This document shows, piece after piece, positions 1 to 64,000 of a stretch of DNA of 64,000 nt. Below the pieces are notes generated by a model. That model worked only from the letters and a program-made list of their open reading frames with translations. It had not been told where the DNA came from and searched no databases. Each line of letters starts with the position of its first letter. The stretch's first letter is position 1. Made by a program: the position numbers and the translations under genes. This DNA is from Hippasteria phrygiana (taxonomy: Eukaryota; Echinodermata; Asteroidea; Valvatida; Goniasteridae), in NCBI GenBank assembly GCA_037893225.1, contig JAZGUH010000185.1, forward strand, positions 2,728,001 to 2,792,000. The letters are read 5' to 3'.

Positions 1-3000
1 AACAGCTCAATTTGATAATTTTAACCCTCCAAAGAAATTACAAGTCGTATTAGATTGTTTGGTTGCAAACCTGGTCCACGGCAAGATTTGTAGGAAATAT
101 TAGACACACAAGTTTACATTTTATCAATCTGAATGAGGGATACTTTTCCACGTAGTGAATTTGAAGTATAAAAATACAATTACTTACACGTTGAGTTATT
201 GTCTGGCACAAAATACTGCCCTTTTATATGCCTAAATGCAGTGCCCCAAAAATAATAAAATACAAGCTGGTTAATAGCTAAAGGCTTGTGGTCTTAAACA
301 GCCTACTCTTAATACAAAATACTTGTAAGAATAGAACTGTCATCATACACGATATTATAATGTGAACAAGAAACGCGAAACCAAAACAAACCAGTTTACT
401 GAAGACGGACATACAAATAACTGTAAAATCATTACTACGATCGAAGTGTATCACGTTTTAGTAAGTGTCACTAGATGCCAACATTCAATTAATGTCACCG
501 AATAAATCACAACGGAATTCCGAAAAAAAATTATATATTGAAGAAGACCTCTGTCTGCATTTCAGCCTTATTTTCGATGGTCTGAAGAAAGAAAAAAATC
601 CCACAAATCGTGGGCCTAAAATCAACTTGCTCAGTGCTCATACAAACAGGAAATCTTCATGATGCAATTACAGAGCGGAAATCATAAGCGATATTTTAAT
701 ATTCTTTCTGAGAACCTGTAAGCATGACCTTTACTACAGCAATATAATCTGAGTTAGCATGAGTCAGTTTGTATGATGTATTTAAACCTCACGCAAGTTT
801 TGTCGATATATATATGTATTTAAAAAAAAAATGATTGACCGTCTTCTCGGGTAAAAAGACTTAAAATTACAGTTATGTAAAAAGTAACATTATAAACACA
901 GTGCACAATTTAACTTTTGATTCAATCACAAAAACAAAACAAAAATTCAAAAACAAAAACAAAATCAAAATTTCGGTGAAATTTGAGGTAGAAGCACAAT
1001 AAATAACCAAAAAACACGTGTAGTACGCCTGCATGCAGGCAGCAAAATAAGTAAAACGAATCACTTTCTGCATACATTCTGAAAAAAAGTACCGGTAGTC
1101 AGATTTTACTCGGAAGACAAGACGAGACGAGACGAGACGAGACAATCACACTATGTCAAACAAACATATGCATAAAACCTTTAAAGACAAAAACCGTCTC
1201 TAAAAAACAACACACTATAATGTCAAACAGACATATGCATAAAACCTTTAAAGACAAAAACCGTTTTTAAAAACAAGCAAAATAAAACTACACGACAAAC
1301 ACTCTACAAATACTACAGAAAAACAAACAAGGTATACCGAAAAACAAATAACCCGAACCCCAAACCTTTCCCCCTAAAAAAAAACCTACAAAATGATAAG
1401 ATAATTTGGACAGAGTAAACTCCATAAACACCATAAACGCTAATAGATACTAAACCTATAAGTATAAAGCTCATTGAAGTGCGTTGTGCGTGTTATTACA
1501 AGCTTCTTGGTTTTCAAATCATAAGCTTATTAAAATCACTTGTTCAAAAGAGATTCACTCACAATGACCCTATGGTCGCAGAAAATATTACCCCTCCCCC
1601 TCCCGCCCAAAAAGCTGACAATATATCTTAGTTACAACACATAAACAGGTTAGGCCTAACAAGTACAAGTTTTCGCTACCACGAATTGGTATATATGTAT
1701 AGAACTTAGTTCAGAAAATCCCAAAAATAAAACAGACTCATGCCGAATTGACTGTATTAAACTATATTTAGAGCGCACATGCACACGGAGAATTGAAGCA
1801 AAATCTTAAAATCGGCCTAGCTATGATGCATCTGGAAGTTGCAAGTTCAAAGATCATGCATGACCTTAAAAAAACATCAGTTGTAGAGAATATTACCTCC
1901 AAGGCCCCACTGATAAAATAATAACTAACGTGACTTCAAATACAGTATGCAAAAAACAGCATTGATGATTGCTACGGCTTTGCTATGAAATACCTGAGTC
2001 CAAGTTGGCCTACATACCGCGTCACTCTTGCTGGGCACATCGCGTTGACTTCCGGTGCGAACTCACTTCGAAAGCACAGTCAATGCATGTGTTCCACGTT
2101 GAACGAGTACTCGCAAAATGTTCACAGTGACAACGTGCGCTATGTCATAAACTTTCGGTTAAAATATGCCAGCATTTACACTACAGCAAGTAGAAAACCA
2201 AGTGAGCAGTGCTTTTCTGTACACCTAAGGCATATTGACTACATTGCAATGTGTGTATGTTAACCACGATGGCCGGAATAGCAAGGAGCGATATTGCCAG
2301 AGAGAGGGAATCCCCCAATGAGAAATTCTATGGGACTGATAAATAATAGAGTTCCGATCAATGTGTGACGTACACTCGTCCCGGAGAGCCTAGATTCCAA
2401 CAAATAGCATTAGGCCTGGGGAACCAGTTAGGATTAAATGAGTGTATTTTTACTGCGAGGGGAAAGTCAGCGGAAGTGAGAAATCGGAAACCATGAATGT
2501 TTGGCGTTGCGGGGTGGAGGGGTGTTACAAGAGCGAAATTTTGGGGAACCGGGGGGGGGGGGGGGGGGGGTGTGTGTCTGAAGCTATAAGTTGCAGTCAG
2601 TAAACATAATTTGTGGATGGGCCCAGCTTTTTGTGCCAGGGAGGGCAAACAAGGTCTGAACCGTCTTAAAACCGTCTTACAAACACTATTTTAAAAGTTT
2701 TTTTTATGACGCCTCAAATACCGCCGGGGGGCACAAGTTTTCCCCTGTGACCCAGCCGAGATCTGTGCCCTCCGGTCCCCCCAAGCTGGAGATAGATGCT
2801 GTGCAAAAAAAAAACACGATTATATTTTTTCCCCCGAAGTGCAACCCTAGACAAATTTGGGAACCCCTTGCAAGTTGGACCCCATTAAGTTAAACTTGAC
2901 AAACCATTTTGCATGGAAATCGCTGAGAGTATTTGATTCGAGTCTAGTCCGAACAAGACCAACATGTACCGGTTTCCGCGCTCCGGTGCTCTTTGAACCC

Positions 3001-3330
3001 CGCAAGAAGCGAAAATTCGCATTGCCAGCTCACAATAAGAAGACCTCGAATTCCAGACATATTTCCAACTTTGATCTTATACTTCCAGTTATTCCACGGT
3101 CTCTTGCGCCTAAATGAATTTCTGCGTATAAGACTAATCCACGCACGTCGTCATGGAAACATTGCCCATCGTTGTAAAGTCCCCCATCTCATTGCGTGCT
3201 GCCTGGGATTTTTTATCTCGCATGCAATGTGTATGTTTACCCCCAAGTTCACCGTCTGTATAGAACTGTACACTTACTTGCCCACTGAAATAGCTGGTGT
3301 CGTTTCTGCTTATATTAGCTACAGCTGCGG
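1..3330. other. gene-free repeat-poor stretch
   Basis: I see no convincing gene here. Open frames are short, lack recognisable domains and have no matching splice sites. Simple features include a GACGA pentanucleotide run near 1118-1143, a G-run near 2550-2570 and an imperfect tandem duplication of about 62 bp around 1147-1266 (shared text CATATGCATAAAACCTTTAA). Confidence 0.5.
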
Positions 3331-3337
3331 TCAATAC

Positions 3338-3492
3338 TATAGAGCACCGAAGTGATGACGCCAATGCAATGTTTGGAACCAGAATACTTTTATGTGTTTG
3401 CATGACTGGCTGTTAACAAAGGAACAGTCGAAATTTACATTTGTTTGGAGCCAGTTGTCATGCCAACTGACGTTAGACTTCGGTACTCTATA
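3338..3492. mobile_element. short TIR element, family 'TATAGAGTACCGAAG', copy 1
   Basis: The ends are inverted: TATAGAGCACCGAAG on the left and CTTCGGTACTCTATA on the right. A second copy with the same interior (for example GGAACAGTCGAAAT and GGAGCCAGTTGTCATGCC) is found at 52567-52733. Two copies at unrelated sites and matching inverted ends indicate a MITE. No coding capacity. Confidence 0.7.
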
Positions 3493-3574
3493 CGTGTACC
3501 CAGTCATGCAAACGGTTTAACATATCCCCGATAAGACTACGAAGTAATTGACGTCACACCGTGTTTATCTCGTT

Positions 3575-3930
3575 GAATAAGTTAGTTCGGTATTTCAACT
3601 GCGCATGTGCACAATGTCATTCTATCCCGAATGACCCGCTTGACCTAACGCGCGCGTGTGAACGCAAAAGGTGGTCGCGCTCGCACAACGCGCACGTGTT
3701 AAATTCAATCAGAATGGGCGTTCGCGTAACATGGCGTGACATTACGTCAGCAATTTTATCCCGAATAACCTTTGACCGTTGAGATACCGAACTGGCTTAT
3801 TGACGTCACACCGTGTTTATCTCGTTGAATAAGCCAGTTCGGTATTTCAACTGCGCATGTGCACAATGACATTTTATCCCGAATGACCCGCGTGACCTAA
3901 CGCGCGCCTGTGAACGCAAAAGAAATCTTG
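3575..3930. mobile_element. MITE family 'AATAAGCCAGTTCGGTATT', one full and one truncated copy
   Basis: The first unit (about 3575-3805) starts AATAAGTTAGTTCGGTATTTC and ends GATACCGAACTGGCTTATT, an inverted pair. It is followed by a repeat of the flank TGACGTCACACCGTGTTTATCTC and by a second left end at about 3827, which runs about 100 bp and stops. The GC-rich interior (ACGCGCGCGTGTGAACGC) recurs inverted near 44190-44380. This is a non-autonomous DNA transposon with a partial tandem copy. Confidence 0.7.
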
Positions 3931-5530
3931 AAATAACAGGTTGTGCCACATATTTAGATAGTTGTTATCAAGGAGGGTTAATTATTTTCCAAGATTTTGC
4001 TGTTCCTGATCGATTTTGGTGCAGGGGGTATTAAAGTAAAATCTTTCCCTTTGTAGTATCCTAACTGGAAGGTTTTCCCTGGTTTCCTATCAAAGTGTAA
4101 CGACCCTCTGTATACTTCCACATTGTCCACACATGTTCAACAACATTCACTGAATATAAACAACTATAACAATGGAGAAAAAATCAAAATGACTGTGCAG
4201 GGCCTATATGTTACCTTGAACCATCGAGGAAGGAACACACGCTTGAACTCAAACATTAAATGCAGCGCCCGGCCTATGCATTTCATGTACCTCGCCGAAT
4301 CATAACAACATGGAGCCTTCATTGCGCAATGTACATGACTCGAGCTATGCCGTTGACTGTCATGATGCAATGGTGGTGTGCGTAACGTTGAAGTCCCGGG
4401 GATTGCATAAAGTCTGAACGCCAATGGCTTTAGAAGTCAATGATGAGAAACCTTTTGCTGATATATAAATACAAAATGGCCTGTGTAAAGCTCATTTTAA
4501 GCACGGACTAGGGAACTCTGTAGTTTTATTGTCAAACATTTTCTCTCTCTGATAATAGCCTCTAGTTTCAGGGGTTAGGAGTGTGCAATGATTTATTCTG
4601 TTTTGGACGTCGCGCGTTGCTGATTTTGTGTCATGAGTGGGGGAAGTCCCCGAGATTAGACTGGTAAGATGTCCGGGTCTTGTGCTGAAGGTAAGTTCGT
4701 GGAAGATGTTATCATTCAATAAAAGTGCATGCTGTCTGAACGATGCCAGCGCGTGTTGAATTTGAATGAAGTCTGGTATACTGACTTTACTGGCTTGCAC
4801 TTTATTAATTTACACTACGTAAATTTGAACTTCCCCGATCATTAAGCTCGGCCCTTTGAGGTATTGACTGATCACAGCGGCGCGCGCACACGTGCGCACT
4901 TCTTGGACACGCATGTCGAACCATAGTTGCGACTGTGATTGGTCAGTATAGGTAAAGGGGCGGGGCTTATCGAGGCAAGCCCATGCATGGTAACCTGCAG
5001 TTGTGGAATATAGTCTGGTTCATTACTGCCATTCTCACCCACAATAAACAATGTACTGGTGTTGGGAGTCTCCTTCGTAATGCAAGCAGGAGCGGATCTA
5101 GAGGTGAGGGGGGGGGGGGGGGTTGCAACTGCTGAGCAAAGTTGTGATAAGCAATTTTTCAGCCCAATATGACAAAATTCTTCACTAAAAATCACAAATT
5201 ATGCAGATTCAAACGGTGCGTGCCCGAGATGCCTTAGATTGCAGGAGAAAGCCCCTGGATTTCAAAGTTTTCCGGGGGGCATGCCCCGGACCCCTAGTGG
5301 GAACGTGCCTTCGGCAGACACTTCGTCAACTTTATGTAATGAGGGAAACTTGAAACTGTTTTTTGATAATCAAAACACTTCAACAGCTAAAGGTTTTGTT
5401 TACTAGAACCTTTGTGAATACCCAGAGACAATAAGAACAGTGTCCTCTGGATAAGAGTAGTGTCCTCAGCTCATATCACGGTGCTATATGCCTACAGTTC
5501 CAGGCGTCAATTCCATAGAGATAGTTCACA
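3931..5530. other. no gene seen
   Basis: No domain-bearing frame or exon could be supported. A G-run lies near 5107-5121. Confidence 0.45.
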
Positions 5531-5531
5531 C

Positions 5532-5914
5532 AATAAGCCAGTTCGGTATTCCGGCTGCGCATGTGCACATCAAGATTTGACAATTTTTCTTTCGGGAGAA
5601 ACATTTCATCGTATGCGTGCAAAAGCATAGCGGGTACCAGCAAATTTAACGAGATCGTCGTGTTTTGAAGTGACATTTTTCAAAAAAACGTTTGGACAGC
5701 GAAGTGTTTTCAGGGGTCTTGTGTGTCCAAACTTTTGTTCGAACAAAAGTTTCCATAGTCTTTTCGATTGCACGACAAATTGCACAGAATGCAGATTCGG
5801 TTACCACGTCCCCCATAGCCTTGTGTGCATTTATCTGCCACGTTATTCCCGAGAGAAAAATCGTCTAATCTTGTTGTGCACATGCGCAGTTGGAATACCG
5901 AACTGGCTTATTTG
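5532..5914. mobile_element. MITE family 'AATAAGCCAGTTCGGTATT', long variant
   Basis: Left end AATAAGCCAGTTCGGTATTC and right end GAATACCGAACTGGCTTATT are perfect inverted partners. Next to each end lies TGCGCATGTGCAC and its inverse. The interior differs from the 3575-3930 copies, so the same ends carry a different core. Confidence 0.75.
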
Positions 5915-5919
5915 CTAAA

Positions 5920-6081
5920 GCACAAAAACCTCGCTTAGGTTACCAGCCAAAACTCCACGTGCTGGTATGCTAAGCAAACAGCTAAATACCAGTCACAAGC
6001 AATATACCTCACATGGAGTTTTGGCTGGTAACCTGATTTTACTAAGCAAGGTTTTTTTTGTGCTTAAGCAAACGTTTGTGC
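5920..6081. mobile_element. foldback element with 'CTTAAGCA' ends, copy 1
   Basis: Contains GGTTACCAGCCAAAACTCCA and, inverted, TGGAGTTTTGGCTGGTAACC, with AAGCACAAAAACCTCGCTTA opposite CTAAGCAAGG. A related copy is at 8957-9165. It abuts the TTAA MITE at 6086. Confidence 0.6.
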
Positions 6082-6085
6082 TTAA

Positions 6086-6686
6086 AGGGACACATTGCCT
6101 TCAAATGTCATGACATTTTGCTGTTTGGAAATGTTCCTTATCTTTTATAAGAGTTGTTCATGCAAAAAAACACGTATAATGTGTTGCAATTAGTGAGTAG
6201 TGATTACAAAACAAAACATTTGCCTCTGACCCCTGACATCTGACCCGCGAAACATAGACTTATTTCCAGTAGTAAATACCACTGTCTAAATAATGCGCAA
6301 AATACGCTGTAAGAGTCTTTAGGCTGGCGCGGCAGCCAGTGGCCTTGTAAACCTATGAGATGATCGCAAGGTACCATTCTCTACCTCGCGACACATATCG
6401 CCAGTGCTGCGCGCCGTGCCACAGTACATCAAAATGGATCAACAGAACGTACTTCAACCAGCTGCGACTGAAACTACGACTGGTGAACACGGTCCGCCAT
6501 TTTGTGGAGTCAAAAATTTGGTTCTACAAAATGGCGGACCGGTATTTGTCACGAAATTAAACAAAAAACACGCAATTTGAAGGGATAGTTATGTGAATCT
6601 TTATATTCTACTTTTAAAAAAGCTTCCCAACCATATCCATTTCAGTTGTATAGCCCAAATCGCAAAATCCAAAGCAATGTGTCCCT
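6086..6686 (+). mobile_element. TTAA-site MITE, copy 1
   Basis: Flanked by TTAA at 6082-6085 and 6687-6690. Ends are AGGGACACATTGC and GCAATGTGTCCCT. The interior carries a second inverted pair (GCCATTTTGTGGAGTC and its partner in ACAAAATGGC). Near-identical copies lie at 50675-51291 (+) and 55313-55915 (-). TTAA target duplication is the mark of piggyBac-type transposases; no transposase is encoded. Confidence 0.85.
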
Positions 6687-6690
6687 TTAA

Positions 6691-7838
6691 GCAGCTTTAT
6701 GAATATTAAAAGTCCCTTCACTCCCTTGGTTCGGTTGTTTCTTGTCGGTGAATTTCTTTGGGAATTTTCAGTAGACCTATAGGTGAGAATTACGCACCAT
6801 AATGAAACACTCAAATACCCAAAATGATTATAACCACAGACTGAGAAACAACAGAACCGGTTATGACCGCACGCACCCAAGATCGGCGAAGGCAATACAT
6901 TTTGGGCATGCATGCTATGTACAACATGTACAACCGTGCATCCCCCCAGGGTTGTAATTATGTTAATGAGGGTAATTCCGCTCTGAACGACCGTGGGATG
7001 ATGAGTGGACCAGATGCGCGCTGCATGCTGTCACGGCTGTTGTGCCGTGTTGAATCTGCGAACGTGGGAAATCCCCCTCACTTGGAACGCAGCCAAACCT
7101 ATAAAAACAAGTCATGGCCAGTGTCAAAAAAAGAAGGTTCTGTTAATTATGATAAACCTTCCTCCATGGATAAACGCAAGCAATGCAAGAAAACTTACAC
7201 CCCCAAGGACTGCAAAATGCATTTTAGGGAATGATTTAAACATCAGGGTTAACAATGTCGTGCATGCAGCGCGCGAAGTAATGCAGCTTTTCACATGACT
7301 CGCGCTTGAGCATGCGCGTGAGGGGATTTTTTAGAAAGTGGGGAATCCCCGGGCGGGGAATACCCGTGTACATGTATACGCGATTCAAGTCTGATGTTGT
7401 GCGGTAAGCCAGATGAATGTCAAGCCACGCCCCTCCAATGCGATACGGACAATGCTGAATCTCCTTTAATTAACGCGTAACGGAAGACATCATTAATGCT
7501 GATTAATTAGTGCAGTGGTGCTCACAATGGTTACAAAAGCACGGTACAGAAGGGCATTGACATCGGCACGTGCGGTTACTGGGCCATTGGTTTGTTTTTT
7601 CTGGTTCGAACTGTCGGTTGAACTCATCATAATTTATTATTCGCAGATCTTCACATTGCTGGGAATCCCCCACTGCAAAAACAATCATCCCTCAGCTTGT
7701 TCTAGTGCCGTTCTTCACTCGTCCAATACTCGTTTTCTGGAGCGTTCTGCATGAGTTTGACTGGGCCTTATGGATTTCATCGTGTCTGGTTTAGTGGTTG
7801 ATGGACAGGGGTTGAGATTCCACAGCTCGGTTCTCACC
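6691..7838. other. upstream region of the bZIP gene
   Basis: Two overlapping open frames of about 100-120 codons (6863-7298) have no recognisable domain and I do not call them. The last few hundred bases before 7839 would hold the bZIP 5' UTR and promoter. At least two short upstream ATGs (for example at 7752 and 7769) precede the chosen start. Confidence 0.4.
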
Positions 7839-7880
7839 ATGGAACCAGATTCCACCTCCGGGTCTAAAGATCAGCAGAAG
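7839..7880 (+). CDS. bZIP gene exon 1
   Basis: ATG in context CACCATGGAACC followed by 14 codons and donor AAG|gtatta, phase 0. Chosen because it is the only nearby ATG that reads in phase into the basic-region exon and gives a protein of BATF length. Confidence 0.65.
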
Positions 7881-10800
7881 GTATTAACTAAGTACATGTA
7901 TTAACTTGCATTGGTGCAGAGCCACGGTCATGGGTACAAGTGTTTTTTTTTCGGTGTTCTTGTTACGAACGACGTTTTTAGTAACAATGGTGCAAGCATT
8001 AGGTGCAAGCATTATTATCAAGATTTGTGGAAACTAAGAATCTAAAAATGAATGAAACTCTTGCAAACTACTAACTGATTGGATTGACCTGAAATATACA
8101 AGTCAACAAAATTAGCTGTGCTAACGTTTCGAGTTCATTCTCAAAGGCCAAACTTCGAAACGTTAGGCCAGCCAATTTTGCTGATGTAAACTGAGAATAA
8201 ACAGTGTTTGAAGTTTGTCAAATACAACAATTGCAAAGCGTAATAATCCGCGTTCTTCTGTTGGTCACAATGCTATCGTTGTGTAACAAAAAGTGGACCC
8301 ACGATAGAGTGGCTGTGAACAATGAAATATTTACATAAATGCAGATGTATTAAATAACTATACATTTTATTCTGTGTATACATGTTATCTGATTGGGGAT
8401 TTTACAGTATTTCAATTTTCTGTATTAATGTAATTTTTGTGTTCATATGTTCCCGAATCTCCCTTTGAAACAAGAGCACACTGGCTACTTGTAAGTAAAA
8501 ACTTATGCGAGAATGAGAATATTACAAAATTCTTCTATACGAGAGGAAGCGCTTTCCCCATCCTTTTTGTTACCAAAGAAGCAAACCGACAATTAAACCA
8601 ATAGCCACATCTTCCCAAGAAGGGAAACAAAGCTACCAAAAACACACCCATCCAACAACATTACTGCAAAATGTAATTTGAAGACTCCCCAGACCCCAAA
8701 CAATTGACCTACAGCTGTTTGCGAGTTAACCACGTCCCTTAGACAACCCAATGGGACTTTTGTATGGTAATTTGTTTTTGTCTCAGATTTTGCGCGTTCC
8801 ACGTGGAATTATAATTGATGTGATTGGACAATAATTCACAAGCTGCGTTGACGCGATTCGACCGCGATAGGTCAAAACAGCCAGGGCCACGAAACGCTAC
8901 ATTTTGGCAAGTACGGTACTGGTTGATGACCATAATATATGGGGCTAATTTTATAGAGCTGCTTAAGCAAAAACATTGCATAAGCACAAAAAAACATTAG
9001 TAAAACCAGCTTACCAGCCAAAACTCCATTGCTTGTGACCGTTATTTAGGTGATGTTTGCTTAGCATGACATTCACATGAAGTTTTAGCTGGTAACCTGA
9101 TTTTACTAAGCAATGTTTTTTTAGCTTAAGCAAATTTGTTGCTTCAGCAGCTCTATGAAATTGGCCCAAAGTGCCAGTGATCGTACAGCTTGCCCTTTCC
9201 ATTGCAAACCAAACGGACAAAATGATAAGTCAACCATCGAATTTATGAGGGGGTAGGTTGCGTTCCAAACTTGTTCTTTTGTTGTCACGGTGATGTAATT
9301 TTTAAAAAAAATGGGGGGATGTGGTTTTATAAGGCAAAATAAAAAGAAACATGTTTATCGTCCCCGCCCGCTTACTTTTTAGCGACCGCATTTCTTTTTT
9401 CGGTCTGGGATGGCTTTTTAAATTTATTTTTGGATCTGTTCGGTTTAACGGTTTGGTTTGGTTCGGGTTTCTGCTTTTCTCCAGAGGCCCACAACGCGTT
9501 AAGAATGAAAAAGTCAATTCATTGCCTATTTTAAACTTATTTAATCGATTTAGAGACTCCAATATCAGAGAAAGCCATCTTTAAGAAATGAAAAATGAAA
9601 AATATTGCCTAACATGATCTCAAAGTTGAAAACGACATGAGGCTAAACATGTTTTTGTTTGCCTAAATAGAGATTTGGTTCCGGGGGGATTTTGATACAA
9701 AAACTTGTGGCGATTTGCTTTCCCTAAAGGTGATAATGCAAAAACACGACACAGTTCAGGGAAAAAGAAAAAAAACCAGAGTCGGAGAAATTAGGTCCAC
9801 TTTAAGGTGGTATTATTTTGTGGTATATGACACTGTGCAACGTTGTATGCTCACCAAGTAAAACCGGAATAGGAAGCGGGCGAAGTTCAGGCTGTTCCGT
9901 TTTCAGGCCGAGCACCGCCAGTGGAGGGGTTTCCCGTCCAATAGGCAATAAGCATTATAGCAGTGTTAATAGCAGTGCTGCGCATTTATCAGATTGCCGT
10001 CTGGCTTCGGATTCGTCTCCACCTATTCCCCAGCTCTTCGACTTTGATGTGCATGACATTGTAAAGCAAAAAAACGTTCCCCAGATCTTGTCACATCGGA
10101 GGAACTGAAATTACGAGCAGCCACAGCCGGAGCCATTGGAGAAATGGCGATGATAGCCAGGTCTTGAGAAAATGGCCCTTGCCGGGGATTGTGGCGAGCA
10201 AAAAAATGGGTGGGTTCAATATAGGCCGACTGACTGGGGAGGAAAGTATCAGCATATCCGTAGGAAAGGAGTCGCATGAACCGCAATTTTTCCATTTAAA
10301 ATGTCTAAAGCTTGAGGAAACGGGCCACTTCTTTTTTTTTAGAAGAGAATTCTACCGCCAAAGGTGCTTCATTTTGGCTTATAGGCGCCCCGCAATCTAC
10401 CAGACCTGATTGTTCGAGCGGAAGTCCCCACCTTGGATGCATCCTCTCCCACACAGCATGGTACTTTTAAGTGCAAGTCCATGGGTCGATTTCACGAAGC
10501 ACTACGATGGATCGTAACTCAACTTAAAAATAAAAACAACTCTCAAAACAACAGAAATGTTTTATTTTCTTAAAGCAATTTTTCAAGGAGCCCAGACGTT
10601 TCACTTTCATTTTTTTTGGGTTATCTCTAGCAACTTAAGATGGACATCAAGAGGGAGAAAAATCGAGAGTCATCAGCAAAGAGTAGACAGCGGAAGAAAG
10701 ATGACGATGAAAGAAATCAGAAGGTATGAGGAGGAGGTGGAGATGGGAATATGGGTTTGTAGGGGTGTATATGGGTACAGTGAGGATTAACAAAATTAAC

Positions 10801-13208
10801 TGGTATAATGGGAGAGTTGGGGTTTGTAGGGGTGTAGATGGGTACAGTGCGTATTAACAAAATTAACTGGTATGATGGGAGACTTGGGGTTTGTAGGGGT
10901 GTAGATGGGTACAGTGTGTATTAACAAAATGAACTGGTATAATGGAGAGTTGGGGTTTGTAGGGGTGTAGATGGGTACAGTGTGTATTAACAAAATTAAC
11001 TGGTTTGATGGGAGAGTTGGGGTTTGTAGGGGTGTAGATGGGTACAGTGTGTATTAACAAAATTAACTGGTTTGATGGGAGAGTTGGGGTTTGTAGGGGT
11101 GTAGATGGGTACAGTGTGTATTAACAAAATTAACTGGTTTGATGGGAGAGTTAGGGTTTGTAGGGGTGTAGATGGGTACAGTGTGTATTAACAAAATTAA
11201 CTGGTTTGATGGGAGAGTTGGGGTTTATAGGGGTGTAGATGGGTACAGTGTGTATTAACAAAATTAACTGGTATAATGGGAGAGTTGGGGTTTGTAGGGG
11301 TGTAGATGGGTACAGTGAGGATTGACAATCAACATTATGGGGATGGGGAGAGTTGGGGTTTGTAGGGGTGTAGTTGGGTACAGTGTGTATTAACAACATT
11401 AACTGGTATGATGGGAGAGTTGGGGTTTGTAGGGTTGTAGATGGGTACAGTGAGGATTAACAATCAACATTATGGGGATGGGGAAATTAACTGGTATAAT
11501 GGGAGAGTTGGGGTTTGTAGGGGTGTAGATGGGTACAGTGTGTATTAACAAAATTAACTGGTATAATGGGAGAGTTGGGGTTTGTAGGGGTGTAGATGGG
11601 TACAGTGTGTATTAACTGGTATAATGGGAGAGTTGGGGTTTGTAGGGGTGTAGATGGGTACAGTGAGGATTAACAATCAACATTATGGGGATGGGGAGAG
11701 TTGGGGTTTGTAGGGGTGTAGTTGGGTACAGTGTGTATTAACAAAATTAACTGGTATAATGGAAGAGTTGGGGTTTGTAGGGGTGTAGATGGGTACAGTG
11801 AGGATTAACAATCAACATTATGAGGATGGGGAGAGTTGGGGTTTGTAGGGGTGTAGTTGGGTAGAGTGTGTATTAACAAAATTAACTGGTATAATGGGAG
11901 AGTTGGGGTTTGTAGGGGTGTAGATGGGTACAGTGAGGATTAACAATCAACATTATGAGGATGGGGAGAGTTGGGGTTTGTAGGGGTGTAGTTGGGTACA
12001 GTGTGTATTAAAACAATTAACTGGTATAATGGGAGAGTTGGGGTTTGTAGGGGTGTAGATGGGTACAGTGAGGATTAACAGAATCACATGGTATTTAGGA
12101 TGGGGAGAATTGGGGTTTGTAGGGGTGTAGATAGGTAAATATACAGTGAGGATTAACAAAATTAACTGTATGAGGATACAGAGAGCATGGGGTATAGATG
12201 GGTACAGTGAGGATTAACAGAATCACTGGTATTAGGATGGGGAGAGTTTGGGTTTGTAGGGGTGTAGATTGGTACAATGAGGATTAACAGAATCAACTAG
12301 CATGAGGATGGGTAGGAGGTGCATGTATGTATAGAGGGGTAGGGAAGAGATTAGTCAGGGGTACAGAGTGGGGTAAAGCTTAGGAATCAAAGGGTTTGTT
12401 GGCTGAGAGCGGGTTACAAGGATGAAGATGTTGAGTACATGGGGGGATCAGCGAAGTAGCAGGCAAGGAGGGGGATTGGGAAGGTTTGAGGGATAGCAGA
12501 GAGGAAAAGATATCATTTTTTAGCGAGACTGCCTTAATCTCCTTTTAACCATGGACCTCACTTGGATGAGTGAAATCGGCACACTATGCTCTAGTAATTA
12601 TGCAGAATGTATTTAGCACTTGGCAATTCTGAAGAAAAAACAGACAACCAGTGTAAAGATCACACACATTTACGCACCTCATATACAAAATAGAAAAAGA
12701 CCAATATATACTGCGCAAAAGATGACTCTTGTATTTCATAAATCACTGATTTAAATTCAGAGAGATCTTTACAGCTCACAATTTTGAGTGCAGAAACATA
12801 TTTTTTTTCACTTTCAGGAAATTGAGCGGCTAAAGGAAGAAAACAGACAGCTTAAAGAAAGAGAGAAACAGTTACTCAGAGAGGGTCGCGAGTTAATAGA
12901 TCAGGCAGATCCTTAGCTCGAACGAAGCAACGAAAACATTTTTTTGATTTCACTTGCAGGAAATTGACATACTAGAAGCAGCAAATGAGCAGCTCAAAAA
13001 ACGAATACAAGAGATACTGATTGAGGGTCAGACGGTTCGGGACAAGGTGGATCCCTACTTCTTGACCCAACCAGTGTGCCCAGGATGCGCCCCCAAAATG
13101 GACATCGATGAAATGGAGAGTGCAACCTCCGAACCTCAGGACCAAGTTCCTGCCGAACTCTTGAAGATGCTTCCTGATGTCCTAATGGAACACTCAGATA
13201 AATTATAA
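7839..13208 (+). CDS. BATF-like small bZIP transcription factor (3 coding exons, long isoform)
   Basis: Coding exons are 7839-7880, 10631-10723 and 12960-13208; all joins are phase 0 with GT donors and AG acceptors, giving 127 aa, the size of vertebrate BATF/BATF3 (about 125-127 aa). Exon 1 encodes a short Ser/Asp-rich N-terminus starting MEPDSTSGS. Exon 2 carries the DNA-contact basic region KREKNRESSAKSRQRKK, which fits N-x7-R and is closest to BATF (RREKNR..QKSRQR). The third exon holds the zipper, with Leu/Leu/Ile/Val at successive d positions and Asn at an a position, then a Cys-containing tail (TQPVCPGC) where BATF has HEPLC. By family it should heterodimerise with Jun-type partners on AP-1 or composite sites; the partner is inferred. 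An alternative zipper exon lies at 12818-12916. Assignment to BATF rather than another small bZIP is by motif and size, not by tree. Confidence 0.78.
8098..8186. repeat. small foldback repeat in bZIP intron 1
   Basis: ACAAAATTAGCTG..CTAACGTTTCGA is followed by TCGAAACGTTAG..CAGCCAATTTTGCTG in inverted order. No coding content. Confidence 0.5.
8957..9165. mobile_element. foldback element with 'CTTAAGCA' ends, copy 2
   Basis: Ends ATAGAGCTGCTTAAGCA and GCTTCAGCAGCTCTAT are inverted; inside are CCAGCCAAAACTCCA and its inverse. It lies in intron 1 of the bZIP gene and is related to 5920-6081. Confidence 0.65.
9818..10400 (+). pseudogene. possible frameshifted coding relic in bZIP intron 1
   Basis: A frame ending at 10108 contains PIPQLFDFDVHDIVKQ; just after a run of seven A (10068-10074) the sense-like reading moves to another frame (DLVTSEELKLRAATAG), which stops at about 10165. 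A further frame continues to about 10400. I do not recognise the family. It may be a decayed transposon protein or chance. Confidence 0.2.
10631..10723 (+). CDS. bZIP gene exon 2: basic region
   Basis: Acceptor TTATCTCTAG|CAACTT and donor AAG|gtatga, 31 codons, phase 0 at both sides. It encodes the whole basic region: Asn at codon 11 and the invariant Arg at codon 19 are separated by seven residues. The first zipper d position (10 residues after that Arg) is Asn rather than Leu, so the zipper proper is supplied entirely by the next exon. Confidence 0.85.
10748..12300 (+). repeat. 67-bp minisatellite in bZIP intron 2
   Basis: About 23 head-to-tail units of roughly 67 bp, core GGGGTTTGTAGGGGTGTAGA then TGGGTACAGTG. 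A second unit type carries GAGGATTAACAATCAACATT and alternates with the main type between about 11300 and 12000, giving a higher-order pattern. Open frames across it on the minus strand are by-products of the period and are not genes. The array begins about 25 bp after the exon 2 donor. Confidence 0.95.
12818..12916 (+). CDS. alternative leucine-zipper exon 3a (short isoform, stop TAG)
   Basis: Acceptor TTCACTTTCAG|GAAATTGAG is phase 0 to exon 2. The exon reads 32 codons to TAG at 12914-12916. It begins EIERLKEENRQLK and puts Leu at four successive d positions in the same register as exon 3b, with Asn at the same a position. It ends ..DQADP where 3b has ..DKVDP. There is no good donor inside it and no AATAAA before 3b, so use of this acceptor would give a 77-aa factor lacking the Cys-containing tail, with 3b becoming 3' UTR. 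Whether it is used is not shown by DNA. Confidence 0.65.
   Translation, partial: EIERLKEENRQLKEREKQLLREGRELIDQADP
12960..13208 (+). CDS. leucine-zipper exon 3b and C-terminal tail
   Basis: Acceptor TTCACTTGCAG|GAAATTGAC, phase 0, 82 codons then TAA. Zipper d residues are Leu, Leu, Ile, Val and a residues Ile, Asn, Ile; it begins EIDILEAANEQLKKR. The tail has CPGC near residue 82 of the 127-aa protein and an acidic end (MDIDEMES). The shared GGAAATTGA start, the pyrimidine/TTTCACTT acceptor tract and the shared end with 3a show that the two exons are tandem duplicates. Confidence 0.8.
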   Translation, partial: EIDILEAANEQLKKRIQEILIEGQTVRDKVDPYFLTQPVCPGCAPKMDIDEMESATSEPQDQVPAELLKMLPDVLMEHSDKL

Positions 13209-13371
13209 TATCTTCTTGGGGAAGGTGCTTGTTTGTTCCTTGGTTGGAGGGAGAGTTGATTGCTGGAACTTAGAACTGGTGCGGTGTGTCCACTGACTGC
13301 CGTAAAAGGCGATGGACGTTTGCTGCGAAGTGGAATGCGACTTGTCCAAACCACTGGAAATGACTGTAGGA

Positions 13372-13836
13372 TAAACACCATAGGAAAGCCACAGCCGTGG
13401 GACCCACAGAATCCGGCTGACCATGGGACTTCACAACCCACAGACCATGGAAATGATAGGCCTGGAGTTTTCCTATTCATTGCCAAGAGCTATGGGCCAT
13501 AGCCGGATTAACCAGGAGACCCACAGGTCATGGGCCCCTAGAATCCAGTGAGCCACAGGAGAATTCATGACCCAAACACAATGAGACCATGGGACCTGAT
13601 TTTTCCTATTGACTCCCACGAGCTATGGGCTATAGCCTGCTCAACCATGGGACTCACAGGCCATGGGCCCATGGAATCTGGTTAACCATGGGGGTATTCA
13701 CAATCCACAGACTATGGTGATGACAGGACCTGATTTTCCTATTCATTGCCAACAGCAATGCGCTATAAGCCTGCTCAACCATGAGATTCACAGGTCATGG
13801 AGAACCTGTAGAATCTGGTGAACCATGTGAACAGCA
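13372..13836 (+). repeat. 133-bp tandem repeat, about 3.3 units, downstream of the bZIP stop
   Basis: TTTTCCTATT recurs at about 13468, 13601 and 13734, giving a period near 133 bp; units share ACCATGGGAC, CACAGGTCATGG and GAATCTGGT. It probably falls in the 3' UTR or just beyond. No coding signal. Confidence 0.75.
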
Positions 13837-14815
13837 ATGAACTTGTTCAAAGGAGGTGAAATACGAGGCACTGATTTTCACCTTTGAACTTTTTGCGAAT
13901 GGTTGGTTATAAATTGGATATCCAGAGGATTTTGAAAAAATATCTGCATGTATTCCCATCATACGAAAGAGAGTGGTTGTGAATCTGGCACCATCACGAA
14001 TGTAGAACCAAATTTGCCAAGAAAGTCTATTTATGAATATTGTTCTTGTACACACGTCCCAGCATTTTTTCTTTACTTTAGAAGTTTTGACTACTATTGT
14101 GGTGTAGTTGTTTTTAATAGATGTTACTGCTTTTGAGCTGGTTTTAACTCTGGCAGTGCCCATAAGGAAATACGTGAGGTACCATCAACCGGGAGTTATA
14201 CATTACAATTTCATTTTTTTTTATCACAGCTGATTTTAACTCTTCATCAAATTATAGTGAAATTTTAATCTTCACCACATTATAGTACAGTCACACATCA
14301 ATGGAGGTGTATAACCATATTTTGTTTTATTTCTGGTACATGTATGCTCCGAGTGAAGTGGAAAGTCACAGTCAATAGAGGGTGTTTGGCCAATTTAATC
14401 CAGAGCCATAGATAGAATCGCGACATGAAGGGATCCAAAATCGGGGCCAAACATGGCGGATTACCACATTGGTGCACAAAAGCCTCCACTCCAGTGTACA
14501 CATAATCAACAGCCATGTTGGTTCCAATGTCTCAAGTTGTCGCAACTTTTGCTCTATACGGTTCTAGTATATTTCTCAAATCTTGTTTTGGCTTCAGTTC
14601 TGGCGTCCCTGGTCCTTCTGGTGTGGCAAGATCCAGGGCATTATTTTTTTGCTGCATGTACATCAAAGTAATATATTCTAACCCAGAGCAAGAGCCTGTT
14701 CATTTTGTTCAAGTATTCAAGGCTTCAGATTGGCCATTTAAGCTGGGGAGTATAACTGGAGATAAAGCCGAAGCCGAATCTGAAGCCCAGATTTGAGGAA
14801 TGGCCTAGGCAAACG
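13837..14815. other. no gene seen
   Basis: Open frames of 60-120 codons lack domains and splice support. No repeats with clear ends were recognised. Confidence 0.4.
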
Positions 14816-15310
14816 GGGCAAGTTCGAGTGCTGCTGACCTAGTAGTCCCTTTCGTCAATTTGCAATTTAAATCACACATGCGTGGTCTGTTTTTCACTCG
14901 AACGCGTCTAGTCGACCAACCACGTCAAATCTAGCTATAGTCTGCAGCAACAACAAACTGCAAAGAATGGCGTCTGCGAATGTTGGCACGTCATTTCTAT
15001 TTTCTATCATTTATTTCTATTATTTTCTCTACTTAACTTTATTGCAATAAATAATTCATTATCTTATTGCAAAGAGTTATTATCATTGAACAGAACCTAC
15101 AATTTATCCTAAACATTGGCAAAACTTGCCCCAGTTTACCTATCCTCCATCTTGAAACCGTGACGTAACTCGCGAATTTGACGAGAGAAACAGTGCTTCG
15201 GGGCTAGGTTGATCCAGTTGGACTAGCTAGTCAAACCACGCAGCGTTCGAGTGACATCTAGATTGACTATGGTTAAGTCTAGTTGACTAGTCGCCCAACC
15301 GAACTTGCTC
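14816..15310 (+). mobile_element. MITE family 'GAGCAAGTTCGG', copy 1
   Basis: Left end GGCAAGTTCGAGTGCTGCTGA and right end CCCAACCGAACTTGCTC are inverted partners. The interior matches the copies at 20269-20771 and 56363-56874 (for example CATCTTGAAACCGTGACGTA and CACGCAGCGTTCGAGTGAC). Non-coding. Confidence 0.85.
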
Positions 15311-15496
15311 TGGGCTGATTTAATTGCTCATGGCTGGGCACCAATAGGTTTAAATTAAACAAGTCTGTTGATCGAGGTGTTGCATTAGAGACTCTGGCAT
15401 AAAGTTGCCATGTCCGGACTTTGGCTGAAAATTTCAATTCAATGGATTTCCACCTCACCAAAAGAAAACTACATTTTTCAAATTGAACAAAGAAAC

Positions 15497-15571
15497 TGAC
15501 AGGAGCGGGACTCGAACCTGCGACCTCCGGGCCACCGTACCGGCGCTCTACCAACTGAGCTATCTTGCCCT
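15497..15571 (-). repeat. tRNA-derived SINE head / tRNA pseudogene
   Basis: On the minus strand an A box (TAGCTCAGTTGG) and a perfect B box (GGTTCGAGTCC) are present with correct spacing and a good D stem. The acceptor stem does not pair, the anticodon stem and T stem each have a mismatch and position 33 is C rather than U, so this is not a working tRNA. An AT-rich tail follows toward 15420. Confidence 0.7.
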
Positions 15572-16187
15572 ATGTTGGCGGTCTCCCAAATTGTCAGCAT
15601 CTTTGTTCGGGTGGGCGAATTAAAAGAAAACTACGGAAGAAAACAATTTTTGAACCAAAAAAGAACTTCTACACTCTATTTAGTCTTCCCAGTAGACCAT
15701 ACTGAATACCTACAATGACATAACAACAATAGGCCCCATATTATGGGACAGACATTATGTGACCATCCACCAAAAAGGGGTTGTTAAGTAAAATTTTTCA
15801 CTTTATGAGCTTTATGTAAAATTGGAAAGAGTACACCGTTAGCTTTAAAATGATACCCCAAAATAATATTTTCCGACATTCCTGTGCAAAGTTATGGCAT
15901 ATCAAAGTTATTCAACTCTTATATAACACTTCCATATAAAGCTTTAAAGTCGGGCCGGATGAGAAGTCCCAATGGTTGGAGGTACACAAACAAATCACCA
16001 TAGCAACCAGTAACTTGCATGGGTTGACGGGGTCAGAGTACTGGAAACAAGTAGCTAAACTTGTGAGATTTTCACGTCAGTTTCGTAAGATTCGTACGGA
16101 TTTTTAACTGATTGCCCACCAAAAAACATGGTTTTTCACTATTTTGTAAAAGGATAATCATTCGGAATTTATCAGAACTAAAAGATT

Positions 16188-16652
16188 TAGGGCTGTTCAT
16201 TTTCGAATAATTTAATATTTGATTATTCGAGACTGGGCTTGACCGAATATTTGAATATTTGATACTCGCCGATCAAGTCTTTCAGGCGGCTGCTGCAACT
16301 GCATGCCGTGCCGGTAAAAGCAAAGCGTGCCGGTGTGGCGATCGATATTATAGACCATCCGATGGACATTTTTTGCATTGTATCAAGATAATTAAGAGTA
16401 CGTATAACGTTCGGATAACAAGAAACCAAACTCCAGCCTGCGTTTTTGCAATTATAAAGTGTCAAGGGTTTTAGGAACAATAAACCTCCGTCCACAAAAA
16501 ATGTGGCTTTTGACACTGCTAAGCGGCGTAACCTTTCTACTAAAATAGCATCAATACTATAGAGTCATATTTGTACGTGCATACATATATTTTTTTAATA
16601 TTCAAACCGGCAAAAAGCTATTCGAATATTCGCTGTCTTCGGGACAGCCCTA
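16188..16652. mobile_element. hAT-type MITE 'TAGGGCTGT', copy 1
   Basis: Ends are TAGGGCTGT and ACAGCCCTA. The element is flanked by a perfect 8-bp direct repeat AAAAGATT (16180-16187 and 16653-16660), the duplication length of hAT transposases. Sub-terminal GAATATTCGAATA repeats occur at both ends. Related copies: 31702-32214, 36717-37620 (interrupted) and 40384-41489 (interrupted and truncated). Confidence 0.92.
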
Positions 16653-17189
16653 AAAAGATTATAGTACAAACTTTTGATTTTGGAGAAAAAAAATATGAAA
16701 ATTTACAACCGACCGATTTTTTTAACGTTTTGGTCCCCACTACAAAATCAACAAGTGCGACTTTACAGCCCGTTCCTGGTGGACGGTCGCATATAATATT
16801 GACGCGTATTTATTGTATGTGTGTGTCTCGCAACATGGTTGCCATGACGTATTAGATACAATCCATACATTGTTTTGTGTGCTATTATGTGTGAAGACTG
16901 CCCCCACAACTTAACACTAAGAATTAGGAACGTCCGGCTCCTTCTATATTCAATTTAAAAATAGTGTGAAGTCAATTTTAATGATACTTGATGGGAAATT
17001 ACACAGGTCAGGTGTAACAGGGACAGCAAAAAATGTCACACCTTGGACCCCTAATTTATAGAATGACCCTGCTGGGAAAACAGAGAGAACAGATTCTATT
17101 GTAGAGCAATTTGTAGAGTCAGGGAATTATTTATCAGGTCGGGGAACTACATGTCGACTATTTCCAACGGTCATTGAAAAAAACGATAG

Positions 17190-17345
17190 AAATTTCCACT
17201 TTTCTTGAAAACGACAGCACACCAGGTGCCATGATTTCACAGGATGCTTGAGACTGCTATTTAACTTTACAGTCTAGTACAGTATTACGTAATAATTCAG
17301 TAGTTTTATTTTAGGTTTGCAAATCTTGTATACTACCTTTAAGCT
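17190..17345 (+). repeat. interspersed repeat shared with 46530-46675
   Basis: The text CCACTTTTCTTGAAAA.GAC through CACCAGGTGCCATGATTTC and CACAGGATGCTTGAGA is repeated near 46537. Both copies are on + and non-coding; ends are not defined. Confidence 0.6.
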
Positions 17346-18849
17346 ACTGAAGTCATTTGTTACGGGCATTTGTAAACACAATGTGAATGTGAGTACATTA
17401 GAAAAATTAATAGTTTTGAACAAATTGGTGGAGAAAAACTTTTTATCTGCAAGCTTGACCCTTGGCATTTTTGTTTTTTCCATTTGGAGGAAACAAACAG
17501 AAGGCCGGGTGCTTGCCTTCTGATGCCTCCAGGAGCAGGAACTCGGCCTGTTATATGGTGATCAAATTTGAGACATGAGTCACGAGTCACGGCTCAATGG
17601 GGCCAGTCTTTTTGCCAAACAGGCTCGTTTTGAGCAGCACTCGAACTCCAAAAATAATCAGTGACTCAGAGTTACTCAAATATAGTGTTACTCACATATA
17701 ATACCTACTATATATATTTTTGTATTATCAAACACATGTGTTCATGTGTGTGCTTTTAAGAAATAAAACAAGGGCATTGAGTACAAGAGTATATTTGTCA
17801 ACTTATCATAAACCGGACCAGTTTGTGTAAATATTTATAATTATTTGACTCAAATCTTTCCACCAAGTCAAACTAGTTCAGTTTTGGGATATTAAACTCA
17901 ATACAGCAAACAAACTGGACGATGAGAATTGTTGTTTTTTTAGAACTTTTAAGACAATAAACCAAGCAACGATTGAAGCAACATTCAAAATCCAACTTGT
18001 GTCAAGTATACAAGTAAAATATACCCAAACAATAGGATTATTCAACCGTATCTGTGACCGGCTCTGCAAAAAGGGATATTATGTCGCTAAATTTTTGAAA
18101 ATGAGTTATATACATAGTTGAATTTGTCACATCCTAAGCTTTCATTTGGTGTAGGTTTGACCCCTGCGGCATTTTGTGTTCTCGAGATATCTTGACATTT
18201 GTATACTCCTATTTTCCAAGTTAACGGAAGTGCGTTTGGAGAACTCAAAAAGTGCAAAGCAATAAGATTTATTTGTTCATCTGTATTCATTAATAATAAT
18301 GTTTCTGAAAATAAATTATGAAAATATAGATATAACAGAAGCCAACAAACCAAAAACCAAAAAAATCACTTATGTGAAGATTTGTTTTGCCCGCTTCAAC
18401 CCTGTGTGTGTTTCCACACGACATAATACCCTTTTTAGAGCCAATGATTTTCCGTTTGAGAAAAGTCAATTTTCCGTTTTGACAAATCTTCATTTCCGTT
18501 TCGCCCATTAGAACAGTGTACACAAATCTGTTTCATTTGAATCATTTCCATGAGACATTATTTCATACATGTAAATAAATGCACAATGAAAGAGGCCAAT
18601 TCCGTTAATTCCGTTTGGTTTCCACTAAAACGGAAAATCATTGGCCCTACCTTTTTTGTTGACTGGGTCACGTTTAAATACCTGTATATTCATGTATTCA
18701 GTAAATTGACTCCAAATATTTTATCCTATATCTTTGGGAATGCCAAGAAATTGATACCTTTCCCCCATGGCGATTGTGTGGTAAGCTACCACTGGCCACT
18801 CTCTCGCCCTGGTATTCGATTATCTGCATATCCACAAATCTTGGATATT

Positions 18850-19008
18850 AACCCTAACCCTAACCCTGCCAGACGCAGCACAGTGCATCTGTGGTGACAG
18901 CTTGACCTTGCTGAACTCTGCACACAAGTCAATGTGACAAAGTATGCAATCTGATGCGTCTGGCAGGGTTTCTAGCCAAAATACCCTGGAGGGGTTAGGG
19001 TTATAATT
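18850..19008. repeat. foldback with telomere-like CCCTAA motif
   Basis: TTAACCCTAACCCTAACCCTGCCAGACGC on the left is mirrored by GCGTCTGGCAGGGT and GGGGTTAGGGTTATAA on the right. Three CCCTAA-type units are too few for a telomere tract. Confidence 0.55.
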
Positions 19009-19739
19009 AGGTGGATTGCAGATGTGTTCTGTCAACCTTTTTGATAAAAAAAAATTGTACCACAAACCACCTAAAAACCTACAGTTTTATGAAAATATAT
19101 ACATGTATGACAAAGCCAAATTTTATACAGAAGAGAATTTACAAAGCAATTAGCCCTTGCTCTTGTTTATGTACACTCCAATGCACTTCAACATTCGCCC
19201 CCAAAAATGCCTATGTTTACTACATGGTCCTCCAATAACTGTCACATTATTTCCAATGGGGAGTCCTTGTACACTCCAAGGAATGCCAAAGGAAACTGGA
19301 GGATAACTTGGTCATGCTGTGAGTAAACAGTGTATTACACTGATAAGCAAAGCCACATGCCATAATCCTATGGAGTGAGATGGAAGGTATGTCTAATAGG
19401 CTGTGAAGTAAAGCCGTGTCCGCACTGGACTTTTTTTTTGGAAGGTTTTACCGAGACGATGTACGTGACTTCGGGCAATGATTACACAAAAGCTGGCTTT
19501 TGGGGAACATTCCTCATTACGCTCTAGAGGATCACAGTCTCATTCCTCAAACTCATTCAATCATTACACACTACCAGCAAAAGTCACTAAACATGAGGAA
19601 CTATTACAATAATTATAATGTGCAGTTATGTGCATAATTAAAATTTGTTTTTTACATGTTTAGTTAAATGAAAAGCCTCCTTCCTAACTCACCAAATATT
19701 TAGATTTCATCAAATGGAAATTTGAATATATTTGAATAT

Positions 19740-19955
19740 TCAACTATTCAAATTGACTGAGCCCTCGTTACCTGATGCAATCAGCGATGACATAATTCCC
19801 TGTAGGCTTTCGATGTCCATATTGGAAATGCCCGGTTGGTAGTCCGCCCGGCCCACGTCGGGGTGTTTCCGAGTCATGTGCTTGCGGTACGAGTGAATAT
19901 ACTTGAACTTCGTCCCACAGTGTTCGCACTGGCAGGACTCCTCCGCTTCATGAAC
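19740..19955 (-). CDS. PRDM15: PRDM15 exon 8 (last finger, stop)
   Basis: Acceptor GTCTCCCAAG|GTTCATGAA; the first residues VH complete the finger begun in exon 7 (H-x4-H). It then encodes one finger (CEHCGTKF..HMTRKH), aligned with the last human finger (..HMRRKHPEV), and about 35 further residues. Confidence 0.85.
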   Translation of the reverse strand, partial: VHEAEESCQCEHCGTKFKYIHSYRKHMTRKHPDVGRADYQPGISNMDIESLQGIMSSLIASGNEGSVNLNS

Positions 19956-22900
19956 CTTGGGAGACGACGACAAAATTAGGACATCTTCAAATCAACTGAT
20001 TCAAAAGACGTACGATCAACAGAAAATTTGAGTCTGGGTGTTCAAATGACCTACGTGTGCAGCCTCCAAATTCAATAGGCTTCTTCGGAGGCCCACAAGC
20101 AGGCGACTTGTTAACCCTAGCTTTACAAACTCCAAGAGCAGGTTGTGTTGGATTTTGACAGGTTGAGGACGCTTCCTAGTAAAAAGGCCTAGGGGGTTGG
20201 GGTTAAGCTTCTTGACAATACATCAAGTCCGACTCCAGTTACCATGACGATATTTTTGTTTTAGCTATGAGCAAGTTCGGGTGCTGCTGATCTAGTCCCT
20301 TTTGTCAATTTTGCGATTTAAATCACGCATGCATGGTCTGTTTTCACTCGAACGCATCTAGTCGATCGACTACGTCAAATCTAGTTTGTGTAGCAACAAA
20401 CAAACTGTAAAGAATGTCGTCTGCTAATTGTTAACAAAGCAAATGTTGGTACGTCATTTTTATTTTCTATTATTTATTTATTTTATTTTCTCTACTTAAC
20501 TTTAGTGCAATAAATAATTCATTATCTTATTGCAAAGAGTTATTATCATTGGACAAAACTAACAATTTCCTGTAAACGTTTGCAAAACTTTCCCAGTGTA
20601 CCTATCCTCCATCTTGAAACCGTGACGTAACTCGCGAGTGACTAGAGAAACCATGGTCCGGGGCTAAGTTGATCCAGTTGGACTAGCTAGTCAAACCACG
20701 CAGCGTTCGAGTGACATCTAGATTGACTATGGTTAAGTCTAGTCACTCTCGTCGCCCAACCGAACTTGCTCTAGATTGGCCTTGACCTTTGACATGAAGC
20801 CCCCAAATTGAATAGGGGGGGGGGGGGGTGTTTCAGTAGCAAGCTAACGTGGACTGACAAGTTATGTTTACATGTGCCTATGCACGCTGTACGCAAGCTT
20901 CACCCTAAACTTCCCACATCATTTTTCCTCCAGGTAACCTGAATCCTCCAATATCCTCTGATTTCAAAGTGTTAAAGCTGCATATAACCTGAATCCTCCA
21001 AAATCCTATTATGGGGACCACTGCATGAATCCTGCAAAAACCTCCAGTTTTTTTTAAGTAAACACCCCAGTAACCTTGATCATTCAAAATCAACCAGCAT
21101 CAGATTGGGCCTGATGACCTGGATCCTCCATTTTCTTCCAGAGGCGAAAATCCCCTTATGCCCTCAATCCTGCAAAATCCTCCAATGCCTCAACTTCCAA
21201 AGACCCTCAATCCTCCAAATTCCTCCATTAGCCACAGAGGATTTTTGGAGGATTTAGGAAGGTCAGGGTTGAAGAATAACCCCATGTGTCAATCCATACG
21301 TATGACTTCCTAGTGTACGCGCCGGAACACAGCAAAATCATCGCTTGGCGCATGATGATGGTGAATTGACCAATAGAAATTCAGATCTCGGCCATGAATA
21401 TGTATGCCGTGTAGTAATTAGCGCTGTGTCCGTCCGGCTCACCTTACGAACGTGGTTCGTCAGAAAATGCTGGGTGGAGAACTTCTTGTCGCACACGGTG
21501 CAGGGGAATGCGTACTCGCTGTGGACCAGCTGATGACGTTCGAGATAATCCTCTTGCTTGAACACTCTACCACAGATGTTACAGCTCAGTTTCTTCTGAG
21601 GGTAGAAGAAAATATCTGCGATTTTACGAACTTTCATACAAAACGACAGAACTAGAGGGGCATTTTTTGCAGAGACACCAGGTGACGAAAGTAACTCAAA
21701 AATTAAAGTGGTTCTCAGACACGTCTGGTTCATCTACGAAGTGCGGTTCTTAGAAGGACCAAGAAGTTCTAAAATAGCTTTGGTTCTTCTCTGAACCACA
21801 CCTGTATTTCTGGTTCATGCGCAAAATTATGTGTGCAAAGGACATTATCACGTGAACCAGTGTGTGAACTGGAACAATGGCAAATAACCTCACACTTCAG
21901 TTTTTGTGAGTTTTTTTTAATTTTTGTTATGGAAGTCACCCAATACAAGGCTAAAGGTTGTCAGCCCTACCACCCTTACGGTTTTCCTGGGTCTAGATCT
22001 AAATCTTCAATATATACCAAAGACATTATCACAATTTTTAGACCTATAGACCCTATACACAGTACTGGGTAAGTCAAAGGCCAAAAAAAGTAGTTCTGCT
22101 TATTAAAGGTTACCCTACCTACCCTATTTTAATGGCCCCGACTCTAATTTTATTTGGGGGAAAATAAAAAAAAAAAAATAAAAAAATAATTTAAATGCTG
22201 TAAATACTACCTTTAAATCTTGACTGCACATAGACACCTACATTTTGTACATTATGATCAGCACAAAAACAAAGTGCAATAAAAAATTCCCTACCTACCT
22301 ACCCTATTTCAAAATGCCATGTAATTGGAAGCAGAACTATTTTTGGGGGGGGCCCAAGAATGTGCGAATGTTAGTGTTACGTATGGGATATTCAGTAACA
22401 CCCCTAAAAGCAATTCAGATTTCAGCATTTCTAATTTCGATGTTGAGCATCTGTAAGAATACCCAGGAGAATTTTAATTAGAACAGAGATTTTTCTCTTT
22501 TTGCCCTTTCCCGACGTAATGTATGAAGCACTGCATACTCAGCGCTCTTAGAGAGCCTGTGTGAAAAAACAAATCACAGGCCCACTCAGGTGGGATTCGA
22601 ACCCACGACCTCTTGCCCACCAGTGCAGACGTCTTTATATGTTAATTTATATGTTAATTTATATGTTATTTTATATGTTATTAGCACTGATGATTTGAGT
22701 AATTAAAAAAAAACATGCTGCGTTACGTATGGGACTGTAAGGGAAACCTTTCCAAGACTTGACCTTCTCTAATGACGTTACAGTTAAACAGGAACTACAA
22801 GGTGTTGCGGTACTCACATTAGTAACCTCTGCAGTGTGCAATATGACGTGCCTGTTGAAGTTGCCTCGCTGGCTGAATGCGCGATCGCAGTGAGGGCACT

Positions 22901-25900
22901 GGTAGGTACGCTGTTCAGCATGGGACTGGATGTGAGCACGCAGACAAGATGACTTGAAGGATTTATTGCATATCTGGATGGGAAAGACAAAATTTGAAGA
23001 TATTATTAAGGCAAACAAAATAAAACTTGTGTTGTTCTTAAATGGGAAAAATCGGGAGCGAGGGTTGGTCGGTCCATTTTCTTTTTTTTTACCGTCCATG
23101 AAAACAATATTACATGTCTTGTAACTCGGAAGTCGGGAGGCAAAAAGTAAGCTTATTTAAAAGTGAGATGACGAAATGCACGATTGTGCCGTCGTAGCTG
23201 TATTTAAAGACAATGATTTTAATAAAACTTGCTCATTTTTTGTGGGAAAAGGTTAGATTTTGAAAATTCCTTAAAAACAAAACAAAACAAAACAAAGCCA
23301 AAACCCCCCCCCCCCCCCCCCCAAAAAAAAAAAAAAGAAACCCAAAAAACGTGAACCGTCTTTTTTTATTTTTAGAGTCGGTTGCGGAGGGCAACACAAC
23401 CATTTTTTTTCTTTTGGCCTTTGGAATCCGAACAAGTTTTTATAGACAAGATGAATGCGGCCATGATAGGGGGCCTACCACACTTGTACAGTAAGCCATG
23501 ATTTGTATGACTGAAAGAATTGATTGCAATCAGTCACACGAGCTTGAGGTTGACAAAAAGGTGGTATGTGGAAGTCCCAAGCAATGGCTGTCCGTGTTTA
23601 CAGACAGGGTCAACAAAGAAGGTCGGTCGGATTCATCCCTAATCACAATGAAAACTGACATCACCTCAGCGGAATCACAGTGAATTGCAAAATAATTCCA
23701 GTAAGATGGCATTTTTTTTATTGGTTGAAATTTTCTGAAAGCTGAACGGATATATCAATATACGGATATATCAATATATTTTCCATCATTTTTAAGAAAT
23801 GGTTTTTTTTAATTTGTTTTTTTTATGGAAGTCACCTGATACAAAGCTAATAAATGAAAGGTTCGCGGAAACACCATGTGGAAATATTTCTCAATTTGAG
23901 AGGTATAAACTTGATGTTCTGGTCAGTATGCTCTGACAGTCTTCAGGAGAATGCCTAAACTCTAAGAAAGTTAACTTTAAGTAACCTTAAGTTGCATCCT
24001 GTGAGGATGCCAAGTCACTGGAATCCTAAAGCAAGCTAGCCTTTAACAGCGCTAAAAGCCACTCTAGGTAATTAAAGGCTACACAACAGAGGTTGTGGGG
24101 GTTGGCCACATTTTACGTTGCCAGCCCCACCGCCCTTACGGTTTTCCTGGGTCCAGATCTAAATAGATGATAAATCTTCAATAGATTCCAAAAGAAATTA
24201 TCCCCATTTTCAGACCTATAGACCCAGGCGGGGTAACTTCCACCGTTGGCGAGACCAACTCAGTTTCCCCTGTAGAAATTGTTAAACAATTTATGGTCTA
24301 CTATGTGCTACTCGAGTCGACTTAAATTCGAGTCAATGACTCAAGTTATTACAAGACAACAATTGCTGCTTCTCCCCACACTCACTTTGCATTTGAGCAT
24401 CCTGCTGTCTTTAGCATGGCGGGCCGCCCGATGCGATCTTAAAGAGTCTGCCCGACGGAACGTCTTCCCGCAGACCTCGCAGACGTGGCTCTTGCGGCCG
24501 GTGTGCAAGGTTGCGTGGGACACAAGTTCCCCAGAGGATTTGAAGACCTTGCCGCAGACGTCACAGCTGTTCAGGGTGTCTAGGGTCATGCCCTTGGGGA
24601 GGGGGATACGGGTGTGACCGGCTACATGGGATGAAAGCTCCTCTGGGCTGAGGAACATCCGTTGGCATGGGGTGCATTCAGAGATGTCAGGGGTTACCGA
24701 TTCGTGGTAGGTCTGGACAAGAAGCCAAAATAAACTGATGTCAATCAACTGTTGCGACACGTGTAAAACCTGGAGATACACCATGTGAATTGAAAGTGAG
24801 ATTTTTGCCGTTCCCCGATGGAGTGTATGAGGCACTCTATGCTCAGTCCTTTCAAAGATCCTGTGGGATAAAACAATTCTTGAACTCACAATCTACTGCT
24901 TACGAGTACAGACGTCTTAACCACTGGATCAACGAGCTTGCCGGGGTCGGCCGGCCAAAGCATACAGTGCTTCATACACTATGTCGGGAATTTACAACAT
25001 CCCTGATGCAAATTCCATCCACACACCATATGAAGTAACTAACTCAAAAAGACAAGTACGGTTCTTAGAAAAAACACGGACGCACAAACTCAACCTTTTG
25101 GTCAGTAGGTCAGTATGAAGCAGAGTTGTTGACTTGACTTGAATCAGACTCGAGTTGCAATTTGTTATGACTTGAGACTTTACTTGACATATTAAAAGAA
25201 CGTGACTTGTGACTCGACTTGACTTGAATAAACTTGACTTGCTGACATTAACACTTCTGTTAAAAAAGACACAAAATGTTGGGTGTACGCACACATCAGT
25301 TGAGCTGGGTGTACAGTGTGCAGAGCCGCAGCGCTGGAGAATCGTCAAGACGACACGCAAGGCTGATTTTGTACAATGCATGCCGTGCATAAACCTATGC
25401 ATTAGTCATTTGTCATTGGAATATTAATTTACTACGTGTGTGCAACTATTGACTTGAGACTTGACTTGAAAAAAATGACTTGGGACTCGACTTGACTTAG
25501 GGGAAAAGTGACTTGGGACTTGACTTGTAACCATTTGACTTGGGACTTGACTTGACTTGAGAAAAAATGACTTAGTTACAACACTGGTATGAAGTAAAAA
25601 GAAATTCTCTAGCTGCACTCTCCACCGTGCCAATGCCAAGGTACACTGCAGTGCAGATTCCAAGAAAAAATTGCTGTTGGATTATATTTAGCAGGCTTCT
25701 CAATTCCGCTTGGTTGGAAATTGTGTTGGGACATATGAAGGAAATTGATGACATTATATATACGTATATTATGATCTACATGTATTCATGAGGAAAGTTT
25801 TGTACAGAAGCCGCACTTGTAATTATGTGACTTGTCAGACAAAAATCAGTACCAAGGACATTTTGTCACTTTTTTTAGTTTTTCATGTGAGCATCCTCGG

Positions 25901-28900
25901 TCCATGGAATAGCTTACTTGCAAATGTTGAATCAGTGGATTCATCTTCATGAAGTGGCACTTGCAGAGTGGACACTGGTGCTTGTCTACCGGTCCGTCTG
26001 CAACCTGTATCAGCTCTCTGCTTCCGTCTTCGTTGGTCGCTACCCGAAGGTGTTGGTACTTGTGCGTGTCAAAATTGAAACGCTTGTGGAACTCCTTCTT
26101 ACAGACGTCACAGGTGTAATGTTTGTCCTGGTGTGTTTTGGCGTGGTGCTTCATGCTGGACAAGCTGGCGAATAACTTCTGGCACTTCTGACACTCAAAC
26201 ATGTCGCACATGCTCGAGGTTTGGTTGTCTGTCTCTACGATGTCTAGGGTGACGGTGCGTCGGCGTGCTGTCAGGCAGTTGTGCCGGATGAGCGTTTCCT
26301 TCCGCCGGTAGACGGCGTCGCAATTCTTGCACTTGAACTCTTTCTTTTGGTGGTTCTTCTTGTGATGGTTGAGGGTTCTCGTGCGCAGGAAGACCGCATT
26401 GCAGATGTTGCAAGTCAGCTTGGCGGACTCCGCGATGCGTAGATCATTCTCAGGGTGGCAAAGCAGAATATGCTCCTGTAAAGTGATCTCAAACCCGGAT
26501 GAATAGTCGCAGTACGAGCACTTAAACGACTTGTCCATGTGCTTCATGGACTGATGGATACCCAAGCCCGACATCGACGTGAATTCCCTCCCACACTTTT
26601 CGCACGTGAACATTTCTCCAGTTTCGACCTGCTCGCCTTGCAGTTTGTGCTCTTCGATGTGCAACAGGTATTTAGACCGATTCCAGAATTTCCGCCGGCA
26701 TACGGAACAGTCGAACGTCTTACTGTGGAAAACAAAGAGGTGATGTTGATAGGACTTAAGGTAGAACAGGTGCTTGTCGCATAAGAGGCACTCATAACTC
26801 CTAGTAGTAGTTTTGTCTTTGGATTCATTATGCATGTTGTTGACGTGCTGAGCAAGTTGTTGGTCAGTGAGACAGACCTTGCTGCAGGCTGGACATTTGA
26901 TTGGGTCTTCATGATGCTCAGTCCTAATGTGCTCTTTTAACTGATCTCCATCCTCAAGAATCAAGGAGCATTCAGAACAAGACCTCCCAATCTCATCCCG
27001 AATACGTTCCTGAATGCTCCTGTACTCATCCTCGGGCAGACGCTTTTCTTTCCGAATTCTCTTCGGAAGCTTAGCAACGCCATTTTCCCTGTTTCTTGAC
27101 CTCCCCAAAGATCTAACATCGTCCGGTCTGCGCTTCGGCACCAACTGGTAGCATTTTCTCCGTGTTTTCTTGAGAACCTTAACTGCTTTCTGGGGCTGCT
27201 TGTCACCCGAATGCAATTGCTCTTGGGCCATAGTTTGCTTAGATTCAATAACGACGTACTTTGCTAAACGACCTTTAGATACAAGTTTCCTTGACGGGGA
27301 TGCTACTGCGTCAACTGAAGAACGATTCCCTGTGGCCTCTTGACTGGTTTTGGCTGTCCCTAGTCCATCTTTGTCTGGAGTTTCTGAATCAACTGTTGAT
27401 GGAACATTGTAGCTTCTCCCATCTCTGAGGGTTTTCTTTGCACATGTCCGTTTCGATGAAGGACTTGCGGTAAATGGACGAGAGGCTCTGGTGTTCTCTT
27501 TTGCTTCGGTCTGCAGTTTCGTGGACAAGGTTGATGCCAGTTGTTTCCGAGTAGTTGATCTTGTTGCTATTCGGCGTTGGGCAGTCTGGGGCATTGAATC
27601 AGCTGATCCATTAAGTATACTCTCCAGCGTTGTGGATACGATCAGCGTATCACAAGTGGGCATCGATGCAGTTGATTCACAATCAGAGGAATCTAGGAGT
27701 GTGTTGCCGTCGCAGCTGGTCTGAACTTGTGTGTCGATATCGTCACCAGGGGCAGATTGTACCGGGACGTGTGTAGAGTCCACTGCAGTCGGTGGATCTG
27801 ATGTTGCAGTCTCGGTTGACATTGCTGAACCATCCCCAGACATTGGGATATCTGCACGAAACGACAGTGCATTCAATTAATCATGTAATCAATGGATTTA
27901 TCAATTAACAGTGACAATACTCGCTTCAAAGACACAGATGGCGTTTGCGCCGTGAACACTCGTTACAGAATTTGAAAGTTCATAGGTACACAATTTTTCC
28001 ATATTCATAATTGTTGATGTTTAATTAAAAAGGCTAACAAACTCCCAATAGTTGAAATTGTAAAATTGTTTGGGATGGCTTTGATTTTTTTGTATGCCAA
28101 AACTACAATTAAACTACCAAATTCTTTAATATTATGAGGTGTATGCCAGAAAAACTCCAAAGTCACATATTTTTCCATGGTTTTCCGAGGGCAGTATTGT
28201 GGAGTCCATGTTTGATGGCAGTCAAAATCAAAGTGTGAAATAAATACTGGCACAAGGTCACATGGATAAAAACATGACCTGTAAGTCCGGTTACTTTTTC
28301 TTTAATCTGATATCTCTCTGCACAAGATCAAGGGAACCAGACTCCCCCTGTATATTTGCATATATGCAACAGAAGTGAAAGAGTTTTACAGTTCACATTT
28401 GCTACACCAAGAAGACACAGAATTGGTAAAAATTACATGCAAATTCTAAAGAAAAATAACCTACTTTCTTAACAAATTACGCTGCGACCATGATACATTT
28501 GACATGTCATTTCGTACCAACTTCAGACATCTGCTGGGTGCAAACTCTTAAGCCTAGTTTCCATATCGCCATTGCGCCATGCGCAGACAGTACGTGGAAC
28601 TGTCGTACACGGAACTGTCGTAAGCGGGACGTGGTGCGACATCTGGAGGGCGCTGCAATCGATGCCTCTAGCTAGCTTATCCAATATGGCGGTGCTCAAC
28701 AAATCAGTTCTATTCGAGTGCAGACTCTTGTGTATTTTGAGTCGCATGTTTTGTAGGAGGCGCCAAATCAAATATAAGCGGAAACATCGGGTACCCTGCA
28801 TGGCATTGTGGGATTGATTCTGTGACGCAACACGACGGAAATGGGTTTCCATTCATCGAAACGATCGGTGGGCAAAAGGTAGGGAAACGCAGACGATCGG

Positions 28901-31900
28901 CAAAGTTGAACTTGGTTCAACTTTGCGAGATAGTGGGTGGCCGCGACGTTTACGGAGGAAATGCTTCCATATGTCTGCGCTGTAGTTTGGGTGCCGTTTG
29001 TGTTGCTCTCTGCGTTTCGTACGTCGATATGGAAACCAGGCTTTACTTGCTCAATTTTGATGAGTTTTGCATTAAAACCCTCCTGTGCACCTGGCCAAAA
29101 TCGACCCAGTTGTTATGTACAGATCAAAACCTATCAAATGACAGATTAAAACACACACAAACTGTGAGAGTTGGTGTTTAGAGTTTTTGATAGGCTGTGA
29201 TAGTTATAAGTATAGGAGGGTTAACTACTTGCTCTTGTGAAGAAAAAAAAAAAGACTACCAAACTGTGAGTACGTACCATTTAACAGTGGCTTTCCCAAT
29301 TGTGCGGCATAGTTTGGCGCATACCAGACACGCAAAATCTCGCCTTCTGGAATGTCCCTGATGACCGTGAAATACAAGGCATCCTTGTACTGGTAGACAA
29401 TTAGATTCTGATTGGCTGTGGTGGTTGCTACGGCAACGAGGGTCATCCAGTTGGAGCGGCGTTCATCTGAAGTGTCCAACTGCACGAATGAGCCATCTTT
29501 CTTGAAGAACTGCAGATTACGAGAAAAGTGGGTGTCTGTGACATTAAAAACACTCCCAAAATATTAACCTTAATTACCTGTCCCAAATCCGCCAAAATCC
29601 AACACCATGGTTGTGTTGTATTTTGATGGGTTTAGGACCGTAGAGCCTTGGCACCATTACTTATTACAGGGAGCTATGATGCCCCCATTTGTCAAAAGAA
29701 TGTGCCATATGTATCCTGCACAGTGTTAGATTTTGAGCACACTTCCCAGAAAAGTGCCACAGGGGTTAGGGTAATTCCCACTGACCTTCAGGGCAAATCT
29801 TTTCTCCTTCCTGTCACGGCCCGCCTCTGGTGCCTCTAAAGGGCCAAACATCGTCCTTCGAGGGATGTTCTCGTTCGCAACAACCTGCCTCAACCCATCT
29901 ATTGTCTGGAGGTCAAGGATCCTTGGGAGCGATGCGACAGCATGAGAGACGGTCGGGGTGTCACCGACGAGGATGGAACCACCCAGATGGTGTGGACAAT
30001 CGGGGCCATGGCACTTCAGGCAATCAATGCACCCTACAACAGACAAGTGATGCAGTCCATCGATGAATATGAAAAAAAGTCTAGGTAGCGTTGTAGATGG
30101 GCATGGTCACCTACCGTAATTTTCGGAATAGGCCGCGGCTTATACGTTGATTCTCATGCTGAAAAATTTCCCTGAGGCTTATACTCCGGGCGGCTTTTAT
30201 ATACGGCAACATTTGAAGAATAAAATCAGTCACAGAAGCCGCGCCTCAGCCCGGGCCACACGTGCAGACGGCGCTCCGGGCCAGGCAGTCATGTTTTCGT
30301 TGGTTGCCGTTTACGTTCGCTTTACTCATGTGTTGGAAATAAAGGAAACCAGTCCAGAGGGACCGAATAGACTTCATGACCGCATAGACCGCAAGTACCG
30401 TTCACACCTCACAAATCGTGTGGTGCGTCCGTTCGTTTTTGTCTGTTTTATCGTTGTGTAATCCATGTTGTTTATTATTTCACTGGTCAATTGGTGACTG
30501 TTGAGCTGAGATGTCATTTTCTTTTTTATTCCCCCACCCCCGTCAAAAAAAAAAGAACAAGAAGAACTGCCGCACGGCCCACCCAGCCAGGACACTCATT
30601 CAGCCCGCCAACATTTGTAATTTCGAGGACTTATGAAAGTGTATTTGTAATGGGCTCCGTGCGCGTCCACATAGCAACCGCAGTACATCGAGGAGTACAT
30701 CGCTGGTATTGCGCACCGCGCTCCTCGTTCATTTGATACTCGTATACCAGTGGGATTGCTTTGTCTATTTGCCGACTCTCGATAATTGCGTTTTCAATAA
30801 GAATATCATAGCGGGAACCAGACACTTAAATTGAAGTCAGGTAAGATGGCGTCGATATTGACCCCACAACTTGCCTTTTCTATCTGCTGAGGGGGTAGTT
30901 GTGCACGGAGCCCATAGTGACACTCGTTCGCGCGCTGCTTACACTTTAGGATTGCATAATTAGTGGAACTATTTACATACTAGCGCTTTAGCATGCAGCA
31001 CGATGACTTTTGTGGTTGGATGCCGGTGCGGCTAATACGCCAACTTTAAATCTTAATTTGCAGATTTTTGCGTGCTGCGGCTTATACTCCGCGCGGCCTA
31101 AATCCCTGAAAATTACGGTACATCATTTGGCAGTTTTCACAAACCTTACAGAGAGACACATAGAAACTGCTGTGGAAGATTTTTTTCCATGGCATAACTC
31201 TCTTGTCAAATCAAATTTAGTTGTTTTCCCTCCACAAACGATTATTTTATGGATAAGAACACAGTGAAAATTTCACAACATAACCTGGCAAAATTAATTG
31301 GTGCAAGGTTTTTAACTTTTTGTGCCACTGCCCTTTGCTTACTTTGCGCACGCAAGTTTAAACTTGCGCAAGGTTCTCAGTTTGCGATCGCCTTTTCGCA
31401 AATTGCAACGCGTGTGTGCAAATTTAAATGGTGCAGTAAAATTTACGTGCTTCAGAAATACCTTGCGCAAGTTTAAACTTGCGCTCAACGGGCATTTTGC
31501 TGAACCTTGCCATAGCATAAGCCCTATTAACTTAGACCTTATCTGCTATCGCACATACCGCTTGGTTGAGACGTAATGCCAATGGTCAAAAGGCATTGTG
31601 CCTGTTTCCTTTCCACAAATAAACAGTCTGAGTAACTTGGACCCTCTATCGCCTTTTTAAACATTTGGATATGATCTGGCGATAGTAGGGTCGAAGGCAA
31701 TAGGGCTGTCCCGAATATACCGAATATTCGAATATTTGATCGTCAACCGAATATTCGAATACCTTTTTGCCGGTTCGAATATTCGAAAATATATATATGC
31801 ACGTACAGATATGACTTTGATGCTATTTTAGTACAAAAGTTACGAAGCTAAGCAACGTCAAATGCCGCATTTTTGTCAAAGGTAACTTTTTGTGGCCAGG

Positions 31901-33804
31901 TTTTTGTTTCCGTCCGTAAAACCCTTGACACTTGTAAAAAAAATATTCTTGCAAAAACGCAGGCTGGAGTTTGGTTTCTTATCAGAACGTTATGTACCCG
32001 TAAATGATCTTGATACAACAGGCGCATGTAAACAAATGTTGATCGAGCAGTCCATAATATCGATCGCCACACGTAAAACACAGGCGTAATGCGCGGCATG
32101 CAGTTGCAGCTGACGTGTGAAAAACTTGATCGCCGAGTATCGAATATTCGAATATTCGGTCAAATGCAGTTTCGAATAATCGAATACTGAATTATTCGAA
32201 AATGAACAGCCCTAGAAGTAGGCAGATTCACGTGAACCGGCGTTGGCGGCGCTATTTGCGGTACCCAATCTTCTGTCAGCACTGTGACCGGCTTATAATT
32301 TGTTTTTTTTTAGTTTTTGATCATTTATTGGCAAATAATTGGTGTTTGTTAATTGTTACTATTTTAAATGACTCCTACAATTATATTTATATTGATAACA
32401 AATTGATATGAAATAAATGAGGCTCACATTTTCAATTAAAAAATGTAGCAATTGGCAATATGGTCACAACTTTTAAACTAAAATTGGCCTCCAAAATGAC
32501 CCCAAATTTTATTCAACAAAAATCCATAACTTTGCACAGGGTTAACCTTTCATGACCATTGACCCCTCATATTATTTCCATTTTTTTTACTCCTTCCAGT
32601 GATATAATATTTAAAAGGATTGAAGCAACTTGAAATTTTCCTGAATCTGCCTACTAGAAGGCAAAGTGTGCGATCTACTCGGAATTAATTAAAACTGTTT
32701 GAAGACCCAATAAAACATCTGATTTCACCCTTAAAACGGCCACCAAAATACTAGATACGCCACCTGAGGAACAAGTGGAGTTCCATGATTAAGATGGATG
32801 TACTAAGGTTCTCTTACCGTCCTGATAAGTAAGACTAAGAGGCACGCACCCGCAGCGATATATCGGCTTGTTTTTTTACATACATTTTCAAACGGGACCT
32901 GACTACTCAACTGGACTTAATACATTACAGTGTGATGTTGGACTCCAGATCCTGCGCACGCATAATGCACCGAAAGAGTACAAGTTACAATGTAGGTTCG
33001 CAGTACATGTACATGTCGATATCGGTACAAGGCTGCACGCATGACTCCTTTTCCTTCATGAAACAGTCTCCGGGAAGCCGCGCGGTGCATTATTATGCGT
33101 GTGGAAGGTCTGGAGTTTTAAGGGTGAAATCAGATGTTTTTATTGGGTCTTCAAACAGTTTTAATTAATTCCGAGTAGATCGCACACTTTGCCTTGGAGT
33201 GGACCCTACCGCCAGATCATGTCAAAATGTAAAAAAAAGGGATTTAGAGGGTCCAAGTTAGCCTACTCGGACTAAAATAAACAATGCATTTTTATTATTG
33301 TGACGTCTCAACCAGGCGGTAGGGGCCTATTTGCGATATGCCCTGGCATGCCAGGGTGCTCATCATGCATGTCATGCTCATGAATGTAGGCCTGGCCTTG
33401 GGATGTGTTGTTTCATGGAGGTAGGAAACCTACCTCCATGGTTGTTTCCAGCGTGGCCACTCAACTCATCGAATTTGAAATTCCCAAGATTCATCCAGTA
33501 AAATTCCCAAGAATTCCCAAGGCTATGGAAAACACTGTACAAATGCATTTAACAGATCAGAGCGCCGGAATAAGCACTTTGCGCATGTGCAATCCATATT
33601 TTCCAACCAAAATTCCCAAGATCTTGGGAAAAATCCCAAGGAGTGGCCACATACAGTGGTCGTTTCCCGTCAAACAAAAACTTTACTGGGTAATTTTGAA
33701 TGAATTTTCAAAAAGGAGCGGGATCTGAAAAACATTTTCGACTCACAAAGTAGCTTCAGGTCATCACCATTCACATCACCACGGCCTCCTCCCTTCGTTT
33801 CCAT
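19740..33804 (-). CDS. PRDM15: PR-domain zinc finger protein, PRDM15 orthologue (8 coding exons)
   Basis: Exons in transcript order: 33804-33747, 30033-29786, 29509-29278, 27851-25918, 24712-24386, 22973-22818, 21595-21443 and 19955-19740. Every junction has GT/AG and the phases close (1,0,1,0,0,0,0) to a 1107-aa protein ending in TGA. Exons 1-2 give WCIDCLKCHGPDCP, like human PRDM15 WCEDC..., then RTMFGPLE, like RTQFGPFE. Exons 2-3 form the PR/SET-related domain (about residues 55-170) with NQNLIVYQY, YFTVIRDIPEGE and LRVWYAPNYA. Exon 4 has a Ser/Thr- and Lys/Arg-rich linker, then fingers; in all about 19 C2H2-type fingers lie between residues 469 and 1065, three of them completed across exon junctions. 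A family member is a nuclear DNA-binding regulator of signalling genes in early embryos; PR domains of this subgroup usually lack proven methyltransferase activity. Introns hold many transposons. Confidence 0.9.
20269..20771 (+). mobile_element. MITE family 'GAGCAAGTTCGG', copy 2
   Basis: Ends GAGCAAGTTCGGGTGCTGCTG and CCCAACCGAACTTGCTC. It sits in the last intron of PRDM15, in the opposite orientation to that gene. Confidence 0.88.
20930..21260. repeat. degenerate 'AATCCTCCAAAATCCTC' satellite element
   Basis: More than ten imperfect copies of a 20-25 bp unit containing CCTCCAAAATCCTC, ending in the inverted GAGGATTTTTGGAGGATTTAG. The same units occur between TTAA sites at 36859-37135 and 40961-41146. 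Confidence 0.7.
21443..21595 (-). CDS. PRDM15: PRDM15 exon 7
   Basis: Acceptor TACCCTCAG|AAGAAACTG and donor CGTAAG|gtgagc. It codes one full finger (CNICGRVF..HQLVH) and most of the next (CTVCDKKFSTQHFL), matching human CSVCDKKYVTEYML. Confidence 0.88.
21900..22080 (+). repeat. interspersed repeat shared with 23825-24240
   Basis: GGAAGTCACC.AATACAAGGCTAA, CCCTTACGGTTTTCCTGGGTC and CAGACCTATAGACCC-like segments recur at 23825-24240; fragments are also at 40240-40320 and, inverted, at 45600-45715. The 23825-24240 copy carries extra internal sequence. Confidence 0.65.
22480..22640 (-). repeat. tRNA-derived SINE, copy with head and tail
   Basis: Minus strand: B box GGTTCGAATCC (22593-22603), then a tail CACAGGCTCTCTAAGAGCGC, then CATACATTACGTCGGGAAA and an A-rich end. 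The tail recurs at 24790-25030, 37195-37440 and 43995-44045. The A-box part is missing or degenerate. Confidence 0.65.
22630..22684 (+). repeat. short AT satellite
   Basis: Four to five units of TTTATATGTTA(A/T). Confidence 0.7.
22818..22973 (-). CDS. PRDM15: PRDM15 exon 6
   Basis: Acceptor TTCCCATCCAG|ATATGC and donor ACTAAT|gtgagt. It begins ICNKSFKSSCLRAH; with CK from exon 5 this makes a finger with 11 rather than 12 residues between Cys and His. A second, canonical finger follows (CPHCDRAFSQRGNF). Confidence 0.88.
23060..23270 (-). repeat. interspersed repeat, inverted copy of 49290-49510
   Basis: ACATGTCTTGTAACTCGGAAGTCGGGAGGCAAAA and CTGTATTTAAAGACAATGAT are found in inverse orientation at 49290-49510. 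Poly-C and poly-A runs lie just to the right (23305-23335). Confidence 0.6.
24386..24712 (-). CDS. PRDM15: PRDM15 exon 5
   Basis: Acceptor TTGTCCAG|ACCTACCAC and donor TGCAAA|gtgagt, 109 codons. TYH completes the last finger of exon 4; three fingers follow. CDVCGKVFKSSGELVSH and HTGRKSHVCEVCGKTF align with human CEICGRIFNSIGNLERH and HTGVKSHACEQCGKSF, the clearest diagnostic for PRDM15 in the finger array. Confidence 0.9.
24790..25030. repeat. SINE-tail foldback
   Basis: An inverse SINE tail (GAGTGTATGAGGCACTCTATG), a decayed tRNA-like head (TTGAACTCACAATC) and then a forward tail (CATACAGTGCTTCATACACT, CCCTGATGCAAATTCC) lie in order, so two tails face each other. Confidence 0.55.
25122..25585. 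repeat. GACTTG satellite, two blocks
   Basis: Blocks at 25122-25245 and 25445-25585 are built from imperfect GACTTG(G)GACTTGACTTG units, with about 200 bp of unique-looking sequence between them. This lies in PRDM15 intron 4. Confidence 0.75.
25918..27851 (-). CDS. PRDM15: PRDM15 exon 4 (linker and 11 fingers)
   Basis: Acceptor TTTCGTGCAG|ATATCC (phase 1) and donor TTGCAA|gtaagc. The first ~290 residues form a Ser/Thr-rich then Lys/Arg-rich linker without known domains. Eleven C2H2-type fingers follow, from CSECSLIL to CPLCKCHF; the eighth reads CKNCDAVY..HNC, a C2HC form. The exon is 1934 bp, unusually long next to the 153-327 bp finger exons downstream, which suggests intron loss or a retained ancestral block. 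Confidence 0.9.
28549..29045. mobile_element. MITE 'TAAGCCTAGTTTCCATATCG'
   Basis: Left end TAAGCCTAGTTTCCATATCG and right end CGATATGGAAACCAGGCTTTA are inverted partners, 497 bp apart. GC-rich interior. It lies in PRDM15 intron 3. No second copy was found in the window. Confidence 0.7.
29116..29224 (-). repeat. repeat 'TTAACCCTCCTATA', inverted copy of 46670-46772
   Basis: GATAGGCTGTGATAGTTATAA, AGGAGGGTTAA and ACACAAACTGTGAGAGTTGG appear in inverse orientation at 46670-46772. One boundary is TTAA in both. Confidence 0.65.
29278..29509 (-). CDS. PRDM15: PRDM15 exon 3 (C-terminal half of PR domain)
   Basis: Acceptor GTAATCTGCAG|TTCTTC and donor AAATG|gtacgt (phase 1). It encodes FFKKDGSF, SNWMTLVAV, NQNLIVYQY, YFTVIRDIPEGE and LRVWYAPNYA, which line up residue by residue with human PRDM15 (CNWMMLV, HQNLTAYQH, YFTTSRDIPPGTE, LRVWYAAFYA). 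Confidence 0.93.
29786..30033 (-). CDS. PRDM15: PRDM15 exon 2 (zinc-knuckle-like start and N-terminal half of PR domain)
   Basis: Acceptor TCTGTTGTAG|GGTGCA and donor CTGAAG|gtcagt. CIDCLKCHGPDCPHH matches the N-terminal Cys cluster of human PRDM15 (CEDCSQYHDSECPE). SLPRILDLQTI and PRRTMFGPLE mark the start of the PR domain. Confidence 0.9.
30114..31118. mobile_element. TA-flanked DNA transposon, about 1 kb, 'CCGTAATTTTC' ends
   Basis: Flanked by TA at 30112-30113 and 31119-31120. Left CCGTAATTTTCGGAATAGGC and right GCCTAAATCCCTGAAAATTACGG are inverted, with CGGCTTATAC next to both ends. TA target duplication suggests a Tc1/mariner/pogo-type mobiliser. Internal frames of up to 104 codons have no recognised transposase motif. 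It is inserted in PRDM15 intron 1. Confidence 0.85.
31350..31490. repeat. small inverted repeat
   Basis: GCAAGTTTAAACTTGCGCAAG at 31350 and CTTGCGCAAGTTTAAACTTGCGC at 31461 are self-complementary and also complementary to each other. Confidence 0.55.
31702..32214. mobile_element. hAT-type MITE 'TAGGGCTGT', copy 2
   Basis: Ends TAGGGCTGT and ACAGCCCTA. The left flank is GAAGGCAA (31694-31701). The right flank starts GAAG, is split by the next MITE and resumes as GAAGGCAA at 32656-32663, so the 8-bp duplication is perfect once the later insertion is removed. Confidence 0.88.
32218..32653. mobile_element. MITE 'TAGGCAGATTC' nested at the hAT boundary
   Basis: Left TAGGCAGATTCACGTGAA and right TTTTCCTGAATCTGCCTA are inverted. 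Flanks are CTAGAAG on both sides (about 7 bp). It entered the right target duplication of the hAT MITE at 31702-32214. Confidence 0.75.
33413..33438. mobile_element. micro-palindrome 'ATGGAGGTAGG', copy A
   Basis: ATGGAGGTAGG-AAA-CCTACCTCCAT (25 bp). Flanks are TGTTGTTTC on the left and GGTTGTTTC on the right, 8 of 9 matching. See the findings for the family. Confidence 0.7.
33440..33660. repeat. 'TTCCCAAGATTC' repeat element
   Basis: Contains AATTCCCAAGAATTCCCAAG on the left and AATTCCCAAGATCTTGGGAA on the right. Related text is found at 56150-56290 and 57620-57740 (inverted). Its boundaries are unclear. Confidence 0.55.
33747..33804 (-). CDS. PRDM15: PRDM15 exon 1 (start codon)
   Basis: ATG at 33804, 19 codons rich in Gly and Asp (METKGGGRGDVNGDDLKLL), then T|gtgagt, a strong donor. 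It ends in phase 1, exactly what exon 2 needs, and the split codon becomes TGG, giving LLWCIDC as in human ..FIWCEDC. I searched the upstream interval and no other donor of the right phase with an in-frame ATG was found. Confidence 0.8.
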
Positions 33805-34317
33805 GATTAACGTTAAATTTTAAAACTTCTCCGACATAAACTCTTTTCTAATAACGTTGTTGTTGGCTTACAAAAATACAATCATGGAGCAGCCGGTGTT
33901 ACTTGAAATAAAGCCATTGCAAAAAAAGACTCCCAGTGCACAGTACAACATAATATACACTCAGTGTGGCTTGATTGTACCCACAGGAGAAAAATAATGT
34001 AAAGAAATGGCCTTAATGATGTGGATCTAAAGTAAGTGACACTTTTGGGGAAATTTGCTTGTATACGCAAAAACAAACATGGTTTAAACATGAAGAATGC
34101 CAGCTGCGGGTAAACCTAAATTTTATACAACACCGGTTTATCGATAGCAATAGAGGGCGCTGTAACGTTATGCCGTTTTTGTCACCGGGACTTGGCGCGC
34201 GCGCGGGCCGGGCTCAGTCATCCGAAAGTTCATGATGCAATTATTATTTGGAGGGATCAAGTTCACGATTTCACCAAGATTTTAACAAGCCCCTTACTTT
34301 TGGGTTAGCTTTTTATA

Positions 34318-34500
34318 TGTTTTGTTTTTGTTTTGTTTTGTTTTGTTTTGTTTTGTTTTGTTTTATTTTGTTTTGTTTTGTTTTGTTTTGTTTTGTTTTG
34401 TTTTGTTTTGTTTTGTTTTGTTTTGTTTTGTTTTGTTTTGTTTTGTTTTGTTTTGTTTTGTTTTGTTTTGTTTTGTTTTGTTTGTTTGTTTGTTTTTTTT
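34318..34500 (+). repeat. (TTTTG)n microsatellite
   Basis: About 32 almost perfect TTTTG units with one TTTTA variant, ending in TTTG/T runs. Open frames across it in several phases are artefacts. Confidence 0.98.
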
Positions 34501-36290
34501 TGCTTAAAGTTTTGTTTTTGTTTGTTTTTAGGGGCATACAAACAAGCGCTGGAGCGATATATGCAAAACCTGCGCAGAAGGAATGAGAAAGAAGGAATGG
34601 TGCATGCAAAATTTAAATATTTATTAGCCACTGCCACGAGTATTATTCGCCCCCCCCCCCCCCCCCCCCCAAAAAAAATATATATAATTTCTTTGGGGGC
34701 ATGCTCCACACGCCTGGCCCCAGTTTATTTGAATAAAACTTTAGTTTAAGAACTAAGTTTTGAACTATAATTCCGGTATCCAGTAACAACAAATTGAACA
34801 GAGGCGGAGCCTATTTTAATGTAATTTTTTTTTTTTTTGGGGGGGGGGGCGACTCTCTTGCTCTGAGCTGCCTTTTAGTTTGGGGTTTTGTTTTGTTTTG
34901 TTTTGTTTCGTTTGGGGAGGGGGAGGGGAGGGGGGGGGGTACAGCTGGTGGTGTACAAACTTATAGCTCAGCCACTCATGCATGGCCTCAGCCGAAAGTT
35001 TGGTTTGTACATTCTGGTTCCGTCTGTCAAATTATTGGGGCGTAAACAAGTTTTTGCACTTACATTTTTCATGATATTCAAAGCCAGAACGATAATGGAT
35101 GGATCGGGAACCAGTCTAGATTTGTGTGCAGCCGTAGTAAACAGCCTTTCCCATTTTTTTCCCTGAATGCTGGACGAATCACCATAGGGACATTATTTAC
35201 TTTTTGTATTTTATTTTATTTTACAAATACATTCAAACACGAATCGATAATGTGTTTTGTTTATTTAGACTTGCGTAACGCCCTAGGCTTATCAAAATGA
35301 TAGTGACAGAGGAATATAATACATTTACCAACGACTGCACGGAGACTATATTTATAGTCAGTTCGTTCGGTCTGGTAACCAGACTGGCATTCCCGCTCAA
35401 ATTTGATGGTCGCCTTTTTTGTACACTTTATCGAGAAACTTGCTACTTTCGAGGCGACGAGGGTCGAAGCTGTATTTTTACTATTAATTCAGTTAATGAA
35501 ATGTAAGTCATAGGCGCTACCTACTGTTGATGTTGGTTGTTGTTTTACTTTAGTTTGTTAGTTGTACTTGTACTCCTAGCCCCACCAGTGTGGCTGGCGG
35601 ATTTGACATCGGGCTGATCCTTAGCCACACGTCCTACCCATATGTTTGTGTGGTGAGAACTTCAACAATTCGTGCGGTGGGGTAGCGCTATCTGGACCGC
35701 GGTTTTAACGGTCTGGCTGTGTTCTCTACCTTCTTAACTATTCCAAACTGCTAGCGGCTTGTCATCTTACTCACCATTTTCCGAAATATTGGACATTAAA
35801 CTTGGACTCCATAGTCTTGCGTGCTAACGATTTCAACTGGTATCAGCCATTTTAAAATGACGTCACTGGGTTCGAAACGGCTTGCCGACGGCTGTTTGAT
35901 GAGAGCACAGCTTATCACGAAATTCGCGCGAGATGTTCCACTGAAATCGTGATAAGCTAGTATCTACAAAAAGTGTCTCTCATTGGTTTATTTGTGGAAA
36001 TACATGTAGATACATGTACTATGTATCGGTCAGATCAGCCAACCAATAAAGAGTTTAGATCACAAGCTTTAAAATTATATTGATACCAAGTTTGTTATGA
36101 TTGCATTCAAAATGGCAATGTACACGAATTGAAAAATAACCAATCTTATGAAGAAAAACAAAATTCCGGTAATTATAAGCATGGAGGAAGGATATAGAGT
36201 GAGTTACTTTACTAAATCTATTTTTTAGACATTTTATAAAGAAGGCATAGAACCAGACTAAACACATTATGGTAGAAGTTCCTAAGAACA
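34501..36290. other. low-complexity and unassigned sequence
   Basis: Includes a poly-C run near 34650-34669, G-runs near 34840 and 34920-34940, and a 50-bp hairpin AGCTTATCACGA..TCGTGATAAGCT at 35907-35957. No gene recognised. Confidence 0.45.
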
Positions 36291-36505
36291 CTCATTGCGC
36301 ATGTTCAGTGCCTTGCCCCGTCAAATAGCTACAATAAGTCCGGTTCACGGCAAAATAACCACTGCCTTTTTGTTTTCCTCATTTGCAGACATGGGTGGTT
36401 TTGATCTTTAAGTATTCATTCAGTTCAGCAAGTGGAAACAGCTTTGTGCCCTTGTCAGAACCAGTGAGAACTGGTTGAAACTGGCTGGGTCCAGCCATAC
36501 CCAGT

Positions 36506-39500
36506 ATGCCTCCAGATCTGAAGAAGAAGCCCATGGTCTTGCAGTGTGAGTGGCAGGGCTGTGAATTGATCAGGAACCGAATGGAAGCCTTCTTACTTCA
36601 CATCAACGAGCACGTTAATTCCGTTCTGCCAGAGGGTGTCACCGCCGAAAACTACAAAAACTTTTTAATAGTGCCATCAACGGGTACGCACTTTGCGAGA
36701 ATTTGGTTGTACAGATTAGGGCTGTTCGTTTTCGAATAATGTAGTATTTAATTATTCGCAGCTGGGTTTTTCACACGTCTGCTGCAACTGCATGCTGTAA
36801 AAAATTGCACCGGTAAAAAATTGCACGTAAAGCACGCCAGTGTGGCGACTGATATTAACCCTAACCCCCTAGACCCTTTTTGCTAGGAACCATCCTCAAT
36901 CCTCCAAAATCCTCCGATTACCCTGCCCCAAAAAATGCATTCATCCTCAATCCTCCAAAATCCTCATGTGCTTTAAACACCGTTCATCCTCAATCCTCCA
37001 AAATCCTCTGCTTGAAACACCATTCATCCTCAATCCTCAAAAATCCTCTTTTTAAAAAATACCATTCATCCTCAATCCTTCAAAAACCTCAAAAACTGCA
37101 AGGAGGATTTTGGAGGATTGAGGTGGGTTAGAGTTGAGGAGTGCCCGATCAACAATTTTTTTACATATACTGTACAGTAATTATTTTTAAAGTAAATTAG
37201 AACAGATTTTCTCTTTTGCCCATTTCCCGACGTAATATATGAAGCACTAACTGTATGCTCAGTGCTTTCCGAGAGCCTGTGTAAAAAAAAAATCACAGTA
37301 AGCCTGTGAATTATTTTTTAACACAGGCTTTCGGAAAGCATACCGTGCTTCATATATTACGTTGGGAGAGGGCAAAAGAGAAAATCTCTGTTCTAATTTA
37401 CATCATCATTCCCGATGCAAATTCCTTCTTCACATTATTGTATAAGTGTCAAGGGTTTTACGGACGGGAACAATAAACCTCCGTCTACAAAAAGTTACCT
37501 GAGAAAAAAATGCAGCATTTGACACTGCTAAGCCCCGTAACTTTTAAAATGGCATCGGAGTAATAATTTTTGTTCTCGAATATTCAAAGCAGCAGAAAGG
37601 TATTCGAATATTCAGTTGTGGGATTCAGCATGCACACCAAATGACAAGTTGAGAAAATAATGCAGATTAGTACTGTAATGGTAGTTGGTACCCATCTTTT
37701 TATACGTTTACATATAAAAAGATGGGTACCATTTCAGTACTAACCTGCATTATTTTAAGCATTCAGATTGAAACTAATCATCTTGGTTTTTGATCATTAG
37801 TAAAGCTATGTCCGTAAAGATTCATTTCCAAAAAAAAAAAAAAACCTCGGATATTACAACTTTGGAATATAATTTTTGAAAATCCTTTCTTTGAACAAAT
37901 TTGGTTTTCTTTCCAATGACAGATGTGCTTTACTGTGAATGGGCGGAATGTAACTTTGAAACGACCGACGGTGAAGTGACGTTAGTTCGGCACATATACT
38001 TCCACGCCTATCACGCCAAGATCAAATGGTGGGCGACTCAGGAGCAGTCTAAGAACAACATTGACCAATGCGTTCTGGGAGCCATGACGCGCAACATGAT
38101 TCCCGAGCTGCCGGAGGGATTCGTCTGCTACTGGAAAGATTGTGAGGTAATGACAGGAACCATGTCATAAACATCCAGTTCAAGTTAATCACACGCATAA
38201 ATTTTGGGTATAATCGGTGCAATATATGCAGATATATTATTCCGTGAATTTCTGTACGAAGTACAGAAAATCCGTACTGGTTGGCAGACCAGTACGGATT
38301 TTCCGTACTTCGTACAAAAATTCACGAACAAATACCGAAGTATGAATTTCTGTTGATAAATACGGATTTTGTGAAATCCGGCCATAATAATGTTTTGTCG
38401 TGCATCTTATGCTGTTATACTGCGTGTGTACTGGCTTATTGCGACACCAACTGAACGGATGCAACTTTAGCTTTGAAAATAAAAAAAAATAAGGAGACGG
38501 TCCATCCAGCGAATATTCAGCATGGTCAGGAAGAACTCAAATGAGTACAGACCTAGTCTGGGTACATCAACTCTTTCTGACTTATCAGAGGGTTTCCAGT
38601 CAAGCCAAGGGATATCAGTGTTAACAAATAACCTTCGCCAACAAACCCCTCACTATAAACCCTTTGCGTACGGAAGACGTCCTATGCCGCAAAAAAAAAA
38701 GTGCCACCAGGCCGGATGACGCCGTTTGCCGCTGTTTGTGCAGTTTCAATCCATTGTTGGATTATTGTGTATGTTACGCTTGACTGCACAAGCACATTGT
38801 GGCCATTTCGCTTGGCTGCCAGAGCCGCCGCGACACCCCGACGTCTACCGTAAAAAAAAACGTACTCAAGGGGTTAATGCAAAAATGGCCTACAAGAAGC
38901 AGAAAAATAACCTTTTTGCCCTTTTTTGATTAGATCTATGGAAGTATGCCGAATTTCAACCTGTACTTTCAGGAAACACCATACGTTTGATTTTCAAATT
39001 TTGCTACTTCACGCCAATTTTTGTAGTAACAGGTCACATCATATCTTAAATACGATATGAAGCTTGGCATGGTGGGTACGATAAGAGAAAGACTGAGGTT
39101 GCGGGTAACACATTAATGGCTTAATTGAGTTACTCATCCTGGTTCTTTTCAGAACCACACATCTGCCTAGAAGAGATTTATTTCACATGGTGTCACCGGC
39201 AATCTCTGTCTTTCTCACATATATATCTTCATGTCGTATGAATCCCATTGCATGGCCCTCATAAGAAGTGAGTTTTAAAAGCCCACCACAGCTTTTAGGA
39301 TTGTGTGTCTGCCAGGCTTGTCAAGCCCTGAACATTGTTGTAAATAAGTGATCACCTTGTGTTTTGCTTTACTTGCAGTTTTTCACAGACAACGCAGAGC
39401 ACTTCTACCGTCATGCCGACAATCACGGCTTAATCGAGGATCCGGTGGTGGTCAATGGGAAAGAGACATTCCCCTGCTGTTGGGAAGGTTAGTGTGTTTT

Positions 39501-42500
39501 TTTTTACACCAAATCACAGCTCTGTCTCCAATTGTGGAAGTGCTGTGGCCTAGTGTTTTGGAGCATTGAATTCGTGGTCTGCGGGTAATTCTGCAAGTTG
39601 TGGGTTCGAGCCCAGTCCTGGGCTAGAGCACTTCTAGGCTTAATATGGGTAGAGGCATTATTAATGCCTTGCAGTGGACTAGTTACCCATTCCGACCCTA
39701 TTCATACTGTGAAGAGATCAGATTAGAGAGGTTTAGCAGCACGTATTACGCGAACGTCAACGCGAGCGCGCCCGATATTTTTGTAGCGGCGGTCGAACTG
39801 AATAACGCGGGCGTTCGGACGTGCAATGAAACGTTTAGCTGCACGTCACGACGGATATCATGCACAACCACAGTGTTTTCCAACACGAATGCTTTACAAG
39901 CAAGGGATTTTTTTAACTTCAGAAATACATCGAACTGGACTTAGTTTGACCCAAAAATGCATCTTCAGTGTTGTATATTCAATGAGCTTTAATTCTCATA
40001 AGACAAATATTGATTGCAATGCCTACAAATGTTAAAAAAATGTTGCAATTACTCACGTTATGACCTAACGTGAACTCACCATTTTTACATATTTGACGTC
40101 CGTGTGAAAGTCGCGTACGTGAGTATTAAACAATACGCTGGAATTGATGAGGTAAGCAAAAGAACACACAATTTTCGCGTTCGCGTTCATGTAAAACGTG
40201 CTGCTAAACCTATCTTATCTTGTCTTGTTTCAGTGTGAGGGGCCGGTTCTTTTTCACACTTTCCTCTAGCCCACACCTTGGAGTGGCCCTTGGCCTTGTG
40301 AAGGGCGACTTGCATGAACAAAACAAAAAAAAACATAAATTTACTGATCCTTGATGTTTTTGTCGTAAATTTTGGCAAGGTGCTAGGGCTGTCCCGAATA
40401 TATCAAATATTCAAATATTCGATCATCAACCGAAAATTTGAATACCTTTTTGCCGGTTCGAATATTCGAAAAATATATATGTGACCCGCTCCAGAAAAAG
40501 GTGATATAAGTCGCGCTATGCATTTACGTGTAATGGCTTTCAACGTTGAGAGGGTAAAATTTTTCTTCAAAATTCATTTTTTGTTTTTTGTCTTTAATGA
40601 CATCTTAATTATCTAAAGTTTCAGGTTTGGTGCACAACAATGTTGATTTCAGTGAATAAAGTGAAAAAATAACCTTTTTAGAGTGCATTGTTCCATTGCA
40701 TTGTATTAGAACTAGCTATTTCAAAGCCTGTTTTTTCTGTTGTGCAATTTGAACTCCATAGAACTAATTAATATGCAAAAACGCGATATCTCCAGAACGG
40801 AAAGGGCTTTGGAGCTCTATCATGTACCAAATGAAAGCCTACATTGTGGGCTTTCCAAACATAAATAAAACTAATTTTTCATATTTTGCGACGTAATATA
40901 CCGTTTTCCGGAGCAGGTCACATATATGCATGTACAGACACGACTCTGATGCTATTTTAATCCCAACCCCCTAGACCCCTTTTGCTATAAAAAATTCCTC
41001 ATTCCTCCAAAATCCTCTTTTTCTTGAAATACCATTCATCCTCAATCCTCCAAAATCCTCTTTTTCTTGAAATACCATTCATCCTCGATCCTCCAAAATC
41101 CTCCAAAACGGCAAGGAGGATTTTGGAAGATTGAGGTGGGTTAGGGTTAATAGAAAAGTTACGGTGCTTAGCCGTGTCAAATGTCGCATTTTTGGCGATT
41201 GTAACTTTTTGTGGAAACTTCTTGACACTTACAAAATAATTACTGCAAAAACGCAGGCTGGAGTTTGGTTTCTTGTTATCAGAAAGTCATACGTACCCGT
41301 AATGGTACAGTTGCATGCCAAACAAATCGGGCGGTCCATAATATCGATCGCCGCAGGTAAAACAGCGGCGTGCTTGCGCGCAACTTTTTACTGCCGCAGC
41401 ATGCAGTTGCAGCAGACGCTTGAAAAACTGGATCGACGAGTACCGAATATTCGAATATACGGTCAAACCCAGTTTCAAATAATCGAATAATAAACTAGTC
41501 GTTTGGTAGGTTGCGATGCCGTGACGAAGACTAAATACAAGCTAGCGGAGCATCTACGCAGCCACACCCAAGAGAAGAGATTTGGCTGCAAGGAGTGCGG
41601 GAGTCTGTTCAGTAACCGAGCCAAGTTCATCGATCACATTGCAAGACAGATCGCCCTAGAGTGTGAGTCAATAGAAGTTATCCCACTCGCGCTCGTGGAA
41701 CACGGAATAATGTAGTGCGTCCGTGTCCCATATTCCACGAGGCCGAAGGCCGAGTGGAATATGGGACACGGACGCACTACATTTTCCGTGTTCCACGAGC
41801 GCGAGTGGGATAACGAATTTATCTTCAAGCAAACTGGACGCGCAGTAAAGATAGAACACGCACGGCGCTGAAACCTGCGTGAAACCTGTACCACGTACAC
41901 GCACACATAATTAACAGCCAGCACTATCCTGCAGGATAAACGGGAGCTATCTGGAAAACGTAACAAGACTTATTAGTGTGCGCCGAAGACATGACGATCT
42001 ACATGGGACGCAAACGCGCAGCTTTTGAATTACCAATGGATTGTGCAGCACTGCGTTTTGCGTATCGCGCAATTCGCAGAATTAGAACAGCGCAATTCGG
42101 AGTGTGTATATGGGCCATGTGATATGGGCTTTTATCACACTCTCAGCTGCCACGGATCGACTAATCAGGATCGAGGATTCAAGTTTGCTTGAAGATAAAA
42201 TTCATTATTGGTTGGCTTAAATGGCAAATTCTTGCGTTTCTGGAATAATCAGTGATTTTTGTGGGTGTCGGGGTTTGTTTTTGCATTCAATAGGGGACCT
42301 TTACAATAGAGGTCAATAGGGTCCCCGATTGAGAAAGGTTCCCGTTTGAAAATTGTGTACAAAACCAATGAGGGTCCTTGCCAAGTATGAACAATAGGAG
42401 AAAAGGAGGTCCCCAATTGAAAGTGTTTTACACACTGGTGTACAGGTTATCCATTACGACTGAGGACTTGGGACCATGGGGGATTAGTGATAACAATACA

Positions 42501-45500
42501 GTTGAGGACCTGAGCCCAAGTCCTCGATAGAATTCATGTACGAACCTTATGAGGCATGTCAAGAAAAAGTTCAAGTATAAACAAAGGGAACAATGGAAGA
42601 GAACACCCAGATTATTAAAATGCATATGAGTTTGTATAGCTATTCAAACCGTGGACCTTTAACAAAGAGGACAATATGGTCCACGATTGTGTCAAGGTCC
42701 ACGATTGAAAATCGTGTACAAAACATATGGGAGGCCTTCTGATAAACAAAAGAGGAACAATGGGAGGTCCACGATTGCAGGTATTTACACACTTGTGTGT
42801 GTGTGTGTGTGTGTGTACGTGCACTGTATATATCTCAGAGGACAAGAGAAGAAAGGAAACACAAAGAAACCTTTCAGTCCTCGAACGTAGAGTCTTTTGT
42901 TGAAATCGGTCCTCGAACGTAAGGATACGTGCTTAGTCTATGGGGGTTGGTTATATTAAAGGAACAATAGGAAACACAAAGCATTGTCCTCGGACGTATT
43001 GGGGAAAGTACGACTGTGTGAGTATGTAAATACCGGCAATCGTGGACTAGGGTCAAAAGGGTTAGGGCGTAGACAAAAGGGTCCACGATTGACCGAACGT
43101 ACACGATTGAAAATCATGTACAAAACATATGGGAGGCCTTCCGAAAAAGTTAAAGTACAAACAAAAGAGGGAAAATAGGGAGTCCGCGATTGCCGGTATT
43201 TACACACTTGGGTGTGTGTGCAAATTCACCCCGGTGTGTAAACGGGTGCAATCGGGGACCTCCTATTGTCCCTCTTTTGTTTGTACTTTAACTTTTTCGG
43301 AAGGCCCTGCCATTGGTTTTGTACACGATTTTCAAACGGGGACCTTTCTCAATCGGGGACCCTATTGTCCTCTTTTGTTAAAGGTCCTCTACTGAATGCA
43401 AAAACAAACTCGCCCCGAACACACATGCAACGCTAATCTCAGTTGTAACTTTCTTTCCGTGTTGTGTTTCCTCAGTGCAGAATTACCAGTGTTCTCATTG
43501 CTCCAAGATTTTTGCTTCCGAGCGGTTGCTAAGAGACCACATGAGGCATCACGGTATGTAATTGTAGTTTTGGGGATATAATTCTTATGGCAGTTTGCCC
43601 CGAACAAGGTCAATTGAGGTACAGATCTACAAAAAGAAAAAGAATCAAAGATACAAGAGGCAGGAATTAATCTTCATCTTGAAGCAGAAAAAAATTGTAA
43701 GATGAAGGGAAACATGCACCAGGCAAAGAATTCCATAGAGATACAGAAGGAAGAAAAAAAGCTATTGGCATAGCTACATCTAGGTACAGCTCGAGTATAT
43801 TGGTGGGAACAGGCAGAAAGCGAGTTATCACGCTCAAACACCCCGACTGATGAAGGAACCAAACTGGACATTTGCCATATTTACATATTAGGATCTTTAA
43901 TATTGATTCCAAACTCTTGTATCCTTGATTCTTTTTTCTTTTTGTAGCTCCATACCTTAGTATAGAGGTTGTGGGTTCGAGTCCTGCCCGAGTTAGTCTG
44001 TGAACTTTTCTCTTCACAGGCTCTCGGAAAGCACTGATTTTGCAGAGGTGAAAGATATAAGGCTGTGAGATGAAAGCACTGATTTGCAAATAAACTGTCT
44101 TGGCAACAGAAAAAGAGTAATTATTTCAATGTACAAAATGCTTGAAAATGGTGCAAATGAACAAAATCTAACCCATAAGTTACGATTGACAATAAGCCAG
44201 TTTGGTATCTCAAAGGTCAAGGTTATTCGCGATAAAATTGCTGACGTAATGTCACGCTGTGTTACGCGAATGCATATTCTGATTGAATTTAACACATGCG
44301 CGTTGTGCGACCACCTTTTGCATTTACATGCTCGCGTGAGGTCACGCGGGTCATTCGGGATGAAATGTAGGCTTATTCGATCTGTCATGTGGGCTGGCGT
44401 CAACGCAACGTGTGGAACATTGTCCAATTGCATCAACTACATAATTTGATGCAAAACTCACAAAATCTGAAGTAGAGTTGTCTGAGGGGGTGGGGCTACA
44501 CGACAGTGAGTGAAAACTTGAATTAGTTGTTCATGCACATTGCTATTGGGTAAAGACAAACTAAAGGAGTCTGTGCCTAGACTAGTCTGTTTGGTACCAA
44601 GACCTTCCTCCGTAAATCATTCATGTGTTTTGGTCGTTGCAGTGAACCACTACAAGTGTCCGAACTGTGACATGACGTGCACCAACCCATCAATGCTGAA
44701 GACGCACATCAGATGGAAGCATACAACGGAACGACCATTTAAATGCACCATGTGCGACAACAGGTAAAAGAAGTTCTTTTTTATTTATTTGCATCACAAA
44801 AGCAAAAACATCCCTACGTAGTTGTGACCTGGGGATTTGCAGGCATTTTTGAAGTCTGGTTGTTTTGGTAAATATGTCATGCTCATACACCAATTGTGGA
44901 AACTACGTAAATAAGCACAATATAACCCAGGCCCTATTTTATGAAGTCCGTGAGCAGTAAACGTAGCAAAAAAGCACGCTAACTTCAGAAGCAGAATTTG
45001 CTTGAAATAGTGGCACAGTGAAGTTGAATATTTTCCAAGATGGCTGCCCCCGTTGTTTTAAGACGGCCTTAGCTGACATTGGAGTCCCCTAAAATGATGC
45101 AAAACACGCAATGGATTGATTTGGAGGCATTTCTCTCCTCCCTCTGCATTTTTGATGGATTTGTTGGAGAAAAGAAAAAAAAAACAGCATGCGGATGATA
45201 TCAACCACAACCCCAACTACAACAACTTATAGAGTGCTGTATCTAGAAAAAAAATCTCTTCACTTTGAAGGAAGGGGGATGCCGAAATTGTAGTCGAATC
45301 CCTGCAAGTCCATTCGCAAGTCCATTCGCAAGTCCATTCGCAAGTCCATTCGCGAGTCCAGTCGGAAGTCCTTTCATAAAGCCGGTCACAAGTAACTGGA
45401 TGAACAATGATTAGGACTGGAGGGCTTGTGATGGACTTGTGATGTTGGACTCGACTACATCTCTGGGGGATGCTAAACTCTGTGTTTATTAAAGGGGGAG

Positions 45501-48377
45501 TTGGTTTCACGAATGGTTGAAATTGCCCCACCTGGTCTATAGGTCAAAAAATTGGCATAATTTCTTCGGTATCTGTTTTATCCTCTATTTAGATTTGGTC
45601 CCAGGAACTTCATAAGGGTTAGAAACCTAAATTGTGGCCAACCCCACCACCTCTGCTGTAGCCCTTTACCTAGAGTGGCTTTTAGCCTTGTATTGGGCGA
45701 CTTCCATTAAACAAAATTTTTTTTCTTCTTGCACAGGTCTAAATGCATCGTTTCCTTACGGAAGCACATTGCGACGCATGCGGTTAGTAATCTGATGGTT
45801 TGCGACATGGCAGGGTGCGAGTACAAAGCCTTTTCGTTTTCTACAATGAAGAGACACATGTTGAGATGCCACAGTGTAAGTAAGCTGGAAAAGCGAGTCT
45901 TTTTCTTTTTTTTGTAGCAGGAAAATCTAGCAAGGGCAGGGTTGCTTTCCACTAAGGCTAACGTTGCCGACGTTGGCCAACTATGCGAAAAATTTTCCAT
46001 TGGACGTGCACCAAAAATGCTGCTTCAAAAGCATGGATAAAGCAGTTCTAATGGGTAAAAACAAAATATTGTCGGTTTGAACCAAAAAACTTAACCCACC
46101 ACCACGCTGCCTACCCCAGGAATTCCTGGATCTTCCCCGGAGTACACAACCGATTTTGTGTGCACTAAGTGGAACACTTACCTTGAATATTGTGTGCCAG
46201 GGGTGAGATTTGTCAGGATTTTTCCTGATTTCAGGATTTTTTTGTCGGAATTGCAGAATTTTTAAAGAATCTCTTTTGCAATCTGGAATTCCCGAGGTGT
46301 TGTCCTAAAGGTGTTTTTACCTGTGGATATAGACCAATAAAAACGGATATTTTAAGGGGGTGCCTTTAGGCAAAATATATACAAACTGAATGTTGATCTG
46401 GGGTCCTCTTGGATTTGTTGTGGATTTCGTAGATTTTTCATTTTTTGGCCAATCTCACCACTGAAATTTGTTTTTTTGTTTTTTTTCCAATGATGGTTGG
46501 CAGACTATCATTAAAAATTAATACAAAATCCCACTTTTCTTGAAAATGACAACACACCAGGTGCCATGATTTCACAGGATGCTTGAGATTATTAAACTGT
46601 CCAGTAAGGTCTTTCATAATAATTTAGCATTTTGTGTTTTTTTTGCAAATGTTGTATATCACCCTTTAACCCTCCTATAGTTATAACTATCACAGCCTAT
46701 CAACAAATCTACCCACCAACTCTCACAGCTTGTGTGTGTTTCAACCTGTCACTGGATAGGTTTGATATATATAGGGTATTTTTTTGGGCTCCATTTTGGC
46801 ACTGAGAGAGGGGGAGGGTTAATGGATCGGTTTGTTGTAAATGTCCCGTTCTCTCACAGGATCAGGGGAAGCAGCCGTATATTTGCCATGTGTGCGGGAT
46901 GCGATACTCATGCGGGGCAACGCTGACGAGACATCTCAAGGACAAGCACAGATTCAAATGGCCGTCAGGACACAGCAGATTCAGGTGAGCGTTCAGCACT
47001 GGGGCTAATCTCATGAAGCTGCCAAACGCGTTCGTTCTGCATTAAAAGTTTTCACCAACCAAATTTTCATGTGAAGTATATATTGCGGGTGACTGGTAAT
47101 CAGCTGGGTTTTTTTTTGTTGCTTTAACATGAAAATCGCATGCAGCTTTGGCTGTTTAACGGTTTTTACCGGTTTCTCAACAGCAGAATCGGAATTGTGA
47201 TTCCATGTTTTTGAGGAGTCGACTCCTTGATGTAGCTGATTCTTGCTTAATAGGATTACATTTCAATCGCTTGACGATTCTGTAACTCGCAGCACTTTAC
47301 AAGGCCAGATTTTCTGTTCATGAAATGAATCACGATGTCGTGTACAGTATTTTTGCGTATATCCTGTCATCATGGAGTCAAATGCATTCAATGCAAGGCA
47401 TTTCTGATGAACTGTAATTCTTAAGCTGCCTGTTTTGCTTGTGGCACCAAAGGATATCAGGCATTCAAGTATTCCTACCTTTCCTACTTTTTACTAATTT
47501 TTTTTTTTAACCTTGCTCCTACTTTTCCTACTTTTTTATTGAAATTCCTACTTTTTCCTACTTTTTCCCCACGAATGCGAAAAATGAAATCTCATTGAGT
47601 ATTTTTCATAACAGTGTTACACACTGTCATATACAAATTACACAATGAAGGGTTTAGATGCAGGAGTACTGAACTCCCAAGTGCTTGGTTGAAGACGGAG
47701 CACAAGTGTTGTGAGCACAGAACATGCCAAATGAGGCTTGTGATGCTGCGGACATGGGTGATCATGAGTTTCAACGAAAACTACTGAAAGCCTGCAAAAG
47801 TCCTACTTTTATCCTGATTTTGTCCTCCAAAAAGTCCTTCTTTTGTCCTGTTTTTTTGTTGAAAATTTGATTCTACTATTCCTCCTAGTTTTTCACCAGG
47901 GTCTGCTTGAAAGCCTGGGATGTGTGCCACCAATGTGTATGGTTGTGTATATATAATTTCTGGTCGGAGACTACTCCAAAAATGTTGAGCCCAAACCTGC
48001 TGCACGCTCTATATTACTTTATGTCCAACAGGTACAAGAAGCAAGAGGATGGCTTGTTTCGTTTGCAGACTGTACGTTACGAGAGCCTAGAACTCACTGA
48101 ACAAATACTGAAGGAGAAAGAGCAGGGCCAGTCTGAAAGCAGCGACCAAGACGAACAGGCGGAGATCACCATTCAGAGGGCTAGCGAGATCGTGCAAAGA
48201 CTCGAGGAGGAGGCTAGGTTGGCCTCCGACGATGGGATGGCGTTGATGCCGATCCATCACGGAGATGCTGGTGTGGCGGAAGACGCGATGGAGACGGTGG
48301 AAGTCGTACCGCAATCGCCTGACTCGGAGGGGGAACAACCGGCAGTGCCAGAACGAGTGTATCTGGTTTATGAATGA
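36506..48377 (+). CDS. HINFP: histone H4 transcription factor HINFP (9 coding exons)
   Basis: Exons: 36506-36683, 37923-38146, 39379-39487, 41510-41662, 43476-43553, 44643-44763, 45737-45875, 46860-46984 and 48032-48377. Phases close throughout (1,0,1,1,1,2,0,2), giving 490 aa against 517 in human. It has about ten C2H2-type fingers. Diagnostic matches to human HINFP include [12 protein letters not shown] ([12 protein letters not shown]), [19 protein letters not shown] ([19 protein letters not shown]), [25 protein letters not shown] (QFKWPSGHPRFR) and [12 protein letters not shown]. By family it binds the site II element of H4 promoters and works with NPAT at histone locus bodies at the G1/S transition. 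The last exon adds an acidic, low-complexity tail ending VYLVYE. The exon 1 donor (CGG|gtacgc) is my choice; GAG|Ggtgtca, 32 bp upstream, keeps the same phase and cannot be excluded. Introns 1, 2, 3 and 4 are packed with palindromic transposons. Confidence 0.95.
36859..37135. mobile_element. TTAA-site satellite element 'CCCTAACCCCCTAGACCC', copy 1
   Basis: Left TTAA|CCCTAACCCCCTAGACCC; the right end is GGTGGGTTAGAG and its TTAA is degraded to TTGA. The interior holds about five units of CATCCTCAATCCTCCAAAATCCTC. It is the same element as 40961-41146. Confidence 0.72.
37185..37440. repeat. foldback of two SINE tails
   Basis: TTAGAACAGATTTTCTCTTTTGCCC on the left mirrors GGGCAAAAGAGAAAATCTCTGTTCTAA on the right, with GAAGCAC/GTGCTTC and AGCCTGTGT/ACACAGGCT between. 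Arms are about 95 bp. The tail text is that of the SINE at 22480-22640. Confidence 0.75.
37656..37756. repeat. long hairpin in HINFP intron 1
   Basis: AAATAATGCAGATTAGTACT and AGTACTAACCTGCATTATTT, then GGTACCCATCTTTTTATA and TATAAAAAGATGGGTACC: an almost complete 100-bp palindrome around CGTTTACA. Confidence 0.85.
38243..38326. repeat. 84-bp hairpin in HINFP intron 2
   Basis: CGTGAATTTCTGTACGAAGTAC and CTTCGTACAAAAATTCACG, with AATCCGTACTGG and CCAGTACGGATT inside; loop TTGGCAGA. It begins 97 bp after the exon 2 donor. Confidence 0.88.
39537..39640 (+). repeat. tRNA-derived SINE fragment
   Basis: A B box GGTTCGAGCCC near 39603-39613 lies about 40 bp after a weak A-box-like TGGCCTAGTG. It begins about 50 bp after the HINFP exon 3 donor. 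No cloverleaf can be drawn. Confidence 0.5.
40484..40924. mobile_element. MITE 'TGTGACCCGCTCC' nested in the hAT MITE
   Basis: Left ATATGTGACCCGCTCCAGAAAA and right TTTTCCGGAGCAGGTCACATAT are inverted. It interrupts the ATATATATGCA.GTACAG text that is continuous in the copy at 31702-32214. The target is TA-rich, so the duplication length cannot be read. Confidence 0.82.
40961..41146. mobile_element. TTAA-site satellite element, copy 2
   Basis: TTAA at 40957-40960 and 41147-41150. Left TCCCAACCCCCTAGACCCC, right GGTGGGTTAGGG. Inside are three units of CATCCTCAATCCTCCAAAATCC. The uninterrupted sequence GCTATTTTA.TAGAAA.GTTACG exists at 16540-16565. Confidence 0.88.
41677..41814. repeat. 138-bp palindrome next to HINFP exon 4 donor
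   Basis: GTTATCCCACTCGCGCTCGTGG and CCACGAGCGCGAGTGGGATAAC close the arms; the centre reads CCACGAGGCCGAAGGCCGAGTGG. It starts 14 bp after the exon. A related centre (CCACGAGGCGAAGCCGAGTGG) occurs at 49650-49671. Confidence 0.9.
41815..42207. mobile_element. foldback element 'GAATTTATCTTCAAGCAAACT'
   Basis: AATTTATCTTCAAGCAAACT at about 41817 and AGTTTGCTTGAAGATAAAATT at about 42183 are inverted. The 41677-41814 palindrome abuts it. Confidence 0.65.
42262..43410. mobile_element. 1.15-kb foldback element in HINFP intron 4
   Basis: Left arm GTTTGTTTTTGCATTCA..GGGGACCTTT mirrors AAAGGTCC..TGAATGCAAAAACAAAC on the right. GGGGACC, GTACAAAAC and GGAGGTCCACGATTG are repeated several times inside, along with a (GT)n run at 42795-42815. 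The open frames in it follow the repeat and are not genes. Confidence 0.75.
43955..44045 (+). repeat. tRNA-derived SINE, + strand copy
   Basis: B box GGTTCGAGTCC (43974-43984) followed by TTCACAGGCTCTCGGAAAGC, the tail also seen at 22480-22640 and 37185-37440. Confidence 0.6.
44190..44385 (-). mobile_element. MITE family 'AATAAGCCAGTTCGGTATT', inverted copy
   Basis: AATAAGCCAGTTTGGTATCTCA at the left, then AAAATTGCTGACGTAATGTCACG and CACGCGGGTCATTCGGGAT, inverse to 3575-3800. It lies in HINFP intron 5. Confidence 0.75.
45296..45385 (+). repeat. short tandem repeat CGCAAGTCCATT
   Basis: Four perfect or near-perfect 12-bp units starting GCAAGTCCATTC followed by diverged ones. HINFP intron 6. 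Confidence 0.8.
46530..46772 (+). repeat. two adjoining interspersed repeats
   Basis: 46530-46675 matches 17190-17345; 46670-46772 matches 29116-29224 in inverse orientation. They end about 90 bp before HINFP exon 8. Confidence 0.6.
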
Positions 48378-49560
48378 ATTTGGGGAGTGTCCTTGTCGTG
48401 GACACATAAGTAATAGAGAGATGCAGAATTGAAGGGTTGCCCTGCAGGTTTCCCTAGGGTTAGAGTGCCAAGCTCTGTGATGTCGAACTTCAAGTTGTCC
48501 CTTCTCTAAATCAGCATTTCCTCCTAAACCAACATTGCTTTAGGCAAAGTTAAAAATATAAAAATGTTTAGCGCCCCACGCGCTTCCTTTTTTAGGGATG
48601 TTTTTTTATCAGTGGAAAATGAGGTGTAAAAAAAAAACACAGGAAAATGTCAACCGATCCATCAGATAATATACTTGCGAGTCCGAACTGTAAACATGTT
48701 CAGTTCTCTTGTCCAACATGTCTCTCACATTTTTGTGTCTTTGAACAGTTGAAAAACCTACGGTTGTCGGAAATTTTAAAAAAGAATGGCGGCCATCTTG
48801 AAACTACAAAAAATAGAAAGAGCCCGGACGCTACACGTTCTTTTGTTTACTTGGTCTTACAGGGTCATTTTGGACCTTCAACTTTTTTAACCTAACAGTA
48901 TTAAGTCCCTAACTGCCAGGGCATTTTTACTAGAAGCCTTTCTTAAAACCCTCCAAAACACACATCTGTGCAAGAAATCCACTACTGTTAGGTAAGGCAA
49001 AGAAGAAACATGTTAAGCGCCTCTACCTATTTAGCAACCACGTCCTTTTTTTTCCTTTTCTCAAAAAAATAAATTAAAAATCCATTGAAAATGCAAAAAG
49101 GTTTGAACATGTTTTGTTAATTGTACCTAAATAGAAAAATGGATGTGCTCTACTGACCTCAATCCTGCAAAAACCTGGTGGATTTTTGTAGGGTGGTCGG
49201 TCGGTCGAGGGTTAATGAACAAGAAGTTAATCAAGTTGTCTGCATGTTGTAATTAGCATCAGGAGATGACATAGGGCAAGCAAAAATAATAGTCCAGTCA
49301 CGTTTTTCTTTTTTAAAGACATTTTTAGAATCTCACATTTTCCCACACAAAATGAACAAGTTTTTTAAAAATCATTGTCTTTAAATACAGCTAGGATAGC
49401 ACAATCGTGCATTTTGCCATCTTACTTTGAAATCAGCTTACTTTTGCCTCCCGACTTCCGAGTTACACGACATGTATGTGTGTTTTCATGGATGGTAAAA
49501 ATCCATCCCTTTTGAGGCTTATTTCCTGTTCACTGGCTCTCGTCATTCTCCTCTAAAAAA
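48378..49560. other. 3' flank of HINFP; interspersed repeat
   Basis: The first AATAAA on + after the HINFP stop that I noticed is at 49069-49074; nearer non-canonical signals may be used. 49290-49510 is the inverse copy of 23060-23270. No further gene recognised. Confidence 0.35.
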
Positions 49561-49570
49561 CTTAGCACGT

Positions 49571-50250
49571 GCAATAGTATACAAATAATGAATGTTTACG
49601 AGTGCGATGGTAAGAATAATTTCATGAGGTGACAGATTGAATGTTCCATTCCACGAGGCGAAGCCGAGTGGAATGGGACATTCCATCTGTCACCGAATGA
49701 AATTATTCTTACCATTGCACGAATGTGAAACATTCATTATTTGTTTTATACAACGCCTGAATAAATCCGACAGATTGCATGCATGGATTTCTTGGTGTAA
49801 CGTTACAATGTGCCGTTTACCTTCTCAGTCCCGCATAAAACCGCGAAAAAAAATTGTCGAGTTCCGAATCAGTTAAAGCTTCAATTTTTGTTCCTGCGTG
49901 TCTTGCAAATTCATCTAATCGTTTCACTGCATATTTGATTTGTCTCTTTGTATTTGGAGCGTCAGCATCGCCTACGAGTTCCAGTATTTCGTCGTCTGTT
50001 AGGAGAACAGTTCGGGAAACTCGGCCGCCATGTTGTGTGAATGACAGCCCTGTTGTAGCGCCACCATAGTGACCGTGAAATTAGAGAAGTTCTTTTGGTT
50101 CTATCAATGCGCGCGCACCGTTTGATAGAACCATGTGATAAAGCGTTTTGGGCAGTGCGGGTTCGCGTCATGTGATGGGTTGAATAATTCAATGCACGTG
50201 ATCGACGATCCACCAATCGGATGGTTAGGATTTATTGAGGTGTTGTATAA
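49571..50250. mobile_element. foldback element with central 'CCACGAGGCGAAGCCGAGTGG'
   Basis: Nested inverted arms: 49571-49660 against 49661-49753 (GGTAAGAATAATTTCAT and ATGAAATTATTCTTACC; GTGACAGAT and ATCTGTCAC), and 49747-49769 (TATACAACGCCTGAATAAATCC) against 50226-50248 (GGATTTATTGAGGTGTTGTATA). Non-coding. Confidence 0.72.
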
Positions 50251-50674
50251 CATATAATGGCACATAGCATGTAATGGCACACTGCATACAGAAGTGCTCG
50301 TAAATCATGGTGGAATCATACACAGCGTGTCCGAAATGCGCGTTTTTGTTACGGCTATTAACCGTAGCGTGGCAACAGCAAAACCAAAGACGTAGCGGCA
50401 AATAGCCAAGTCTGAAATGACCGTATTTACATTTGTGCAGTGCATGTACCTGTTTGGAAACTGTCTAAGATTTAGAATGTCACATGATGTTCAACAGATG
50501 CTGTGATTGGCCCAGGCTTGTAAACAGCGATAGGTCAGATTCAGAATGTCATCTGATGTTACGATTGGCTTCATGCCATGACCCCCACAGCTAAAAACAG
50601 GTACAATGTATTTGTTTGTGGACAGGGCACGCTGCATGAATATTTCCCCAAAGTCTTGATAAATAATCACTTAA

Positions 50675-51291
50675 AGGGACACATTGCCTTCAAATGTCAT
50701 GAAATTTTGCTGTTTGGAAATGTTCCTTATCTTTTATAAGAGTTGTTCATGCAAAAAAGCACGTATAATGTGTTGTAATTAGTGAGTAGTGATTACAAAG
50801 CAAAAAATTTGCCTCTGACATCTGACCTGCGAAACATCGACTTATTTCCAGTAGTAAATACCACCATGGAGGAAGGAATCTATATTCCTTCCTCCATAAT
50901 ACCACCGTCTAAATAATGCGCAAAATACGCTGTAAGAGTCTTTAGGCTGGGGCCGCAGCCAGTGGCCTTGTAAACCTATCAGATGATTGCCAGGTACCAT
51001 TCTCTACCTCGCGACATATCGCCAGTGCCACAGTACATATGGATCAACAGAACGTACTTCAACCAGCTGCGACTGGAAATACGACTGGTGAACACGGTCC
51101 GCCATTTTGTGGAGTCAAAAATTTGGTTCTACAAAATGGCGGACCGTTATTTGTCACGAAATTAAACAAAAACCACGCAATTTGAAGGGATAGTTATGTG
51201 AATCTTTATATACTACTTTTAAAAAAGCTTCCCAACCATATCAATTTCAGTTTTATAGCCCAAATCGCAAAATCCAAAGCAATGTGTCCCT
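50675..51291 (+). mobile_element. TTAA-site MITE, copy 2
   Basis: TTAA at 50671-50674 and 51292-51295; ends AGGGACACATTGC and GCAATGTGTCCCT. It differs from copy 1 mainly by a micro-palindrome insertion at about 50863-50894. Confidence 0.9.
50863..50894. mobile_element. micro-palindrome 'ATGGAGGAAGGAA', copy B, inside the TTAA MITE
   Basis: A 32-bp palindrome starting ATGGAGGAAGGAATC and ending GATTCC-type inverse TTCCTTCCTCCAT, flanked on both sides by AATACCACC. The sister MITEs at 6086-6686 and 55313-55915 carry a single AATACCAC(C/T) here, so this is an insertion with a 9-bp target duplication. Confidence 0.88.
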
Positions 51292-51613
51292 TTAAATACA
51301 CCCAGTCTTTGTTTCCCATGTATTCATCATTGTTTTGGTACTGCTGATTACATTTGACTGTTCTGTTACTACACAAAGGATTGAGAACAGGTAGAGGGAA
51401 AACAAGGTCAAGTAGGGTGGACATGCATCACTCTTAATTAATGAATAAACATATACATGTATTATTAAAGAATTTATGTCCATGATGGGTCACTCTAGGG
51501 GTCAATATGCAATTGGTGGTAGGATTGTTTTTATCAATACAACATCCCAGATTTAGAATGGGGCACCCCACCTCGATGAAAGGCAATGGTTGACAATGTG
51601 TTTAAGGGGCAAC

Positions 51614-51964
51614 TAGGGCTGTGCATCCGAACCGGTACCCGAGAACCCGACTGCTAATATCAGGAACCGGATCCAGAATATGGAATCGAGTACCCGTAAC
51701 CGAAATAACATTTCTCAGACAATGAAAATGAAAGTTTATAATGTCATTTGTGGGAAATTTTCAAAATGAAAACCAGGGTACATGGAAAAAAACCAACAAA
51801 TTAACATCGATGACGCTTACGGAAATGCAATTTGCACTGTAAAGCTATAGAGCTCACTGTACACACTTGCATCTTTGCTGCGCCGATGTGGTAGTATTAA
51901 CATAACATTTTGGGGATTGGCTTTCTTTAACGGGTTACCCGGTTCCCGTAAATGCACACCCCTA
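51614..51964. mobile_element. hAT-type MITE 'TAGGGCTGTGCATCC'
   Basis: Ends TAGGGCTGTGCATCCGAACC and TGCACACCCCTA; perfect 8-bp direct repeats GGGGCAAC at 51606-51613 and 51965-51972. The interior differs from the other TAGGGCTGT family (GGTACCCG/CGGGTTACC near the ends). Non-coding. Confidence 0.92.
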
Positions 51965-52566
51965 GGGGCAACCCATTTTCTTTCACCTCTCAAGATCCAT
52001 TTCTCCGAAGAAGTGGGCGGAGCCCAGGTCACAGTTTGAGGTTGGCAAACTTTTTAGGCCATTGTTTGGAAAGGTTTCACGTTTATCCACTTGCTTCCAT
52101 AATAAATTGTGCATGTTTAAAAGTTTTTTCTAGTAAAATTGCCTGTGAGTTGCATGTTTGACGATGAAATTTATATACCGGTACGTGTAGATAAATAAAG
52201 AAAAATGTTGAAATTGCAGTCCCGTATCATACATTTGCTTGTGCGTATTCAAATTGTGTGATAAAAAAGTGCTTGAAGTAAATGTACGTGCTCAGCCACA
52301 GAAGACAAAACTTGGGGTTGATGCGGGGCCATGCTGCTTGGCACTTGAATTTTGCCAACCCCATACCACCAGCTCAGTGTCGGCCCAGAGATTGGTTCTG
52401 CTCCAGTGTGGAGTAAATTCGACAATGCTGCTGATATTGAAGCAGTAGATGTACTCGGCTCTGGTTTGAAAGTGGTTGTGTGAGAGAGAGGAGCAGGGGT
52501 GAGTTTGCCCAGGGTTGAGCAGCATGAAATCTTGAATAATGAACACCGACCTGTGTAGTGTATAAT

Positions 52567-52733
52567 TATAGAGTACCAAAGTGATGACGTCAGTGCAATG
52601 TTTGGAACCAGAATACTTTCATTTTGTGTCAAGGTGTTTGCATGACTGGCTATTAACAAAGGAACAGTCGAAATCTCCATTTGTTTGGAGCCAGTTGTCA
52701 TGCCAACTGACATCAAACTTCGGCACTCTCTAC
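52567..52733. mobile_element. short TIR element 'TATAGAGTACCGAAG', copy 2
   Basis: Starts TATAGAGTACCAAAGTGATGACGT and ends ACTTCGGCACTCTCTA; the interior is shared with 3338-3492. Confidence 0.7.
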
Positions 52734-52739
52734 ATGTAC

Positions 52740-54240
52740 AATCATTACAATGTACATGTATAGGTTTGGGCAACTCCATGCGGACGTCGACTTCAATACT
52801 GGAATCAAATTTTATTTAGATTCCATTTTTTAGGAATTCGAGGCACCGCCAAATGATTCTAAATATTGTAAGCTTTATTAACAGGACTACACCAGCTCGT
52901 TTTTGTATTGAAAGGACAAAGGAAATACAATCTGGAGTTGAAATAAAAATCGGCCCAATACTATAGGGGCCTAATTATTTGAGTAATTTTGGACAGATGT
53001 AGCCTGACGTTTCTGTTCAATCAATTCAATGACCCAGCTAGGCCTACTTTTCTACTTGTATTAAAGTGAAATTTTGCACATGGTAGGGTGGGACGCTGTA
53101 TTACCGCGGTACTTATCAGGGTGATATTACGTTTCCCGATCGGAATAGAGATTGCTCACTAACCTTCCCGAATTGTCCTGTCTTTTGTGTTGTATAACTC
53201 TTGCTCTTTTTAAACTGACATAAAAAATCCGACGGTGGTTTGGTTTATTCCCATGCGATGCCTGTGAAAATAGACATGCTCGTCATTGCTCGTCATTGCT
53301 CGGCGGAGTACAGACTCTGTATTATCGCGGTATGTGGGAAGTGTTTTTTACAATGATTTCTACTTTTGTATTCATGGTTAATGTTTGACCAAAACATCCC
53401 CTGAATAAAGTCTGATATTTTCCCTGTAAAGTTTAAGTTGATTAAAGACGATTAGGCCCTGCAAGATGATTTCTTATCACCCTGTCCCCCCTCGAAGGCG
53501 ACAAAATTCACTGAGACAAGTCTACTGATTGACGATTGGGGGCGCTATTCACTTTACACGGTGCGTCGTTATATTTGTTTTACCGCACTGTCCTTATTTT
53601 GATCCCGTAAATGTTTCTACGATTTCGCGGTGGAAATATCGTCCTTCGGCGTCATTTTGCATTTGCAGCTGTAGAATGGGAACCAGACAATGGAACTTCC
53701 ATGGACAGAGCACCATTAACGATTCATGTTAAAATATAGACAGTACCTTTTAGCAGACACGGTGAGGCAAAATGTACAAGTTTTGGAAAACGTGAATATT
53801 TATTAAAAATCGTTAAAAGTCCCGACAAAACATTTTTTAATCGTCATTTTTTTACACAAATCAGCAGAAAGTCCTTAATGCTTGATGAATTGGATATAAA
53901 ATTGGCAGTCGAAGGAGTTTTGGCAACGGAAAAAAAAAGGAATTTCTGATGCCGCGATAATAGAGTTGCCGCGATAATAGGGAGTTGACATGATATGTAA
54001 CTACATGCATGACGTAGTCGTGGTAGTCTATGCTACGAGAAGTTGGTATCCGAGTCAAGTTACTCCATCGGCCTACATAACTTAAGTACATGGCCTATTG
54101 TGAGTGACACGGTTGGAATTTCAGTCACGTTTGCTTGGGTAGGGTAGCCTGGAGCTTTTTGGAGGGGAAAAAAAACATGCAACGTTTAATAACGTTTGGC
54201 ACATATGACAATTGACCTAGGCCTAGTACTAGTACTAGCA
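52740..54240. other. no gene seen
   Basis: No supported exon, RNA or bounded repeat was recognised between the element at 52733 and the H2A 3' signals. Confidence 0.4.
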
Positions 54241-54243
54241 TTA

Positions 54244-54249
54244 TTTATT
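54244..54249 (-). terminator. poly(A) signal AATAAA downstream of the H2A stem-loop
   Basis: TTTATT on +, AATAAA on the gene strand, 90 bp after the stop and about 40 bp after the stem-loop. With the stem-loop it gives the option of polyadenylated as well as non-polyadenylated mRNA, as in vertebrate H2AX. Confidence 0.55.
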
Positions 54250-54267
54250 GTAAACAGATATGAACTC

Positions 54268-54303
54268 TAGCTCTTTTATAATTTGTTGGCTCTGAAAAGA
54301 GCC
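54268..54303 (-). terminator. histone mRNA 3' stem-loop and downstream element
   Basis: On the gene strand GGCTCTTTTCAGAGCC (54303-54288) is a perfect six-base-pair stem with a four-base loop that fits the metazoan histone stem-loop consensus, the binding site of SLBP. Downstream AAAAGAGCTAGAG (54279-54267) resembles the purine-rich element recognised by U7 snRNA. Confidence 0.95.
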
Positions 54304-54338
54304 GTTTGGTTTTGATGGCAGAAGGCGGGCCGCTTTGC

Positions 54339-54746
54339 TTAGTACTCTAGAGACTGGGACGACTTCTTTCCGGCCTTGGCTGCAGCCGACTTCTTGGGCA
54401 GAAGAACGGCCTGGATGTTCGGTAGAACACCTCCCTGGGCGATGGTGACACCGCTGAGAAGCTTGTTCAACTCTTCGTCGTTGCGGATGGCCAACTGCAA
54501 GTGACGGGGGTTGATTCTCGTCTTCTTGTTGTCGCGGGCAGCGTTGCCGGCCAACTCGAGGATCTCAGCGGCCAGGTACTCCATGACGGCGGCCAAGTAG
54601 ACCGGGGCACCGGCTCCCACACGCTCGGCATAGTTGCCCTTGCGAAGGAAACGGTGAACACGGCCCACTGGGAACTGCAGACCAGCTCTGGAAGATCGGC
54701 TCTTGGCCTTGGCGCGCGCCTTTCCTCCCTTGCCACGTCCAGACAT
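54339..54746 (-). CDS. histone H2A, H2A.X-like
   Basis: Intronless, 135 aa. The core is canonical H2[41 protein letters not shown], acidic-patch [11 protein letters not shown] and [20 protein letters not shown]. The tail [18 protein letters not shown] is longer than replication-dependent H2A tails and ends with SQ and EY separated by Ser-Leu; H2A.X normally ends SQ(E/D)(aromatic), where ATM/ATR-type kinases phosphorylate the Ser. The gene stands alone, without a divergent H2B, and has both a stem-loop and AATAAA, which fits H2A.X. It lies 6 kb downstream of HINFP and is convergent with it. Alternative: an ordinary replication-dependent H2A with a chance SQ. Confidence 0.95.
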
Positions 54747-54818
54747 TTTGTTGAGTAGATTTTAGACGAACTGATTTCCAACAAACACCAAAGATAACCG
54801 AGCTAGCTTTTCTTACGA

Positions 54819-54890
54819 TTTATATACCTTCCTCGATTGCGCGGGAAGGATTGTAAAATCAACCAATCAGTGCAGAGTTTAATCACCAAT
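54819..54890 (-). promoter_or_regulatory. H2A promoter: TATA box, E2F-like site, two CCAAT boxes
   Basis: On the gene strand GTATATAAA lies about 75 bp before the ATG (54827-54819). TTCCCGCGC (54847-54839) resembles an E2F site and is expected for S-phase expression. Inverted CCAAT boxes (CCAAT on +) lie at 54863-54867 and 54886-54890, sites for NF-Y. Order and spacing are typical of histone promoters. Confidence 0.8.
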
Positions 54891-55245
54891 GAGAACGCAG
54901 ATATCAGCCAGCTTCCAGAATGATTGAAACCACGTCCGCATTACAGCGCCACCATTGTCAGCAAAAGACTGGTTCGCTGTCCTTGTAGTCTTGGTTCAAG
55001 ACGTCGTTGTACACGTTGTTATAATACGCGATCATAGCTATCATCGATGAACCAATCGCGCGCGGTGCGAACAGCTTGTCATTTTTCTTGAACACCGAGT
55101 TCGTTAACAGTTTTCCCTTTTTTTACAAATTAACCCCAACAGTCCCAAATCCTCAAATTTCAACATTATTTTTCACACACCCTTGGGAGTTAGGGTTAAT
55201 AACTATCACATGTGATATCTTTTCATGCGCGATCGATTCGTCGAT

Positions 55246-55309
55246 TATAGCATGGAGGTAGCTACCTCCATGATTATAGCATGGAGGAAACCTCTCCATT
55301 CTCCATGCT
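55246..55309. mobile_element. micro-palindromes 'ATGGAGG', copies C and D in tandem
   Basis: Copy C is the perfect 20-bp palindrome ATGGAGGTAGCTACCTCCAT, flanked by GATTATAGC on both sides (perfect 9-bp repeat). Copy D follows the right GATTATAGC at once: ATGGAGGAAACC..TTCTCCAT, an imperfect palindrome whose right flank does not match. The TTAA MITE starts directly after. Confidence 0.82.
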
Positions 55310-55312
55310 TAA

Positions 55313-55915
55313 AGGTACACATTGCTTTGGATTTTGCGATTTGGGCTATAAAACTGAAATGGATATGGTTGGGAAGCTTTTTTTAAAGTAGAATATAAAG
55401 ATTCACATAACTATCCTTTCAAATTGCGTGGTTTTTGTTTAATTTCGTGACAAATAACGGTCCGCCATTTTGTAGAACCAAATTTTTGACTCCACAAAAT
55501 GGCGGACTGTGTTCACCAGTCGTATTTCCAGTCGCATCTGGTTGAAGTACGTTCTGTTGATCCATTTTGATGTACTGTGGCACGGCGCGCAGCACTGGCG
55601 ATAATGTGTCGAGAGGTAGAGAATTGTACCTGGCGACCATCTGATAGGTTCACATGGCCACTGGCTGCGGCGCCAGCCTAAAGACTCTTACAGCGTATTT
55701 TGCGCAATATTTAGACGGTGGTATTTAGTACTGGAAATACGTCTATGTATCGCGGGTCAGATGTCAGGGGTAAGCGGCCAATATTTTTGTTTTGTAATCA
55801 CTACTCACTAATTACAACACATTATACGTGTTTTTTTGCATGAACAACTCTTATAAAAGATAAGGAACATTTCCAAACAGCAAAATTTCATGACATTTGA
55901 AGGCAATGTGTCCCT
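55313..55915 (-). mobile_element. TTAA-site MITE, copy 3
   Basis: TTAA at 55309-55312 and 55916-55919. Inverted relative to copies 1 and 2; one end has AGGTACACATTGC (two changes), the other is perfect. Confidence 0.88.
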
Positions 55916-56129
55916 TTAAACCAAGACTCCTTTTTGGCGCCTGACCCTTGTACCCGTGTTTACGTTTGTATGTAAAACTTTTTTATCAAATGGTTTATTA
56001 TGAATACAGAAAAAATACTGCATCTGCCAGGAAAAAAGCTGCACGGCAGGTTCTTTTAAACACTGGGACTTTTGGTATTTTTTTAGTATCAATCAGACGT
56101 GCGATCGCGAGGGCGCACTACTGCGAAGC

Positions 56130-56300
56130 TGGTCACACCACGGTCAAAGTCACTGTGGCCACTCCTTGGGATTTTTCCCAAGATCTTGGGAATTTTGGTG
56201 GGGAAAATATGGATTGCACATGCGCAAAGTGCTTCTTCCGGTGCTCTGTTAAATGCATTTGCAGCCTCGTTACCATGGGCACGATCTTGCGGCGCCATGT
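56130..56300. repeat. 'CCCAAGATCTTGGGAA' repeat
   Basis: GTGGCCACTCCTTGGGATTTTTCCCAAGATCTTGGGAATTTTGG and GCACATGCGCAAAGTGCTTC are inverse to 33590-33650. Confidence 0.55.
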
Positions 56301-56362
56301 TTTCCCACCATGCCTTGCTCGATCCTAACCCCTGGAATTGTGTAATTACCATATCCGACATA

Positions 56363-56874
56363 GAGCAAGTTCGGGTGCTGCTGATGATCGATCTAGTCCC
56401 TTTTGTCAATTTTGCGATTTATATCACGCATGCGTGGTATGTTTTCACTCGAACGCATCTTGTCGATCAACTACGTCAAATCTAGTTTGTGTAGCAACAA
56501 CAAACTGTAAAGAATGTCGTCTGCTGCTAATTGTTAACGAAGCAAATGTTGGTACGTCATTTTTATTTTCTATTATTTATTTCTTTTATTTTCTCTACTT
56601 AACTTTAGAGCAATAAATAATTTCTTATCTTATTGCAAAGAGTTATTCATATTGGACAAAACTAACAATTTACCGTAAACGTTTGCAAAACTTGTCCAGT
56701 TTACCTGTCCTCCATCTTGAAACCGTGACGTAACTCGCGAGTGACTAGAGAAACCATGGTCCGGGGCTAGGTTGATCCAGTTGGACTAGCTAGCCAGACC
56801 ACGCAGCGTTCGAGTGACATCTAGATTGACTATGGTTAAGTCTAGTCACTCTAGTCGCCCAACCGAACTTGCTC
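56363..56874 (+). mobile_element. MITE family 'GAGCAAGTTCGG', copy 3
   Basis: Ends GAGCAAGTTCGGGTGCTGCTG and CCCAACCGAACTTGCTC; ATA directly repeated at both borders. The target was itself palindromic: AATTACCATATCC on the left and GGATATGGTAATT on the right. Confidence 0.88.
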
Positions 56875-56899
56875 ATAGTGGGATATGGTAATTAGGACT

Positions 56900-59190
56900 G
56901 CAGTCGATGTGTTTAACGCGCGACGCAGTGTTTTTAGTAGGAAGGTTATATTTGTAGAATCAATCTTTTGGAAGGATGAGATTAGCTTCTAATAATGATG
57001 CCTAATGTATTGCCCGCCTGACGTTAAATCTAACACTGCACTGAGTAGTAGTAACAGCCGGCCTAGTGGGATCGGGAGGAAGGAAAAGTATGACGACCGT
57101 CATGACCGTTTCCGCCCATTATCGCCGGATGTCAGTTGTGTAATTTTCAAAATGTTTTTCTCAGCTGTTTTCGCAAATTTGTCAAACCTTTCGATGCATC
57201 TTCTGCAGCGGCAGCAAACACTGTCATTGAGAATGAGCTGCTTTCTTGAACTGGATAAATGAGTAAATTTACTATCGATTGGAACAATTTTGATTTTCGG
57301 CCTCGACTCGAATTTATAATATGTGTGCCTTTTCTATCTCTGTTTAAACATAAAATACATGTATTTCCTGACCAGAAAAAAATCCATATCGTTTATCGTA
57401 GCCACCAAGACTAGTGGCCTTGTCTTGATAATGGAAAAAAATGCTCGGAGTCGTTTTGCTGATGTGACGTGCGAACAGGATGTTAACGCGGGCGCGAGCG
57501 CACACGTGGGCATTCAACATTCGGATTACGCGCGCGGTTCACTTTCAGTACATAAATATTCATTTCGAATAGCCAGTCAGCGTCGTTTACGTAATCCACA
57601 CGGCCAGGGGTTAGTGAAGGAACGCACACGCGCCCATGGAGTCGAGGATGATGCATTTGCACAGTGTTTTCCATTGCCTTGGGAATTCTTAGGAATTTTA
57701 CCAGCTGAATCTTGAGAATTTCAAATTTCATGAGCGGCCACGCTGTTCGTGGTAAGCCTACCCACGTGCTGGGGGTTAACTTGACTTCTTAGCTCAGGTT
57801 TGATTTCCCAGGCTTGTTCAACGACACGTGCCCACGGAATTTATGTGCATCATGGCAAGGTCACATGGTAAGCTGTAGCTTGAAAATTCCAGCTCTAGGC
57901 TCATGACGTGAGATTCGCCAATTTGAGCTGGAAAGACTTCCATAGGGTTCGCAAGGGTCGGTTTTGATATTGGCGATATCTTCCGTTTCCCTGGATATAT
58001 CAACCAAACACTCACCTTGCCGACAGAGTAGTAATTCATGCAGCTTGTCAAACCCGAAAAAAATGAATTTTTCGTGCAACTTCGGTGCATGCACAAACCA
58101 GCTGTGTACAAAGTAATAGAGCGGATTTTTGAACATGAACGATGTTTTCCGATCGATTATCGGCCGGCACTGCGCGCGCCTCGGGGCTCGATATCCAACG
58201 GCTGTTTGCTGAAATACTGACAGCGATCAAAAAAAAAATCGTCTCCCCCACTGAAAATTTCGCAAATGCAGAAAGTAATAGTATCATAAAGAAAGCCATT
58301 GACATTGTAAGATCCCCCTGCTGATGAGTAACAGCATGGTTTATTATAGCCTTATACTATAGTTATAACAGGCCTACAGAAATTAATATTGACTATAGTT
58401 AGGCATATATGTAATTTCCCTGCGGAAAGAGTTTAATTGTAATACCCCACCAGAAATTTACAGTAATTTGGTACAAATTCCATCTAAAGACAAATTTGTA
58501 ACGGTTACAGTGAACGGTTTTCGAAAAAGAGGCTCTTCCCCTTCCGCAGTATTGTTAGTAGAGTAAGTTTTATCCGAGTACGACGAGTATACCTGTACCA
58601 GTTGTCAAGTACTGACTGGAGGCGGTTGAATATTACTCATGTTTGAGTATTGGGACGAGTACGATACACGAATCCGAGTCCCAAGTACTTGAACATCTGT
58701 GTACAAATTTACGATTATAATTGCGCGGGACAGGCGAGTACGAGTTATAAAGTATATGTCTACCGCCGTGAATTAACCATAAAAAAAAGAATTTTAATAG
58801 AAAAACACTATCTGGCAATATTTAACAGCATGGATTATTGGAATATATTGACCAAAATTGTGCCTTCCTTCCAGCAGATAAAAAAACTAACATAAAAACA
58901 ACGGTGGACATGAAGTAATTGTTCTTTTGTTCGTCGTAAGCCTTGAAGAACCGAGTCCTGTAAAGCGAATACGAGCTCTCTTGTGGTTGAGTATAAATTC
59001 AAGAATCAAGTATTATAACCTTGAGTAGGTCCGGCTATAGGGGAAGGTAACCGAAAAATCGAGTTTGAACACTTTGCTATCCGAGTATGAGAACCTTCAA
59101 ATCAATGCGGCGAGGAGTACCCGCGTTCAACACTGCAAATTTAACGGAGTCGGAGTGGTTAATTTAAAACACTTCCGGCCAGCAAAGTTG
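56900..59190. other. no gene; CGAGTAC-rich degenerate repeats after 58560
   Basis: 57620-57740 contains a fragment of the CCCAAGATTC repeat. Between 58560 and 59130 the words CGAGTA(C), GAGTATT and CCGAGT recur irregularly. Frames of up to 130 codons have no recognisable domain. Confidence 0.4.
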
Positions 59191-59193
59191 TGT

Positions 59194-60476
59194 AGGGGAG
59201 ATGGGGTTAGTTGGAACATGGGGTAAGTTGAAACATTGAGATTTTCTTCCACAGCTAGAAATAATTTTATGAAATGCTGCCCTCTAGAGGCGTCACTTAG
59301 CAACAGCCATCCACCAAATTGCCTGCAGCACCAGTGCCTCAATAGTACTCAAGTGGGAAAGATAAGCTTGTTTTTTCACCTTCTGAGTAAATATTTCACC
59401 ATTCAAAACATTTGTACTATCTTACTGATGTTTATAAATAATAGTGAGTAGTTTCTGAGTATTTTAGGCTCTAGTACTAAGCTGCAAAATAAGGTTAAAA
59501 AGATGTGTTACTGTAGTCCCTGTTTTGCGTAGTAAGATTATATACAAATGTCACATGGACCACTGGGGCTAGTTGGAACATTTCGATACGGGCTATTTGG
59601 AACATGTTCCAACAAATCCCAACATACTGATTATGAATGGAGTGCCCTTTGAATAAAAGTTCTACTTTAAAAATGTGTTTTGTGTAATATAGCAAAAAGT
59701 GGTCAAAAGTGTATATTTCTTGTAAAGTTATGTAGCAAAACCCAAGATGCAAGACTCTTAAAATAAACTAAAAAAATAAACAGCCTACAGCGATGTATGT
59801 CTAAAAAAAATAATATAAGGCCTAGTAGAAGACTATAACTCGATTTTCACTTAGTTGCATTGATTTTATCTCACTGATAAGCTTAGCGAAGTGTGTGACA
59901 TTTTTAAGTACCGTATGTCATTTTTGAAAGACAATTCAACTTTCACTTGATTTCAAAAAATAAAGAGAAAGGCATATGGTGAATTGTTTAAAAAGAATGC
60001 ACAGAGGTAATGGAACAATTTTTTCCCTAAAAACCAAAAATATTGAAGTTTAAAAAAAAATTAATTGTTAAACAAATCTTAAACCTTTTATAGAGTATTT
60101 TTAGAACATTCTGCATACAAAATCAGTTATTTTTTTTTACATGCTGGGTGCATGGCCTATAGTGCTTGGAAAAAGTATTTTACTTGAACTCAAATAATAC
60201 ATGTAGTTTTAAAGTCATTATAGTACACTTACTAAGTAACTGCATACCATGTTCCAACTTACCCCACAGGTGGGGAAAGTCGGAACACACGACATAGCCG
60301 TGTTCAAGGTGGATTATTTAAGTAACCATCAACAAGTCTAAGAATTTTATAGGCTACATTTGTAACACACATGTATATGCATAAACTGGTATAGTTATTG
60401 TTTCTTGAATAAAATCTGTTTGTGTTATATAGACGTTTTTTTTGTGAAAATCGTTCCAACTAACCCCCATCTCCCC
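59194..60476. mobile_element. 1.28-kb TIR element 'GGGGAGATGGGGTTAGTTGGAAC'
   Basis: Left GGGGAGATGGGGTTAGTTGGAAC and right GTTCCAACTAACCCCCATCTCCCC are inverted partners of about 24 bp. GGGGCTAGTTGGAACAT, TTGGAACATGTTCCAA and ATGTTCCAACTTACCCCA recur inside, so the end motif is present many times. AT-rich, with no transposase frame. Confidence 0.82.
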
Positions 60477-60847
60477 ATATGAAATCGACGAAGTGCATCC
60501 CCGGCCCCACTCTGTGGAGAAAAGAATTCGGAAAAAAATATATGTGTAGTATACAGGTTCAAGGATCTTCTATACATGCATTGTGAAAGGGCTAATAATG
60601 GCAGTGGAACTGATAAAGCTTCCTCGGGTGAAATCATTCGAGTGGAGAATAACACATTGGTACCAATATGAGCCGGGGCTGTGCAGAGTATTGTGTTACA
60701 GCACTGCAGGCAGTAGGGGCCGCTGGCTGTCACTAATAATCTCAATTTGTTTTAGTAAAAATATAATACTTGTTTAGGCCGTTTGATATTGCAATGATAT
60801 CAAATCAACCATGATGTCATTCCAGAGGACAATCACCTAGTTTGATT

Positions 60848-62053
60848 ATGTTGAGGAGGACGACGACTCGGGCTCAGAACATTCTTGTTGGGACGGTGAT
60901 TTTGTTGGTCGTGTATCGGTTGTGCAAACACGATGAGCCACGGATAGATGACGCATTCTTGGATGAGGTTAAGAAGAGCAGACCTACTCTGATGTCGCTC
61001 GTGGCGTCAGATAAGGGGGGTGTGGCGTCAGATATGGGGTATGAGTCGCCAGAGACTGCGAGACAAGGGCAGGCGACGTCCAGGTTATCAGATCAGTACA
61101 TGTACAAGCTCACTACGACTGTAGCTGAACATGAACAAGCACTGGCAAGAAAAAGCCGGCCACGACAGGCATACGCGAAGCGATTCTCCCACTGGCAGGA
61201 CGCAAAACCAGGCGGCTGGATATCCCTTCCGTTGAAGACACTCGCAAACGGCTCACTGGTGCATAGCGGACTGACTGAATGGGAGGCTAGCCGGGCAGTC
61301 GTGTACAACAGAATCCCCAGAACGGGTTCGCGCTTCACTCTCAGCTTGGTCAGGACTTTGGCCAAGATCAACAGCTTCTACATGATATATTCTGTGGTTT
61401 CCAACAAGAGTAGCATATTCAATGAGAGGCAAAACTTCAGCAAAGCCGTTGGTAGGATTCGTACGCCTTTCCTATTGGCTAGAATAATGTATTTTCACGA
61501 CTTCATCGAATTCAACATGGCGCAGCCTATGTATATCAGTGTAATTCGAGACCCGGTGACGTTGCTTGCTTCGTCTTTTAACTACTACCGATTCGGAGAT
61601 GGCACGCACAACACACTCGACAGAAAGTTAAAAGCTGACAGGAACCTGACACTGGACGAGTGCATCAAGGGAAACAAACCCGAATGTACCGTAGAGGGCG
61701 CTTCAGTAACAATCCGGTACTTCTGCGGGCAAGATCCACGTTGTAAGGACCCTTCTGATTGGTCACTGGAGCGCGCAATGGCCAATACCAAACACTATTA
61801 CTTGGCTGTCGGATTGCTTGAGGATCTCGAAACCTCTGTTCAGGTTTTTGAGAAACTTCTCCCCGAATTTTTCAAAGGGTTCCACGATCTGTATGTAGAA
61901 CTACATTCACAGTCTAAAACCGCCACAAATTATAAGTACAAACCTTCTGCACAGGCGGTGGAAATAATGCAAAAGAGACTTTACAATGAATATCGCTTTT
62001 ATAATTTCATAAAGGATCGGTTCAATGCTTTGAAGGGAAGACTTAACCTGTAA
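60848..62053 (+). CDS. uronyl 2-O-sulfotransferase-like, Golgi type II membrane protein
   Basis: 401 aa from ATG 60848 (UST in human is 406 aa), one exon. A short basic N-terminus and a hydrophobic segment (about residues 11-26, NILVGTVILLVVY) fit a type II Golgi signal anchor. Family marks: 5' PAPS loop YNRIPRTGSR (153-162), 3' phosphate motif VIRDP (232-236) with FNYYRFGD, then RYFCGQDPRCKDPSDWSLERA, close to UST YFCGQHPRCREPGEWALERA. UST enzymes transfer sulfate from PAPS to C2 of uronic acids in dermatan or chondroitin sulfate. Two odd points: the Lys/His pair known to matter in the related HS2ST is changed (Arg158 in the loop; Ile213 where HS2ST and UST have His). A possible splice acceptor (ATCACCTAG) just upstream may join a 5' UTR exon. 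Confidence 0.85.
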   Translation: MLRRTTTRAQNILVGTVILLVVYRLCKHDEPRIDDAFLDEVKKSRPTLMSLVASDKGGVASDMGYESPETARQGQATSRLSDQYMYKLTTTVAEHEQALARKSRPRQAYAKRFSHWQDAKPGGWISLPLKTLANGSLVHSGLTEWEASRAVVYNRIPRTGSRFTLSLVRTLAKINSFYMIYSVVSNKSSIFNERQNFSKAVGRIRTPFLLARIMYFHDFIEFNMAQPMYISVIRDPVTLLASSFNYYRFGDGTHNTLDRKLKADRNLTLDECIKGNKPECTVEGASVTIRYFCGQDPRCKDPSDWSLERAMANTKHYYLAVGLLEDLETSVQVFEKLLPEFFKGFHDLYVELHSQSKTATNYKYKPSAQAVEIMQKRLYNEYRFYNFIKDRFNALKGRLNL

Positions 62054-64000
62054 ACCAATCGTTTATGTCGAACCCTACACCATTATCTTACTAAGGCCAG
62101 TTATTAACAGGGTTGGTTGATTTCAATCAGAAATTTCCAAACAGGGTCCACAAACCAAAGTTGGCCGTTTGGGCTGAGTTGTTTCCCGAATGGCACGCAT
62201 GCCTGGCACCAACTTCCCAAAGTTTCAGGCCGAACCGATCACTCTTTACGGAGTAAAATTAGACTCCTGTGAAAATCGGACTCCTTTTCCCTATTATTGG
62301 TTAAACCCTTTCACGTGACCGGCCACTCGTCTGATTATCTTAATTTAGGCATGTGTAGTACTATCAATGAGCCCGTATTTCATAGTGACTGAAATTCACG
62401 CTACACTGGCCGTTTGTCGATTTCCGAATTTTCGACCGATCACTTTTGGGAGTACTGCGCATTTGGGAGTACTGCGCGCATTTCAAAAATTGGGACCTGG
62501 TCGAGTCGACAGGTCCGCGGTCATCAGAAATTTCGAAGTAGGGTCCAAAAATGAGACAAACCTAACGGCATTTCGCGCATCACGTGGAGTGGAAAGATGG
62601 CGGGCCATGTCATCAACAGCCAATGATCTATCCAGATTTGTAGACATTGAGATCAGTGCGTCGCACACATTGAAACTCTGAGGTTTCAATGTATTCTCGC
62701 AAAATCTTGTATATTCTCGCAAAATTTCCCTGATTTTTAAGGTCAGATTGTCTGGGGAACTGAAAGTAGATATTCTTCATTGTCTTCCCTTCTCAGGCTT
62801 CTGAAGGTTGGGCCATGTTGACTAAATGAGAGAAGTCGGTAGTTTTAACTTCATTTCATCTTCAATTTAGGCCTAAACAATGCATACTGTATCAGAATGT
62901 AGACCAAATCGTAATTACTCAAAGGGAGGGTTTTTGTTTAACTACTGCAAAGTCACTCATTAAAAATACACCACATTTCCGATGCGCTATGTCACTCTAT
63001 GTTTATGTAATATGGAAGCGATATATACAATCATCTATATAGGTATCTGTAAATATCCCTACTAGGTATAAGATTTTTGATAATACAATTTGTACATGTA
63101 AAGCACTTTGTAACAACAATATGGGGCAATTCACAGAACAGTGCGCCACCAAGCGGTTACACTGGAGAGGCCATGTTCAAACTGCGCGGTCGGCAAGTTA
63201 CCCACTCCTCGTAGATCCAAAGGGTATTGCTCAGGATACTTCAGGATAGTAATATTGAAAATCAATTGGAAGCCTGGTAAATCCAAGCAATAACCACCCG
63301 TCGCGAGACTCTGAGACCGGTTCTGTTCGCTTTATGTAAAATGACACGAGTTATAGACGGACCGTCGTGTCGATCTTCTGAAACGCAGTGCAAAAACTAC
63401 CTCTCCTTGACAAACTCTTGTGGCGCACTGTATTGCAAATCGCCATTATTAATTAGTCCATGTCATTATTCTTCAAAATTTACAAAAAACCTATGCGATT
63501 GTTGTTTTAAAGCTATCGGTGCAGCGCTAAATATATGGCAATTTTAATGTATACAATCAATCACAAAGCTTCTTTGCGATATCTTCGATACATTTAAGTG
63601 TACACAAATTGCTTAGTTTTTGTCAAGATATTTCGCCTCAAACAAAATATTAATACTGTATGTATTTGCAACAACACCAACTATAAGTTCATAAACATGC
63701 CGGTTATTGGTACACTAACGTTCCTTGCAGTACACACATCTACGGTCGCGCGCAACCCTCAAAGAGCTTGGGACATGCAGAACCGCTGTTTTTTACGATT
63801 GTGAAAGTGACACAACCCCCTCGGGCTATCTGTTAACTAAATTCACCTAAATTTTGCAGTTACTGCATTAGGCACATGCTCGTGGAATTTCGCTTAATCG
63901 CGTAATATGAAAGCCATCTTTTAAAATTAGGTAGGCAGATTTTTGTACCGTCCGCTGTGTGCAAGACCAAACCTTGAAAATCCGCCATTTATCGGAAATT
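62054..64000. other. 3' flank, no gene recognised
   Basis: Only short frames without domains. No bounded repeat was recognised, though TTGGGAGTACTGCGC is tandemly doubled near 62447-62480. Confidence 0.4.

Follow-up and report, generated by a model that had tools for sequence, protein, structure and literature searches.

Short palindromes with 7-bp target duplications in Hippasteria phrygiana as probable excision scars of a P-type transposon

The stretch of DNA considered here, termed the window, comprises 64,000 nucleotides of a Hippasteria phrygiana contig (C185). Its reading frames are animal-like and include zinc fingers (Pfam-confirmed) and a frame recognised by eye, which we take to be histone H2A; a long simple repeat at 34305-34590 reads as an FCFVLFCFVLFCF frame. 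The window also contains three related TTAA MITE copies. One of these (50670-51295, forward strand, delimited by a similarity comparison in which it matched positions 70-695 of the query 50601-51350) carries a short insert, while the sister copies at 6081-6690 (forward strand, 86.8%) and 55309-55919 (reverse strand, 85.7%) are without it; the earlier note was thus correct that the filled and the empty site lie together in the window.

The insert is a real inverted repeat at 50866-50897, which reads ATGGAGGAAGGAAT, CTAT and ATTCCTTCCTCCAT in that order and is flanked on both sides by AATACCACC. It had been described as a 32-bp perfect palindrome with a 9-bp target duplication, and both descriptions need correction. 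The arms are only 14 bp each and surround the 4-base centre CTAT, and because this centre is not self-complementary, the palindrome is not perfect. Comparison with copies elsewhere in the genome gives a unit of the form C-ATGG...CCAT-G with a duplication of 7 bp; the match at this site reaches 9 bp because the bases adjoining the duplication agree by coincidence, the unit here ending in A instead of G. The probable excision scar (scar 1) therefore occupies 34 bp at 50865-50898 on the forward strand, where the putative fused stubs are CATGGAGGAAGGAAT and CTATATTCCTTCCTCCATA and the terminal G reads A. It lies between a left copy (50858-50864) and a right copy (50899-50905) of ATACCAC, both on the forward strand, and the sister MITEs have the empty site.

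Scar 1 is not alone in the window. A sequence-blind scan for palindromes of up to 80 bp, with arms of at least 7 bases and flanks matching at 8 or more of 9 bases, returned three, all with ATGGAGG ends (33415, 50866 and 55252), while the same scan of five Markov-shuffled windows returned none. A second scan covered 306,381 bases, made up of the window and 34 other stretches mostly picked for holding a copy; it found 17 palindromes, every one belonging to this ATGGAGG-ended family, against 0 in 1,225,524 shuffled bases. Probable scar 2 (33407-33447, forward strand) consists of CATGGAGGTAGGAAACCTACCTCCATG at 33414-33440 between two copies of GTTGTTT, and probable scar 3 (55244-55279, forward strand) of CATGGAGGTAGCTACCTCCATG at 55251-55272 between two copies of ATTATAG. 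In tandem to scar 3 lies a probable second, degenerate scar, CATGGAGGAAACCTCTCCATTCTCCATG (55280-55307, forward strand), whose right duplication is imperfect by eye (CTTAAAG versus ATTATAG, 5/7); the pair at 55244-55307 shares ATTATAG and abuts the edge of a TTAA MITE. Probable scar 4 (7151-7175, reverse strand) is one-armed, with CTTCCTCCATG at 7158-7168 between two copies of GATAAAC. A solo end, CATGGAGGAAGGATATAGA (36180-36198, forward strand), may be a stub or a broken element end, and neither a partner within the window nor a duplication was found for it. A search of the window for elements of up to 9 kb with these ends and a perfect 7-bp duplication returned only the three palindromes; a dozen loose end pairs, with flanks of 8-10 bp and one or two mismatches, were taken for chance. 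Other strong inverted repeats, with unrelated ends, are present at 37686-37731 (19-bp arms) and 38266-38303 (16-bp arms).

The earlier note had proposed a search of the genome for short palindromes with the same ends, and a test of their flanks for 9-bp repeats. The search was productive: the strict pattern ATGGAGGWAG-N0-20-CTWCCTCCAT, which covers sites of up to 42 bp and does not require the terminal C and G, occurs at 2,420 sites in the 944,056,580 bases of the host genome, while the reversed pattern occurs at 0. Flanks were read at the 35 genome sites that came first among the matches listed, two of which (L005 and L006) are apparently one locus seen twice. The test found a repeat of another length. 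A perfect 9-bp repeat is present at only 2/35 sites, so the refuting outcome named in the earlier note (no 9-bp repeats at other copies) holds almost literally, but a perfect 7-bp repeat, placed one base outside ATGG/CCAT, is present at 23/35 (28/35 if one mismatch is allowed). The two positions beside the 7-bp duplication agree in 6/35 sites each. With the repeat starting one base out and the outer positions rarely agreeing, the unit is therefore CATGGAGG...CCTCCATG; its left C is present in 33 of the 35 sites and its right G in 32, ATGG and CCAT being fixed by the search pattern. Seven of the 35 sites have, in the expected register, no 7-bp repeat even with one mismatch allowed. L005 and L006 have no flanking repeat, while at L019 and L124 the repeat is present in a shifted register.

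Background was estimated from 92 matches to the pattern in prokaryote and viral records, none of which has a perfect 7-bp duplication and two of which have one with at most one mismatch. When ends are considered singly, the 7-mer preceding CATGGAGG recurs within 45 bp in 63 of 104 cases (37 stretches, each palindrome counting twice) and does not in 41, while for five altered motifs the preceding 7-mer is repeated in 0/44. A chance origin is ruled out by the shuffled windows, the reversed-pattern control and the 92 background sites. The 26 perfect duplications (23 from the genome and three from the window) reveal a palindromic target preference near GTnnnAC that leans to TTnGTnnnACnAA: G is found at position 1 in 12, T at position 2 in 22, A at position 6 in 21 and C at position 7 in 16. 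The preference extends outside the duplication, with T at -2 in 19 of these sites and A at +3 in 16.

Centres vary for the most part. Among the copies with perfect duplications 25 of 26 centres are distinct, as are 37 among the 50 matches listed, where GGATCC and GGATATCC recur five times each. The commonest products among those listed are CATGGAGGAAGGATCCTTCCTCCATG and the form with GGATATCC (5/50 each), which are joins of the Drosophila P kind, at AT and ATAT; the recurrence is explicable by microhomology, and limited copying would also explain it. Of the 50 sites listed, forty are explicable as a pair of stubs from one of nine repeat families with no filler, while filler of 1-15 bases is needed in the other ten. 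Microhomology at the 40 filler-free junctions is 0 in 11, 1 in 13, 2 in 10 and 4 in 6, whereas a random-trimming model with the same ends gives zero microhomology in 65% of joins. Numbers drop steeply with length, from about 2,420 sites of up to 42 bp to 82 of 43-73 bp; where the terminal C and G are required, there are 183 sites at 35-42 bp and 82 at 43-73 bp. Among the 50 listed of these 82 longer sites, read by eye, ten consist of two scars with one common 7-mer, and nine of a pair of stubs plus filler.

To gauge stub length, 47 scars were chosen by hand and read from either side, and the tally was restricted to reads with at least 17 matching bases. There are 28 distinct reads that match at least 17 bases of two repeat families, and twelve of these extend to 21 nt, after which the bases are unlike; L117 provides another 21-nt stub. 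As the F1 and F2 strings are themselves 21 nt long, it is the unlike bases beyond them, not the count, that support a limit of 21 nt, and both this test and that of the junctions are partly circular, because the repeat families (F1-F8) were read by eye from the same listings. Set against a stagger of 17 nt, long stubs are present and some reach 21 nt (base 22 of F1 and F2 being unseen). The stagger would thus be about 21 nt rather than 17 if intact ends continue past 21, and slight gap-filling synthesis before joining could also lengthen the stubs.

Incomplete and compound forms accompany the simple palindromes. Perfect duplications also flank scars that are wholly or mostly one-armed, which are found at 7151-7175 of the window and in L007, L016, L117, L124 and L125. 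Tandem units with a common 7-mer make up at least 10 of the 82 sites at 43-73 bp and are also found at 55244-55307 of the window and in L131, which suggests repeated hits on a single site. Such repeated use may combine a preference for nearby sites with an old duplication that is still a good target; P elements favour nearby sites, according to a title cited in PMC7776569. A triple tandem scar lies at C312:1140556-1140640, and at C40:2237591-2237668 several CATGGAGG units abut or overlap without a 7-bp spacer. A second MITE-like repeat, with ends CCGGTGTCATGCC by eye, lies between copies of GTTCTCC at L117:4294-5322; GTTCTCC flanks CATGGAGG scars as well, so one target may have served two kinds of element.

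The earlier note had also suggested looking for long elements with the same ends and a MULE-type transposase. A long element with the same ends is present at L129:5946-8059: it is 2,114 bp long, its ends match at 30/32 bases and it has the 7-bp duplication ATGTAAG on both sides. As to a transposase, no Pfam match was obtained in the two open frames tried. By eye, the L129 element has a relative with an internal deletion, the 73-bp copy at C188:467758. P-type transposase domains are present in the genome, where PF12017 (the P transposase HTH family) has 55 matches. The one frame scanned, a 780-aa P-type transposase frame at L132:1677-4016 (C854), combines the HTH with both RNase H parts, the GTP-binding insert and the THAP9 C-terminus; C1079 carries an HTH match with the same score. 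No CATGGAGG ends lie within the 5 kb examined near the L132 gene, a tblastn search with 120 P transposases against the window and the other stretches gave no match outside L132, which was itself omitted from the tabulation, and no element among the loci examined combined a pair of CATGGAGG ends with a P transposase. The proposed assignment of these ends to a P gene draws on the duplication length, the target motif, the CAT start and the long stubs. Features of the P superfamily found here are a 7-8-bp duplication, a palindromic GT...AC target that extends past the duplication, and ends starting CA(T).

Taken together, we consider it probable (about 0.85) that the palindrome marks where a P-type cut-and-paste transposon, with terminal inverted repeats starting CATGGAGG, was excised and the site repaired. 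The element would have landed in the MITE, duplicating 7 bp. On departure, each element end would be cut by the transposase on its 3′ strand, with the other strand severed well within the element, and a long single-stranded piece of either terminal repeat would stay behind at the donor site as a stub. These stubs would then be joined, often at self-complementary microhomologies (AT, ATAT, CATG) and sometimes with filler, and the outcome would be a duplication, a stub, an inverted stub and a second duplication. We infer that the enzyme was a P-superfamily transposase, that its stagger was about 21 nt and that the joining was polymerase-theta-like.

Several other explanations account for part of these data. 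The insert might be an ultrashort MITE, a palindrome of 22-42 bp that is mobilised in trans and makes 7-bp duplications. The thousands of copies, the target duplications at most sites read and the two centres that recur five times each among the 50 listed would suit such an element. A MITE should nevertheless have a shared body, yet most centres are distinct (25/26 and 37/50 listed), and it should have both terminal repeats, yet one-armed copies with perfect 7-bp duplications exist. A 20-bp unit would probably also be too short to pair two ends, and known P-type transposases use internal binding sites: that of Galileo is at +63 to +80 (PMC3688188), and Drosophila P needs internal sequence, according to a title cited in PMC7776569. 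We regard this explanation as very unlikely, and the kindred idea of a mobile hairpin, raised in the earlier note, is contradicted by the diversity of centres, the one-armed copies and the fall in number with length. The same note had offered the scar of a larger element, which comes close to the evidence in all but the manner of its origin, namely excision and end joining and not deletion in place. In-place deletion, in which aborted gap repair pared resident elements to their ends, is compatible with the existence of longer relatives (the 73-bp copy at C188:467758 and the 2.1-kb L129 element) and with the discussion of incomplete gap repair for P-type elements in PMC4168063. It predicts a broad range of sizes, however, and the distribution (counted to 73 bp) is concentrated at or below 42 bp; the probability left to it is again very small.

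Scars of a non-P transposase superfamily that also makes a long staggered cut are unlikely, and yet they are the least improbable of these alternatives. They would be in keeping with the failure to find a P gene linked to these ends and with stubs that reach 21 nt, not 17; on the other hand, the 7-bp GTnnnAC-like duplications and CAT-starting ends match P relatives, and a long stagger is said to set P apart from other cut-and-paste transposons (PMC7776569). The family-wide data also dispose of the remaining suggestions. Like the elements proposed here, Mutator-like elements (MULEs) are DNA transposons with target duplications, which in their case are of about 9 bp; the duplication here is 7 bp in the genome copies, which leaves the link to Mutator unsupported and rules out the MULE reading. 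Palindromes are prone to mis-assembly, but an assembly artefact, or the capture of a hairpin during repair, is contradicted by the family as a whole: it has one kind of end, most of the sites read bear direct duplications of exactly 7 bp, and shuffled sequence gave 0 occurrences. Such a reading has next to no probability.

If the palindromes are excision scars of a P-type element, they are abundant. Ten further scars were found in 240,404 bases, not counting L006, which repeats L005. One of the ten, in L124, proved to be the bait, and another stands in tandem with its own bait. Eight independent scars in this length correspond to about 33 per Mb and about 3x10^4 per genome, an estimate that may be too high because each stretch was chosen for holding a palindrome. 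A full-text literature search for ATGGAGGAAGG gave no transposon title among the matches listed. Searches combining CATGGAGG with transposons or inverted repeats gave, among the matches listed, titles on Tc1-like, piggyBac or plant transposons and none on P elements or palindromic scars, and no report of genome-wide P-type scars was found in titles or abstract openings on short palindromic insertions, 7-/9-bp duplications or excision footprints. The excision products of P are known from experiments in flies, and here the same signature would stand for natural events, thousands of them, in the genome of another animal; the length of the stagger, the rules of end-joining junctions and the re-use of targets would therefore become measurable by counting sequence. 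We give about even odds to the broadest form of this proposal: that there are tens of thousands of natural P-like scars, left by a transposase that cuts about 21 nt inside its ends, that imprecise repair of the donor is a major fate and the 7-bp site is re-used, and that the scars preserve, like fossils, the geometry of cutting and the course of microhomology-mediated end joining in a lineage of wild animals. Annotators of repeats should also be aware that a short palindrome with a target duplication may be a scar, not an element.

Comparison with known members of the P superfamily highlights both similarities and differences. Galileo of Drosophila shares the 7-bp duplications and a palindromic target, GTAnTAC, that extends past the duplication, while its terminal repeats are very long and internally repeated and those found here are about 32 bp in the one long copy (PMC4168063, PMC2775673); the word 'footprint' is absent from the Galileo paper PMC4168063. 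The terminal repeats of zebrafish Pdre2/THAP9 also start with CAT (CATACCTG), and its excision has been demonstrated by assay; it differs in its 8-bp duplication and its repeat sequence, and excision by zfTHAP9 in the assays left larger flanking deletions (PMC10983969). The product architecture is the same as that of the P element of Drosophila melanogaster, whose transposase makes a staggered cut, on one strand at the element's end and on the other 17 nt further in, which leaves 3′ tails of 17 nt (PMC7776569, PMC2895639). Its excision products consist of a duplication, a stub, AT or TA microhomology, an inverted stub and a duplication, and one-armed products and products with filler are described as well (PMC2895639); all of these have counterparts here, and the P ends, which start CATGATG (PMC2895639), share the initial CATG of CATGGAGG. 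Drosophila P makes an 8-bp duplication and leaves 17-nt stubs in products that were laboratory events (PMC2895639), whereas the H. phrygiana scars have 7-bp duplications and stubs of up to about 21 nt and are natural and numerous; it is possibly in the number of natural scars, and in stubs that exceed the 17 nt of Drosophila P, that they are new.
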